Part shown: positions 1 through 64,000 of the stretch, one piece after another
Layout: the number at the start of each line of letters is the position of its first letter
Numbering within the stretch: position 1 is the first letter of the stretch
From: Pseudomonas sp. ML96
GTDB lineage: Bacteria > Pseudomonadota > Gammaproteobacteria > Pseudomonadales > Pseudomonadaceae
DNA: 64,000 nucleotides
NCBI RefSeq assembly: GCF_000761545.1
Contig: NZ_JPMY01000037.1
Location: forward strand, 62,001 to 126,000
Direction: 5' to 3'
The notes under the pieces: generated by a model
What the model was told of the DNA's origin: nothing
The model's database searches: none
The model's input: the letters and a program-made list of their open reading frames with translations, nothing else
Position numbers and translations under genes: made by a program

Positions 1-248
1 ATGTAGTTGATCTTGCACTCCAGGGTCATGCTGCCGGCCTCGCCGCCGAACAGGCTGTGGCTGGCCTGGCCGAGGGCGGTGTCGAGCAGCGAGAACAGTG
101 CGCCGCCGTGCATGCGCCCGTGCAGGTTGAGCATCTGCTCCTGCATGTTCATGCGCAGCTCGGCCTCGCCGTTCTCAGCGCGCAGGATGCGGATGCCGAG
201 CAGGCGGCTGAAGTTACTGTCCTTACCGACGGGCGATGCGTCACTCAT
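1..248 (-). CDS. PaaI-type hotdog thioesterase (partial, C-terminus outside window)
   Basis: Reading leftwards from ATG at 246-248, the frame stays open to the window edge, giving 82 residues of a hotdog-fold thioesterase. The stretch LHGRMHGGALFSLLDTALG is the typical PaaI-family signature: HGG followed by the catalytic-helix Asp of SLLDTALG. Such enzymes hydrolyse acyl-CoA thioesters, often aryl or medium-chain; the substrate cannot be told from sequence. It lies 3 bases downstream of the tex stop codon on the same strand, so it is probably co-transcribed with tex, as in other pseudomonads. Its C-terminus is cut off by the start of the window. Confidence 0.8.
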   Translation of the reverse strand, partial: MSDASPVGKDSNFSRLLGIRILRAENGEAELRMNMQEQMLNLHGRMHGGALFSLLDTALGQASHSLFGGEAGSMTLECKINY

Positions 249-251
249 GGC

Positions 252-2585
252 TTATTTCCTCAGCTGCTTGGCATTGGCGAACAGCGAGGCCATGGCCGCG
301 TTGGCCGGGGCCGGTTTGTCCTGGCTGGAGTGGCGTTCGCTGCGCGGCTGATTGCCGCCGCGGTGGTGCCCACCGTTGCCGCGAGCACCACCGCGCGGGC
401 CATCGACCTTCTCGCCAGGGGTATCGCTCATGCGCATGGTCAGGCCGACGCGGTTGCGCGGGATGTCCACTTCCATGACTTTCACTTTGACGATATCGCC
501 GGCCTTCACGACTTCATACGGGTCTTTGACGAACTTCTCCGACAGCGCCGAGATGTGCACCAGGCCGTCCTGGTGTACGCCGATATCGACGAAGGCGCCG
601 AAGTTGGTGACGTTGGTCACCACGCCTTCGAGGATCATGCCCGGCTGCAGGTCCTTGAGGCTCTCGACGCCTTCCTGGAACTCGGCGGTCTTGAATTCCG
701 GACGCGGGTCGCGGCCCGGCTTGTCCAGTTCCTTGAGGATGTCGGTGACGGTCGGCAGACCGAAGCTCTCGTCGGTGAAGCGCTTGGGATCCAGGCTGCG
801 CAGGAAGCTGGAGTCGCCCAGCAGCGAGCGCACATCGCGGCCGGTGCCTTCGGCGATGCGCTGCACCAGCGGATAGGTCTCCGGGTGCACGGCGGAGGCG
901 TCCAGCGGGTTGTCGCCGTTCATCACGCGGAGGAAGCCGGCGGCCTGCTCGAAGGTCTTCTCGCCCAGGCGCGGCACCTTCTTCAGGTCGGCGCGCGAGG
1001 CGAAGGCGCCGTTGGCATCGCGGAACGCCACGATATTGCTGGCCAGCGTGCTGTTGAGGCCGGAGATGCGCGCCAGCAGGGCGGCGGAGGCGGTATTCAC
1101 ATCCACGCCGACGGCGTTCACACAGTCCTCTACTACCGCGTCCAGCGAGCGCGCCAGTTTCAGCTGGGACACGTCGTGCTGGTACTGGCCGACACCGATG
1201 GATTTCGGGTCGATCTTCACCAACTCGGCCAGCGGGTCCTGCAGGCGGCGGGCGATGGAGACGGCGCCGCGCAGCGACACGTCCATATCCGGGAATTCGC
1301 GGGCGGCCAGCTCGGAAGCGGAGTACACCGAAGCGCCGGCCTCGGAGACCATGACCTTGGTCAGCTTGAGCGCCGGCAGCTTCTTGATCAGGTCGATGGC
1401 CAGCTTGTCGGTCTCGCGGCTGGCGGTGCCGTTGCCGATCGAGATCAGATCGACTGCGTGCTTGGCGCACAGCTTGGCGAGGATGGCCAGGGTGCCGTCC
1501 CAGTCGTTGCGCGGGGCGTGCGGGTAGACGGTGGCGGTTTCCAGCACCTTGCCGGTGGCGTCGACCACGGCCACCTTGCAGCCGGTGCGCAGGCCGGGGT
1601 CCAGCGCCAGGGTGGCGCGCGGGCCGGCCGGGGCGGCCAGCAGTAAGTCATGCAGGTTGCGGGCGAACACGGTGATCGCCTCGTCCTCGGCCTTCTCGCG
1701 CAGCTCGCCGAGCAGGTCGGTTTCCAGGTGGGTGTAGAGCTTGACCTTCCAGGTCCAGCGCACCACTTCGCCCAGCCACTTGTCGGCGGCGCGACCGCGC
1801 TGTTCGACGCCGAAGCGCTCGGCGATCATCAGCTCGCAGGGGTGCATGGTGCCCGGGGCTTCGTCGCCGACCTTGAGGCTGGCGCCGAGGATGCCCTCGT
1901 TGCGGCCGCGGAAGATCGCCAGCGCACGGTGCGACGGCACGCCCTTGAGCGCTTCGTCGTGTTCGAAGTAGTCGCTGAACTTGGCGCCTTCGGCCTCTTT
2001 GCCAGCGACCACGCGGGCGCTGAGGGTGGCTTCGTTCTTCAGGAAGGAGCGCAGCTTGTCGAGCAGGCTGGCGTCCTCGGCGAAGCGCTCCATGAGGATG
2101 TACTTGGCGCCTTCGAGCACGGCCTTGATGTCGGCGAAGCCCTTCTCGGCGTCGATGAAGCGCTCGGCCTCGGCTTCCGGGTTCAGGCTCGGGTCATTGA
2201 ACAGGCCGTCGGCCAGCTCGCCGAGGCCGGCTTCCAGGGCGATCTGGCCCTTGGTGCGGCGCTTCTGCTTGTACGGCAGGTAGAGGTCTTCGAGGCGGGT
2301 CTTGGTGTCGGCTTCGTCGATCTCGCGCTTCAGTTCGGGAGTCAGCTTGCCCTGTTCCTCGATGCTGGCGAGGATCGCGGCGCGGCGCTCGTCCATCTCG
2401 CGCAGGTAGCGCAGGCGCTCTTCCAGGTGGCGCAGCTGGGTGTCGTCCAGGCTGCCGGTCACTTCCTTCCGGTAGCGGGCGATGAAGGGCACGGTGGAGC
2501 CTTCGTCGAGCAGGGCCACGGCGGCGGCGACCTGTTGCGGGAGGACGCCGAGTTCGGCGGCGATACGCTTGTTGATGCTATCCAT
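252..2585 (-). CDS. tex: Transcription accessory protein Tex (S1 RNA-binding)
   Basis: 777-residue Tex, full length for the family. N-terminal Tex helices ([18 protein letters not shown]) are followed by a YqgF/RNase H-like core ([18 protein letters not shown]), paired helix-hairpin-helix motifs ([19 protein letters not shown]) and a C-terminal S1 domain ([21 protein letters not shown]). It ends in a basic Gly/Arg/His-rich tail. Tex binds nucleic acid and is linked to transcription and stress tolerance; in pseudomonads and Bordetella it affects toxin or virulence gene expression. The frame continues upstream of ATG 2583-2585, but this start has a ribosome site (AGGTAG) and matches the conserved N-terminus. 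Divergent from amgR. Confidence 0.95.
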
Positions 2586-2637
2586 GAACACTACCTGACA
2601 GAAAAGCCACGCCGACTGGCCGACGCGAAAGCGCCGC

Positions 2638-2643
2638 ATTATA
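2638..2643 (-). promoter_or_regulatory. Candidate -10 box of the tex promoter
   Basis: Read on the minus strand this is TATAAT, the exact sigma-70 -10 consensus, about 52 bases before the tex start codon in the 172-base gap between tex and the divergent amgR. No convincing -35 hexamer is visible 16-18 bases upstream, so this is a moderate call. Confidence 0.4.
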
Positions 2644-2757
2644 AACACCGCCTCGAAAGGCGATGGGAACCGTTCGGGGAAAAATCTGCTAACAATGGAC
2701 GGGCCGCCGCGCGCCGGTGCTGGGCGATAATGCCGGCCTACCTGGACAGGAGAGAAC

Positions 2758-3477
2758 ATGAGCAACGAAGGCGAAAAGATCCTCATAGTCGACGACGACC
2801 CCGGCCTGCGCCGCCTGCTGGAGCGCTTCCTCAGCGAGCAGGGCTACCGCGTGCGCGCGGTGGAGAACGTCGAGCAGATGGACCGCCTGCTGGCCCGCGA
2901 ACTGTTCCAGCTGCTGGTGCTCGACCTCATGCTGCCGGGCGAGGACGGCCTGTCCGCCTGCCGCCGCCTGCGCGAGGCGAACAACCAGGTGCCAGTGATC
3001 ATGCTCACCGCCAAGGGCGACGAGGCCAGCCGCATCCAGGGCCTGGAAGGCGGCGCCGACGACTACCTGGCCAAGCCGTTCAACCCGCGCGAGCTGCTGG
3101 CGCGGATCAAGGCTGTGCTGCGCCGCCAGGCGCCAGTGGTGCCGGGTGCTCCGGCCAGCGAGGACGAGACCGTCAGCTTCGGCGAGTACGAGCTGTCGCT
3201 GGCTACCCGTGAGCTGCGCAAGGGTGAAGAGCTACACATGCTCACCACCGGCGAGTTCGCCGTGCTCAAGGCCCTGGTGCAGCACGCCCGCGAGCCGCTG
3301 ACCCGCGACAAGCTGATGAACCTGGCCCGCGGCCGCGAGTGGGACGCGCTGGAACGCTCCATCGATGTGCAGATCAGCCGCTTGCGTCGCCTGATCGAGC
3401 CGGACCCGTCCAAGCCGCGCTACATCCAGACCGTCTGGGGCGTGGGTTACGTCTTCGTGCCGGACGGCGCCAAGTAG
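2758..3477 (+). CDS. amgR: Response regulator AmgR (OmpR family)
   Basis: 239-residue OmpR/PhoB-type regulator. The receiver domain spans about residues 6-125, with the acidic pocket (VDDD), the phospho-acceptor Asp near residue 56 ([11 protein letters not shown]), Thr of MLTAKGD and Lys of AKPFNP. A winged-helix DNA-binding domain follows (about 135-235, ending in [16 protein letters not shown]). The start ATG has a good ribosome site (AGGAGA). In P. aeruginosa this protein with its kinase AmgS forms the AmgRS system, which senses membrane protein misfolding, for instance under aminoglycosides. That role is inferred from the identical gene order (tex, amgR, amgS). The kinase gene follows 100 bases later. 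Confidence 0.93.
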
Positions 3478-3577
3478 GCTGGATGACGCCGCGCGCGGCG
3501 GCTGTCGCGCTGCGAACCCTGGTGGAGACGGCCAACGATCGCCTCCACCTTTCCTCGAATGACGCATCCGGTCTTCC

Positions 3578-4891
3578 ATGAAAACCCCGCTCTGGTTCCC
3601 GCAAAGCTTCTTCGCCCGCACCCTGTGGCTGGTGCTCATCGTCGTGCTGTTCTCCAAGGCGCTGACCCTGGTGTACCTGATGATGAACGAGGACATGCTG
3701 GTCGACCGCCAGTACAGCCACGGCGCGGCGCTGACCCTGCGCGCCTACTGGGCGGCGGAGCCGGAGGACCGCGACCATATCGCCGAGGCCGCGACCCTGA
3801 CCCGCGTGGCGCAGGACAAGGTGCCGGCCACCGAGCAGCACTGGCCGTACTCCGAGGTGTTCCTGCGGCAGATGCAGGCCGAGCTGGGCCCGGACACCGA
3901 GGTGCGCGTACGCGTGCAGAGCCCGCCGGCGTTGTGGGTGCGTGCGCCGAGCCTGGGGCCGGACTGGCTCAAGGTGCCGCTGTACCCCTATCCGCTGCGT
4001 GGGCAGAAGATCTGGAGCGTGCTCGGCTGGTTCCTCGGCATCGGCCTGCTGTCCACTGCGGCGGCGTGGATCTTCGTGCGCCAGCTCAACGCACCGCTCA
4101 AGCGCCTGGTGTTCGCCGCCCGCCAGTTCGGTCAGGGGCGCAGCGTGCGCCTGCCGATCAGCGATACGCCGAGCGAGATGACCGAGGTCTATCGCGCGTT
4201 CAACCAGATGGCCGAGAACATCGAGGGTGGCGCGCGCGAGCGCGAGCTGATGCTGGCCGGGGTGTCGCATGACCTGCGCACGCCGCTGACGCGCCTGCGC
4301 TTGTCGCTGGAGCTGATGAGCAGCGACGCCGAGCTGACCGAGGACATGATTCGCGACGTCGAGGACATGAACGCCATCCTCGACCAGTTCCTCGCCTTTA
4401 TCCGCGACGGCCGCGACGAGAAACCGGAGATCTTCGACCTTGGCGACCTGGTGCGCGAGGTGGTCGCGCCCTACAACCAGCAGAGCGAGCAGGTGCGCCT
4501 GTGTCTGGAGCAGCTGCCGCTGTTCCCGCTGCGCCGGGTCTCGATCAAGCGCCTGCTGGTCAACCTGCTGGAGAACGCTCTGCGCTACGGCGGCCAGGGC
4601 GTCGAGGTGGTCACCAGCCTGGCCGGCGACGAGAGCGCGCCCTACGTGGTGCTCAGCGTGCTCGACCGCGGTCCGGGCGTGGCGCCGGAGGAGATGGGCG
4701 AGATCTTCAATCCCTTCATCCGCGGCGACCGTGCCCGTGGCGGCAAGGGCACCGGCCTGGGCCTGGCCATCGTCAAGCGCATCGCCTCGCTGCACGGGGG
4801 CAGCGTGGAGCTGCGCAACCGCTCCGGTGGTGGCCTGGAAGCGCGTATCTGCCTGCCCCTGGGTCTGCTGCTGCCGCGCGACGCCAGCTAA
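3578..4891 (+). CDS. amgS: Sensor histidine kinase AmgS (EnvZ family)
   Basis: 437-residue inner-membrane kinase. The N-terminal membrane segment (LWLVLIVVLFSKALTLVYL) is followed by a periplasmic domain to about residue 145. A second membrane helix comes next (VLGWFLGIGLLSTAAAWIFV), then HAMP. The dimerisation helix carries the phosphorylated His near residue 231 (SHDLRTPLTRLRLS). The ATP-binding domain has N box (LLVNLLENALRYGG), G1 (LDRGPGVAPEE) and G2 (GTGLGLAIVKR). It is the cognate partner of AmgR. In P. aeruginosa AmgRS controls proteases and chaperones that protect the inner membrane. All catalytic boxes are intact. The same-strand GGDEF/EAL gene begins 73 bases downstream. Confidence 0.92.
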   Translation: MKTPLWFPQSFFARTLWLVLIVVLFSKALTLVYLMMNEDMLVDRQYSHGAALTLRAYWAAEPEDRDHIAEAATLTRVAQDKVPATEQHWPYSEVFLRQMQAELGPDTEVRVRVQSPPALWVRAPSLGPDWLKVPLYPYPLRGQKIWSVLGWFLGIGLLSTAAAWIFVRQLNAPLKRLVFAARQFGQGRSVRLPISDTPSEMTEVYRAFNQMAENIEGGARERELMLAGVSHDLRTPLTRLRLSLELMSSDAELTEDMIRDVEDMNAILDQFLAFIRDGRDEKPEIFDLGDLVREVVAPYNQQSEQVRLCLEQLPLFPLRRVSIKRLLVNLLENALRYGGQGVEVVTSLAGDESAPYVVLSVLDRGPGVAPEEMGEIFNPFIRGDRARGGKGTGLGLAIVKRIASLHGGSVELRNRSGGGLEARICLPLGLLLPRDAS

Positions 4892-4964
4892 ACCGCTGCC
4901 GATATGAGCCGGCCGCTCTAGCCGGCCTGATCTATGCTGCTCTGGTGTTTCGCGCGAGGTCAGC

Positions 4965-7900
4965 ATGGTTGTAGATTCCGCCCGACTGCCGAGTTGGACC
5001 TGGTGGCTGCCGTTGCCGCTGCTCAATCTGGCCACCTGGCTATCGCTCTCGACCCAGTTCGCCGCGGGGGCGGCGCTCTGCTACCTGCCGTTCGCCATCG
5101 GCCTGTGTCTGGTGCTCTGGTGGGGCCCGCGGGTGCTGCTGGCGCTGTACCTCAACGCTCTGCTCTGCGCGCCGCTCTGGGGCCTGGATTGGCATTGGGC
5201 GCCGCTCTACGCATTGCCGGAGACCCTGGCCATCGGTTTCGCCTGGCTGGCCCTGGGCCGGCGCGGCAATGCCGCGCTACCGGATGTGGCCAACCTGCTG
5301 CGCTTCGTCCTGCTCGGAGTGCTGGCGCCGGCGCTGCTCGGCGCCCTGTTGATCCAGGCGGGCCTGCTGCTCAGTGGCCAGCTGGAGGGCGGGCGCTGGC
5401 GCGAGACGATCCTCGAGTTCTGGCTGCTGGACAGCCTCACCGCCCTAGCCGTGTCCCTGCCGCTGCTGTGCCTGCTGACCCGTCGCCTGCGCAAGCGCGG
5501 CTGGGCCTTACTGACCGGTCCGGCGCTGGGCGAGGAAGGCGTCGGCGTGCGGGTGCTGCCCTGGTGGCTGTTGCCGGTGCTGCTGGCCGTGCTGCCGCTG
5601 GCGCTGTGCTTGCTGCCGCTGCTGCTGATCCTGCCGCTGATCGGCGTTTTGCTGCTGTCCCTGGCGCTGCTCTGGGGCTTTGCCGGGGCGCTCTGGGGTA
5701 CGGCGCTGACGGCCCTGGCGGTCATGCTGCTGCCACTGGCCGGGCGTCTGGGCGGCGAGCTGGAGCTGGGCGCGCCGCAGCGCCTGGAGATGCATTTCAG
5801 CGTGCTGCTGCTGATGCTCGCCGCGCTGCTGGTGGGGCGCGCGCTCGGCGATCTGCGCAACACCCTGCGGCGCACGGCGGAAATGCAGAAGGAGCTGGCC
5901 CTGGCCAACCTGGCGCTGCAGGCCTGCCCGCTGGGCGTGTCGATTTCCGACCTGCGCCAGCCCGGCGTGCCCTTCATCTACTGCAACCCGGCGCTGGAGC
6001 GTATCAGCGGCTACTCGCGCGAAGAGATACTCGGCGCCTCCAGCCGCCTGCTGATCGACCAGGACGAGTCGCAGAGCGGCCTTCTGCGCGTGCGCCATGC
6101 CATGCGCCACGGCGTGCCGCACCAGGAGGTCCTGCGCAACTACCGCAAGAACGGCCAGCAGTTCTGGAACGAGGTGACGGTGGCACCGCTGCTCGACGAG
6201 CAGGGCCAGGCCACCCATATCGTCGCGCTCAATTTCGATGTCAGCGAGCGCGAGCGCCTCGGCGCCGAGCTGGCCCAGCGCCGCGAGGAGCTGCTAAGGC
6301 AGACCCACCTGCTCAGCCAGACCGAGGAACTGGCCGACATCGGCGGCTGGGTGCTGGACCTGGCCAGCCAGCGCATGTATTGGACCGACGGCTGCTTCCG
6401 CCTCAACGAGCTCGATCCGGCCGGCGGTGCACCGGACATGCAGGGCTCGCTGGACCGCTACGATCCACCCAGCCAGCAACTAATGAACGAGACCCTGCAG
6501 CAGATCCTGGTCAGCGGCGATCCGTTCGACCTGGAAGTGCGCTTGATCGGCGCGCGCGGCACCCAGCGCTGGGTGCGCCTGAAGGGTTTCGTGGAGTTCG
6601 ACGACGATCAGCCGGTGCGCCTGTACGGCGCGATCCAGGACATCAGCGAGCGCCGCCGCGCCGAGCGCCAGCTGCGCGAGCGCGACGAATGGCTGCGGCT
6701 GTTCTTCGAGGCGCCCCTGATCGGCATGGCCATGGTCAGCCCGCAACGGCAGTGGCTGGAGGTTAACTTCAAGCTGTGCCAGATCCTCGGCCGCAACCGC
6801 GACGAGCTGCGCGCCAGCCGCTGGCTGGAGATCAGCCACCCGGACGATATCGAGCGTGAGGAGGCGATGTTCGCCGCCATTCGCAACAGCGAGCGCGACG
6901 ACTACGAGCTGGAGAAGCGCTTCCTGCGCAAGGACGGCAGCATCGTCTACACCCGCCTCAGCCTGCGCGCGGTACGCGACAAGGAGGGCAAGCTGGAGGC
7001 CTGCCTGACTCTGGTCGAGGACATTACCGCGCGCTACGAAGCGGAGGCGCGCTACCGCACCCTGGTCGAGCATGCGCCGGAGGCCATCCTGCTGTTCAGC
7101 CCGGAGGGTGGCATCATCGATGCCAACGCCAATGCCCTGCGTCTGTTCCATTGCAGCCGTGGCGACCTGCTCGGGCGTACGCCGAGCGAGCTGAGCCCGG
7201 CGCGGCAGCCCGACGGGCGCGCCTCGGAGGCGGCGGGGCGGGCCTACGTCGAGCAGGCCATCGCCGGTGCGACGCCGGTATTCGAGTGGCTACACCGCGA
7301 CTTTGCCGGGCGCCAGCTGCCCTGCGAGATCCGCCTGGTGCGCATGCCGGGCGAGCCGCTGCTGCTGCGTGGCAGCGTCATCGACATCTCCGAACGGCAG
7401 CGCTACCAGCGTGAGATCGAACGCCTGGCCTACAGCGACGAGCTGACCGGCCTGCCCAATCGCCGCCTGCTGCAGGACCGCCTGGAGCACGCCATGGCTC
7501 GCGAGCGCCGCGAGGGCAGTTTCGGCGCGCTGCTGTTCATCGACCTGGACCATTTCAAGACGGTCAACGACAGCCTCGGTCATCCAGTAGGCGATGCGCT
7601 GCTCAAGGAAGTAACGGTGCGCCTGGCCAGCCATCTGCGCGCCGAGGACACCCTGGCGCGGCTCGGTGGCGATGAGTTCGTGGTGCTGCTCGAGACCCTG
7701 GCCGACAACCCGGCGCTGGCCGGCGAGATGGCCGCGGAGGTGGGCGACAAGTTGCTGGCCGGCCTGCAGTCCAGCTTCCAGATTCACGGCCACGACCTGG
7801 CGGTGACCGCCAGCATCGGCATCACCCTGCATCCGCTGCCCGGGCAGGACGCCGCCGACGTGCTCAAGCAATCCGACACCGCCATGTACCGGGCCAAGCA

Positions 7901-8723
7901 CTCCGGACGCAACGCCCTGCATTTCTTCGCCCCGGAGATGCAGGCGGTGATCGACCAGCGCCTGCAGCTGCAGAGCGAGCTGCGCCTGGCCATGAGCCGC
8001 GAGCAGCTGTATCTGGTGTTCCAGCCGCAGCTGGAGCTGGCTAGCGGCCGCGTCTCCGGCGCCGAGGTGCTGGTGCGCTGGAATCATCCGGAGCGCGGTG
8101 ATATCCCGCCGGCGCAGTTCATTCCGCTGGCCGAGGAAACCGGGCTGATCCACGACCTCGGCCACTGGGTACTGGAGCACGCCTGCGCCAGCCTGGCGCG
8201 CTGGCAGCTCGACTGGCCGCAGCTGGTACTGGCGGTCAACCTCAGCCCGCGCGAGCTGCGCGAGGCTGATTGCGCCAAACGCATCGGCGACTGCCTGCGC
8301 CGCCATGGCTTACCGCATGGCGCGTTGGAGCTGGAGATCACCGAGGGTGTGCTGCTGGAGGATGTCGAGCGCTGCATCGCCACCATGCATGCGCTCAAGG
8401 CGCAGGGCGTGCGCTTCGCCATCGATGACTTCGGCACCGGCTATTCGTCGCTGACCTACCTCAAGCGCTTGCCGCTGGACCGGCTGAAGATCGATCGCAG
8501 CTTCGTCCACGACCTGGAGGGTGACGGCAGCGGCGCGATGCTGGTGGAGACCATCCTGGTGATCGCCCGCAACCTGGGCCTGGAGTGCGTGGCCGAGGGT
8601 GTGGAGAACGCCGCGCAGCTCGCCTGGTTGGAGCGCCAGGCCTGCGCCCTGGGCCAGGGTTTCCATCTCGGCCTGCCGATGGCGGAGGCGGATTTCCTGC
8701 GCTGGCTGGTCGCCAGGGGCTAG
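4965..8723 (+). CDS. Membrane sensor with MASE1, four PAS, GGDEF and EAL domains
   Basis: 1252 residues. A leucine-rich N-terminal part with about eight membrane helices (residues 10-295) looks like MASE1. Four PAS/PAC modules follow at roughly 312-430, 455-560, 570-690 and 695-810. The cyclase domain (about 815-980) has an intact RLGGDEF near residue 898 and an RxxD inhibitory site (RAED) five residues before GGDEF. The EAL domain (about 995-1252) has the variant EVLVRW, keeping the metal-binding Glu, plus DDFGTGYSSL, KIDRSFV and AEGVE. It should make and/or degrade cyclic di-GMP in response to a membrane or cytoplasmic signal. The start has an AGGTCAGC ribosome site. It ends 13 bases from the convergent rimK. 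The signal and the dominant activity are not deducible. Confidence 0.88.
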   Translation: MVVDSARLPSWTWWLPLPLLNLATWLSLSTQFAAGAALCYLPFAIGLCLVLWWGPRVLLALYLNALLCAPLWGLDWHWAPLYALPETLAIGFAWLALGRRGNAALPDVANLLRFVLLGVLAPALLGALLIQAGLLLSGQLEGGRWRETILEFWLLDSLTALAVSLPLLCLLTRRLRKRGWALLTGPALGEEGVGVRVLPWWLLPVLLAVLPLALCLLPLLLILPLIGVLLLSLALLWGFAGALWGTALTALAVMLLPLAGRLGGELELGAPQRLEMHFSVLLLMLAALLVGRALGDLRNTLRRTAEMQKELALANLALQACPLGVSISDLRQPGVPFIYCNPALERISGYSREEILGASSRLLIDQDESQSGLLRVRHAMRHGVPHQEVLRNYRKNGQQFWNEVTVAPLLDEQGQATHIVALNFDVSERERLGAELAQRREELLRQTHLLSQTEELADIGGWVLDLASQRMYWTDGCFRLNELDPAGGAPDMQGSLDRYDPPSQQLMNETLQQILVSGDPFDLEVRLIGARGTQRWVRLKGFVEFDDDQPVRLYGAIQDISERRRAERQLRERDEWLRLFFEAPLIGMAMVSPQRQWLEVNFKLCQILGRNRDELRASRWLEISHPDDIEREEAMFAAIRNSERDDYELEKRFLRKDGSIVYTRLSLRAVRDKEGKLEACLTLVEDITARYEAEARYRTLVEHAPEAILLFSPEGGIIDANANALRLFHCSRGDLLGRTPSELSPARQPDGRASEAAGRAYVEQAIAGATPVFEWLHRDFAGRQLPCEIRLVRMPGEPLLLRGSVIDISERQRYQREIERLAYSDELTGLPNRRLLQDRLEHAMARERREGSFGALLFIDLDHFKTVNDSLGHPVGDALLKEVTVRLASHLRAEDTLARLGGDEFVVLLETLADNPALAGEMAAEVGDKLLAGLQSSFQIHGHDLAVTASIGITLHPLPGQDAADVLKQSDTAMYRAKHSGRNALHFFAPEMQAVIDQRLQLQSELRLAMSREQLYLVFQPQLELASGRVSGAEVLVRWNHPERGDIPPAQFIPLAEETGLIHDLGHWVLEHACASLARWQLDWPQLVLAVNLSPRELREADCAKRIGDCLRRHGLPHGALELEITEGVLLEDVERCIATMHALKAQGVRFAIDDFGTGYSSLTYLKRLPLDRLKIDRSFVHDLEGDGSGAMLVETILVIARNLGLECVAEGVENAAQLAWLERQACALGQGFHLGLPMAEADFLRWLVARG

Positions 8724-8736
8724 CGGAGGGCGCGGC

Positions 8737-9642
8737 TCAGCCGCGGCCCTTGGTGCGGGTCTGCCCCGGCATGGCGTTCTTTTCCAGGTACTGGATGATG
8801 ATGCCGGCCACGTCATGCCCAGTGGTGGTCTCGATGCCTTCCAGGCCCGGCGAGGAGTTCACCTCCATCACCAGCGGGCCGTGGTTGGAGCGCAGGATGT
8901 CGACGCCGGCCACCGACAGGCCCATGACCTTGGCCGCGCGGATAGCGGTCATGCGCTCTTCCGGAGTGATCTTGATCAGGCTGGCCTGGCCGCCACGGTG
9001 CAGGTTGGAGCGGAATTCGCCGGGTTTGGCCTGGCGCTTCATCGCCGCGATCACCTTGTCACCGACCACGAAGCAGCGGATATCGGCACCGCCGGCTTCC
9101 TTGATGTACTCCTGGACCATGATGTTCTGCTTCAGGCCCATGAAGGCCTCGATCACCGATTCGGCGGCTTTCTCGGTTTCGCAGAGCACCACGCCGATGC
9201 CCTGGGTGCCTTCCAGCACCTTGATCACCAGCGGCGCGCCGTTGACCATCTGGATCAGGTCGGGAATGTCGTCCGGCGAGTGGGCGAAGCCGGTCACCGG
9301 CAGGCCGATGCCCTTGCGCGACAGCAGTTGCAGCGAGCGCAGCTTGTCGCGCGAGCGGCTGATCGCCACCGACTCGTTGAGCGGGAAAACGTCCTGCATC
9401 TCGAACTGGCGCAGCACCGCGCAGCCGTAGAAGGTCACCGAGGCGCCGATGCGCGGGATCACCGCGTCGAAGCCTTCCAGCGGCTGGCCGCGGTAGTGGA
9501 TCTGCGGCTTGTGGCTGGCGATGTTCATGTAGGCACGCAGGGTGTCTATCACCACCATCTCATGGCCGCGCTGCGTGCCGGCTTCCACCAGGCGACGGGT
9601 CGAGTACAGGCGCGGATTGCGCGACAGGATGGCGATCTTCAT
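8737..9642 (-). CDS. rimK: RimK, ribosomal protein S6 glutamate ligase
   Basis: 301-residue ATP-grasp ligase starting [20 protein letters not shown], the usual RimK start and length. ATP-grasp signatures include [19 protein letters not shown] (nucleotide loop) and [14 protein letters not shown] (Mg-binding Glu/Asn near residue 260). RimK adds glutamates to the C-terminus of ribosomal protein S6. In Pseudomonas its activity is tuned by RimB and by cyclic di-GMP, altering translation of surface-behaviour genes (published for P. fluorescens). The start codon overlaps the rimB stop by four bases (ATGA), so the two are translationally coupled. The reading frame is open well upstream, but that extension lies over rimB in another frame and is not coding. 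Confidence 0.93.
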
Positions 9643-10106
9643 TGGGCACCGGAGGGAATGGGGAGCTGCGGTTTGTCTTGTACGTAGGTGAGCGCCGGGT
9701 TGACCACCAGCTGGCCGTCGACCAGCGCATGGGCGCCGAGCAGCACGCGGTAGCGCATGGTCTTGCGGCAGGCCAGGGTGAAGTCCACCGGCCAGCTGTG
9801 ATCGCCCAGGGTCAGCTGGGTACGGATCACGTAGCGCTCCTGGGCCTGGCCATTGGAGCTCTTGATGGTCTTCACCGTGACCACCTTGGCCTCGCACGGG
9901 TGGCGACGCTGCACCAGGGTGCCGAAGTGCGCGGTGAAGCGGACCCAGCGCTGGCCATCGCGCTCGAACGGCACGATGTCGCTGGCATGCAGGGTCGAGG
10001 TGCTGGCGCCGGTGTCGATCTTCGCGCGCAGGCCGATCATGCCGAGCTCCGGCAGGTTGATCCACTCGCGCAGGCCGATCACGGAAAGGTGGTCGAAAGT
10101 CTTCAA
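9639..10106 (-). CDS. rimB: RimB-like retropepsin-type protease (ATP-dependent zinc protease family)
   Basis: 155 residues if it starts at the TTG at 10104-10106 (protein [20 protein letters not shown]), preceded by GGAAG at good spacing. An ATG 42 bases upstream (10146-10148) is in frame but adds residues ([10 protein letters not shown]) that do not look conserved. The core [16 protein letters not shown] carries the Asp-Thr-Gly of a retropepsin-like fold. In P. fluorescens RimB is the small protease that opposes or modulates RimK action on S6. It is coupled to rimK by a four-base overlap. No separate small EAL gene (rimA) precedes it; upstream is the divergent hslR. Confidence 0.85.
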
Positions 10107-10204
10107 TGCAGGCTTCCATGGACGATGCAGGCATTCTAGATGCGCCATGTGACAACTGCATCAGGCAAGATTCACACCGTGAACCACGTTTTTCTGGACG
10201 AGCG

Positions 10205-10594
<390 letters not shown>

Positions 10595-10623
10595 TGCGGC
10601 AAGGCCGGCCATCGCCGCATGGC

Positions 10624-10652
10624 TTGGATGCGCCGGCGTTTGTACTTAAAAT
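10624..10652 (+). promoter_or_regulatory. Candidate promoter of hslO
   Basis: TTGGAT at 10624-10629 and TAAAAT at 10647-10652 are separated by exactly 17 bases, a good housekeeping-type promoter in the 145-base gap between hslR and hslO. hslO may thus be transcribed independently of hslR. The call rests only on the hexamers. Confidence 0.45.
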
Positions 10653-10739
10653 CGGCAACATTCCCAGGGTCACTACTTCTCGGCGCGCTCGTTTGCAGGC
10701 GCCGATGGCCCGTCATCCCTTTTCGCCAGGCGGTTTGCG

Positions 10740-11633
10740 ATGCATCAGTTCGACTTCACCCAGCGCTTCATCTTCGATGACAACGATGTCCGCGGTGAGA
10801 TGGTCAGTCTCGCCGAGAGCTACCTGCACGTGCTGGCCAAGCACCCCTACCCGCAACCGGTCGCCCAGCTGCTGGGCGAGATGCTGGCCGCCGCGGCGCT
10901 GCTGGTCGGCACCCTCAAGTTCGATGGCCTGCTGATCCTCCAGGCGCGCTCCTCCGGGCCGGTGCCGCTGGTGATGATCGAGTGTTCCAGCGATCGCGAA
11001 GTGCGCGGCATCGCTCGTTACGACGCCGAGGCCGTCGACGCCGGTGCTGGCCTGCGCGAGCTGATGCCCGATGGCGTGCTGGCGCTGACCATCGACCCGG
11101 CCAAGGGCCAGCGCTACCAGGGCATCGTCGAGCTGGAGGGCGAGACCCTGGCCGACAGCCTGACCGCCTACTTCGCCACTTCCGAGCAGCTGCCGACGCG
11201 TTTCTGGCTGCGTGCCGATGGCCAGCGTGCGCGCGGCCTGCTGCTGCAGCAGCTGCCGCCGCACCACCAGACCGATGCCGACGTGCGCCAGGAGAGCTGG
11301 AACCACCTGCTGACCCTGGCCGACACCCTGAGCGCCGAGGAGCTGCTGGGCCTAGACAACCAGACCCTGCTGCATCGCCTCTATCACCAGGAAGAGCTGC
11401 GCCTGTTCGAGCCGAGCCTGCTGCAGTTCCGCTGCAGCTGCTCGCGTGAGCGTTCGGCGCGGGCCTTGGTCAGTATCGGCCAGGCCGATGCCGAGGCGCT
11501 GGTGGAAGAGAGCGGCGGCCAGGTCGAGATCGACTGCCAGTTCTGCAACCAGCGCTACCTGTTCGATGCCAGCGATGTCGCCCAGCTGTTCGCCACCGGC
11601 GACAGCCAGGCGCCGTCGGAAACGCGCCACTGA
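10740..11633 (+). CDS. hslO: Redox-regulated chaperone Hsp33
   Basis: 297-residue Hsp33, the expected length. The C-terminal zinc switch has the CxC ([10 protein letters not shown]) and CxxC ([11 protein letters not shown]) motifs. Under oxidative plus heat stress these cysteines form disulphides, zinc is released and the holdase becomes active. The N-terminal domain reads [19 protein letters not shown], typical of the family. It lies between hslR and pckA, the same order as in other pseudomonads. All four zinc ligands are present, so it should be functional. Confidence 0.95.
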
Positions 11634-11726
11634 GTTCGATAGTCGCACTCTATTGAAGGCTATAGCGGACAAGAGGCTGCCAAGGAAAAAGCTTTTCTGG
11701 CATACTCCCGCGACTTTTTTACTGCT

Positions 11727-11750
11727 GTAGTGGTCTTCAGGGGCCACTAC
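11727..11750 (+). other. Stem-loop in the pckA leader
   Basis: GTAGTGGTC and GGCCACTAC form a nine-pair stem (one G-U) with a six-base loop, 40 bases before the pckA start codon and just after a T6 run (11715-11720). It could be the end of an hslO terminator or a leader hairpin of pckA. No known riboswitch class is recognised. Confidence 0.4.
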
Positions 11751-11790
11751 ACAATGATCGGAAACTCGGCCACGGCCGACGGGGACCCAC

Positions 11791-13332
11791 ATGACGCAAG
11801 CCAACACCACCGTTTACACCGACATCAGCGCCGCCCAACTGGTCGAAGAGGCCATCAGCCGTGGCGAGGGTGAACTGGCCGCCAACGGTTCTCTGGTCGT
11901 CCGCACCGGCCATCGTACCGGTCGCTCTCCGGCTGACCGCTTCATCGTCCAGGAGCCGAGCACCGATTCCAAGATCGCCTGGGGCAACATCAACCGCCCG
12001 TTCCCGGCCGACAAGTTCGATGCCCTGTGGGACCGCGTTGAGGCCTTCAACAATGCCCAGGAGCACTTCGTCTCCCACGTGCATGTCGGCTCCGCCGATG
12101 CCCACTACCTGCCGGTCAAGATGACCACTCAGACCGCCTGGCAGAACCTGTTCGGCCGTTGCCTGTTCATCAACCCGGAAACCTACAACCCGGGCGCCAA
12201 AGCCGAGTGGCAGATCCTCAACGTCGCCAACTTCGAGTGCGTACCCGAGCGCGACGGCACCAATTCCGATGGCTGCGTGATCATCAACTTCGCCGCCAAG
12301 AAAGTTCTGCTCGCCGGCATGCGCTACGCCGGTGAAATGAAGAAAGCCATGTTCTCCGTGCAGAACTTCCTGCTGCCGGAAGCCGACGTGCTGCCGATGC
12401 ACTGCGCCGCCAACATCGGCGAAGAAGGCGACGTGACCCTGTTCTTCGGTCTGTCCGGCACCGGCAAGACCACCCTGTCCGCCGACCCGAGCCGTTACCT
12501 GATCGGTGACGACGAGCACGGCTGGGGCGAGGGCGTGGTGTTCAACATCGAAGGTGGTTGCTACGCCAAGTGCATCGACCTGTCCGAGAAGAACGAGCCG
12601 GTAATCTGGAAAGCCATCCAGTTCGGCGCCGTGCTGGAGAACGTGGTCCTCGACGAGAACCGCGTACCGGACTACGCCGACGACAGCCTGACCCAGAACA
12701 GCCGTGCGGCCTACCCGCTGGAGCTGGTCGAGAAGCGCTCCGAAAAGAACCTCGGTGGCGAGCCGAATGCCGTGATCTTCCTGACCTGCGACCTGACTGG
12801 CGTACTGCCTCCGGTGTCGATCCTCAGCGAAGAACAGGCTGCCTACCACTTCCTGTCCGGCTACACCGCGCTGGTCGGTTCCACCGAGATGGGCAGCGGC
12901 GGCGGCATCAAGTCGACCTTCTCCACCTGCTTCGGCGCGCCGTTCTTCCCACGTCCGGCTGGCGAGTACGCCGAGCTGCTGATCAAGCGTATCCGCGGCT
13001 TCAACTCCAAGGTCTACCTGGTCAACACCGGCTGGACCGGAGGTGGCTACGGTGTTGGCAAGCGCTTCAACATCCCGACCACCCGTGGCGTGATCGCCGC
13101 CATCCAGAGCGGCGCTCTGGTCGGTGCCGAGACCGAGCAACTGCCGATCATCAACCTGAGCGTGCCGAAGGCCGTTCCGGGCGTCGAAACCGGTCTGCTC
13201 AACCCGCGCAACACCTGGACCGACGGCAACGCCTACGACGAAGCCGCCAAGGGTCTGGCCCAGCAGTTCGTCGACAACTTCAAGAAGTTCGACGTGTCTG
13301 ACGCCATCCGCAACGCCGGTCCGCAGCTGTAA
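11791..13332 (+). CDS. pckA: Phosphoenolpyruvate carboxykinase (ATP)
   Basis: 513-residue ATP-dependent PEP carboxykinase, full length. It converts oxaloacetate plus ATP to PEP, the entry step of gluconeogenesis, important for a bacterium growing on organic acids. It shows the substrate-binding [14 protein letters not shown]-loop [17 protein letters not shown] (about residues 217-233), metal site IGDDEHGW and the C-terminal [14 protein letters not shown]. It is monocistronic, bounded by a leader hairpin upstream and a strong terminator 14 bases downstream. Codon use is very regular, as for a highly expressed gene. Confidence 0.97.
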
Positions 13333-13345
13333 GCTGCAGGCCAAT

Positions 13346-13373
13346 AAAAAAGCCGCCTGAGGGCGGCTTTTTT
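13346..13373. terminator. Bidirectional terminator between pckA and the next gene
   Basis: AAAAGCCGCC - TGAG - GGCGGCTTTT forms a GC-rich hairpin with a T run on one side and an A run on the other. It serves pckA (+) and probably also the convergent small gene ending at 13394 (-). Confidence 0.9.
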
Positions 13374-13393
13374 GTGCCTGTCCGCCAAGCGGC

Positions 13394-13795
13394 TCAGGCA
13401 CGGGTTGCTGCGTAGGGCTCCGGTCGGACCGGATCGGTCTCAGGCCGCTCGGGGCGGCTGGCGATGTCTTCGATGTTCTGCGCCCGGTCATTGCGCTGCT
13501 GGGCGTTGCGCAGTTCTGCAGCGGTTTCCAACACACTGGGCTGGCTATCGACTTCGCCTTCGCTGGCAACCGCCAGATAGGTTTCGATCTGCCGCTGTTG
13601 AGTGTTGGCGCTGTAGATCTGTGCCGCTGCGTCGCGCTTGCTGGCCTGGCTCAGTTCCCGGCTTTCCTGGCGCTCGTCGACTCGGTCGGAAGCAGCGTCC
13701 ACAACCTTGTTCACCTGTTCGGGATTGGTCGGGCCGTACTTGTTGATCACCTGAGTCGAGAGGGGCAGGTTGCCGCTGTAGCCGCTTATCTGCAT
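13394..13795 (-). CDS. Conserved-looking hypothetical protein, 133 residues
   Basis: I do not recognise a family. The protein (MQISGYSGNLPLSTQVINKY...) is hydrophilic and rich in Gln, Arg, Glu and Asp, with no signal peptide or membrane helix. The middle and C-terminal parts are predicted mostly helical and disordered (repeated RxxERxE and RPERPETDPVRPEP patterns). The start is backed by a purine-rich ribosome site (GGGAGATGGG). It stands alone between the pckA terminator and the hemW-metX group, at the junction of two regions that are separate in P. aeruginosa PAO1. Real-gene status is supported by the start, the clean stop next to a bidirectional terminator and a codon pattern like the neighbours. 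Confidence 0.65.
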   Translation of the reverse strand: MQISGYSGNLPLSTQVINKYGPTNPEQVNKVVDAASDRVDERQESRELSQASKRDAAAQIYSANTQQRQIETYLAVASEGEVDSQPSVLETAAELRNAQQRNDRAQNIEDIASRPERPETDPVRPEPYAATRA

Positions 13796-13906
13796 GGATT
13801 ACCCATCTCCCTGTGATTGCCTGGATTCACTGTAAACCCAGGCGGGGTAGGGGGATTAGATTGATTGGCGATAGCCGATCCGCTTCATAGCGACCTGGCT
13901 GGGGCG

Positions 13907-14161
13907 TCAGTCGATTACCTCGGCGCCCTGGATGGTCAGCTCTGGCAAGGCCACGGGCATCGGGCAGATCTGCAGGTACTTGATGCTCTCGCGCGGGATC
14001 AACAGCAGGTCGCCATCGACCTCGATGCTCAGGAACGGCGTTTCCAGTTGCTTGCGCAGGGCGCGGGCCACGGCGGCCGGATCGTCGCTCTGCTGGGGCA
14101 GCTTCAGGGCCAGGCGCTGGCCGTCCTGGAAGTACAGATACAGATGCTTGATCGGCTTCAT
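13907..14161 (-). CDS. Small hypothetical protein, 84 residues
   Basis: Unrecognised small soluble protein beginning MKPIKHLYLYFQDGQRLALKLP and ending in PELTIQGAEVID. Alternating hydrophobic residues suggest a compact beta-rich fold (LYLYF, LSIEVDGDLLLIP). A ribosome site (GGGAG) precedes the ATG. It lies 31 bases downstream of the DUF3392 gene on the same strand and could be the last gene of that transcription unit. No catalytic motif is evident. Confidence 0.6.
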   Translation of the reverse strand: MKPIKHLYLYFQDGQRLALKLPQQSDDPAAVARALRKQLETPFLSIEVDGDLLLIPRESIKYLQICPMPVALPELTIQGAEVID

Positions 14162-14192
14162 GGGGCTCCCTCCGGGTGCCCCGCGGGCGACC

Positions 14193-14516
14193 CTAGCTGC
14201 GATCGGCCAGAACGCCGATCAGGAAGAAGACTAGTAGCAGGACGGGCGACAGGGTGAAGTTGTTGAAGTAGCCCAGGCCCTTGGCCAGCCAGGGGGTGAG
14301 GAAGACGATGGCCAGGCCGTAGCCGATGGCGCAGACCAGCACGAAGATGAAGGTGCGCAGGACGAAGTTGAGGCCGCTGATGGAGCGCTGCACCCAGGCG
14401 TTGATGCCGGGGCCGAACAGCACGAAGAGGGTGGCCATGATGGCCAGCGAGATGTCGTACAGGTTGCCTCGGCACCAGCGCGAGAGGGTGGCGATCAGGT
14501 CGAGTACGAGATCCAT
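14193..14516 (-). CDS. DUF3392 family inner-membrane protein
   Basis: 107-residue protein with three likely membrane helices (SLAIMATLFVLFGPGINAWV, FVLRTFIFVLVCAIGYGLAIV, LSPVLLLVFFLIGVLA). Length and layout fit the DUF3392 family of gamma-proteobacterial membrane proteins of unknown function. It lies downstream of hemW on the same strand with an 82-base gap and upstream of the 84-residue gene. No function can be assigned. Confidence 0.7.
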   Translation of the reverse strand: MDLVLDLIATLSRWCRGNLYDISLAIMATLFVLFGPGINAWVQRSISGLNFVLRTFIFVLVCAIGYGLAIVFLTPWLAKGLGYFNNFTLSPVLLLVFFLIGVLADRS

Positions 14517-14598
14517 CGGTGGTCCTTGTTGTGATTGTTCGGCGCAGGCAGTTTACCGTCTGTCGGCAGGGCTGCCGAGAGCTGGCGCACGCTGTGGT

Positions 14599-15759
14599 TC
14601 AGGGCAGGAAATGCTGCAGCAGGTCGTTGAGGAACAGCTGGCCCTCACGGGTGGCGACCAGGCGTTGCGGGTCGCGCTGCAGCAGCTGGCGCGCCTCGGC
14701 CTCGCGGCGCGCCGCGTCCAGGCTGGCCAGCGGCAGGCCGGTGCGCTGCTCGAACAGCGCGGCTGGTGCACCCTCGGTCAGGCGCAGCACGTTCATCAGG
14801 AACTCGAAGGGCAGCTCATCGGCGTCCAGCAGGCGTTCGCCGGCCTGGAAGCTCTTGGCCGCATCCAGGTAATCCTTGGGCAGGCGGGTCTTCCAGGTGC
14901 GGATGATGCGCCCGTCCGGCGCGCTCAGCTTGGCGTGGGCGCCGGCGCCGATGCCGAGGAAGTCGCCGAAGGTCCAGTAGTTGAGGTTGTGCCGCGCCGC
15001 GCGCCCTGCCTGGGCATAGGCGGAAACCTCGTACTGCGCGTAGCCCTCGGCGGCCAGCAGGGCCTGGCCGGCTTCCTGGATGTCCCACAGCAGATCATCC
15101 TCGGGCAGCTCGGGCGGCTGGCTCCAGAACACCGTATTGGGCTCCATGGTCAGCTGGTACCAGGACAGGTGCGTCGGGCCCTGGGCGATGGCGGTGCGCA
15201 GGTCGAACAGGGCGTCCTCGATGCTCTGCTCGGGCAGGCCGTGCATCAGGTCGAGGTTGAAGTTATCGAAGCCGGCGGCGCGCGCCATGTCGGCGGCGCG
15301 AATCGCCTCGCCGCCATCGTGGATGCGGCCCAGGGCCTTGAGCTTGGCTTCCTGGAAGCTCTGCACGCCGATCGACAGGCGATTGATGCCGAGGCTGCGG
15401 TAGTCGCGGAACTTGGCCTGTTCGAAGGTGCCCGGATTGGCCTCTAGGGTGATCTCGATATCGCTGGCGAACGACACGCGGCGCTGCACACCTTCCAGCA
15501 GGCGGCCCAAGGCCTTGGCCGAGAACAGGCTGGGTGTGCCTCCACCGAAGAAGATCGAGGTCAGCTCACGGCCGTGGGCGTGCGCCTGGTCGGCGTCGAG
15601 GTCGGCGAGCAGGGCGTCGACGTACTCCTCTTCCGGCAGGCTGGGGCCAGCGGCATGGGAGTTGAAGTCGCAGTAGGGGCATTTGCGCACGCACCACGGG
15701 ATGTGGATGTACAGCGCGAGTGGCGGCAGCTGGAAGCCACCGCCGGTCGAGGTGTTCAT
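14599..15759 (-). CDS. hemW: HemW, radical-SAM heme chaperone
   Basis: 386 residues from ATG at 15757-15759. The 4Fe-4S-binding CxxxCxxC is at residues 23-30 (CVRKCPYC), followed by GGGTPS and the radical-SAM barrel ([22 protein letters not shown]). It was long annotated as oxygen-independent coproporphyrinogen oxidase (HemN-like), but this shorter form with CxxxCxxC and no extended N-terminus is HemW, which binds heme and delivers it to membrane respiratory enzymes. The longer upstream frame reads through rdgB and is discarded. The start overlaps the rdgB stop by ATGA, so it is translationally coupled to rdgB, as in many gamma-proteobacteria. Confidence 0.93.
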
Positions 15760-16355
15760 TGCAGACCCAGGCGCTGCTTGAGCAGGGCCATGGCGCGGGC
15801 GCGATGGCTTATGCGGTTCTTCTCGGCGCTGGCCAGTTCGGCGCTGGAGCATTCGCGCTCCGGCACCCAGAACAGCGGGTCATAGCCGAAGCCCTCGGCG
15901 CCACGGGCTTCGCGCAGGATGCTGCCGTGCCACAGGCCTTCGCAGAGGATCGGCAGCGGGTCGTCGGCATGCCGCACCAGGGCCAGGGCGCAGACGAACT
16001 GGGCGCCGCGCTCGGCATCGGCCACGTCCTTCAGCGCATCGAGCAGCTTGGCGTTGTTGGCCGCGTCGCCCTGGCCATCGGCATAGCGTGCCGAGTAGAT
16101 ACCCGGGGCGCCGCCGAGGAAGTCCACGGCCAGGCCGGAGTCGTCAGCCAGCGCCGGCAGGCCGGACACGCGGGCGGCGTTGCGCGCCTTGAGGATGGCG
16201 TTCTCGACGAAGGACAGGCCGGTCTCTTCCGGCTCGATGCTGGAGAACTCGCCGACCGAACGTACGCGCACGTGTTCGCCGAGCATGGCCTGGAGTTCCT
16301 TGAGCTTGCCGGCGTTGTGGCTGGCCAGTACGAGTTCTTTGAAGGGCATGGTCAT
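15756..16355 (-). CDS. rdgB: dITP/XTP pyrophosphatase RdgB
   Basis: 199-residue Ham1/RdgB-family enzyme that hydrolyses dITP, dXTP and ITP to monophosphates, keeping deaminated purines out of DNA. Signature residues are [10 protein letters not shown] (substrate loop), [36 protein letters not shown] (catalytic Asp and specificity loop), GFGYDPLF and SHRARA. Either of the first two Met codons could be used (MTMPFKE). The gene overlaps both neighbours by four bases: the DUF4426 gene upstream and hemW downstream. It therefore belongs to a coupled unit running metX-metW-DUF4426-rdgB-hemW. Confidence 0.95.
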
Positions 16356-16771
16356 TCGTCCGGGAACACTTCCTGGTTGAAGGTAAGGGTGTGCGGTGCG
16401 CCGTCGCCGATCTGCACGTTGATGCTGAAGGTCAGCACCTCGCGCTCACGCAGCGGGAATTCGGCCAGGTAATACACGGCGCCACTCTCCAGCACCTGCT
16501 TGAACTGCAAGGGCGTGGTCTGGCCGAGCAGGTTCTTCAGCGTACCGTCGACCTTGGCGGCCTGGCCCTGGCCGCCCTTGAGCGCGGCGACGTTGAGCAC
16601 GCCAACGGTCTTGCTACGGGTCAGGCCGGCGGCCGCGGCGATGTTCGGCTGCAGGAAGCTGGAATTGAACACGCTGTAATGCACGTCCAGTTCGCCGAAG
16701 GTCTGTTTGCGTTCGGCGAACGCGGGCAGGGCGAGGAGCAGGCAAAGCAGCAGGGATGCGAAACGGCGCAT
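16352..16771 (-). CDS. DUF4426 periplasmic protein
   Basis: 139 residues with a clear signal peptide ([19 protein letters not shown], cleavage after AFA) and a mature beta-rich domain ([21 protein letters not shown] ... [17 protein letters not shown]) matching the DUF4426 family. The function is unknown. The family is consistently placed between metW and rdgB in pseudomonads, which hints at no more than conserved synteny. It overlaps rdgB by four bases and begins 25 bases after the metW stop. Confidence 0.8.
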
Positions 16772-16796
16772 GAGAGGTCCTCCGGTGCGTCGCGGG

Positions 16797-17417
16797 TTAA
16801 ACGGCTACGCGGTGATCGGCCAGGCCGGACCCGCTGACGCGATAGATGCCGATCTCACCCAACAGGTTAGGCCAAAGACGGCTACCCAGGTTGTGGCGGT
16901 GTTCGTGGTCGACGGCCAGGCGTTCTTCCACCTTCGCACCCTGGGCCAGGCACAGGCGCTCGAAGTCCTCGAAGGTGCAGAAGTGGATGTTCGGCGTGTT
17001 GTACCAGGTGTACGGCAGGAAGTCCGACACCGGCATGCGGCCCTTGGTGGTCAGGTACCAGCGGCAGCGCCAGTGGCCGAAGTTGGGGAAGGTGATGATG
17101 CAGGTCTTGCCGACCCGCAGCATTTCCGCCAGAACCTTGTCCGGGTACTTCAGGGCCTGCAGCGACTGGGTCATGACCACCACGTCGAAGCTGTTGTCGG
17201 CGAAGTTGCCCAGGCCCTCGTCGAGGTTCTGTTCGATGACGTTGACGCCGCGCTCGATGCACTTGGCGATCTTCTCGGGGTCGATCTCCAGGCCGTAGCC
17301 GCCCACCTGTTTGTGGTCGCGCAGGTGGGCCAGCAGTTCACCGTCGCCACAGCCGAGGTCGAGCACGCGGCTGCCCGCGGCGATCCATTCCTGGATGATT
17401 TCCAGATCCGCTCGCAT
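16797..17417 (-). CDS. metW: MetW, methionine biosynthesis protein
   Basis: 206-residue class I SAM-binding fold (VLDLGCGDGELLAHL is motif I; DNSFDVVVMTQSLQAL is motif II/III). MetW works with MetX in pseudomonads and related bacteria to acylate homoserine; MetX alone is poorly active in some species, and the SAM-binding domain may give feedback control. It starts one base after the metX stop codon, so the two are co-translated. All parts of the family are present. Confidence 0.93.
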   Translation of the reverse strand: MRADLEIIQEWIAAGSRVLDLGCGDGELLAHLRDHKQVGGYGLEIDPEKIAKCIERGVNVIEQNLDEGLGNFADNSFDVVVMTQSLQALKYPDKVLAEMLRVGKTCIITFPNFGHWRCRWYLTTKGRMPVSDFLPYTWYNTPNIHFCTFEDFERLCLAQGAKVEERLAVDHEHRHNLGSRLWPNLLGEIGIYRVSGSGLADHRVAV

Positions 17418-17418
17418 A

Positions 17419-18558
17419 TCAGACCTCGATCCGGTTCATGTAGGCGCTGAAGCCCTGCAGGTAGCGCGGGATCGGCATGAGGAAGGCGTCGTGACCCTGC
17501 GGCGCGTCGATCTCCAGGTAACAGACGTTCTTCTTCGCCGCCAGCAGGGCATCGACGATCTCCCGCGAGCGCGCCGGCGAGAAGCGCCAGTCGGTGGTGA
17601 AGGACATCAGGCAGAAGTCGGCGCGGGCCACGCTCAGGGTCCTGGCCAGGTCGCCGTCATGGGCGGCGGCCGGGTCGAAGTAGTCGAGCGCCTTGGTCAT
17701 CAGCAGGTAGGTGTTGGCATCGAAGCGCCCGGAGAACTCCTCGCCCTGGTAGCGCAGGTAGCTCTCGACCTGAAATTCCACGCTGTGGAAGTCGTAGTTG
17801 AGCTTGTCGGTCTTCAGCTCACGGCCGAATTTCTCGCCCATGGCGTCGTCCGACAGGTAGGTGATGTGGCCGACCATGCGCGCCAGCATCAGGCCGCGCT
17901 TGGGGATCACACCCTGGTCCTGGAAGTGCCCGCCGTGGAACTCCGGATCGGTGAGGATGGCCTGGCGCGCGACTTCGTTGAAGGCGATGTTCTGCGCCGA
18001 CAGCTTGGGCGCCGAAGCGATGCACAGGCAGTGGCGCACGCGCTCGGGGTAGCTGATGGTCCACTGCAGGGCCTGCATGCCGCCGAGACTGCCGCCGATG
18101 GTCGCGGCCCACTGGTGGATGCCGAGTTGGTCGGCCAGGCGCGCCTGGCTGTTGACCCAGTCTTCCACCGTCATCACCGGGAAGTCGGCGCCGTAGGGCT
18201 TGCCGTTGGCCGGGTTGAGGCTGGAGGGACCGGTGGAGCCGTTGCAGCCGCCGAGGTTGTTGAGGCTGACGACGAAGAACTTGTTGGTGTCGATCGGCTT
18301 GCCGGGGCCGATGCAGCTATCCCACCAGCCGGGCTTGCGCTCTTCGGCGCTGTGGAAGCCGGCGGCGTGGTGATGGCCGGAGAGCGCGTGGCAGATCAGC
18401 ACGGCGTTGCTGGCCGTGGCGTTGAGCGTGCCATAGGTCTCGTAGACCAGCTGGTAGTCGGCCAGGCTGCGGCCGCAGACCAGCGCCAGCGGCTCGCTGA
18501 AATGGGCGGTCTGGGGGGTGACCAGGCCGACGGAGTCTGCGGGGAAAACGGTCGGCAT
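17419..18558 (-). CDS. metX: MetX, homoserine O-acyltransferase
   Basis: 379-residue alpha/beta hydrolase from ATG at 18556-18558. The catalytic Ser is in IGGSLGGMQ (residue 157), with Asp in [10 protein letters not shown] and His in PQGHDAFLM. It activates homoserine for methionine synthesis. MetX proteins of P. aeruginosa and P. putida have been reported to use succinyl-CoA, although the family name says acetyltransferase, so I expect O-succinylhomoserine here. The frame is open another 60 bases upstream without a better start. It is the first gene of the metX-metW-DUF4426-rdgB-hemW run; the upstream spacer contains a hairpin and a palindromic element. Confidence 0.93.
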
Positions 18559-18600
18559 CGAGCCAGCTCTCGCTCCAGGAAAGTGCAGCAGTCTAAAGAG

Positions 18601-18632
18601 CACGGCCCCCGGCAGCAAGCGCGGGGGCCGTG
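18601..18632 (-). terminator. Hairpin after the dynamin-like gene, upstream of metX
   Basis: CACGGCCCCCG and CGGGGGCCGTG form a perfect 11-pair stem around a 10-base loop. On the minus strand it is followed by CTCTTTAG, a weak T tract. It may terminate transcripts from the dynamin-like gene before metX, or fold in the metX leader. Confidence 0.5.
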
Positions 18633-18658
18633 GCTAAGCCGCTGATTTGCCGGGGCTT

Positions 18659-18800
18659 AGAACCTGCCTGCGATCTCCTGGCTGTCGGCCATACGGCGTT
18701 AAAAACGGCCTCGGAATGCTCATGTACTACTCGTACACTCCGCTTCCTCGGCCGTTTTTGCCTTGTCTGGCTCTAATCCAGAAAATCGTAAGCAGGTTCT
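18659..18800. repeat. Nested palindromic MITE-like element, 142 bp
   Basis: The outer arms AGAACCTGC..CGAT (18659-18674) and ATCGtAaGCAGGTTCT (18785-18800) are inverted repeats. Inside, AAAAACGGCC (18701-18710) and GGCCGTTTTT (18750-18759) start a second inverted repeat that closes on GTAC/GTAC around a 5-base loop (18728-18732). If AACCTGC/GCAGGTT marks the ends, the element is flanked by TTAG and CTAG, both fitting the YTAR target of IS5-type transposases. Its right edge coincides with the TAG stop of the dynamin-like gene. It carries no coding capacity. I see one copy in the window; similar intergenic palindromes occur in other pseudomonads as far as I recall. Confidence 0.7.
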
Positions 18801-20787
18801 AGGCCGGGTCGGCAGCGCTCTGCGAACGGATCGCGGTGGGCAGGGTGACGACCTTGCCCTGGCGCTGGATCGGCGCCGGGCGGCGCAGAACGCGGAGCAT
18901 CTCGTTGGCCTGGGCCAGCTGGGTCTCCAGCTGGGCGGTATAGCCGGCTAGTTGCTGGCCGCGCTGGCGCGCCTGCTGAGTCTCCTGGGCCAGGGCCTTG
19001 AGGCGCAGCATATGGGTCTCGAGCATCTGCTTGTGTTCGAGGGTGTGCTGCATCAGCGGCATCAGCGCATCGTTGGCCCACTGCTCGGCCTCGCCGCGCA
19101 GGCGCTGGTGCAGGCCGAGCACTTCCTGCACCAGGGTGGCGAAGAAGCGTTTGGTCAGGCTGCGCTGCTCGGTGAGCAGGGTCTTGAGTTGCAGGCGGAA
19201 GCGGTCGGCTTTGCCGCGCAGCTGCTTGAGTTCGCGTTGGTAGCGCTGGCTGTTGAACTGTGGCGCGTCGACGCCGTGCAGCGGGTTGTCCTCGTTGTGC
19301 CGGCGGTAGATGGCGGCGACCATCTTGTTGGCCATCTCGGCCTCGTGGGCGAGGTTGCCGAGGTCGTTCTCCACGTTGCGGAAGAACTGCACGATGGCCT
19401 GGTTGATGCCCAGGGTCGTCCAGCTGCCGGCCAGGCCCTGACGTACCTGGGCCAGGTGCTGTTCCAGGCGCTCCGGGAGTACCGCTGCGCGCAGCAGGTC
19501 ACCCTGGCGGCGCAGCAGGCGCTGGTTGGTCTTCAGGCCGAGCAGGCGCTTGTGGTGCTGGCTGTGGTCTTCCTTGGTCTTGGCGGTCAGCTCGAACAGC
19601 AGCTGGCCATTGTCGCTCTGGTGGTTGTTGAGCAGCTCCTGCTGCTCGCGCACCTTGTCCAGGCGCAGGCTGAGCACGTGCTGGCTGTTGTTGAGCAGGG
19701 CCAGCACCTGGTTGACCACGCGCTCCTCGAGCAGGCGCTCCTTCTGCGCGACGATGCGCTCGCACAGCAGCTGCTCCAGGTTGGCCAGCTGGCTGCGCGC
19801 GAGCAGCTCCTCGTCCTTGCGCACCTTGGCGATCAGCGCCTGCTTGGCCGACAGCGGCAGCACGTTGCTGGCGGGGATGCCGAGTTGCTTGGCGGTGCTG
19901 TTCTGCACCAGGCCGATGGCCTTGTTGACGTATTCATCACCGGCCAGGTCGTCCCACAGCACGTCGATCTTGTTCAGTACGGCGAACAGGCTGGCCTGGG
20001 TGTCTTCGTCGAGCTGGCGGATGTGCTCCTTCCAGATCGTCATGTCGCTGGCGGTGACACCGGTGTCGGCGGCCAGCAGGAAGATGATCGCCTGGGCGCT
20101 GGGCAGCATCGACAGGGTCAGCTCCGGCTCGCTGCCGAGGGCGTTGAGGCCGGGGGTATCGAGAATGCGCAGGCCCTGGCGCAGCAGCGGGTGGTCGAAG
20201 TTGACCATGGCATGGCGCCAGGCCGGCACCAGCACCTGGCCGGGCTTGCCGGCCGGCTCCAGCATCTCGGGCAGGAAGCCGAGCTGGATCGCCTGCTCCA
20301 CTGCCATCGGCTTGGTCTTGGCCACCTGGGCGAAGGCCAGGGCCATGTTGTCCGGGTCGGTGGCGTCGAGAGGGATGTTCACCCAGTGCCGCGGGATACG
20401 CTTGAACTGCGCGACGCTGGCGTCGGCCATGCGCGTCTCGATCGGCAGCAGGCGGATGTAGGAGCGTTCCGAGCGCGGGTCGAAGAACAGTTCGGTGGGG
20501 CACATGGTGGTGCGCCCGGCGTGCGACGGCAGCATGCGCTGGCCGTATTCGGAGAAGAACAGGCTGTTGATCAGCTCGGTCTTGCCACGGGAGAACTCGC
20601 CGACGAAGGCCAGGGTGATGTGGTCGGTACGCAGGATGCGCAGGGCACGCTCCAGGCGCGCGTCCATGGCGTCCGAGCCGAGCCGGTTGTGCGCCAGCCA
20701 GCTGCGATAGCGCGTGATCTCGCGCATCAGCTCGCGTTTCCAGGCGACGTAGGCATCCACCTGCTGGCTGAGACGTTCCATGCTCAT
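18799..20787 (-). CDS. Dynamin-like large GTPase
   Basis: 662 residues. GTPase motifs are complete: P-loop GEFSRGKT (63-70), switch I Thr in GRTTMCPTEL, G3 DTPGLNALG (210-218) and G4 NKID (272-275). The rest is long helical (about 350-640) with coiled-coil character (LRGKADRFRLQLKTLLTEQR; LAQETQQARQRGQQLAG), as in bacterial dynamin-like proteins. No membrane helix is evident. Such proteins bind and remodel membranes or, like E. coli CrfC, affect chromosome partition. The stop TAG lies at the end of a palindromic element. In P. aeruginosa I do not recall this gene between metX and the DUF167 gene, so it may be a lineage-specific insertion. Start MSMERL or MERL; the function is not proven. Confidence 0.85.
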   Translation of the reverse strand: MSMERLSQQVDAYVAWKRELMREITRYRSWLAHNRLGSDAMDARLERALRILRTDHITLAFVGEFSRGKTELINSLFFSEYGQRMLPSHAGRTTMCPTELFFDPRSERSYIRLLPIETRMADASVAQFKRIPRHWVNIPLDATDPDNMALAFAQVAKTKPMAVEQAIQLGFLPEMLEPAGKPGQVLVPAWRHAMVNFDHPLLRQGLRILDTPGLNALGSEPELTLSMLPSAQAIIFLLAADTGVTASDMTIWKEHIRQLDEDTQASLFAVLNKIDVLWDDLAGDEYVNKAIGLVQNSTAKQLGIPASNVLPLSAKQALIAKVRKDEELLARSQLANLEQLLCERIVAQKERLLEERVVNQVLALLNNSQHVLSLRLDKVREQQELLNNHQSDNGQLLFELTAKTKEDHSQHHKRLLGLKTNQRLLRRQGDLLRAAVLPERLEQHLAQVRQGLAGSWTTLGINQAIVQFFRNVENDLGNLAHEAEMANKMVAAIYRRHNEDNPLHGVDAPQFNSQRYQRELKQLRGKADRFRLQLKTLLTEQRSLTKRFFATLVQEVLGLHQRLRGEAEQWANDALMPLMQHTLEHKQMLETHMLRLKALAQETQQARQRGQQLAGYTAQLETQLAQANEMLRVLRRPAPIQRQGKVVTLPTAIRSQSAADPA

Positions 20788-20902
20788 CCGGTTACTCCTG
20801 CTTCGACAAACGGTGGGTGGCGCGCAACGGCGGAATTGCCCGCGGCTTTGCCGGAGATGGCCGCATTATGCGATGGCTAACGCCGGCGTCAATTGGCCCG
20901 CT

Positions 20903-21223
20903 TCACAACTTGCGCTCGAAGGTCGCGCCAGGCGACCGGGCGGTCATTCCCGGCAGGTCCGGTAATTGTCGTGGGGCGCGGATGCGCACGCGCTTCTGCC
21001 GGTTCAGCTCGCCACTCTCCAGGCTGACCTGGCTCTTGGCGACGCCGAAGGCGCCGGCGAGAAAGACCAGCAGCTGGGCGTTGGCCTTGCCTTCCACGGG
21101 CGGTGCGGTAAGGCGGATCTTCAGGCGTTCGCCGTGCAGCCCGGCGAACTCATCCTTGCTCGCCTTGGGCTGCAGATGGCAGTCGATGATCAGGTCGTCG
21201 CCATCCCAGCGGAACCAGCCCAC
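20903..21223 (-). CDS. yggU: DUF167 (YggU) family protein
   Basis: 106 residues from a GTG start one base after the yggT stop (TGA-A-GTG), so the two are coupled. The DUF167 core is recognisable: LQPKASKDEFAGLHGERLKIRLTAPPVEGKANAQLLVFLA. Members are small conserved proteins of unknown function, nearly always next to yggT. The C-terminus is slightly longer than the E. coli protein (tail PGMTARSPGATFERKL). Confidence 0.88.
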   Translation of the reverse strand: MGWFRWDGDDLIIDCHLQPKASKDEFAGLHGERLKIRLTAPPVEGKANAQLLVFLAGAFGVAKSQVSLESGELNRQKRVRIRAPRQLPDLPGMTARSPGATFERKL

Positions 21224-21224
21224 T

Positions 21225-21818
21225 TCAGATGAAGGGGCTGAGCACGGCCGGCATGCCGCTCATGGCGGCCAGGTTGCCAATCACGAAGCGGTCGATCAGG
21301 TGCAGGGCCATGAAGGCGAAGATCGGCGAGATGTCCAGGCCGCCGAGGTTCGGCAGCAGCTTGCGGAACGGTGCCAGCAGCGGCTCGCAGATCTGGTTCA
21401 CCAGCTGCGCGCCGGGGTTGTAGCTGCCGGGAGCGACCCAGGACAGGATCACGCTGATGATCATGGCAAAGAAGAAGATCTTCAGGAACAGCGAGGTGAC
21501 CGAGATGATCGCCCACACCAGCAGCTGCAGGCCGAAGCCGGCGGGGTTGGCGCCGGCGATCAGCACGATCACCACCATCAGTACCAGCTGCACCAGGATC
21601 GCCAGCATCAGCGAGGCCAGGTCGAGGCCGCCGAAGCCAGGAATGATGCGGCGCAGCGGCTTGAGCAGCGGCTGGGTGGCCTTGACCGTGAACTGGCTGA
21701 GCGGGTTGTAGAAGTCGGCGCGTACCAGTTGCAGGATGAAGCGCAGCAGCACGATCAGCAGGTACAGGCTGCCGAGGGTCTGGATGATGTAGATGAGGGC
21801 TTCGGCTAGTCCGGACAT
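21225..21818 (-). CDS. yggT: YggT family membrane protein
   Basis: 197 residues containing two YggT repeats, each with a pair of membrane helices (SLYLLIVLLRFILQLV; ILVQLVLMVVIVLIAG; LKIFFFAMIISVILSW; IFAFMALHLIDRFVIG) and the repeated pattern NPL..F / PLL.P.R..IPGFGGLDL. It is an integral membrane protein of unclear role, linked in other bacteria to osmotic tolerance and in cyanobacteria to thylakoid or nucleoid organisation. It lies 9 bases downstream of proC and one base ahead of the DUF167 gene, the classical yggS-proC-yggT-yggU arrangement. Confidence 0.92.
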   Translation of the reverse strand: MSGLAEALIYIIQTLGSLYLLIVLLRFILQLVRADFYNPLSQFTVKATQPLLKPLRRIIPGFGGLDLASLMLAILVQLVLMVVIVLIAGANPAGFGLQLLVWAIISVTSLFLKIFFFAMIISVILSWVAPGSYNPGAQLVNQICEPLLAPFRKLLPNLGGLDISPIFAFMALHLIDRFVIGNLAAMSGMPAVLSPFI

Positions 21819-21827
21819 GGAGGTTCC

Positions 21828-22646
21828 TTATTTACCCAGTTGTTCGGCGAGTTCAGCGGAGCGCTTGGCAGCGGCGTCCAGGGCATGCTGGACCAGGGCC
21901 TCGAAGCCGCCGGCCTGGAAGCTCTTGATCGCCGCCTCGGTGGTGCCGTTGGGCGAGGTGACGCGGCGGCGCAGTTCGGCGGCGTCGACATCGCTCTCGG
22001 TGGCCATGCGCGCGGCGCCCAGCGCGGTGTGCAGGGTCAGCTGGGCGGCGGTTTCGCGCGGCAGGCCGAGTTTCTCGCCGGCGGCGGTCATCGCCTCGAT
22101 CAGCAGGAAGAAGTAGGCCGGGCCACTGCCGGAGACGGCAGTGACGGCATCGATCAGTTGCTCCTCGTCCAGCCACAGAGCCAGGCCGACGGCGCCGAGC
22201 AGCTGCTCCGCCTGCTGACGCTGGGCGGCGCTGACCTGGGCGTTGGCGTACAGGCCGCTGACGCCCTGGCGCAGGAGCGCCGGGGTGTTGGGCATGCAGC
22301 GCACGATGGCCAGGTCGCCGAGCCAGGCGCTCAGGCTGGCGCAGGGGATGCCGGCGGCGATGGAAACGATCAATTGGCCGGGACGCAGGCTGCTCGCCAG
22401 GTCCTGGCACACGGCCTTCATCACCTGTGGCTTGACCGCCAGCACGATCACCTCGGCATTGGCGACGGCCTCGGCGTTGTGCTCGACCAGCTGGATGCCG
22501 TGCTCGGCGGCGACCCGGGTGCGCTGTTCGGCATTCGGCTCGCTGGCGCGGATATGGCCGGCCGGGATGCCCTGGGCGAGCAGGCCGCCGATCAGGCTGG
22601 CCGCCATGTTGCCAGCGCCGATGAAGGCGATGCGGGGGTGACTCAT
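21828..22646 (-). CDS. proC: Pyrroline-5-carboxylate reductase
   Basis: 272 residues. The Rossmann NADPH site is FIGAGNMAASLIGGLL, followed by AVKPQVM and the family signature AVSGSGPAYFFLLIEAMTAAGEKLGL with the C-terminal helices. It performs the last step of proline synthesis, reducing pyrroline-5-carboxylate. It sits in the yggS-proC-yggT-yggU cluster, 33 bases downstream of yggS. Confidence 0.95.
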   Translation of the reverse strand: MSHPRIAFIGAGNMAASLIGGLLAQGIPAGHIRASEPNAEQRTRVAAEHGIQLVEHNAEAVANAEVIVLAVKPQVMKAVCQDLASSLRPGQLIVSIAAGIPCASLSAWLGDLAIVRCMPNTPALLRQGVSGLYANAQVSAAQRQQAEQLLGAVGLALWLDEEQLIDAVTAVSGSGPAYFFLLIEAMTAAGEKLGLPRETAAQLTLHTALGAARMATESDVDAAELRRRVTSPNGTTEAAIKSFQAGGFEALVQHALDAAAKRSAELAEQLGK

Positions 22647-22679
22647 CTTGCGTCCTTCCTTAATAAATGGGGCGTGCCG

Positions 22680-23369
22680 TTAAAGGGGCGAGCCATAGTC
22701 GCGGGCGCCGAACAGTGCGGTGCCGATGCGTACCCAGGTGGCGCCCTCGGCGATGGCGGCCTCCAGGTCCTGGCTCATGCCCATGGACAGGGTATCGAGG
22801 TCCAGATTCAGGCTGTCGCGCAGCTGGCGCAGGCGAGCCAGTGGCGCGTGCTGGGCCTGAGCATCGTCGGTCGGCTCGGGGATTGTCATCAATCCGCGCA
22901 GGCGCAACCCGGGCAGTTGTGTAACCGCCTGTGCCAGGCCCTGTAGCTCCTCCGGCGTGCAGCCGGACTTGCTGGCTTCGCCGCTGACGTTGACCTGCAG
23001 GCAGACGTTCAGCGGCGGCAGATGCGCAGGGCGTTGTTCGGACAGGCGCTGGGCGACTTTCAGGCGATCCACCGAGTGCACCCAGTGGAAGTGCTCGGCG
23101 ATCGGCTTGGTCTTGTTCGACTGGATGGGCCCGATGAAGTGCCAGACCAGGTCCAGGTCGGCCAGTTCTGCCTGCTTGGCCAGGGCCTCCTGCAGGTAGT
23201 TCTCGCCGAAGTCGCGCTGGCCGCATGCGCTGGCCTCGCGCACTGCGGCGGCGGGTTTGGTCTTGCTCACGGCGAGCAGGCCAACCGCCTCGGAATCGCG
23301 CTGCGAGGCTTGCGCCGCCTCACGGATACGCTCGCGAACCTTTGCAATATTCTCTGCTATCGTGGACAT
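22680..23369 (-). CDS. yggS: YggS/PLPBP, pyridoxal phosphate homeostasis protein
   Basis: 229 residues with an alanine-racemase-like single barrel. The PLP lysine is in LLAVSKTKP (near residue 36); other conserved stretches are DFGENYLQEA, WHFIGPIQSNK, VNVSGEASKSG and LRGLMTIPEP. It binds PLP without known enzymatic activity and balances vitamin B6 and amino-acid pools. It is the first gene of the yggS-proC-yggT-yggU run and divergent from pilT, with a 72-base shared upstream region. The yggS-pilT neighbourship is conserved in pseudomonads. Confidence 0.94.
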   Translation of the reverse strand: MSTIAENIAKVRERIREAAQASQRDSEAVGLLAVSKTKPAAAVREASACGQRDFGENYLQEALAKQAELADLDLVWHFIGPIQSNKTKPIAEHFHWVHSVDRLKVAQRLSEQRPAHLPPLNVCLQVNVSGEASKSGCTPEELQGLAQAVTQLPGLRLRGLMTIPEPTDDAQAQHAPLARLRQLRDSLNLDLDTLSMGMSQDLEAAIAEGATWVRIGTALFGARDYGSPL

Positions 23370-23441
23370 TACTCGCGCTCTATAGCCCGCCCGTCAGGGG
23401 TCTGCGGCATTCTACCCGCTTGCATTGGATTGGGGAGTCCC

Positions 23442-24476
23442 ATGGATATTACCGAGCTGCTTGCCTTCAGTGCCAAGCAAGGCGCGTCGGACCTGCACCT
23501 CTCGGCGGGTCTGCCGCCGATGATTCGTGTCGATGGCGATGTACGGCGGATCAACCTGCCGGCAATGGACCACAAGCAGGTCCACGCGCTGATCTACGAC
23601 ATCATGAACGACAAGCAGCGCAAGGATTACGAGGAGTTCCTCGAAACCGACTTCTCCTTCGAAGTGCCAGGTGTGGCGCGCTTCCGGGTCAACGCCTTCA
23701 ACCAGAACCGCGGCGCCGGCGCCGTGTTCCGGACCATTCCCTCCAAGGTCCTGAGCATGGAAGATTTGGGCATGGGCGAGATTTTCAAGAAGATCTCGGA
23801 TGTACCGCGCGGCCTGGTATTGGTGACCGGCCCGACCGGTTCGGGCAAGTCGACCACCCTGGCGGCGATGCTCGACTACATCAATAACAACAAATACCAC
23901 CACATTCTCACCGTCGAAGACCCGATCGAATTCGTTCACGAGTCGAAGAAGTGCCTGGTCAACCAGCGTGAGGTGCACCGCGACACCCACGGCTTCACCG
24001 AGGCGCTGCGTTCGGCCCTGCGGGAAGACCCGGACATCATCCTGGTGGGTGAGATGCGTGACCTGGAGACCATCCGCCTGGCGCTGACCGCCGCGGAAAC
24101 CGGTCACCTGGTGTTCGGCACCCTGCACACCACCTCCGCCGCCAAGACCATCGACCGGGTGGTCGACGTGTTCCCGGCCGAGGAGAAATCCATGGTTCGC
24201 TCCATGCTCTCCGAGTCGCTGCAGGCGGTGATCTCGCAGACGCTGCTGAAGAAGATCGGCGGCGGCCGGGTGGCGGCCCACGAGATCATGATCGGCACCC
24301 CGGCGATCCGTAACCTGATCCGTGAGGACAAGGTGGCGCAGATGTACTCGGCGATCCAGACCGGTGGCGCGCTGGGCATGCAGACCCTCGACGCCTGTCT
24401 GAAGAACCTGCTGGCCAAGGGCCTGGTCAACCGCGACGCGGCCCGCGAGAAGGCCAAGACGCCGGAAAACTTCTAA
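23442..24476 (+). CDS. pilT: PilT, type IV pilus retraction ATPase
   Basis: 344 residues from ATG 23442, exactly the usual PilT length; the longer open frame to the left overlaps yggS and is discarded. It has the N-terminal PAS-like domain (MDITELLAFSAKQGASDLHLS), Walker A GPTGSGKSTTLAAM, Asp box, Walker B DIILVGEMRDLETIRLAL and the retraction-specific AIRNLIRE motif (in GTPAIRNLIREDK). The hexameric ATPase depolymerises pilin to retract the fibre, powering twitching motility. It is in an operon with pilU 57 bases downstream. Confidence 0.97.
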   Translation: MDITELLAFSAKQGASDLHLSAGLPPMIRVDGDVRRINLPAMDHKQVHALIYDIMNDKQRKDYEEFLETDFSFEVPGVARFRVNAFNQNRGAGAVFRTIPSKVLSMEDLGMGEIFKKISDVPRGLVLVTGPTGSGKSTTLAAMLDYINNNKYHHILTVEDPIEFVHESKKCLVNQREVHRDTHGFTEALRSALREDPDIILVGEMRDLETIRLALTAAETGHLVFGTLHTTSAAKTIDRVVDVFPAEEKSMVRSMLSESLQAVISQTLLKKIGGGRVAAHEIMIGTPAIRNLIREDKVAQMYSAIQTGGALGMQTLDACLKNLLAKGLVNRDAAREKAKTPENF

Positions 24477-24533
24477 CAATAATGACGTCGCCGCGCCTGC
24501 GGCGGCCGTACACGAGAAATACGGGCGGGAAAG

Positions 24534-25679
24534 ATGGAATTTGAAAAGCTGCTGCGTCTGATGGTGGAGAAGGGCGGGTCCGACTTGTTCATCACCGCGG
24601 GCGTGCCCCCTTCGATGAAGGTCAATGGCAAGATCATGCCGGTGACCAAGAACCCCATGTCGCCGGAGCAGACCCGCGAGACGGTGCACTCGGTGATGAA
24701 CGAGCAGCAGCGCCGCGAGTTCGCCGAGAACCACGAGTGCAACTTCGCCATCAGTGCCCGTGGCGTCGGTCGTTTCCGCGTCAGCGCCTTCTACCAGCGC
24801 AACCTGGCCGGCATGGTGCTGCGTCGCATCGAGACCAATATCCCGACCATCGATGACCTCAAACTGCCGGATGTACTGAAGAAGCTGGCGCTGACCAAGC
24901 GCGGCCTGGTGCTGTTCGTCGGCGCCACCGGTACCGGTAAGTCCACCTCGCTGGCGGCGATGATCGGTTACCGCAACAAGAACACCAGCGGCCACATCAT
25001 CTCCATCGAAGACCCGATCGAGTACATTCACCAGCACCAGAACTGCATCGTCACCCAGCGCGAGGTCGGTATCGACACCGAGTCCTTCGAAGTGGCGCTG
25101 AAGAACACCCTGCGCCAGGCGCCGGACGTGATCCTCATCGGTGAGGTACGGACCCGCGAGACCATGGACCATGCCGTGGCCTTCGCCGAGACCGGTCACC
25201 TGTGCCTGGCCACCCTGCACGCCAACAACGCCAACCAGGCTCTGGACCGCATCATCAACTTCTTCCCGCCGGATCGGCAGAACCAGGTGTGGATGGACCT
25301 GTCGCTCAACCTCAAGGCTATCGTCGCCCAGCAGCTGGTGCCGACGCCGGATGGCAAGGGGCGTCGCGCGGTGATCGAGGTGTTGATCAATACCCCGCTG
25401 GCCGCCGACCTGATCCGCAAGGGCGAGGTGCACGAGCTCAAGGGCCTGATGAAACGCTCCACCGAGCTGGGCATGCAGACCTTCGACCAGGCCCTGTACA
25501 ACCTCTACACCCAGGGCGAGATCACCTACGAAGATGCGCTGCTCTACGCCGACTCGGCCAACGACCTGCGCCTGATGATTAAGCTCGGCTCGGAGACCGA
25601 TGGCGAGCACCTGACCCAGATGACCGAAGGGCTGAGCCTGGAAGTCAGCGAAGAGGACCCAGGCCGGCGCTTCCGCTGA
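24534..25679 (+). CDS. pilU: PilU, PilT-dependent retraction ATPase
   Basis: 381-residue PilT paralogue: MEFEKLLRLMVEKGGSDLFITAG, Walker A GATGTGKSTSLAAM, Walker B DVILIGEVRTRETMDHA, His box FAETGHLCLATLHANN, and a C-terminal extension beyond PilT (LTQMTEGLSLEVSEEDPGRRF). PilU supplies extra force to retraction together with PilT. The intergenic region is short with no terminator, so pilTU are co-transcribed. It ends exactly one base before the stop codon of the convergent UdgX-type gene. Confidence 0.96.
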   Translation: MEFEKLLRLMVEKGGSDLFITAGVPPSMKVNGKIMPVTKNPMSPEQTRETVHSVMNEQQRREFAENHECNFAISARGVGRFRVSAFYQRNLAGMVLRRIETNIPTIDDLKLPDVLKKLALTKRGLVLFVGATGTGKSTSLAAMIGYRNKNTSGHIISIEDPIEYIHQHQNCIVTQREVGIDTESFEVALKNTLRQAPDVILIGEVRTRETMDHAVAFAETGHLCLATLHANNANQALDRIINFFPPDRQNQVWMDLSLNLKAIVAQQLVPTPDGKGRRAVIEVLINTPLAADLIRKGEVHELKGLMKRSTELGMQTFDQALYNLYTQGEITYEDALLYADSANDLRLMIKLGSETDGEHLTQMTEGLSLEVSEEDPGRRFR

Positions 25680-27062
25680 TCAGGCGCCTATCCCGCACAG
25701 GCGCCTTGCTTGCCTCAGCGAGAGCACCAGGGCGTCGTAGGCCCATTGGCGCCCTGCGGGATGATTCCATAACAGCTCGCTAGGATGGTCGCCCACCAAC
25801 ACTCGCCGCCCGGCCTGATCCTCCACCAGGCGGCCATACAGCTTGTCGAACTCGCAGTTGTCTCCCAACAGTGCCTGTGCCGCGGTTTTCCCGAGCGCAA
25901 GGATTGCCTTGGGCTGCACCCGATCCAACTCGGCCTGCAGGCAGGGGCGGCAGTTCGATACTTCCTCGATCGCCGGCATAAGCAGTTGCCGGCGGGCGCG
26001 TGCCTTGATTTCCACCAGTGGATTGAAGTGCTTGACCGCGTACGTCAGGTAGGCCTGGCTGCGGTCCAGCCCGGCTTCCTGCAGCGCTTGATCCAGAAGT
26101 CGCCCCGCTGCACCTCCGAAAGGCCGGGCGCCTGGTTGACCGGCCAGCAGCACCAGTCCTCTCAATTCTTCTGAAATGGCTTGATATCTGTTGCTGTGTC
26201 GGGGGCAGCTCTGGCAGCGTTTGGCGCTGGCCGGCGTAGCGATGGTGCGGCCATGCATGCTGGTGATGGCGGCAAGCTGGCCGTTCGACTGGCCGCCAGC
26301 CCGGGCTTCGCAAATCAGTGCGGGGATCGCCTGGCCTTCGGGAAGGTGTTTCCAGAAGCGTACCGGCAGGTTTCTTTCCAGGCACTCCCGGTTCAATCGC
26401 GTCGGGTTGAAGGTGCTCTTGTAATAGGCGAGCCATAGGCTGTCATCGATCTCTGCGGCGGCTCGAGCGAGCGCCTCCAGCGCCGGTGGACAGGGTGTGC
26501 TGATGCGGATTTCCGTGCCGTCCCAGCAGGCAGCGCCGCCTGGTGTGGCGATCAACCAGGTGCTGTTGCCCATGCGCTGGGCGAAGTGCTCGACCGCCAT
26601 TTGCAGAATGTCGTGGGCCGGCTCGTGCCAGGCAATGAAGGCCGGTCCGGCAGCTTCCGGCATATCGCGAAAGCGCAGGAAGGCGTGCATGTGGTGGACT
26701 TCGCGATGTACGGCTTTGATCCGCCGATGCAGCTGCGAGCCATCTAGGTCACCTGCCAGCATGGCGCTGCGGTCGCCCTGGCAGACGCGCCAGAGAATCC
26801 GGTAGAGCAATGCCCAGCGGTTGTCGTCGCGAAAGCACGCGGCCACTTCCAGCAGGTCTGGTAGCTGGCGGGGGATCGAGAGACTTGCCGGGACCTGCTG
26901 ACATGGCTTGGCCCCATCGTCGTGAAACAGGTCCTGGATGGCATGCGTTTCGCCGACCTCCCAGATCACCGCATGTGGCGGTACGCCTGCCTGCAGCAGT
27001 CTGCGCGCCTCGTCGCGCCAGCCGGCAAAGCTGCCATCGAAGCGGCCGAACTGCATCACCAC
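25680..27062 (-). CDS. DUF4130 - UdgX-like fusion protein with a degenerate UDG domain
   Basis: 460 residues. The N-terminal ~260 residues match DUF4130 (RRIKAVHREVHHMHAFLRF, WHEPAHDILQMAVEHFAQRM, LWLAYYKSTFNPTRLN). The C-terminal part (about 275-460) is a family-4-like uracil-DNA glycosylase domain of UdgX type: CQSC (283-286), AVKHF, NCRPCL, HPSELL. The UdgX hallmarks are missing. The usual GEQPGDQED.G.PF loop is shortened to AGQPGARPF (307-315), and the KRRIH loop that carries the uracil-crosslinking His is KARARRQLLMP (353-363). It overlaps the radical-SAM gene upstream by 7 bases and shares its LexA box. The role is probably in DNA damage; catalysis by the UDG domain is doubtful. Confidence 0.85.
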   Translation of the reverse strand: MVMQFGRFDGSFAGWRDEARRLLQAGVPPHAVIWEVGETHAIQDLFHDDGAKPCQQVPASLSIPRQLPDLLEVAACFRDDNRWALLYRILWRVCQGDRSAMLAGDLDGSQLHRRIKAVHREVHHMHAFLRFRDMPEAAGPAFIAWHEPAHDILQMAVEHFAQRMGNSTWLIATPGGAACWDGTEIRISTPCPPALEALARAAAEIDDSLWLAYYKSTFNPTRLNRECLERNLPVRFWKHLPEGQAIPALICEARAGGQSNGQLAAITSMHGRTIATPASAKRCQSCPRHSNRYQAISEELRGLVLLAGQPGARPFGGAAGRLLDQALQEAGLDRSQAYLTYAVKHFNPLVEIKARARRQLLMPAIEEVSNCRPCLQAELDRVQPKAILALGKTAAQALLGDNCEFDKLYGRLVEDQAGRRVLVGDHPSELLWNHPAGRQWAYDALVLSLRQARRLCGIGA

Positions 27063-28267
27063 AGGACCATTTGCGCCGGCTGGTCGCTGAGTTGGCGGCG
27101 CAGAGCGGAGGATTCCAGGGTGGCCTGCCGTGGGCGATAGTCCTGGGTGACGATGAACGGCCTGGCCTTGTCCATCGCACAGCGCAGGCGCACCACATCG
27201 TTGTAGCGGATGCGCCGCTGCTGGCGGAGGTCCACCAGACGCCTGGCGCTGAGTACGCCGATGCCCGGCACGCGCGCGATCATCGCCGGCTCGGCGCGGT
27301 TCAGATCGAGTGGAAACTGCTCGCGGTTGGCCAGCGCCCAGGCCAGCTTGGGGTCGATGTCGAGGGCCAGGTTGCCCGGTGTGGCGATCAGCTCCTGGAC
27401 CTTGAAGCCGTAGCCGCGCAGAAGGAAGTCGGCCTGGTACAGGCGGTGTTCGCGCAGCAGCGGCGGCGCCTGGAACGGCACGCTCTTCGGGCTGTGCGGG
27501 ATCGGGCTGAACGCCGAGTAGTACACGCGCTTGAGGCGGTAGGCGCCGTACAGGGTCTGCGCGGTGTCGAGGATGGTGCGGTCGTCGGTGTCGTCGGCGC
27601 CGACGATCATCTGCGTACTCTGCCCGGCGGGGGCGAAGGCCGGGCCGCGGGTCTCCTCGCGGGCCTCGTCGACGCCGAGGCGGATCGAGCCCATCGTCTG
27701 CTTGATGGTGCCGACGCTCTTTTCCGGCGCCAGGCGAATCAGGCTGGCCTCGCTGGGCAGTTCGATATTGACGCTGAGGCGGTCGGCATAGCGGCCGGCC
27801 TTAGTGATCAGCTCGGGCGAAGCGTCGGGAATGGTCTTCAGGTGAATGTAGCCGCGGAACTCGTGCTCCTCGCGCAGCAGTTTGGCGACGCGCACCAGCT
27901 GCTCCATGGTGTAGTCGGCCGAGCGGATGATCCCGGAGCTGAGGAACAGTCCGCTGATGCAATTGCGCCGGTAGAAATCCAGGGTCAGGCGCACCACTTC
28001 CTCGGGGGTGAAGCGCGCGCGTGGCACGTCGCTGGAGCGGCGGTTGACGCAGTACTGGCAGTCGTAGAGGCAGAAGTTGGTCAGCAGGATCTTGAGCAAC
28101 GCCACGCAGCGGCCATCCGGCGTGAAACTGTGGCAGATGCCCATGCCGTTGGTGGCGCCCAGGCCGGACTTGCCGCGCGAGTCGCGTTTGGGCGCGCCGC
28201 TGCTGGCGCAGGAAACGTCATACTTGGCCGCGTCGGCCAATACGGTTAGCTTGTCGATGAGTTCCAT
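27056..28267 (-). CDS. Putative DNA repair/modification radical-SAM protein with HhH
   Basis: 403 residues, beginning MELIDKLTVLADAAKYDVSCASSG, the standard start of this family (always partnered with DUF4130 and UdgX proteins). The 4Fe-4S site CLYDCQYC is at residues 66-73. A C-terminal helix-hairpin-helix (MIARVPGIGVLSARRLVDLRQ) suggests DNA binding. The chemistry is unknown; a role in repairing or processing modified bases is proposed from context. The start codon has no obvious Shine-Dalgarno and lies 16 bases after a perfect LexA box, consistent with an SOS-induced, short-leader transcript. The downstream DUF4130-UdgX gene overlaps it by 7 bases. Confidence 0.9.
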   Translation of the reverse strand: MELIDKLTVLADAAKYDVSCASSGAPKRDSRGKSGLGATNGMGICHSFTPDGRCVALLKILLTNFCLYDCQYCVNRRSSDVPRARFTPEEVVRLTLDFYRRNCISGLFLSSGIIRSADYTMEQLVRVAKLLREEHEFRGYIHLKTIPDASPELITKAGRYADRLSVNIELPSEASLIRLAPEKSVGTIKQTMGSIRLGVDEAREETRGPAFAPAGQSTQMIVGADDTDDRTILDTAQTLYGAYRLKRVYYSAFSPIPHSPKSVPFQAPPLLREHRLYQADFLLRGYGFKVQELIATPGNLALDIDPKLAWALANREQFPLDLNRAEPAMIARVPGIGVLSARRLVDLRQQRRIRYNDVVRLRCAMDKARPFIVTQDYRPRQATLESSALRRQLSDQPAQMVLW

Positions 28268-28283
28268 GGGGTGTTATCGATAA

Positions 28284-28299
28284 CTGTATTTATATACAG
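28284..28299. promoter_or_regulatory. LexA (SOS) box upstream of the radical-SAM/UdgX operon
   Basis: CTGTATTTATATACAG is a perfect CTGT-N8-ACAG with an AT-only centre, the proteobacterial LexA consensus. It lies 17 bases upstream of the radical-SAM start codon, where LexA would block transcription of both genes. The other side faces the TM2 gene 75 bases away. Confidence 0.88.
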
Positions 28300-28374
28300 T
28301 ATTTGGCGATCACCCTTATCGCGCAAGTCTTTGCGTCGGCCGGTGGTCGGCCCGTTCAGTCACAAGGAGTTTTC

Positions 28375-28773
28375 ATGCAACGACAGGACACCCACAGCAA
28401 GGTCATCGGCTATCTGTTGTGGATCTTCGGTTTCCTCGGCGCGCACCGTTTCTACTACGGCAAGCCGGTGACCGGGACCATCTGGTTCTTCACCTTCGGC
28501 CTGCTGTTCATTGGCTGGATCATCGACCTGTTCCTGATTCCGGCGATGGATCGCGAGGCGGACCTGCGCTTCACCGCCGGCGACACCGACTACAACGTGG
28601 CCTGGATTCTGCTGACCTTCCTCGGCGTGTTCGGCGTGCACCGCATGTACCAGGGCAAGTGGATCACCGGGATCATCTACCTGTTCACCGGCGGCCTGTT
28701 CCTGCTCGGCGTGCTTTATGACTTCTGGACCCTGAATACCCAGGTGTCGATCAAGAACGCCTCCCGCGCCTGA
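28375..28773 (+). CDS. Double TM2-domain membrane protein
   Basis: 132 residues from ATG 28375, which has a clear AAGGAG site; the open frame further left is not needed. Two TM2 repeats are visible, each a pair of membrane helices around a DxF/DFW loop: GYLLWIFGFLGAHRFYYGK ... GWIIDLFLIP and ILLTFLGVFGVHRMYQGK ... GVLYDFW. The GxHRFYxGK / GVHRMYQGK motif is the TM2 signature. The function of bacterial TM2 proteins is unknown. It is followed 14 bases later by a strong terminator, so it is a single-gene unit. Confidence 0.85.
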   Translation: MQRQDTHSKVIGYLLWIFGFLGAHRFYYGKPVTGTIWFFTFGLLFIGWIIDLFLIPAMDREADLRFTAGDTDYNVAWILLTFLGVFGVHRMYQGKWITGIIYLFTGGLFLLGVLYDFWTLNTQVSIKNASRA

Positions 28774-28787
28774 GCCCAGGACAAACG

Positions 28788-28815
28788 AAAAAGCCCGCCG
28801 ATTGGCGGGCTTTTT
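28788..28815. terminator. Bidirectional terminator between the TM2 gene and pyrX
   Basis: AAAAAGCCCGCC - GATT - GGCGGGCTTTTT is a long GC-rich hairpin with T runs on both strands, placed between the convergent TM2 gene (+) and pyrX (-). Confidence 0.9.
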
Positions 28816-28829
28816 CATGGCCGGACGCT

Positions 28830-30101
28830 TCAGCTCTGGTAGCTGATGCGGCCGTCGACCAGGGTGTAGCGCACCTGGCCTGGCAGGCAGTGACCGATGA
28901 ACGGGCAGTTGCCGCCTTTGGAGCGCCAGGTCTCGCCGGCCAGGGTCTGGCCTTCCGCGTCGAACAGCAGCAGGTCAGCCGGGGCGCCGACGGCCAGACG
29001 GCCGGCGGGCAGGCGCAGGGCTTTGGCCGGGCCACTGGTGAGGCGGGCGAGCAGGGTCGGCAGATCGACCAGCTCGTCCTGCACCAGGGTCAGGGCCAGC
29101 GGCAGGAGCAACTCGGCGCTGCTGATGCCTGGCTCGGTGGCGCCGAACGGTGCCAGCTTGGCGTCGGCCTCGTGAGGCTGGTGGTGGCTGGCGATGCTGC
29201 CGATCACGCCGTTCTTCACCGCTTCGCGCAGGCCGTCGCGGTCGAAGGCGGTGCGCAGCGGCGGTTGCACGTGGTACAGGCTGGAGAAGCCCAGTAGGGC
29301 CTCGTCGGTGAGGATCAGCTGGTACATCGCCACGTCGGCGGTCACCGGCAGGCCGCGAGCCTGGGCGGCGGCGATCATCTCGGCGCCGCGGGCGCTGGTG
29401 ATCTGGCTGAAGTGGGCGCGCACGCCACTCTGTTCGACCAGCAGGAGGTCACGAGCCAGGGCCACGGTCTCGGCGGTTTCCGGAATGCCGGCCAGGCCGA
29501 GGAAGCTGGCGGTGGCGCCCTCGTGGGCCAGGCCACCTTCGGCCAATTCGAAGTCCTGGGCGTGGAACACCACGGTCAGGTCGAAGGTGGCAGCGTATTC
29601 CAGGGCGCGGCGCAAGGTGCGGTTGTTGGCCATCGGCGCCAGGCCGTTGGCGAAGGCCACGCAGCCGGCGTCGCGCAGGGCGACCAGCTCGGCCAGCTGC
29701 TCGCCGGCCAGGCCCTTGGTCAGCGCACCGATCGGGAACACCTTGGTGTGGCCGGCTTCCTGGGCGCGGTCGAGGATCAGCTCGGCCACGGCCGGGGTGT
29801 CCAGTACCGGTTTGGTCAGTGGCGGGCAGCACAGGCTGGTGACACCGCCAGCGGCGGCGGCCAGGGTTTCGCTGGCGATATTGCCCTTGCGGCTGTAGCC
29901 CGGCTCGCGCAGGGCCACGGACAGGTCGACCAGGCCGGGGCTGGCGATCAGGCCGCGGGCGTCCAGTTCCTGGTCGGCGACGAAGCCGGCCGGAGCCTGG
30001 TCGAAGGAGGCGAGCTTGCCGCCGTCCAGGTAGAGATCGCGGACCTGGTCCAGGCCGCTGGCCGGGTCAATCACCCGGGCTCCGAGGATTCGCGTGCGCA
30101 T
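28830..30101 (-). CDS. pyrX: PyrX (PyrC'), non-catalytic dihydroorotase-like subunit
   Basis: 423 residues from ATG 30099-30101, the length of Pseudomonas PyrC'. The fold is a type I dihydroorotase, but the metal-binding HxH of active enzymes (PGLIDLHVHxREPG) reads PGLVDLSVALREPG here (Ser61, Ala63), so it cannot bind the metal pair. In Pseudomonas this inactive protein is a structural partner needed by aspartate transcarbamoylase; a separate pyrC elsewhere supplies the activity. The ATG overlaps the pyrB TGA by one base, so it is translationally coupled. Confidence 0.93.
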   Translation of the reverse strand: MRTRILGARVIDPASGLDQVRDLYLDGGKLASFDQAPAGFVADQELDARGLIASPGLVDLSVALREPGYSRKGNIASETLAAAAGGVTSLCCPPLTKPVLDTPAVAELILDRAQEAGHTKVFPIGALTKGLAGEQLAELVALRDAGCVAFANGLAPMANNRTLRRALEYAATFDLTVVFHAQDFELAEGGLAHEGATASFLGLAGIPETAETVALARDLLLVEQSGVRAHFSQITSARGAEMIAAAQARGLPVTADVAMYQLILTDEALLGFSSLYHVQPPLRTAFDRDGLREAVKNGVIGSIASHHQPHEADAKLAPFGATEPGISSAELLLPLALTLVQDELVDLPTLLARLTSGPAKALRLPAGRLAVGAPADLLLFDAEGQTLAGETWRSKGGNCPFIGHCLPGQVRYTLVDGRISYQS

Positions 30102-31102
30102 CAGTTGTGCTCCTCGGCATTCAGTTGACGCTGGGCGGCCTGGCCGCTCATGGCCATCGACAGCACGGCCATGCGGATGGCGATGCCGTAGGTGACCTGG
30201 TTGAGGATGACCGATTGCGGGCCGTCGGCCACCGCCGACTCGATTTCCACGCCGCGGTTGATCGGCCCCGGGTGCATCACCAGGGCGTCCGGCTTGGCCA
30301 GCTTGAGGCGTTGCTCGGTCAGGCCGTAGAGCTTGTAGAACTCGCCTTCGCTGGGCAGCAGGCCGCCCTGCATGCGCTCGCGCTGCAGGCGCAGCATGAT
30401 CACCACGTCGACGTCCTTGAGGCCCTCGGCGAGGTCGCTGTAGACCTTTACCCCGTACTGCTCGATGCCCACCGGCAGCAGGGTTTTCGGGCCGATCACG
30501 CGGATGTCCGGGCAGCCCAGGGTCTTCAGCGCCAGCATGTTCGAGCGCGCCACTCGCGAGTGCAGGATATCGCCGACGATCGCCACCGATAGATTCTCGA
30601 AGCTGCCCTTGTGCCGACGGATGGTCAGCATGTCGAGCATGCCCTGGGTCGGGTGCGCGTGGCGGCCGTCGCCGCCGTTGATGATCGCCAGGTTCGGGCA
30701 CACGTGTTCAGCGATGAAATGCGCGGCGCCGGAGTCGGCATGGCGTACGACGAAGATGTCGGCGGCCATGGCTTCCAGGTTGCGCAGGGTGTCGAACAGG
30801 GTCTCGCCCTTGCTGGTCGAACTGGTCGACACATTGAGGCTGATCACGTCGGCCGACAGGCGCTGGGCCGCCAGCTCGAAGGTGGTGCGGGTGCGCGTGG
30901 AGTTCTCGAAGAACACGTTGCACACGGTCTTGCCGCGCAGCAGCGGGACCTTCTTCACTGCGCGGGCGCCGACTTCGAGGAAGGAGTCGGCGGTGTCGAG
31001 GATTTCCGTCAGCAGCTCGCGGGGCAGGCCGTCGAGCGAGAGGAAGTGGCGCAGCTGGCCCTGGTCGTTGAGCTGCAGCGAGCGCTTGGCGTCGATGGGC
31101 AT
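30101..31102 (-). CDS. pyrB: Aspartate carbamoyltransferase catalytic subunit
   Basis: 333 residues. Carbamoyl-phosphate binding motif [16 protein letters not shown]; other family stretches are [17 protein letters not shown] (His), LRLQRERM and MHPGPINRG. It catalyses carbamoyl phosphate plus aspartate to carbamoyl aspartate, the committed step of pyrimidine synthesis. The N-terminus has the extra ~30 residues typical of class A Pseudomonas ATCases, which carry the nucleotide effector site and make 6+6 complexes with PyrX. It sits between pyrR and pyrX. Confidence 0.96.
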
Positions 31103-31111
31103 GGGGTGGTC

Positions 31112-31618
31112 CTAGGCGGAGAGGCTTTGCAGCTCGAGGGTGAGCGGCGCGGGGCCGGACAATTTTACCCGTTGCTCGGGTGCCAGGGCGAGGGTGGCGC
31201 CGAGCACGTCGGCGTGGATCGGCAGCTCGCGGGCGTCCAGGTCGAGCAGGCTGACCAGGGTCACGCTGGCTGGGCGGCCGTAATCGAACAGTTCGTTGAG
31301 GGCGGCGCGGATGGTGCGCCCGCTCATCAGCACGTCGTCGATCAGCACCAGGTGCTGGTCCTCGACCTCGAACGGCAGCGCCGAGGGTTTGACCTGCGGG
31401 TGCAGGCCGCTGCGGGTGAAGTCGTCGCGATAGAACGACACGTCGAGGGTGCCCAGTGGCTGCTCCAGGCCCAGTTCGCGCAACAGCGCCTCGGCGACCC
31501 AGACACCGCCGGTGCGAATGCCGATGAAGCGCACCTGCTCGATGCCGCGGCGCTGCAGCAACGCCTTGAGCTCGGTGGCCATGCGCGGCAGCAGTTGTTG
31601 AGGGTCGGGCAGGGACAT
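31112..31618 (-). CDS. pyrR: PyrR bifunctional regulator / uracil phosphoribosyltransferase-like
   Basis: 168 residues. PRPP loop [22 protein letters not shown]-terminal [16 protein letters not shown]-terminal [16 protein letters not shown]. In Gram-positives PyrR attenuates pyr mRNA; in Pseudomonas it has been linked to control of the pyrRBC' operon. I do not see an obvious attenuator in the 15 bases ahead of it, because it lies inside the ruvX-pyrR-pyrB-pyrX run. It starts 15 bases after the ruvX stop. Confidence 0.93.
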
Positions 31619-31633
31619 GGGCGTTCCTCGCAG

Positions 31634-32065
31634 TCAGTCGTAAAGGTTGTGTTCCAGCCAGCCTTCCAGCAGCAGGGCGGCGGCCAGGGCGTCCACCGGG
31701 CGCTCGCGGTAGCCGCCGCGCTGGCCCTGGGCCAGGCGCTGGCCCTTGGCCTCGAAGGTGGTCAGGCGTTCGTCGTGGGTGTGCACCGGCAGGTTGAAGC
31801 GGCCGTTGAGGCGGCGGGCGAACTTCTCGGCGCGTTCGCTCATCTCGCTGCGGGTGCCATCCATGTTCAGCGGCAGGCCGACGACGATGGCGTCCGGCTG
31901 CCATTCCTTGATCAGGGCCTCGACCTTCTGCCAGTCCGGCACGCCGTTCTGTGCCTTGAGCACGCAGAGCTCGCGGGCCTGGCCGGTGACGGCCTGGCCG
32001 ACGGCGACGCCGATCTGTTTGGTGCCGTAGTCGAAGCCCAGCAGCAGGCGCGGTGCTTGGCTCAT
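31634..32065 (-). CDS. ruvX: RuvX/YqgF Holliday-junction-resolvase-like protein
   Basis: 143 residues with an RNase H-like fold: GFDYGTKQIGVAVG (first acidic residue), VVGLPLNMDGTRSEM and THDERLTTFEA, DALAAALLLEGWL. YqgF/RuvX acts in pre-16S rRNA 5'-end maturation and anti-termination; a resolvase role is also proposed. It overlaps the algH stop by four bases and is followed by pyrR. The order algH-ruvX-pyrR-pyrB-pyrX is the pseudomonad standard. Confidence 0.93.
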   Translation of the reverse strand: MSQAPRLLLGFDYGTKQIGVAVGQAVTGQARELCVLKAQNGVPDWQKVEALIKEWQPDAIVVGLPLNMDGTRSEMSERAEKFARRLNGRFNLPVHTHDERLTTFEAKGQRLAQGQRGGYRERPVDALAAALLLEGWLEHNLYD

Positions 32066-32628
32066 GCGTGGCCGGCCTGGGCGGTGAGCAGGCTGAGGTT
32101 GATGCCCAGGCGCGAGGCGGCTGCGGACAGGCGCTGCTCGGCGGGGGTGTCGAAGAGGATGGCGGCATCGGCCGGGCAGGTCAGCCAGGCGTTGTCGGTC
32201 AGTTCGGTCTCCAGCTGGCCTGCTTCCCAGCCGGCGTAGCCGAGGGTGATCAGGTGCTTGGCCGGGCCGTTGCCCTCTGCGATGGCGAACAGCACGTCCT
32301 GAGAGGTGGACAGGGCCAGCTCGCCCAGCTCCAGGGTGGCCTGGAAACTCTGCCCGCTCGGATGCAGGACGAAGCCGCGATCGGTCTGCACCGGGCCGCC
32401 GGCGAAGATCGGCAAGCTCTGGCAGAGGATTGACGGGGTCTCGTCCGGGCGCAGCTGCTCCAGCACATCGGCCAGGTTGAGGCCGTTGGGGCGGTTGATC
32501 ACCAGGCCCATGGCGCCTTGCTCGTTGTGTTCCACCAGGTAGGTGACGGTCTGCGCGAAGTTGGGATCGGCCATGTGCGGCATGGCGATCAGGAAGTGAT
32601 GCTTGAGGTAGCTGACGGCGGTTTTCAT
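32062..32628 (-). CDS. algH: AlgH / YqgE (UPF0301) family protein
   Basis: 188 residues from ATG 32626-32628 (MKTAVSYLKHHFLIAMPHMADPNF), the conserved start; upstream open frame belongs to the shadow of tonB3. Signature: YLVEHNEQGAMGLVINRP, PIFAGGPVQTDRGFVLH and LGYAGWEAGQLETEL. It was named for an effect on alginate production in P. aeruginosa; the biochemical role is still unknown. It is coupled to ruvX by a four-base overlap and lies 64 bases downstream of tonB3. Confidence 0.92.
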   Translation of the reverse strand: MKTAVSYLKHHFLIAMPHMADPNFAQTVTYLVEHNEQGAMGLVINRPNGLNLADVLEQLRPDETPSILCQSLPIFAGGPVQTDRGFVLHPSGQSFQATLELGELALSTSQDVLFAIAEGNGPAKHLITLGYAGWEAGQLETELTDNAWLTCPADAAILFDTPAEQRLSAAASRLGINLSLLTAQAGHA

Positions 32629-32692
32629 GGTCGCTAGTTTCGACCCTGATGGCGCCGGCTTCAAGCGCTGGGCGGAAATGCCGCGGCGCCGA

Positions 32693-33595
32693 TCAGTTGC
32701 TGGACAGGCGGTCGCCGCGCTCGAAGCGCCAGGTGCGGATGATTTCCAGGCGGTCGATGTCCGCCAGGTCGCCGGTGAAGGGTGCGAAGGGCGCGGCCAG
32801 GCGCACGATGCGCAGGGCGGCCTGGTCCAGGGTCGGTTGGCCGGAGGGCTCCAGCACCTGCACTTCATACAGGGTGCCATCGCGGTTGATCGACACCAGC
32901 AGGCGCAGGCTGCCGTAGATTCGCTGGCGGCGCGCCTCTTCCGGGTAATTCAGGTTGCCAACGCGCTCGACCTTCTTGCGCCACTCGTCCTTGTACCAGG
33001 CACCCTTGTCGCGCATGGTCGAGGCGGCGTTGAGGCGGTGGATCTTCGGGCGCTTGGCGTAGAGCTGCTGCTCCTGGGCCAATTCGGCCTCCAGGCTGGC
33101 GATTTCCGCGGACAGCTGGGTGCTGTCGAACACCGGCGCCTGCTGGGCGTCGGGTTGCGGCTCCTCTTCCTTCTGTTTGGTCGCGGCTTTCTGCTGTTGC
33201 TGCTTGGTGGTCGTCAACGCGGTCTTGGCGACGGCGGCTTCCTTGCGCTGGGTCGGCTGCGGCGCGGCGGCCGGGGTGACCTTGTTGACCTTGCTGTCCT
33301 GGAACGGCGCCTGCTCGGTGGTCTTGGGCGCTGCCTTGTGCTCCAGGGTGCCGCTGCCCTGCTGGTTGTCCTGGGCGAGGAAGTCGGCCTCCTTGGGCTT
33401 CTCCTGGCTCTTGAAGGTGGACAGGGTGATTTCCAGGGTCTTGCTGATCTGCCCGGGCTCGGCCAGGGAGAAGCTGACACCGAGGATCAGGGCCAGGTGC
33501 AGCAGGGTGGCGACGAACAGGGTGAAACCCAGGCGATCCGCGGGGCGGATGCCTGAGCTGGTCAGTTCGGGCGGCGGTTTCAAGGCTGCGTTCAT
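32693..33595 (-). CDS. tonB3: TonB3-type energy transducer
   Basis: 300 residues. A short cytoplasmic N-terminus is followed by one membrane anchor (LGFTLFVATLLHLALILGVSF). A long Gln/Lys/Ala-rich periplasmic linker (about 50-185) includes KQQQQKAATKQKEEEPQPDAQQ. The C-terminal TonB domain is YGSLRLLVSINRDGTLYEVQVLEPSG...LDQAALRIVRLAAPF. In P. aeruginosa TonB3 (same locus) is required for twitching motility and pilus assembly, which fits its place next to the pilG-chp operon. The outer-membrane partner is unknown. No exbB/exbD is adjacent. Confidence 0.9.
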   Translation of the reverse strand: MNAALKPPPELTSSGIRPADRLGFTLFVATLLHLALILGVSFSLAEPGQISKTLEITLSTFKSQEKPKEADFLAQDNQQGSGTLEHKAAPKTTEQAPFQDSKVNKVTPAAAPQPTQRKEAAVAKTALTTTKQQQQKAATKQKEEEPQPDAQQAPVFDSTQLSAEIASLEAELAQEQQLYAKRPKIHRLNAASTMRDKGAWYKDEWRKKVERVGNLNYPEEARRQRIYGSLRLLVSINRDGTLYEVQVLEPSGQPTLDQAALRIVRLAAPFAPFTGDLADIDRLEIIRTWRFERGDRLSSN

Positions 33596-33681
33596 CTGCT
33601 TGCGCGGGTTACGAATTGCCGCGCAGTCTGCCGGCTCGGGTCGTCAGGCTGCAAGCCGCAAGCGCCAAGCTGCCACCTGGA

Positions 33682-34641
33682 TCAAGCTTTGCGCGCGGCA
33701 AGCTTGCCCTCGATGGCGTCCATCAAGCGCTCGCCGATGCGGGTGTCGTAGGCCTTGTCGATCTCGCGGATGCAGGTCGGGCTGGTCACGTTGATCTCGG
33801 TGAGGTGCTCGCCGATCACGTCCAGGCCGACGAACAGCAGGCCCTTCTCGCGCAGTACCGGGCCGACCTCGGCGGCGATCCAGCGGTCGCGCTCGGTCAG
33901 TGGGCGGGCTTCGCCACGGCCGCCGGCGGCCAGGTTGCCGCGGGTCTCGCCTTGGGCGGGGATACGCGCCAGGCAGTACGGCACTGGCTCGCCGTCGATC
34001 ATCAGGATGCGCTTGTCGCCATCCTTGATGCCCGGCAGGTAGCCCTGCGCCATGATCTGCTGGGTGCCGTGGGCGGTCAGGGTCTCGAGGATCACCGAGA
34101 GATTGGGGTCGCCGGCGCGGTGGCGGAAGATCGAGGAGCCGCCCATGCCATCCAGGGGTTTGAGAATGATGTCACGCTGCGCTTCGGCGAACTCGCGCAG
34201 AATGTCGGGCCTGCGGCTGACCAGCGTGGGCGGCATGCAATGCGGGAACTGGGTGGCGAACAGCTTCTCGTTGCAGTCGCGCAGGCTCTGTGGGCGGTTG
34301 ACCACCAGTACGCCATCGCGCTCGGCCTGCTCCAATAAGTAAGTGGAGTAGACGAACTCGTTGTCGAAGGGCGGGTCTTTGCGCATCAGGATCACGTCCA
34401 GGTCCGCCAGGGGCGAATCCTGTTCCTGGCCCAGTTCGAACCAGCGTTGCGGGTCGTTGAATACCTGCAGCGGGGTCATGCGGGCGCGGACCTGGCCAGC
34501 ATTCTGGTAGAGGTCGCGCTGCTCCATATAGAAGAGCGACCAGCCGCGAGCCTGCGCGGCGAGAAGCATGGCCAGCGAGCTGTCCTTCTTGAAGTTGATC
34601 TGGGCGATGGGATCCATGACGATCCCCAGGCGAATGCTCAT
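33682..34641 (-). CDS. gshB: Glutathione synthetase
   Basis: 319-residue ATP-grasp enzyme joining gamma-glutamylcysteine and glycine. Recognisable parts are IKFKKD-like INFKKDSSLAMLLAAQARG, LMRKDPPFDNEFVYSTYLLE, DIILKPLDGMGGSSIFRH (ATP loop), KDGDKRILMIDGEPVPYCLARIP and INVTSPTCIREID (Mg site). The start MSIRLGIVMDPIAQ is the standard one. It is divergent from pilG with a 225-base gap; the spacer towards tonB3 (33596-33681) contains short GCAAGC-type direct/inverted motifs and no gene. Confidence 0.96.
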   Translation of the reverse strand: MSIRLGIVMDPIAQINFKKDSSLAMLLAAQARGWSLFYMEQRDLYQNAGQVRARMTPLQVFNDPQRWFELGQEQDSPLADLDVILMRKDPPFDNEFVYSTYLLEQAERDGVLVVNRPQSLRDCNEKLFATQFPHCMPPTLVSRRPDILREFAEAQRDIILKPLDGMGGSSIFRHRAGDPNLSVILETLTAHGTQQIMAQGYLPGIKDGDKRILMIDGEPVPYCLARIPAQGETRGNLAAGGRGEARPLTERDRWIAAEVGPVLREKGLLFVGLDVIGEHLTEINVTSPTCIREIDKAYDTRIGERLMDAIEGKLAARKA

Positions 34642-34866
34642 GGGGTGAAACCTGCTGCAGGATGGCCGAAAAGGATACGCAAGGGTGGCGCCGCAAGACG
34701 TCGCTGGTCAAGAAAAACCCCGTGTATTAGGGGCTTATAGATTGCGTCAGGAGAGTGTGCTAAAAAGTCCGGACGATCGGGTCGCAGCCCGTCAGTGTTA
34801 GGGCCTTAGCCGCACTGTGCTGATATAGATAAAACAATGACTCACCGAGGCGATGGTAGGGCAGAC

Positions 34867-35274
34867 ATGGAACAGCATTCCGAGGGTTTGAAGGTCATGG
34901 TGATCGACGATTCGAAGACGATTCGTCGCACCGCCGAGACTCTGCTGAAGAAGGTGGGTTGCGAGGTCATTACCGCGGTAGACGGCTTCGACGCCCTGGC
35001 CAAGATTGCTGACACTCATCCGAGCATCATCTTTGTCGACATCATGATGCCCCGCCTCGATGGTTATCAGACCTGCGCCCTGATCAAAAACAACAGTGCT
35101 TTTAAATCCACCCCGGTGATCATGCTGTCCTCCAAGGACGGTTTGTTCGATAAGGCCAAGGGGCGCATCGTCGGTTCCGACCAGTACCTGACCAAGCCTT
35201 TCAGCAAGGAAGAGCTGCTCGGCGCTATCAAGACGCATGTGCCCGAATTCGTCCCGGTGGAGCAAGCCTCCTGA
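34867..35274 (+). CDS. pilG: PilG, CheY-like response regulator
   Basis: 135 residues from ATG 34867 (MEQHSEGLKVMVIDDSKTIRRT), the known PilG length; the in-frame ATG 30 bases earlier is not needed. The receiver domain is complete: DD (VIDDSKT), phospho-acceptor Asp in IIFVDIMMPRLDGY, Ser in MLSSKDG and Lys in LTKPFS. PilG is the output regulator of the Pil-Chp system that promotes pilus extension and, in P. aeruginosa, activates the adenylate cyclase CyaB. It is the first gene of the operon, separated from divergent gshB. Confidence 0.96.
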   Translation: MEQHSEGLKVMVIDDSKTIRRTAETLLKKVGCEVITAVDGFDALAKIADTHPSIIFVDIMMPRLDGYQTCALIKNNSAFKSTPVIMLSSKDGLFDKAKGRIVGSDQYLTKPFSKEELLGAIKTHVPEFVPVEQAS

Positions 35275-35319
35275 TAGCCGGCCACAAGCCGGCGATGCCT
35301 ATTCCGAATGGGGAACTTC

Positions 35320-35685
35320 ATGGCTCGTATTCTGATTGTTGATGACTCGCCGACCGAGATGTACAAGCTGACCGCCATGCTCGAGAAGCACGGTCACCAG
35401 GTACTCAAGGCGGAGAATGGCGCCGATGGCGTGGCCCTGGCCCGCCAGGAAAAGCCGGACGCGGTGCTGATGGATATCGTCATGCCCGGCCTCAACGGCT
35501 TCCAGGCGACTCGTCAACTGACCAAGGACGCCGAAACCAGCCACATCCCGGTGATCATCGTCACCACCAAGGATCAGGAAACCGACAAGGTCTGGGGCAA
35601 GCGCCAAGGCGCGCGTGACTACCTGACCAAACCGGTCGATGAAGACACGCTGATGAAGACCCTCAACTCGGTGCTGGCCGGCTGA
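35320..35685 (+). CDS. pilH: PilH, CheY-like response regulator
   Basis: 121 residues from ATG 35320 (MARILIVDDSPTEMYKLTAM), preceded by GGGGAA. The receiver domain is intact: phospho-acceptor Asp in VLMDIVMPGLNGF, Thr in IVTTKDQ and Lys in LTKPVD. It is the second regulator of the Pil-Chp pathway; PilH is thought to counter PilG, as phosphate sink or in retraction control. It lies 45 bases after pilG and 47 bases before pilI. Confidence 0.96.
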   Translation: MARILIVDDSPTEMYKLTAMLEKHGHQVLKAENGADGVALARQEKPDAVLMDIVMPGLNGFQATRQLTKDAETSHIPVIIVTTKDQETDKVWGKRQGARDYLTKPVDEDTLMKTLNSVLAG

Positions 35686-35732
35686 AGCCGCGCCAGTCCG
35701 TAGCCCCATAAGAAGAAAAGGCCAAGGCCGGC

Positions 35733-36269
35733 ATGTCGGACGCGCAATCCCCCTTCCAGCTTCTCGTTGACCTCGACCAGCGCTGTCGTGCGCTGGCGGC
35801 TGGTCTGCCGTCGCAACAGCAGACGGTACAGACCTGGAGCGGTATTGGCTTTCGTATGGGCGATCGCTACTTCGTGGCGCCCATGGGCGAGGTGGGCGAG
35901 GTGCTGCACGAACCACGGCACACCCTGCTGCCAGGCGTGAAGAGCTGGGTGAAGGGTGTGGCCAACGTGCGTGGCCGCCTGCTGCCAGTGATGGACCTGT
36001 GTGGCTTCTTCGGTAGCGACCTGTCGCCGCTGCGCAAGCAGCGCCGAGTCCTGGTGGTGGATTACAACGAAGTCTTCGCCGGCCTTACGGTCGACGAGGT
36101 GTTCGGCATGCAGCACTTCCCGGTAGATACCTTTTCGGAGCAATTGCCTCCACTCGAAGCGGCGATCTCGCCCTTCATTCATGGGGTTTTCCAGCGCGAG
36201 CGACCTTGGTTGGTGTTCAGTCCACATACATTGGCGCTGCACCAGGGCTTCCTCGACGTGGCGGTATAA
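35733..36269 (+). CDS. pilI: PilI, CheW-like coupling protein
   Basis: 178 residues with a single CheW domain (GIGFRMGDRYFVAPMGEVGEVL, WVKGVANVRGRLLPVMDLCGFFG, LVVDYNEVFAGLTVDEVFGMQHF). It links the chemoreceptor PilJ to the kinase ChpA at the cell poles. No additional domains. It lies between pilH and pilJ in the operon. Confidence 0.95.
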   Translation: MSDAQSPFQLLVDLDQRCRALAAGLPSQQQTVQTWSGIGFRMGDRYFVAPMGEVGEVLHEPRHTLLPGVKSWVKGVANVRGRLLPVMDLCGFFGSDLSPLRKQRRVLVVDYNEVFAGLTVDEVFGMQHFPVDTFSEQLPPLEAAISPFIHGVFQRERPWLVFSPHTLALHQGFLDVAV

Positions 36270-36353
36270 GAATTTTCGGTTGGGTCGGCATTTGCCGGCC
36301 CTTTGGCGTTACATGGAAATAGTTGTGCGGTCGGTCCAGGCGGGGGCCAAATA

Positions 36354-38396
36354 ATGAAAAAACTCGATGCAGGCAATCTCTTGGCAGGTGTGCGCAGTAA
36401 CACGCTGATCGCCGGACTCTTCATAGTCCTGATCATTTCCATCGTGTTGCTGTTCGCCAACTTCGCCTACCTCAACACCCAGTCCAACTACGACAAGGAA
36501 TACATCAGCCACGCAGGCGAACTGCGCGTGCTGTCCCAGCGTATTGCGAAGAACGCCACCGAAGCGGCGACCGGTAAGGCCGAAGCCTTCCCGCTGCTGA
36601 AAGAAGCGCGTCGCGACTTCGAAGAGCGCTGGGGCTTCCTGACCACCGGTAACGAGGCCACCGGCCTGCCGTCCGCGCCGGAGTCGGTCAAGCCGCAGAT
36701 GGACGAGGTGCAGAAGGACTGGGACGTGCTGCGGCAGAACGCCGACGCCATCCTGCAGAGCGAACAAACCGTACTGTCGCTGCACCAGGTAGCGGCGACC
36801 CTCGCCGAAACCATTCCGCAGCTGCAGGTCGAGTACGAAGAGGTGGTCGACATCCTGCTGCAGAGCGGTGCGCCGGCTGCCCAGGTCTCGGTTGCCCAGC
36901 GTCAGTCGCTGCTCGCCGAACGTATTCTCGGCTCGGTGAACAAGGTACTGGCCGGTGACGACGACTCGGTACAGGCCGCCGACATGTTCGGTCGTGACGC
37001 CAGCCTGTTCGGTCGCGTGCTCAAGGCGATGATCGAAGGCAACACCGCCATGGAAATCTCCAGGGTGACCGACCCGGACGCCCTGGAGCGCCTGGCCGAG
37101 ATTTCCGAGCTGTTCCAGTTCGTATCCGGCTCGGTGGACGAGATCCTCGAGACCTCCCCGGAACTGTTCCAGGTCCGTGAATCCGCCAACACCATCTTCA
37201 CCGGTTCGCAGACGCTGCTGGACAAGACCTCCGGTCTGGCCGGCAACTTCGAAGACCTGGCCGACGGTCGTGTGTTCAACACTCTGGCTGGCTACGTGCT
37301 GGGCGCCCTGGCTCTGGCCGCGATCATCCTCATCGGTCTGGTGATGGTGCGTGAGACCAACCGCCGACTGGCCTCCACCGCCGAGAAGAACGAACGTAAC
37401 CAGGCGGCGATTCTGCGACTGCTCGACGAAATCGCCGACCTCGCGGACGGTGACCTGACAGTGGCTGCGACGGTAACCGAGGACTTCACCGGTGCCATCG
37501 CGGACTCCATCAACTACTCCATCGACCAGCTGCGCGACCTGGTAGCGACGATCAACTCGACCGCCGTACAGGTGGCCGCCGCCGCCCAGGAAACCCAGGC
37601 CACTGCAATGCACCTGGCCGAGGCTTCCGAGCACCAGGCCCAGGAAATCGCCGGTGCATCCGCGGCGATCAACGAAATGGCCGTGTCGATTGACCAGGTA
37701 TCGGCGAACGCCGCGGAATCCTCCGCGGTAGCGGAACGTTCCGTAGCCATCGCCAACAAGGGTAACGAAGTCGTACACAACACCATCACCGGCATGGATA
37801 ACATCCGTGAGCAGATCCAGGACACCTCGAAGCGGATCAAACGCCTCGGTGAATCGTCCCAGGAGATCGGTGACATCGTTAGCCTGATTAACGACATTGC
37901 CGACCAGACCAACATCCTCGCACTGAACGCCGCGATTCAGGCATCCATGGCCGGTGACGCGGGTCGAGGCTTCGCCGTGGTAGCGGACGAGGTACAACGC
38001 CTCGCAGAACGTTCCTCCGCTGCAACCAAGCAGATCGAGGCGCTGGTTAAAACGATTCAGACCGACACCAACGAAGCGGTTATCTCCATGGAGCAGACCA
38101 CTTCCGAAGTAGTGCGCGGTGCCCGCCTGGCGCAGGACGCCGGTGTGGCCCTGGAAGAGATCGAGAAAGTATCCAAGACCCTCGCGGCCTTGATCCAGAA
38201 CATCTCCAACGCCGCCCGTCAGCAGGCTTCGTCTGCTGGCCACATCTCCAACACCATGAACGTGATTCAGGAGATTACCTCGCAGACCTCCGCAGGTACC
38301 ACCGCTACCGCCAAGAGCATTGGTAACCTGGCCAAGATGGCCAGTGAGATGCGTCGGTCGGTATCCGGCTTCACCCTGCCGGACGGCCAGGCCTGA
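36354..38396 (+). CDS. pilJ: PilJ, methyl-accepting chemoreceptor of the Pil-Chp system
   Basis: 680 residues from ATG 36354 ([18 protein letters not shown]). An N-terminal membrane helix ([23 protein letters not shown]) is followed by two PilJ periplasmic repeats ([16 protein letters not shown] and [16 protein letters not shown]). A second membrane helix ([21 protein letters not shown]), HAMP and the cytoplasmic hairpin follow. The hairpin tip reads [36 protein letters not shown]. The usual IEAARAGE is IQASMAGD here, as in P. aeruginosa PilJ. PilJ senses surface contact or pilin and signals to ChpA. No CheR-binding pentapeptide is visible at the end. Confidence 0.96.
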
Positions 38397-38446
38397 TCTA
38401 GGGAGGTGCAGCGGCCTGAGAGGGTCGCTGCCCGGGGCACTCGGCC

Positions 38447-39328
38447 ATGAGCGAGGGGCACGGCATGCAGCCAAGCGGCGTCTGGGCCTTGAAGCCTCTG
38501 GCCGATATGTCGCAGACGGAGTTCCGCGACTGGCAGGCCCTGCTGGAAGAGCGCACCGGCGTGGTGATCAACGAGCAGCGCCGTGCTTTTCTGCAGACCA
38601 ACCTGAGTTCGCGCATGCGTGAGCTGGGTGTCGGCGACTATGCCAGTTACTACCGGCAGGTTACCGATGGCCCGCGTGGTGCGGTGGAATGGTCGACCCT
38701 GCTGGACCGCCTCACCGTGCAGGAAACCCGCTTCTTCCGTCACCGTCCGTCCTTCGATGTGCTGGAGAGTTACCTGCGTGGTCGTCTGGCCACCGATGAA
38801 CAACAACAGCCCCTGGCCCTGTGGAGCGTCGGTTGCTCCAGCGGCGAGGAGCCTTACTCGATGGCGATCTGCGCCGCCGAGGTGCTGCGTGAGCTGGAAA
38901 GCCCGCGGCAGTTCGGCGTGACCGGCACCGACATCAGCCTGAACGTGTTGAACAAGGCGCGCGAGGCGGCATACGGCGCGCGCAAGCTGGAACAGATGGA
39001 CAGCGACCTGTGCGAGCGCTACTTCCTTGCCCAGGCCGATGGTCGTTACCAAGTGGTGCCTGACCTGGCGGCGCGCGTCTGCGTTGCCCGGTTGAATGTG
39101 CTGGAGCTGGCCAAGGCGCCGCAATCCGGCATGGACGTAATCTTTTGCCAGAACCTGCTGATCTATTTCCGCCGCTGGCGCCGCCGTGAAATTCTCAACC
39201 GCCTGGCCGAACGCCTGGCGCCGGGGGGAATGCTGGTGGTCGGGGTCGGTGAAGTAGTCGGTTGGCAGCATCCGGACCTGGTGCCGGTGGCTGACGAGCG
39301 GGTCCTGGCTTTCACCCGCAAGGGCTAA
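38447..39328 (+). CDS. pilK: PilK, CheR-type methyltransferase
   Basis: 293 residues. CheR N-terminal helical domain (FRDWQALLEERTGVVINEQRRAFLQTNLSSRM), SAM-binding core ALWSVGCSSGEEPYSMAI, then GTDISLNVLNKAREAAYGAR, and VIFCQNLLIYFRRWRRREIL. It methylates glutamates of PilJ, opposing ChpB. The ATG at 38447 is favoured although a second Met occurs six codons later (MSEGHGMQPSG). It lies 50 bases after pilJ and 22 bases before chpA. Confidence 0.94.
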   Translation: MSEGHGMQPSGVWALKPLADMSQTEFRDWQALLEERTGVVINEQRRAFLQTNLSSRMRELGVGDYASYYRQVTDGPRGAVEWSTLLDRLTVQETRFFRHRPSFDVLESYLRGRLATDEQQQPLALWSVGCSSGEEPYSMAICAAEVLRELESPRQFGVTGTDISLNVLNKAREAAYGARKLEQMDSDLCERYFLAQADGRYQVVPDLAARVCVARLNVLELAKAPQSGMDVIFCQNLLIYFRRWRRREILNRLAERLAPGGMLVVGVGEVVGWQHPDLVPVADERVLAFTRKG

Positions 39329-39350
39329 GACAAGAATGACTGGAGCAGGT

Positions 39351-47058
<7,708 letters not shown>

Positions 47059-47066
<8 letters not shown>

Positions 47067-48078
47067 CAGAACTGCTGCTCGTATCGCGGTCATCGCCGAC
47101 ACCTCGCTGCAGCGCCATGTGCTGCAGCAGGCCCTGTCCGGCAGCGGCTACCAGGTAGTGCTCAACAGCGACCCGGCGCGCCTCGACGAGGCGGCCCTGG
47201 CCGATTGCGAGACCGACCTGTGGCTGGTGGACCTGGCGCAGTCGGAAGACTCGCCGCTGGTCGACAACCTGCTGGAGAAGGCCAGCGCCCCGGTGCTGTT
47301 CGGCGAGGGCCATGCCCCGGAACGTCACTCGGAAAATTACCCGCGCTGGGAGCGCCGCCTGTTCGGCAAGCTCAAGCGCCTGGTCGGTGATCCGACCCAG
47401 GCCGTCGGCCCGAGCCTGGAGGCCCTGCTGGCCGAGGCGCAGCGCCCCAGTCGCCTGGAGCTGCCGGCCGCGCTGGCCGAGACGCCGCTGGTGGCCGGTG
47501 AGCCGGCGCGCCAGGTCTGGTTGCTGGCCGCCTCCCTGGGCGGTCCGGCGGCGGTCAAGGAATTCCTCGACGCGCTGCCCGGCGGCCTGCCGATCGGCTT
47601 CGTCTACGCCCAGCACATCGATGCCGCCTTCGAGTCGGCACTGCCCCAGGCCGTTGGCCGCCACAGCCAGTGGCACGTCAACCCGGCGCGTAGCGGCGAC
47701 GCCGTGCGCTGCGGCGAAGTGGTGGTGGCGCCGATCGCCAATGAGCTCGGCTTCAGCGAGGATGGCGCCATGCAGGTAGCCGACCGCGGCTGGCCGGAGC
47801 CCTACAGCCCGTCCATCGACCAGATGATGCTCAACCTGGCCCAGCAGTTCGGCGCCAACTGTGGCGTGATCGCCTTCAGTGGCATGGGCAGCGACGGCAG
47901 CGCCGCCGCCGCCTACGTGCGTCGCCAGGGTGGCGTGATCTGGACCCAGAAGGCCGACAGCTGCGCCAGCCCGAGCATGCCCGACAGCCTGCGCGAGGGT
48001 GGTTACAGCACCTTCAGTGGCGACCCGCGCGAGCTGGCCTCCGCCCTGGTCAATCACCTGGCCGAGCAGTGCCAGTAA
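47059..48078 (+). CDS. chpB: ChpB, CheB-type methylesterase
   Basis: 339 residues. The N-terminal ~120 residues look like a receiver-type fold (RIAVIADTSLQRHVLQQALSGSGY ... LWLVDLAQSEDSPLV). The C-terminal esterase has the catalytic triad Ser (LAASLGGPAAVKEFL), His (VYAQHIDAAFES) and Asp (SGMGSDGSAAAAYV). It removes methyl groups from PilJ. The start overlaps the end of chpA by eight bases, so it is translationally coupled. Confidence 0.94.
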
Positions 48079-48107
48079 CGGCGCCAGCAGTCTTTCAAGG
48101 AGCCGCC

Positions 48108-48578
48108 ATGAGCCAAGCCATCGCCAGCCAGAACAGTGTCAGCAGCCTCACCGGCCTGCTGGTGCCGCTGGCCGACCGCACGCTGCTACTGCCCAACGTG
48201 GCGGTGGCCGAGCTGATTCCCTACCGTCCGCCGCATGTCACTCCGGGCCTGCCATCCTGGTTCCTCGGCCAGATCGCCTGGCGCGACCTGCAGCTGCCGC
48301 TGCTGTCGTTCGAAGCGGCTTCCGATGGTCAACCGCAGATCGGCCCCGGTGTGCGCGTGGCAGTGCTCAACGCCATGGGCGGCCGCGACAAGATCAAGTT
48401 CATCGCCCTGCTGGTGCAGGGCATCCCGCGCTCGATGAAGGTCGACGGCAACCTGCAGCGCGCCAGCGCCGAGCTGGCGCCGCTGGAACTGGACGCCGTG
48501 CAGCTCGGTGAGGCGGTGGTGAAGATCCCGGACCTGATCGGCCTGGAGCAGAAGCTGGCGGACGCCGGCCTGATCTGA
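48108..48578 (+). CDS. chpC: ChpC, CheW-like protein
   Basis: 156 residues from ATG 48108, which has AAGGAG; an in-frame ATG 39 bases upstream would add a poor N-terminus. A CheW domain is recognisable (LLVPLADRTLLLPNVAVAEL, WFLGQIAWRDLQLPLLSFE, DKIKFIALLVQGIPRS, LIGLEQKLADAGLI). In P. aeruginosa ChpC is a second CheW-type adaptor feeding other receptors into ChpA. The chpD ATG follows its stop after a single base. Confidence 0.93.
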   Translation: MSQAIASQNSVSSLTGLLVPLADRTLLLPNVAVAELIPYRPPHVTPGLPSWFLGQIAWRDLQLPLLSFEAASDGQPQIGPGVRVAVLNAMGGRDKIKFIALLVQGIPRSMKVDGNLQRASAELAPLELDAVQLGEAVVKIPDLIGLEQKLADAGLI

Positions 48579-48579
48579 C

Positions 48580-49371
48580 ATGGGCTCGGTTCGTCTGGCG
48601 CGCCTCGGCGACCTGGAGGTCGCCAGTAGCTGTGTCGCCGGGCAGCAGTTCGAGAAGCACAGCCACGACGAGTTCGTCATCGGTGCCAACCTGCTCGGCG
48701 ACGAGCGCATCTGGCTCGACGGGCGCCAGTTCAGCGCCGGCGTCGGCGCCATCACCACCTACAATCCCGGCGAAATCCAGGGCGGCGGCACGGCCGAAGG
48801 CCAGCCCTGGCGCTATGTCAGCCTCTACGTCCCCGTCGCGCAGCTGGCTACCAGTCTGGGGCGCAGCGAGTTGCAGTTCGAACGACCGTTGCAGCAAGCG
48901 CCGGCACTGGCCCATGAGCTGGCGCGCGCGGTCGAGGCCTGCCTGAGCGACGATCCATTGCTCCGTGAGCGCGGCGAAGAGGGCGTGACCCTGCTGCTCG
49001 GCAGCATCGCCAGTGGTGCCGGGGTGCGCCTGGCCGGCGAGCGCAACCTGGGCCATGCCGCCGTGGCGCGCCTGCAGGAGCTGCTGGCGCACAACCTCGA
49101 GCGCACGCCGAGCCTGGAGCAGATGGCCGCCGAGCTCGGCCTGTCCAAGTTCCACCTGCTGCGCAGCTTCCAGAAGCACACCGGGCTGAGCCCGCGGCAG
49201 TGGGCCATGCAGCTGCGCACCCGTCGCGCCCAGGGGCTGCTGCGTCTCGGTCTGCCGGCTGGCGAGGTGGCGCATAGCCTCGGCTTCGCCGACCAGAGCC
49301 ACCTCAATCGCCACTTCCGCGCCGCCTATGGCCTCAGCCCGGGGCGCTATCAGGCCTGCGTGCGCGGCTGA
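48580..49371 (+). CDS. chpD: ChpD, AraC-family transcription factor
   Basis: 263 residues. N-terminal cupin-like ligand domain (SCVAGQQFEKHSHDEFVIGAN ... AITTYNPGEIQGGG) and C-terminal AraC double helix-turn-helix (RTPSLEQMAAELGLSKFHLLRSFQKHTGLSP and LPAGEVAHSLGFADQSHLNRHF). It is part of the chp operon, starting one base after chpC. The regulon is unknown; in P. aeruginosa it is dispensable for twitching. Together with chpE it resembles a free-standing AraC-LysE exporter pair fused to the end of the operon. Confidence 0.9.
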   Translation: MGSVRLARLGDLEVASSCVAGQQFEKHSHDEFVIGANLLGDERIWLDGRQFSAGVGAITTYNPGEIQGGGTAEGQPWRYVSLYVPVAQLATSLGRSELQFERPLQQAPALAHELARAVEACLSDDPLLRERGEEGVTLLLGSIASGAGVRLAGERNLGHAAVARLQELLAHNLERTPSLEQMAAELGLSKFHLLRSFQKHTGLSPRQWAMQLRTRRAQGLLRLGLPAGEVAHSLGFADQSHLNRHFRAAYGLSPGRYQACVRG

Positions 49372-49444
49372 GAGCAATCCGGTTCAAGCCGACTCCCGGG
49401 CGTTCGCGGATAATCCGCGCCATTCGTGATCGGGAGCCTGCCCC

Positions 49445-50053
49445 ATGTTGACCATCTTCCTCGCCGCCATGCTCTTCGGCCTGGCCTTCTGCGCCTCGCC
49501 CGGAGCGGTATTCAGTGAGACCCTGCGCCGCGGCCTGACCGGCGGTTTCCGCCCGGCGCTGCTGGTGCAGCTGGGCTCGCTGATCGGCGATGCGGTATGG
49601 GCGTTGATCGGCCTGACCAGCCTGATCCTGCTGCTCGCCCAGGACAGCGTGCGGGTGCCGCTGACCATCGCCTGCGCGGCCTACCTGGTCTGGCTCGGTG
49701 TGCAGGGCCTGCGTGATGCCTGGCAGCCGCCGGCACAGGAGGAGGGTGGTCAGCAGGGACGCAATGCCTTTGGCGCCGGCGCCCTGCTGTCGCTATCGAA
49801 CCCGAAGAACATCGTGTTCTGGGGCGCGCTGGGCAGTGCGCTGGCGGGTATCGTCGAGGGCACACCGAGCCATGCGCAGATGGCAGTGTTCTTCGCCGGC
49901 TTCATGCTCGCCTCGCTGCTCTGGTGCTTCATCTGTGCGGCGCTGGTGGACTGGCTGCGGCGCTATACCTCGCAGCTCTGGCATCGCATCAGCTATGCCG
50001 GCTGCGGTGTGCTGCTGCTGGCGTTAGCTGCTCTGACCCTGCGCGGTATCTAA
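49445..50053 (+). CDS. chpE: ChpE, LysE-family exporter
   Basis: 202 residues with about six membrane helices and the LysE/RhtB signature near the start (ILAAMLFGLAFCASPGAVFSET ... SLIGDAVWALIGL) and in the middle (LSLSNPKNIVFW). Family members export amino acids or related metabolites; the substrate is unknown. It is the last gene of the pil-chp operon, convergent with rsmE whose stop is only 2 bases away. The 73-base chpD-chpE gap has no terminator. Confidence 0.9.
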   Translation: MLTIFLAAMLFGLAFCASPGAVFSETLRRGLTGGFRPALLVQLGSLIGDAVWALIGLTSLILLLAQDSVRVPLTIACAAYLVWLGVQGLRDAWQPPAQEEGGQQGRNAFGAGALLSLSNPKNIVFWGALGSALAGIVEGTPSHAQMAVFFAGFMLASLLWCFICAALVDWLRRYTSQLWHRISYAGCGVLLLALAALTLRGI

Positions 50054-50055
50054 GC

Positions 50056-50775
50056 TCAGAAATCGCCCCACAGCTGCTGGGCCACACTCAGCGCCACCAC
50101 CGGCGCGGTCTCGGTGCGCAGCACGCGCGGGCCGAGGCGTGCGGCGTGGAAGCCGGCGGCCTTGGCCTGCTCGACTTCCGCCTCGGTCAGGCCACCCTCG
50201 GGGCCGATCAGGAAGGCCAGGTTCTGCGGCTTGGCATGGCTCTCCAGCGGCGCCGCCACCGGGTGCAGGACCAATTTGAGATCGGCCTGCACGCTGGCCT
50301 GCCATTCGCTCAGGGTCACTGGCGCATGGATGATCGGCAGTACCGAGCGGCCGCATTGCTCGCAGGCGCTGATCGCCACCTGGCGCCAGTGGGCCAGGCG
50401 CTTGTCGGCGCGCTCGTCCTTCAGGCGCACTTCGCAGCGCTCGGAGACGATCGGGGTGATCTCGCTGGCGCCCAGCTCGGTGGCCTTCTGGATCGCCCAG
50501 TCCATCCGTTCGCCACGCGACAGGCCCTGGCCCAGATGGACCCGCAGCGGCGATTCGGCCTGGCCGGCGAACTGTTCGCGCAACTCGACGCGCACGGCTT
50601 TCTTGCCCACCTCGATCAGCTCGCCCAGGTACTCCTGGCCGCTACCGTCGAACAGCTGCACGGCGTCGCCCGCGCTGTGCCTGAGCACGCGGCCGATATA
50701 GTGGGCCTGGGCCTCGGGCAGCTCGTGCTGGCCGAGGGAGAGCGGGGCATCGATAAAGAAGCGGGACAGGCGCAT
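50056..50775 (-). CDS. rsmE: 16S rRNA m3U1498 methyltransferase RsmE
   Basis: 239-residue SPOUT methyltransferase. N-terminal PUA-like RNA-binding part (MRLSRFFIDAPLSLGQHELPEAQAHY) and C-terminal trefoil knot (FLIGPEGGLTEAEVEQAKAAGFHAARLGPRVLRTETAPV). It methylates U1498 in the ribosomal decoding centre. It lies downstream of bioA on the same strand with a 44-base gap and is convergent with chpE. Confidence 0.95.
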   Translation of the reverse strand: MRLSRFFIDAPLSLGQHELPEAQAHYIGRVLRHSAGDAVQLFDGSGQEYLGELIEVGKKAVRVELREQFAGQAESPLRVHLGQGLSRGERMDWAIQKATELGASEITPIVSERCEVRLKDERADKRLAHWRQVAISACEQCGRSVLPIIHAPVTLSEWQASVQADLKLVLHPVAAPLESHAKPQNLAFLIGPEGGLTEAEVEQAKAAGFHAARLGPRVLRTETAPVVALSVAQQLWGDF

Positions 50776-50819
50776 GGCGATTTTCGTGCTGGGTGACAGG
50801 CGCGCAGTTTACCCGCTGA

Positions 50820-52226
50820 CTAGCCGGGGTCGCGATGGTTGGGATACAGATCGGCCTGCACGGCCACACTGACCGATTCGCGGGTGGCGATATCGATGCC
50901 TTCGCTGGCCACCTCGGCGAGGAAGTCGATCTGCTCGGGCGTGATCACGTAGGGCGGCAGGAAGTACACCACGCTGCCCAGCGGGCGCAGCAGGGCGCCG
51001 CGCGTCAGGGCGTGCTGGTACACCGCCAGGCCGCGGCGTTCCTGCCAGGGGTAGGCGGTCTTGCTCGGCTTGTCCTTGACCATCTCGATGGCCAGGGCCA
51101 TGCCGGTCTGGCGCACCTCGGCGACATGGGAATGGTCTTTCAGGTGTTCGGTGGCACTGGTCATGCGCGCGGCAAGCAGCTTGTTCTTCTCGATCACATT
51201 GTCGTCACGGAAGATATCCAGGGTCGCCAAGGCGGCGGCGCAGGCCAGCGGGTTGCCGGTGTAGGTGTGCGAGTGGAGGAAGGCGCGCAGGGTGGCGTAG
51301 TCGTCATAGAAGGCGCCGTACACGATGTCGGTAGTGAGCACTGCGGCCATCGGCAGGTAGCCGCCGGTCAGCGCCTTGGACAGCACCAGGAAGTCCGGGG
51401 TGATGCCGGCCTGCTCGCAGGCGAACATGGTCCCGGTGCGGCCGAAGCCGACGGCGATCTCGTCGTGGATCAGGTGCACGCCGTAGCGGTCGCAGGCCTC
51501 GCGCAGAAGCTTGAGGTACACCGGGTGGTACATGCGCATGCCGCCGGCGCCCTGGATCAGCGGCTCGACGATAACCGCCGCCACCTCGTGGGCATGTTCG
51601 GCCAGGGTCTGTTCCATGGCGGCGAACATATTGCGCGAGTGCTCCTCCCAGCCCATGCCCTCGGGGCGCAGGTAGCAGTCCGGGCTCGGCACCTTGATCG
51701 TATCGAGCAGCAGCGCCTTGTAGGTGTCGGTGAACAGCGCCACGTCGCCCACCGACATCGCCGCCACCGTCTCGCCGTGGTAGCTGTTGCTCAGGGTGAC
51801 AAAGCGCTTCTTCGCCGGTTTGTCATTGTTGATCCAGTAGTGGTGGCTCATCTTCAGCGCCACCTCGATACCGGATGAACCGTTGTCGGCGTAGAACACC
51901 TTGTTCAGTCCGGCCGGGGTGATCTGCACCAGGCGCTCGGACAGCTCGACCACCGGCGCGTGGGTGAAGCCGGCGAGCATCACATGCTCCAGGCTCTCCA
52001 GCTGTTCCTTGATGCGCCCGTTGATGCGCGGATTACCGTGACCGAATACGTTGACCCACCAGGAGCTGACCGCGTCCAGATAGCGCTTGCCGTCGAAGTC
52101 CTCCAGCCACACGCCGTCACCGCGCCTGATCGGGATCAGCGGCAGGCGTTCGTGGTCTTTCATCTGGGTGCAGGGGTGCCACAGCACGGCGAGGTCGCGC
52201 TGCATCCACTGGGCATTCTGGCTCAT
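50820..52226 (-). CDS. bioA: Adenosylmethionine-8-amino-7-oxononanoate aminotransferase
   Basis: 468-residue class III aminotransferase. Conserved parts are LWHPCTQMKDHERLPLIPI (start), SNSYHGETVAAMSVGD, LIHDEIAVGFGRTGTMFACE and the PLP lysine in DFLVLSKALTGGYLPM. It converts KAPA to DAPA in biotin synthesis, using SAM as amino donor. The remaining bio genes are not nearby in this window, as is usual in Pseudomonas. It is divergent from the cytochrome b561 gene across a 240-base spacer in which I see no further gene. Confidence 0.95.
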   Translation of the reverse strand: MSQNAQWMQRDLAVLWHPCTQMKDHERLPLIPIRRGDGVWLEDFDGKRYLDAVSSWWVNVFGHGNPRINGRIKEQLESLEHVMLAGFTHAPVVELSERLVQITPAGLNKVFYADNGSSGIEVALKMSHHYWINNDKPAKKRFVTLSNSYHGETVAAMSVGDVALFTDTYKALLLDTIKVPSPDCYLRPEGMGWEEHSRNMFAAMEQTLAEHAHEVAAVIVEPLIQGAGGMRMYHPVYLKLLREACDRYGVHLIHDEIAVGFGRTGTMFACEQAGITPDFLVLSKALTGGYLPMAAVLTTDIVYGAFYDDYATLRAFLHSHTYTGNPLACAAALATLDIFRDDNVIEKNKLLAARMTSATEHLKDHSHVAEVRQTGMALAIEMVKDKPSKTAYPWQERRGLAVYQHALTRGALLRPLGSVVYFLPPYVITPEQIDFLAEVASEGIDIATRESVSVAVQADLYPNHRDPG

Positions 52227-52466
52227 GGTTCATCTCCGGTACGACAGTGGCTGAGACTACCAGATGGCCCGCCGCGGCACGCGCTCGCCGTTGATGCCGG
52301 GAAAAGCGCCATTCAGAGCCCTCGCGCGAACCTGGAACGTTACCGGCGGACTAATGGCCGGCGCGGCAATCATCTGGTTACTCGATATTTCGCAGCGAAA
52401 AATTCCGCTTTTAATCGATGCGTTTGCCGCTAGGCTTTCCCCATTCAGTCATTCGGACGCTTTCTT

Positions 52467-53021
52467 ATGCAGTGGCGCAATTCGAATTCCACCTACGGCC
52501 TGGTCAGCATCGCGCTGCACTGGCTGGTGGCCCTGGCGGTGTTCGGTCTGTTCGGCCTGGGCCTGTGGATGGTCGGCCTGGACTACTACAGCAGCTGGTA
52601 TCGCACCGCGCCGGACCTGCACAAGAGCATCGGCATCACCCTGTTCGTGGTCATGCTCGGCCGCCTGGCCTGGCGCTTCCTCAGCCCGCCGCCGCCGGCA
52701 CCCAGCAGCCACGGTGCTGCCACGCGCCTGGCGTCCAAGGCCGGCCACGCCTTCCTCTATTTCGCCCTGTTCGCCCTGATGCTCAGTGGTTACCTGATTT
52801 CCACCGCTGATGACCGCGGCATCGCCGTGTTCGGCTTGTTCGAGGTGCCGGCCACGCTGACCAGCATTCCGGATCAGGCCGATGTCGCCGGCCTGATCCA
52901 CGAATACCTCGCCTGGGCCCTGGTGATCTTCGCCGGCCTGCATGCCCTGGCGGCGCTCAAGCACCATTTCATTGACCGTGACGCCACCCTGGTGCGCATG
53001 TTCGGTCGCACCGGCAAGTAA
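52467..53021 (+). CDS. Cytochrome b561 family protein
   Basis: 184 residues, four membrane helices. Heme-ligand histidines occur in VSIALHWLVALAVF, PDLHKSIGITLFV, SKAGHAFLYFALFALML and GLIHEYLAWALVIFAGLHALAALKHHF. Family members are di-heme b cytochromes of the inner membrane; in pseudomonads they pass electrons between quinol and oxygen or superoxide. It lies 18 bases ahead of the yceI gene, a pairing common in bacteria, so the two likely form an operon. Confidence 0.92.
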   Translation: MQWRNSNSTYGLVSIALHWLVALAVFGLFGLGLWMVGLDYYSSWYRTAPDLHKSIGITLFVVMLGRLAWRFLSPPPPAPSSHGAATRLASKAGHAFLYFALFALMLSGYLISTADDRGIAVFGLFEVPATLTSIPDQADVAGLIHEYLAWALVIFAGLHALAALKHHFIDRDATLVRMFGRTGK

Positions 53022-53039
53022 CCCACAAGGAGACTGTTA

Positions 53040-53615
53040 ATGTTCAAGAAATCCCTCGCCGCCCTGACCCTGGGTGCAGCACTGTTCGCCGGCCAAGCCA
53101 TGGCTGCCGACTACGCCATCGACAAGCAGGGCCAGCACGCCTTCATCAACTTCAAGATCAGCCACCTGGGCTACAGCTGGCTGTACGGCACCTTCAAGGA
53201 CTTTGACGGCAGCTTCAGCTTCGACGCCAAGGCGCCGGAAGCGAGCAAGGTCAAGGTGACCATCAACACCGCCAGCGTCGACTCCAACCACGCCGAGCGT
53301 GACAAGCACCTGCGCAGCGGCGACTTCCTCAACGTCGACAAGAACCCGACCGCGACCTTCGAGTCCACCTCGGTCAAGAGCACCGGCGAAGGCACTGCCG
53401 ACATCACCGGTAACCTGACCCTCAACGGCGTGACCAAGCCGGTGGTGATCGCCGCTAAGTTCCTCGGCGAGGGCAGCGACCCGTGGGGCGGCTACCGCGC
53501 CGGCTTCGAGGGCAGCACCAAACTGAAACTGAAGGACTTCGACATCCAGAAGGACCTCGGCCCGGCTTCCCAGGAAGTGGAGCTGATCCTCTCCGTCGAA
53601 GGCGTTCGCCAATAA
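53040..53615 (+). CDS. YceI-family periplasmic protein
   Basis: 191 residues: signal peptide [22 protein letters not shown] followed by the YceI lipocalin-like barrel ([64 protein letters not shown]). YceI proteins bind polyisoprenoids such as ubiquinone precursors; the P. aeruginosa homologue at this locus has also been reported as a secreted protease, PasP, a claim I treat cautiously because the fold has no protease motif. It is preceded by the cytochrome b561 gene and followed by a strong terminator. Confidence 0.92.
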
Positions 53616-53681
53616 GACGGATTGGCTGCGCAGTAGCCTCGCGGCCGCTGCGCACTATCCTCGCCACCTTTCTGGTGGCAC

Positions 53682-53711
53682 AAAAAAGCCGGCCCTGGGG
53701 CCGGCTTTTTC
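53682..53711. terminator. Bidirectional terminator between yceI and rhlE
   Basis: AAAAAAGCCGGCC - CTGG - GGCCGGCTTTTT forms a strong hairpin with A and T tracts on each side, between the convergent yceI (+) and rhlE (-) genes. Confidence 0.92.
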
Positions 53712-53724
53712 ATGGCGCGGAGAA

Positions 53725-55635
53725 TTACTCCGCGGCTTCGCTCTTGCGGGTCAGCAGCGCCGGCTTCTCGCCGCGCGGACGGCTGTCCTGCAGGCTTTCC
53801 AGCTGCTCCAGCGTCGGCAGGCGCTCACCCTTGCGGATGATCAGCGGCTGCTTGGCTGCGCGACTGTCCTGCACCGCCGGCTCCGGACGCTCGTAACGCG
53901 ACTCGTCGCGACGACCGCCGCCATTGCTGCGCTGGCCGCCCTGGCCACCGCGACCGCGGTTCTGGCCCTGGCCTTGACCTTGACGCTGGCCGCCCTGGCC
54001 CTGCTTCTGGCCACCTTGGCGCTGACCTTGGCCTTGGCCGCCCTGACGCTGGCCCTGACCACCTTGGCGCTGACCGCCACCTTGGCCACGACCCTGGCCG
54101 CCTTGGCCCTGACCTTGACCCTGGCCACCGCGGCGCTGGTTGCGACCGGGCGCCTTGGGCGGGTTGGGGCTGACGTAGTCGGCGCGGTTGCCGAAGTTGT
54201 CGAAGTCGTCGTCGAGGAATTCCTCGGGATCGCGCTCCGCCGGCATGGCCTGTGGCGACGCCGGGCGGTTGGCCTGGCGCTGCTGGTTCTGCTGCGGTTG
54301 CTGGCCCTGGCCGGCTTCGCCGTCACCCTTGCCCTTGCCGCGGCGACGTTTGCGCTTCTTGCCTTGACCCTCACCAGCTTCGCCGGCGGCCTTGGGTTCG
54401 TGCTTGGGCTCGTGGCGCGGCTTGTCGGCGCGCGGCTGGCGCTCCGGACGCGGGCCACGGGCTTCCGGCTTCTCCACCTCGACGCCGGCCGGGTCGAAGC
54501 CCTGCATGTCGCCGGCAGGAATCTGCTGCTTGGTCATGCGCTCGATGGCCTTGAGCAGCTTCTCTTCGTCCGGCGCTACCAGCGAGATGGCTTCGCCGCT
54601 ACGGCCGGCACGGCCGGTACGGCCGATGCGGTGCACGTAGTCTTCCTCGACGTTGGGCAGCTCGTAGTTGACCACGTGCGGCAGTTGGTCGATGTCCAGA
54701 CCACGGGCGGCGATGTCGGTGGCGACCAGGATGCGCACCTGGTTGGCCTTGAAGTCGGCCAGGGCCTTGGTGCGCGCGTTCTGGCTCTTGTTGCCGTGGA
54801 TCGCGGCGGCCGGCAGACCGTGCTTGTCCAGGTACTCGGCCAGGCGGTTGGCGCCGTGCTTGGTACGGGTGAACACCAGCACCTGTTCCCAGGCACCGAG
54901 GGTGATCAGGTGCGCCAGCAGGGCGCGCTTGTGCGTGGCCGGGATGCGGAACACGCGCTGCTCGATGCGCTCGACCGTGGTGTTCGGCGGCGTCACCTCG
55001 ATGCGCTCGGGATCGTGCAGCAGCTTGTTGGCCAGGGCGATGATGTCCTTGGAGAAGGTCGCCGAGAACAGCAGGTTCTGGCGCTGCGCCGGCAGGCGCG
55101 CGAGGACCTTCTTCACATCGTGGATGAAGCCCATGTCGAGCATGCGGTCGGCTTCGTCGAGGACCAGGATCTCCACGCGGGACAGGTCGACGCTGCCTTG
55201 GCCGGCCAGGTCGAGCAGGCGACCGGGGCAGGCGACCAGCAGGTCGACACCCTTGGCCAGGGCCTGGACCTGCGGGTTCATGCCGACACCACCGAAGATG
55301 CAGGCGCTGACCAGCGGCAGGTCGCGGGCGTAGATCTTGAAGCTGTCGTGGACCTGGGCGGCGAGCTCGCGAGTCGGGGTCAGCACCAGTACGCGCGGCT
55401 GTTTCGGGCCGTGGCGGTGTTCGCGGTCCGGATGGCCGCCCGGGAACAGGCGCTCCAGGATCGGCAGGGCGAAGCCTGCGGTTTTACCAGTACCCGTCTG
55501 GGCGGCGACCATCAGGTCGCGACCTTGCAGCACGGCGGGAACGGCCCGCTGCTGCACCGGAGTGGGCTGGGCGTAGCCGGCGGCCTCAACGGCGCCGGCC
55601 AATGCCTCGGAGAGACCGAGGGAAGCAAAGGACAT
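53725..55635 (-). CDS. rhlE: DEAD-box RNA helicase RhlE
   Basis: 636 residues. The helicase core has the Q motif ([14 protein letters not shown]), motif [10 protein letters not shown], Ia [34 protein letters not shown] and [13 protein letters not shown]. From about residue 385 the protein is low-complexity. A basic Lys/Arg segment ([13 protein letters not shown]) is followed by a Gly/Gln/Arg-rich run ([20 protein letters not shown]) and a conserved end ([21 protein letters not shown]). RhlE unwinds RNA in ribosome assembly and RNA decay; Pseudomonas RhlE2-type proteins interact with RNase E through such tails. About 200 bases of upstream spacer contain a possible -10 (TATACT, minus strand, 55779-55774). 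Confidence 0.93.
53930..54135 (-). repeat. Low-complexity tract coding for the Gly/Gln/Arg tail of RhlE
   Basis: Short imperfect repeats of the type GGCCAAGGNCAG (on the coding strand) encode GQGQ, GGQG and RQGG units over about 65 residues. It is a variable, slippage-prone coding repeat, not a CRISPR or intergenic repeat. Confidence 0.85.
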
Positions 55636-55835
55636 GAGTCATCCTGTCAAAATTGGGGCGAAGGCCCGATGGGGAAGTTGCCTGGCTTGAATCGCTCTCG
55701 CTGAACGATCCCGTCCGGTACTGCTGGGCGATGGGTTGCCGAGCATCCGGGCGCAAGCCTGGCGGGTGTCCGGAGTATAACAGACCAATGTGGTTGCGCT
55801 GCTAGCTGCCCGTCGCCTGATTTGCGTGACCTGGA

Positions 55836-56603
55836 TCAGTCCTTGGCGGCGATCGGTGCGTCCGGCGGCTCGGCGTAGCGCGCCTGCAGCAGGGCGTGGC
55901 CGTCCTCCTGCTTGAAGCGGCGCAGCTCGGCGGCGAAGCGCGTGGCCAGCTTTTCCAGTTCGGGCGTGCGGCGCAGGGCCAGGTACAGACGGTCGGTGCC
56001 GAGGGCCTTGGGGTTGTAGCCGAGCTGGCGGCCGAGGTTCATCTGGCTGGCCAGATACAGGCCGGCGCGGCGGTCGTTGACCACCAGGTCGACGCGCTGG
56101 CGCACCAGCTTGCCGAGGTTGGCCTCGTGGCTCGGCGCCTCCTCGCGGCTGAACAGGCGCGAGTCGCGGAACGCCTTGTCGTTGTACCAGTAGCCTGGCG
56201 AGGTGCCGATCAGCAGGTCGCGCAGGTCCTCCAGCTTGCGATAGGGATAGGGGCGCTGGCGGGCGTAGAACAGTACGAACTCGACTTCCGACAGCGGCTC
56301 CTCGATGAACAGCATCTTCGGCTCGCGCTCGGGCAGGCGGAAGATATCGAGGATGCCGTCGGCGTGGCCCTGCTCGAAGGCCAGCAGGCAGCGCTTCCAG
56401 GGCAGGAACTGCCACTCGACCTCGACGCCCAGGCGGCGCAGCACCTCGGCGCTGATCTCGTAGTCGAGCCCGGTCGGCCGGCCGTTTTCCTCGTAGACGT
56501 AAGGTGCCCAGGCCTCGGTGACGATGCGCAACGGCTCGGCCCTCGCCGTCCAGGCGAGGGTGCAGAGCAGAATGGCAATTAGTTGGCGCTGGAATACTGG
56601 CAT
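55836..56603 (-). CDS. Periplasmic substrate-binding protein (family 3 type)
   Basis: 255 residues with a signal peptide (MPVFQRQLIAILLCTLAWTARA) and a mature domain like amino-acid-binding solute receptors: LRIVTEAWAPYVYEENGRPTGLDYEISAEVLRRLG, WKRCLLAFEQGHADGIL, EFVLFYARQRPYPY, VRQRVDLVVNDRRAGLYL. No permease or ATPase genes are adjacent, so it may serve an unlinked transporter or be a stand-alone sensor-type protein. It lies alone between rhlE and ppnN, 63 bases after the ppnN stop. The ligand is unknown. Confidence 0.8.
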   Translation of the reverse strand: MPVFQRQLIAILLCTLAWTARAEPLRIVTEAWAPYVYEENGRPTGLDYEISAEVLRRLGVEVEWQFLPWKRCLLAFEQGHADGILDIFRLPEREPKMLFIEEPLSEVEFVLFYARQRPYPYRKLEDLRDLLIGTSPGYWYNDKAFRDSRLFSREEAPSHEANLGKLVRQRVDLVVNDRRAGLYLASQMNLGRQLGYNPKALGTDRLYLALRRTPELEKLATRFAAELRRFKQEDGHALLQARYAEPPDAPIAAKD

Positions 56604-56666
56604 AAGGCCAGAGTAATGACTTTCGCCCTGGCTGAAAAGTAAGCAATAGGTCGAAGCTCGCTCGAC

Positions 56667-58043
56667 TCAGTCGACCACCCGATAGCAGGGCACGTAGGCG
56701 CTGCCGCCCGGCAGTTTCATGCGGTGCTGTTCGACGAAGGCCTGCAGCAGTCGGTCCAGCGGGCGCATGATGCTCGGCTCGCCCTTGATCTCGTACGGGC
56801 CGTGTTCCTCGATCATGCGGATGCCGTGCGCCTTGACGTTGCCGGCGACGATGCCGGAGAAGGCGCGGCGCAGATTGGCGGCCAGTTCGTGCAGCGGCTG
56901 CTCGCGGGTCAGGTTGAGTGCGGCCATGCTGGCGTGGGTCGGCTCGAACGGGTGCTGGAAGCCCTCGTCGATCTTCAGCAGCCAGTTGAAGTGGAAGGCG
57001 TCGTTGCGCTCGCGGCGGAACTGCTCCACTTCCTTGATGCCGGCGGCCATGCGCCGGGCCACTTCGGCCGGGTCGTTGACGATCATCTGGTAGCGCTGCT
57101 GGGCGGTCCGGCCCAGGGTTGCGCCGATGAAATCGTGCAGCTGCTGCAGGTAGGGCTCGGCGCTGCGTGGCCCGGTGAGGATCACCGGGAAGGGCAGCTC
57201 GGCGTTCTCTGGGTGGGTGAGGATGCCGAGCAGGTAGAGGAATTCCTCCGCCGTGCCGACGCCGCCGGGGAAGATGATGATGCCGTGTCCGACGCGGACG
57301 AAGGCCTCCAGGCGCTTCTCGATGTCCGGCAGGATCACCAGTTCGTTGACGATCGGGTTGGGCGCCTCGGCAGCGATGATGCCTGGCTCGGTCAGGCCCA
57401 GGTAACGCGCGCCGACGATGCGCTGCTTGGCGTGGGCGATGGTGGCGCCCTTCATCGGCCCCTTCATCACGCCCGGGCCGCAACCGGTGCAGACGTCCAG
57501 GCGACGCAGGCCGAGCTCGTGGCCGACCTTCTTGGTGTACTTGTATTCCTCGGTGCTGATCGAGTGGCCGCCCCAGCACACCACCATCCGCGGCTCGACG
57601 CCGGCGCGTAGGGTGCGGGCGTTGCGCAGCAGGTGGAAGACGTAGTCGGTGATGCCCTGCGAGCTGTCGAAATCTATGCGCTGGTTTTCCAGCTCGCTCT
57701 GCGTATAGACGATGTCGCGCAGGGCGCTGAACAGCATCTCGCGGGTGCTGGCGATCATCTCGCCATCGACGAAGGCGTCGGCCGGGGCGTTGCGCAGTTC
57801 CAGGCGGATGCCGCGATCCTGCTGGTGAATCAGCACTTCGAAGTCCGGGTAGGCCTCGAGAATGGTCTTGGCGTTATCGCTGTGCGAGCCGGTGTTGAGG
57901 ATCGCCAATGCGCATTGGCGGAACAGCGCGTAGATGCTGCCGGAGCCGGTCTCGCGCAGCTGCTGCACTTCACGCTGGGAAAGGGTTTCCAGGCTGCCCT
58001 TGGGGCTGACCGAGGCATTGATCTTGTTGCGTACCAGATTCAT
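56667..58043 (-). CDS. ppnN: PpnN-type nucleotide 5'-monophosphate nucleosidase
   Basis: 458 residues, full length for PpnN (formerly YgdH). N-terminal DUF4478-like and C-terminal DUF3412-like parts flank the LOG domain with VVCWGGHSIS, VCTGCGPGVMKGPMKGA and the catalytic PGGVGTAEEFLYLLG. It cleaves purine and pyrimidine monophosphates to base plus ribose phosphate; in E. coli (p)ppGpp stimulates it, affecting antibiotic tolerance. Upstream is metF on the same strand with a 108-base gap. Confidence 0.93.
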   Translation of the reverse strand: MNLVRNKINASVSPKGSLETLSQREVQQLRETGSGSIYALFRQCALAILNTGSHSDNAKTILEAYPDFEVLIHQQDRGIRLELRNAPADAFVDGEMIASTREMLFSALRDIVYTQSELENQRIDFDSSQGITDYVFHLLRNARTLRAGVEPRMVVCWGGHSISTEEYKYTKKVGHELGLRRLDVCTGCGPGVMKGPMKGATIAHAKQRIVGARYLGLTEPGIIAAEAPNPIVNELVILPDIEKRLEAFVRVGHGIIIFPGGVGTAEEFLYLLGILTHPENAELPFPVILTGPRSAEPYLQQLHDFIGATLGRTAQQRYQMIVNDPAEVARRMAAGIKEVEQFRRERNDAFHFNWLLKIDEGFQHPFEPTHASMAALNLTREQPLHELAANLRRAFSGIVAGNVKAHGIRMIEEHGPYEIKGEPSIMRPLDRLLQAFVEQHRMKLPGGSAYVPCYRVVD

Positions 58044-58151
58044 CGAGGCTTCCGTGTCGGACGCGCGCCCGCGTCGGAATGGCGGCGCGCAGGGTGTGTC
58101 TGGTATGAGATCGCGCCGCCGTCGCGAAGTTGCTCCGGCGGCGCGCTCGCC

Positions 58152-58997
58152 TCAGCGGGGGAGCTTGAGGTTGTTCCAGATCGCCAGGCTGGCATCGGCC
58201 TGGTTGAGAGTATAGAAGTGCAGGCCCGGGGCGCCGCCTTGCAGCAGACGCTCGCACATCTCGCTCACCACTTGCTCGCCGAAGGCCTGGATGCTCTCCA
58301 GGTCGTCGCCGTAGGCTTCCAGCTGCTTGCGCACCCAGCGCGGGATTTCCGCGCCGCAGGCGTCGGAGAAGCGCGCCAGCTTGCTGTAGTTGGTGATCGG
58401 CATGATGCCCGGCACGATCGGCAGGTCCACGCCCAGCTTGCGTACGCGCTCGACGAAGTAGAAGTAGCAGTCGGCGCTGAAGAAGTACTGGGTGATGGCG
58501 CTGTTGGCGCCAGCCTGGCACTTGCGCACGAAGTTCTGCAGATCGTCTTCGTAGCTGCGGGCTTGCGGGTGCACTTCCGGGTAGGCCGCCACTTCGATAT
58601 GGAAGTGGTCGCCGGTCTCGCTGCGGATGAACTCCACCAGCTCGTTGGCGTAACGCAGCTCGCCGCTGGCCATGCCCATGCCGGACGGCAGGTCGCCGCG
58701 CAGGGCGACGATGCGTTTGATGCCGGAATTCTTGTACTGGCTGAGCAGGCTGCGCAGCTCGTCCTTGCTGTCACCGACGCAGGACAGGTGCGGCGCGGTC
58801 GGCACGCCGACATCGCCATCCAGCTGCAGCACGGTGTTGAGGGTGCGGTCGCGAGTGGAGCCACCGGCGCCGTAGGTGCAGGAGAAGAAGTCCGGGTTGT
58901 AACCGGCCAGCTGGCGGGCCACGCCCATCAGCTTCTCGTGACCGGCCTCGGTCTTGGTGGGGAAGAACTCGAAACTGTAACGACGTTCTTGCGACAT
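58152..58997 (-). CDS. metF: 5,10-methylenetetrahydrofolate reductase
   Basis: 281-residue FAD-dependent reductase: RYSFEFFPTKTEAGHEKL (active-site Glu), FFSCTYGAGGSTRDRTL, RIVALRGDLPSG, IEVAAYPEVHPQ, QYFFSADCYFYFVERVRKLG. It makes 5-methyl-THF for methionine synthase. It is downstream of ahcY in the same transcription unit, separated by 60 bases with a stem-loop, and is therefore expected to be under the SAH riboswitch. This ahcY-metF order is typical for riboswitch-controlled SAM recycling operons in Pseudomonas. Confidence 0.95.
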   Translation of the reverse strand: MSQERRYSFEFFPTKTEAGHEKLMGVARQLAGYNPDFFSCTYGAGGSTRDRTLNTVLQLDGDVGVPTAPHLSCVGDSKDELRSLLSQYKNSGIKRIVALRGDLPSGMGMASGELRYANELVEFIRSETGDHFHIEVAAYPEVHPQARSYEDDLQNFVRKCQAGANSAITQYFFSADCYFYFVERVRKLGVDLPIVPGIMPITNYSKLARFSDACGAEIPRWVRKQLEAYGDDLESIQAFGEQVVSEMCERLLQGGAPGLHFYTLNQADASLAIWNNLKLPR

Positions 58998-59022
58998 AAA
59001 TCTGGTCCTTGCAGACGCGCAG

Positions 59023-59048
59023 AAGGCGGGGCGTTGCCGCCCCGCCTT
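59023..59048 (-). other. Intercistronic stem-loop between ahcY and metF
   Basis: AAGGCGGGGCG and CGCCCCGCCTT form a perfect 11-pair hairpin around TTGC. There is no T tract after it on the minus strand, so it is more likely an mRNA processing or stability element (or a leaky terminator) than a full terminator. Confidence 0.6.
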
Positions 59049-59057
59049 CCCGGTGCA

Positions 59058-60618
<1,561 letters not shown>

Positions 60619-60860
60619 CAGGTGGCGGGCACGACCGGGCGGAGCCGATCGCGTGAAGCCCGGCGATTATAGCCAGCCAGACGGCTCAGCCCAAGGTCTT
60701 CCGTCGTCACGTGATGGGGCGCAGTGGCGGCGCGGCGCACTCGGTTGGTGCGAAATCCGGCGGATGGCCGCCCGCCAGGGCCGCTGGCGCTGGCCATGAT
60801 CTTGCTTGCCGCAGGTATTGGCCGCCGGTTTGGCGACCGTTCTGCCCCGGAGTCACCGCC
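60619..60860. other. Intergenic region between the ahcY leader and the chemoreceptor gene
   Basis: Together with the riboswitch and ahcY leader this makes a 414-base gene-free gap (60447-60860) between divergent genes. I see no further gene or RNA in this part. It must hold the ahcY promoter (minus) and the promoter of the chemoreceptor (plus), but I found no convincing -35/-10 pair. Confidence 0.6.
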
Positions 60861-62447
60861 ATGTCGCCCACCCGCTTTTTCGACAATCTGCTGCGCCTGC
60901 TCGGCATGCGCACCCTCAACCAGCAGTTCCTGTTCTCCTACGCGCTGATGTTCGTGCTCGCGGTCACCGCCTCGGTGGCGCTGTACCTGAGCATGTCGGT
61001 GTCGCCGGAGACCATCAACGTGGCCGGCGCCCAGCGCATGCTCAGCCAGAAGATGACCAAGGAAGCACTGCTGCTGCGCCAGGGCGCCAGTGAGCGCAAG
61101 ACGCTGGAGGCGACCATCGCCCAGTTCGACCAGGCCCACCGTGACCTGTTGGCCGGCAACCCGGCACGCAACATCAGCGTGATCCGCTCGCCGCAGATCC
61201 AGGCGCAGATGGCCAAGGTCGGCCAGCTGTGGAGCGCCTTCCGCCCACGCCTGGAGCAGGTGGCAGGCGGTGGCGAGGCCGACCTGGGCGCGCTGGAGGC
61301 AGCCTCGCTGACTCTGCTCAAAGAGATGAACCAGGCAGTGGGGCTGATGGCTGCGCATGCCGAGAGTTCGCAGCGCCGGCAGATGTGGTTGGCCTTCGCC
61401 TGCGTGCTGGGCATCCTGGCCCTGGTGGTGCTCGGTCGGCAGTTCGGCCTCAGCCCGCTGATGCGTGATCTGCGCGCGGTGGAGGGCGCGCTGACCAAGG
61501 TCGGCGCCGGCGATTTCACCAGCGCCCTGCAGGGTGGCCAGGCGGACAATGAGATCGGCCGCATCTTCGCTGGCTACAACCGCATGCAGGAGCAGGTGCG
61601 CGCGCTGCTGGCACAGGTCAAGGACAGCGGCGAGCGCACCCGTCGCCACGTCGACCAAGCGGCCAGCGCCGCCGGTGCGGCGGGCGAGGATGTGCGCCAG
61701 CAGCACGAGGACCTGGATCAGGTGGCCACGGCGATGAACGAGATGAGCGCCACCGTGGCCGAGGTCGCCCGCCATGCGGTGGGCGCCGCCGACTCGGCGC
61801 GCGGTGCCGATGGCCATGCCCGCTCTGGCCAGCAGGCGGTACGCCGCAGCGCCGAGCTGATCGAGGCGCTGACCGGCCAGCTGCAGCACAGTGGGCGCCA
61901 GGTCGAGCAGCTGGAGGCAGAGACTGCTGGCGTCGGCCAGGTGCTGGAGGTGATCACCGGCATCGCCCAGCAGACCAACCTGCTGGCGCTCAACGCAGCC
62001 ATCGAGGCGGCGCGGGCCGGCGAGGCCGGGCGCGGTTTCGCCGTGGTCGCCGATGAGGTGCGCACCCTGGCCAGCCGCACCCAACAGAGCACCGGCGAGA
62101 TCCAGGCGATGATCCAGCGCCTGCAGGACGGCGCGCGTCAGGCTGTGCTGGCGATGCAGCAGAGCGAAGGCATGGCGCGGCAGAACCTGGAGCACATCGG
62201 CGAGGCCACGGCAGTGCTCGGGCATATCGTCGGCGCGGTGGACAGCATCAACGCGATGAACGCGCAGATCGCCACCGCCGCCGAGCAGCAGAGCCAGGTG
62301 GCAGCGGAGATCGACCAGCGCATCGTGCACATCTCCGGCCTGGCCGAGCGCAGCCACGGCGATGCCGACCGGGTGGTGGAGGCCAGTTCGGAGATTCAGG
62401 CCGAGGTGCGCCGGCTCAATGAGCAGCTCGGCCGCTTCCGCACCTGA
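60861..62447 (+). CDS. Methyl-accepting chemoreceptor with PilJ-type sensor domain
   Basis: 528 residues from ATG 60861 ([27 protein letters not shown] ahead), dropping about 50 residues of open frame with no support. One membrane helix ([19 protein letters not shown]), a PilJ-type helical periplasmic domain with the box [20 protein letters not shown], second helix ([18 protein letters not shown]), HAMP, and a standard signalling hairpin ([33 protein letters not shown]). PilJ-domain receptors with this box include the nitrate receptor McpN of P. aeruginosa, so nitrate or another anion is a guess. It is a solitary receptor, not in a che operon, and ends NEQLGRFRT without a CheR pentapeptide. 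Confidence 0.9.
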
Positions 62448-62544
62448 AGGGCTATCGGTCCGATTGAAAACCTTGCCGGGACAACGGCGCCGCTGCGGTT
62501 CATCCTGTCGCTCAAAACTGACCGACTAGACAGGAGAAGTGGCG

Positions 62545-62949
62545 ATGAAATTCCACACGCGCAAATGGGTCAAGCCCGAAGACCTCAACCCCAACGGCAC
62601 CTTGTTCGGCGGCAGCCTGCTGAAGTGGATCGACGAGGAGGCGGCGATCTACGCCATCATCCAGCTCGACAGCCAGAAGGTGGTGACCAAGCTGATCTCC
62701 GAGATCAACTTCGTCAGCTCGGCGCGCCAGGGCGACATCATCGAACTGGGCATCACCGCCACCGAGTTCGGCCGTTCGTCGCTGACCCTGCGTTGCGAAG
62801 TGCGCAACAAGATCACCCGCAAGAGCATCCTGACCATCGACCGCCTGGTGTTCGTCAACCTCGGCGAGGATGGCCTGCCGGCGCCGCACGGCAAGACCGA
62901 GATCAGCTACATCCGCGACCGCTTCAAGGAAGAGCCTGCGACAGCCTAG
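62545..62949 (+). CDS. Acyl-CoA thioesterase (YciA-type hotdog)
   Basis: 134 residues; ATG 62545 is preferred over an in-frame GTG six bases upstream because AGGAGA at 62532-62537 is seven bases before the ATG and only one before the GTG. Hotdog motifs: NPNGTLFGGSLLKWIDEEAAIYA (catalytic Asp), VVTKLISEINFVSSARQGDIIELG and RKSILTIDRLVFVNL. These BACH/YciA-like enzymes hydrolyse medium- and long-chain acyl-CoAs. It is a single gene between the chemoreceptor and the cytochrome c' gene. A second, unrelated thioesterase lies at the left end of the window. Confidence 0.9.
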   Translation: MKFHTRKWVKPEDLNPNGTLFGGSLLKWIDEEAAIYAIIQLDSQKVVTKLISEINFVSSARQGDIIELGITATEFGRSSLTLRCEVRNKITRKSILTIDRLVFVNLGEDGLPAPHGKTEISYIRDRFKEEPATA

Positions 62950-63011
62950 CGCTTGGCGGGAGGGCGGAGAGTGGCAATACTGTCGCCCCTTCCGCCCCTC
63001 ACCGGCTGTAG

Positions 63012-63464
63012 ATGATGAAGTCCAAACTGCTCCTGGCCCTGCTGGCCTGCACCCTGATCGCCGGCTGCGACCGGGTCGACCCCAACTCGCCGCTGGGCAA
63101 GCGCCAGGCTCTGTTCAAGGACATGCTGCGCAGCAGCGAGGACCTGGGTGGCATGCTGCGTGGGCGCCTGTCGTTCAACGAACAGCGCTTTGCCGAGGGT
63201 GCGGTGCGCCTCGACGAGCTGTCGCGCCAGCCCTGGCAGTATTTCCCCCAGGTGCGCGAGAGCGGTGACGACAGCCATGCCCGCGACGAAGTCTGGCAGC
63301 GTCAGGAACGTTTCCAGCAACTGGCCAAGGAGCTGGAGGCAGCCACTGGCGAGCTGCGCACGGCAGCCCAGGCCAAGCCGCTGCAGCCCCAGGCGCTGAG
63401 TGCCCCGGTGGCCAAGGTCGAGGCGGCCTGCAAGGCCTGTCACGAAGAGTTCCGCATCTACTGA
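63012..63464 (+). CDS. Cytochrome c'-type lipoprotein
   Basis: 150 residues. Signal peptide with lipobox LIAGC (Cys20) followed by Asp, which usually signals inner-membrane retention of the lipoprotein. The mature part is a four-helix-type bundle ending in the single heme site CKACHEEFRIY, the C-terminal CxxCH position characteristic of the cytochrome c' family. Cytochromes c' are normally soluble periplasmic proteins that bind NO or CO; a lipid-anchored version is less common. It starts 62 bases after the thioesterase. The redox partner is unknown. Confidence 0.88.
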   Translation: MMKSKLLLALLACTLIAGCDRVDPNSPLGKRQALFKDMLRSSEDLGGMLRGRLSFNEQRFAEGAVRLDELSRQPWQYFPQVRESGDDSHARDEVWQRQERFQQLAKELEAATGELRTAAQAKPLQPQALSAPVAKVEAACKACHEEFRIY

Positions 63465-63471
63465 CGCCGGC

Positions 63472-64000
63472 CTAGAAGCCCGCGACCCCAGCACGTTGCA
63501 GCTGCTCGCGCAGTTGCAGCACCTCCGGGTGGCGGAAGAAGGCGGCCAACTGAGTGGCGCGAGTCGCACCCACTCCGGCGTAGCCGTCCCAGTCGCCGGC
63601 ACTGCGCGCTGCCAGCGTCTGCCAATCGCCCTGTAGCGGCGCTGAGCCGCTCGGCGGCAGGCCCAGCGCGACCAGCCATTGCGGAAACGACCGCTGGCGC
63701 GCGCCTGCGAAGCTCGCATGCAGGTTGGCGGCGCTGCGTGGGCCGAGGCCGGGCAGGGCGGCCAGTTCGCTTTCACGCAGCTCCAGCCAATCGAGCAGAC
63801 CCTCCAGCTGCAGCTTGTCCCAGGTGCCGGCACCGACGCCGGACATGCCCAGGCCACGCTTGCCGCCCAGCCACTGCAGGCGCGCGGCGAACTGGCTCTC
63901 GCAGCCGGGCGTCGGTCGCCAGCAGCTCAGCGCGTGGTGTTGCGCCGGGTCCGGCACGCTTAGCTCGGGGCGCTGCTGGCTGCGCCAGACCACAGCATCG
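63472..64000 (-). CDS. ligB: LigB-type NAD-dependent DNA ligase (partial, C-terminal end)
   Basis: The reading frame enters from the right window edge and runs to the stop at 63472-63474, about 176 residues. It shows the degenerate zinc-finger-like segment (HHALSCWRPTPGCESQFAARLQWLGGKRGLGMSGVG) and helix-hairpin-helix repeats (LAALPGLGPRSAANLHASFAG; WDGYAGVGATRATQLAAFFRHPEV) of bacterial NAD-dependent ligases. It lacks a BRCT domain at the end, which marks LigB rather than LigA. The N-terminal adenylation domain lies outside the window. A GTG codon at 63991-63993 is not the real start because the frame continues. It ends 7 bases from the convergent cytochrome gene. Confidence 0.85.
   Translation of the reverse strand, partial: DAVVWRSQQRPELSVPDPAQHHALSCWRPTPGCESQFAARLQWLGGKRGLGMSGVGAGTWDKLQLEGLLDWLELRESELAALPGLGPRSAANLHASFAGARQRSFPQWLVALGLPPSGSAPLQGDWQTLAARSAGDWDGYAGVGATRATQLAAFFRHPEVLQLREQLQRAGVAGF

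Follow-up and report, generated by a model that had tools for sequence, protein, structure and literature searches.

How did a long, nested palindrome come to lie at the stop codon of a dynamin-like gene in Pseudomonas sp. ML96, and what might it do there? The window (the whole stretch of 64,000 nucleotides that was analysed) carries this palindrome between two minus-strand genes, encoding a dynamin-like GTPase and MetX. We favour, with a probability of about 0.85, the reading that it is an IS5-family MITE inserted in the stop codon of the dynamin-like gene, that its relatives pile up at stop codons, that its hairpin probably serves as a terminator or mRNA 3′ end, and that the core of the family is kept while the ends are exchangeable. 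The features of the locus are as follows.

18660–18799, no strand assigned: complete MITE of 140 nt, delimited by the empty site in the relative G013 and by about 25 copies in its own genome
18660–18680, plus strand: left terminal inverted repeat GAACCTGCCTGCGATCTCCTG, based on own-genome matches of the consensus GAACCTGTTTACGATCTNCTG and equal to the ends of the IS in locus L215
18779–18799, minus strand: right terminal inverted repeat GAACCTGCTTACGATTTTCTG, based on the consensus repeat search and alignment of the ends
18658–18659, no strand assigned: left copy of the 2-bp target duplication TA, based on the empty site GGGGCTTAGGCAGGG
18800–18801, no strand assigned: right copy of the 2-bp target duplication TA, based on the empty-site comparison
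18701–18716, plus strand: left arm of the inner stem, AAAAACGGCCTCGGAA, whose pairs covary in the family
18744–18759, plus strand: right arm of the inner stem, TTCCTCGGCCGTTTTT, with A- and T-tracts that give a terminator-like shape on both strands
18716–18745, plus strand: conserved core ATGCTCATGTACTACTCGTACACTCCGCTT, containing the mismatched loop TGCTCA/CTSCGC
18799–20787, minus strand: dynamin-like GTPase gene, which ends in the element (Pfam Dynamin_N, 5.1e-13)
18799–18801, minus strand: TAG stop codon of the dynamin-like gene, with its third base from the element; TAA in the empty allele
17419–18618, minus strand: metX (homoserine O-succinyltransferase), downstream of the dynamin-like gene (NCBIfam NF047916, 3.7e-210, with the model match beginning at residue 29); its start is likely the ATG at 18558, as placed by reading the sequence and its frames

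The original prediction, made from the letters alone, described a nested palindrome of 142 nt at 18659–18800. The palindrome is indeed present, and has three levels: outer arms (18660–18684 with 18775–18799, complementary at 19 of 25 positions), an inner stem of 16 nt (18701–18716 with 18744–18759, 88%) and a short central stem. Its boundaries had to be moved, as the comparative limits are 18660–18799. The RNA fold of the 140-nt strand reaches −63 kcal/mol, whereas its shuffles average −33.6 (z −8.45), and the DNA fold of the element has a z of −7.02; among 200 dinucleotide-preserving shuffles, none was equally stable as RNA and none as DNA. A long RNA hairpin is therefore predicted for the transcribed element. 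The stretch TGCTCATTTAC may resemble boxA. The length leaves room for at most 46 codons, and besides the terminal inverted repeats the element shows the dispersed copies, target-site duplication and empty site in a relative that characterize a MITE. For the element, Rfam returned no family at gathering score. A weak Rfam match to sX9 was dropped as an identity, being absent from eight other element-bearing loci.

The evidence for mobility comes from copies and empty sites. The genome of the strain contains about 25 related copies, part of them partial, and the consensus repeat has 27 matches there at up to 3 mismatches, both ends of the window copy included, while a reversed-pattern control has none. 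More widely, the element finds matches at E ≤ 0.001 in 27 of the 57 genomes searched (its own included), many of them through the core only, and a collection scan for the element gave at least 117 stretches. The phage collection yielded no element match, and viral contigs gave 10 matching stretches. G013, the most similar of the relatives searched (97% identity over the 5′ part of metX), has an empty site, reading GGGGCTTAGGCAGGGTCGG where the window has GGGGCTTA, 140 nt and TAGGCCGGGTCGG; in the relatives other than G013, the gene adjoining metX is not alignable. Relative to G013, the TA is duplicated and the terminal G of the element changes the stop of the dynamin-like gene from TAA to TAG, so that, as predicted, the right end contributes to the TAG codon by supplying its last base. 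The end of the protein is unchanged, still ADPA. The claim of a MITE, which a sequence unique in the genome or the lack of any empty allele would have spoken against, is thus borne out by a multi-copy family and by the precisely unoccupied site in the most similar relative. A fixed, non-mobile ancestral hairpin that serves the metX region as a terminator or regulator could be imagined from the strong fold between two co-oriented genes, but this empty allele and the dispersed copies make it extremely improbable.

For the window copy taken alone, precise loss in G013 is a possible alternative; we infer that the empty site is the ancestral state. The joined flanks of 14 other own-genome copies were searched in five relatives. 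The copy L011 has a clear empty site in G013 and in another relative, G028, with duplication of TA and a change of TAA to TAG as at the window copy, and L005 (in G028) and L004 (in G013) have clear empty sites with TGA duplicated in both. The stops are intact at these clear cases. Less clean empty sites were seen for L007, L014 and L026; the joined flanks of L015 matched G013 and G028 in two pieces separated by about 95 bases, and L010 and L017 aligned poorly at the junction. The element is mobile. One further copy, L003, is counted below among the copies without a stop and was left out of the flank join because its boundary was mis-called.

These comparisons also define the target. Among copies with the same class of ends as the window copy (a/d-type), the 3-bp flanks are identical in 58 of 106, whereas 2000 shuffles gave 22.3 on average and never more than 36, and the target duplications of this family are TNA (3 bp) or TA (2 bp). 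The window copy has TA, not the commoner TNA. The original prediction had proposed a YTAR target on the strength of the flanking TTAG and CTAG. Those letters are present, but only TA is duplicated, the left G and the right C belonging to the element, and the a/d family shows no 4-bp YTAR duplication. YTAR-like flanks were found in another subfamily, c, which has ISPst12-type ends.

Smaller and denser relatives were also encountered. Some 1.6 kb from a full copy, at 3729–3816 of locus L059 (own genome, C22:15228–15315), lies an 88-nt element that has the same terminal repeats but lacks the conserved core. The genome of a Chitinimonas (G057; for example loci L089, L125 and L146) contains 220 terminal-repeat matches at up to 1 mismatch in 4.7 Mb, and its elements abut each other in places.

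Which transposase moves the element? A plasmid of Nitrosomonas stercoris contains an IS, annotated ISStma16, that starts and finishes with the window-type terminal repeat and is bordered left and right by TAA. This IS was found with a 37-nt consensus-end query through a 24-nt match with E = 1, one of 40 records listed; the match is weak alone, and the case depends on the repeat standing inverted at the two ends together with the flanking TAA, which is consistent with TNA. Outside its ends, the IS has only short BLAST matches of low significance to the MITE. It has two ORFs, one matching PF01609 and NCBIfam IS5_3 above cut-off (the catalytic half) and the other PF13340. The prediction of an IS5-like transposase thereby finds a concrete counterpart in a two-ORF IS5-family element with matching terminal repeats, and we infer that the acting transposase is of the kind annotated ISStma16 (IS5_3). 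In Chitinimonas, 1 of 14 PF13340 loci (L209) is a broken IS5_3 element with the ends of that genome's own d-type copies. The own draft genome (47 contigs) contains no transposase of the IS5_3 kind, with 0 matches to PF01609 and 0 to PF13340, and a relative of the transposase occurs in 1 of 298 genomes of the genus, as a fossil (L246) that retains a window-type repeat at its end. It follows that the family either persists after the loss of its transposase or is supplied with one only from time to time.

In the mechanism that we propose, an ISStma16-type (IS5_3) transposase would insert the non-autonomous IS5-family MITE at the TA of CTTAG, which at this locus lies within the TAA stop of the dynamin-like gene. 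The preferred TNA or TA target, itself a possible stop, is duplicated or rebuilt, TGA remaining TGA or TAA becoming TAG through the terminal G. Such insertions therefore leave the protein intact, which is presumably the reason why the survivors concentrate at stop codons. The transcribed element would then fold into a long hairpin, its inner stem flanked by A- and T-tracts, and in the interval from the dynamin-like gene to metX this hairpin probably acts as a terminator or a stable mRNA 3′ end.

The original prediction did not extend to the broad spread of the core, the variety of its arms or the accumulation at stop codons. The core, searched as the exact pattern ATGCTCATKTAC...GTAMACTSCGCTT with reversed-pattern controls that gave zero matches, has matches in 57 of 369 class-level genomes, which represent 48 of 272 genera, with up to 69 per genome, and in 14 of 299 phylum-level genomes. 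The arms around it, which are self-complementary, fell into 27 crude clusters among 175 elements, a clustering that splits some related arms. Five of the nine arm types tested match the ends of IS5-type elements or fragments: a and d match IS5_3 elements, c matches ISPst12, one type is shared with a Moraxella IS5_4 element, and the CAGGCTG type is shared with a Rhizobium element holding an IS5_4 fragment. The d-type match is an 84-aa fragment (58.4 vs 110 bits) and the CAGGCTG-type match a 155-aa fragment (109.5 vs 140 bits), both below the NCBIfam cut-off. For the other ISs, the short queries that pointed to them gave matches of little weight in isolation (E = 1, 0.1 and 0.5), strengthened only by a second inverted end beyond the transposase. 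Compared with four test elements, the matched ISs show significant BLAST matches confined to the ends. In the plasmids searched, no matching IS was seen for arm types b, GGGCACCTC, GGAGGCTGTCC and GAGCCTATTC; among PF01609 loci from 16 genomes (with matches in 9 of the 16), none was a resident IS with paired arms, and single partial ends only occurred, in 2 of 23 PF01609 loci. As a guess, the ends might be exchanged by template switching at the core palindrome beside an IS end. The description of the core was not found in the open-access literature searched.

Several copies differ at a point beside the inner stem. A similar extra stretch, beginning GACCAGCCGGAGGCTGTTACT, stands at the same point in L093, L157, L158 and L167, as if a second small repeat were nested in the element, and the own-genome copies L012, L015, L023 and L026 have a similar GC-rich insert, of the CCTAGGCGGCCCCGC type, beside the inner stem. 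Outside the class, a genome of about 2 Mb (G787; loci L357–L364) has 157 core-pattern matches, of which the 13 listed share identical core letters; the copies read carry GTAACTACTCAG-type arms, and perhaps represent a recent burst.

The core stems appear to be constrained. In 190 unique core windows, positions 7–11 of the inner stem are occupied by three to four Watson–Crick types and are 72–92% paired, at each position above the maximum of 300 shuffles, which ignore kinship through shared ancestry, and above every slid version, although the slid-column controls come close at some positions (79% vs 82% at position 9 and 88% vs 92% at position 11). Position 9 is CG, GC, AT and TA among 38 class-level windows. 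The TC/TC mismatch is retained on the left in 173 and on the right in 175 of the 190 windows, and in 28 and 26 of the 38 class-level ones, respectively. The TGCTCA/CTSCGC loop is not independent evidence, because it is part of the search pattern. Quasi-palindrome correction or template switching could keep the arms complementary and produce covariation without selection. A structured core that persists inside arms varying with the IS5-type element concerned suggests that the constraint acts on the core and that the ends are exchangeable.

ERIC and Correia/NEMIS are transcribed imperfect palindromes of about 100–150 nt, of other sequence and in other hosts. The window element is like them in size and palindromy, and the E. 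coli collection gave no match to it at E ≤ 0.001. The REP/REPIN sequences, abundant extragenic palindromes of gammaproteobacteria associated with RAYT transposases, have a GT(A/G)G head and a tyrosine transposase (PMC2817692), whereas the present element ends in GAACCTG, duplicates TNA or TA and has an IS5-type partner. Membership in REP/REPIN was rejected on the lack of the GT(A/G)G head. The nearest Pseudomonas element in kind that we found is MITEPsy1 of Pseudomonas syringae pv. phaseolicola, a 100-nt MITE whose 18-nt ends are close to the IS5-family ISPsy2 and whose transposition was shown (PMC3189936). Its well conserved copies are reported from only some P. syringae pathovars, with a suggestion by the authors that sequences like it could be widespread, and it duplicates CTAG or YTAA, unlike the TNA or TA found here (PMC3189936). 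QMITE1 of Coxiella burnetii is alike in its description, variable ends being reported together with a conserved core (PMC5896051).

The 201 core matches include 9 without an arm pair and 106 with a/d-type ends; 96 of these 106 were kept after removal of odd sizes, identical flanks and contig edges, and near-identical orthologues (e.g. L102/L104) remain among them. Open frames of at least 100 codons were considered. In 48 of the 96 copies, a long frame reading into the left end has its stop at the element (offset 0 or +1), and in 14 a frame reading into the right end does so; 3 copies are in both counts and 37 in neither. The stop-codon copies exclude nine cases in which an opposite-strand frame passes through the right end and terminates 27 nt into the element. 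The orientation is 45:11 for same versus opposite (binomial p = 5e-6), and in the own genome 12 of 18 copies are in the same orientation, 2 opposite and 4 neither. The window copy belongs to the minority orientation, as the dynamin-like gene reads into its right end. At offset 0, same-orientation stops occur in 44 of 96 copies against 0.36 per offset at 3–60 nt downstream, a ratio of about 122.

A selfish, neutral MITE, whose placement reflects the choice of TNA together with loss of harmful insertions and whose hairpin has no host function, would explain part of this pattern. Every TNA is a stop on one strand, making the stop the one coding site where insertion is harmless. TNA stands at 0.763 of stops against 0.0426 per base 3–60 nt downstream, an availability ratio of 17.9 (from 872 open frames of at least 300 codons in all fetched loci, both strands, overlaps kept). 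The opposite-orientation excess at offset 0 (7 vs 0.55 per offset, about 13-fold) does not surpass this availability, and 19 of 26 copies with d-type arms, many from Chitinimonas, lie away from long-frame stops. However, the same-orientation copies exceed availability about 7-fold, and the opposite orientation is itself somewhat above it when offset +1 is added (14, with a baseline that covers offset 0 only). The non-a/d arm types together lean likewise, with 26 same and 11 opposite of 83, against 3 and 3 in control windows 35–45 nt outside, and the core stems covary. We give this neutral account a little under even odds.

The orientation could also be made by the transposase, if an asymmetric target read TRA on the core strand and were automatically aligned with stops. 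Among copies at no long-frame stop, 17 of the 24 whose left flank is TNA have TAA or TGA there, a lean that hints at such an origin. On the other hand, there is little asymmetry between the outer ends, and even among arm types whose flanks differ, same-orientation copies are at least as frequent as opposite ones (c 6:3, b 7:6, which is even, and other 13:2), albeit in small numbers. We regard a purely transposase-made bias as plausible yet rather doubtful. We are similarly tentative, and would not bet on it, about the strongest functional proposal: that the core is a mobile 3′-end cassette, selected as RNA or single-stranded DNA, which repeatedly gains different IS5-type ends, settles mostly in one orientation at stops and ends the mRNA with the protein unaltered.

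Returning to the IS5-family MITE at the dynamin-like stop, we consider it most likely that the element is tolerated at gene 3′ ends, and that its transcribed hairpin probably functions as a terminator or mRNA 3′ end. The inner stem with its A- and T-tracts looks like a two-way terminator. A simple terminator scan reported nothing at the element, probably because its loop limit is 8. Whether the insertion really affects transcript ends at the dynamin-like/metX locus we rate as an even chance. If the core is selected, this mobile element would be one that swaps ends from transposase to transposase while keeping its payload, and a simple route to ready-made bacterial gene 3′ ends without damage. 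The family offers a way to test how MITEs persist beyond their transposases, and suggests that transposon insertions account for some of the gene-end hairpins in these genomes.

A separate GC-rich inverted repeat, CACGGCCCCC...GGGGGCCGTG, lies at 18601–18632, between the MITE and the likely start of metX. Because the empty allele of G013 (L217) has this repeat too, it is independent of the insertion; it may be an older terminator or leader hairpin.
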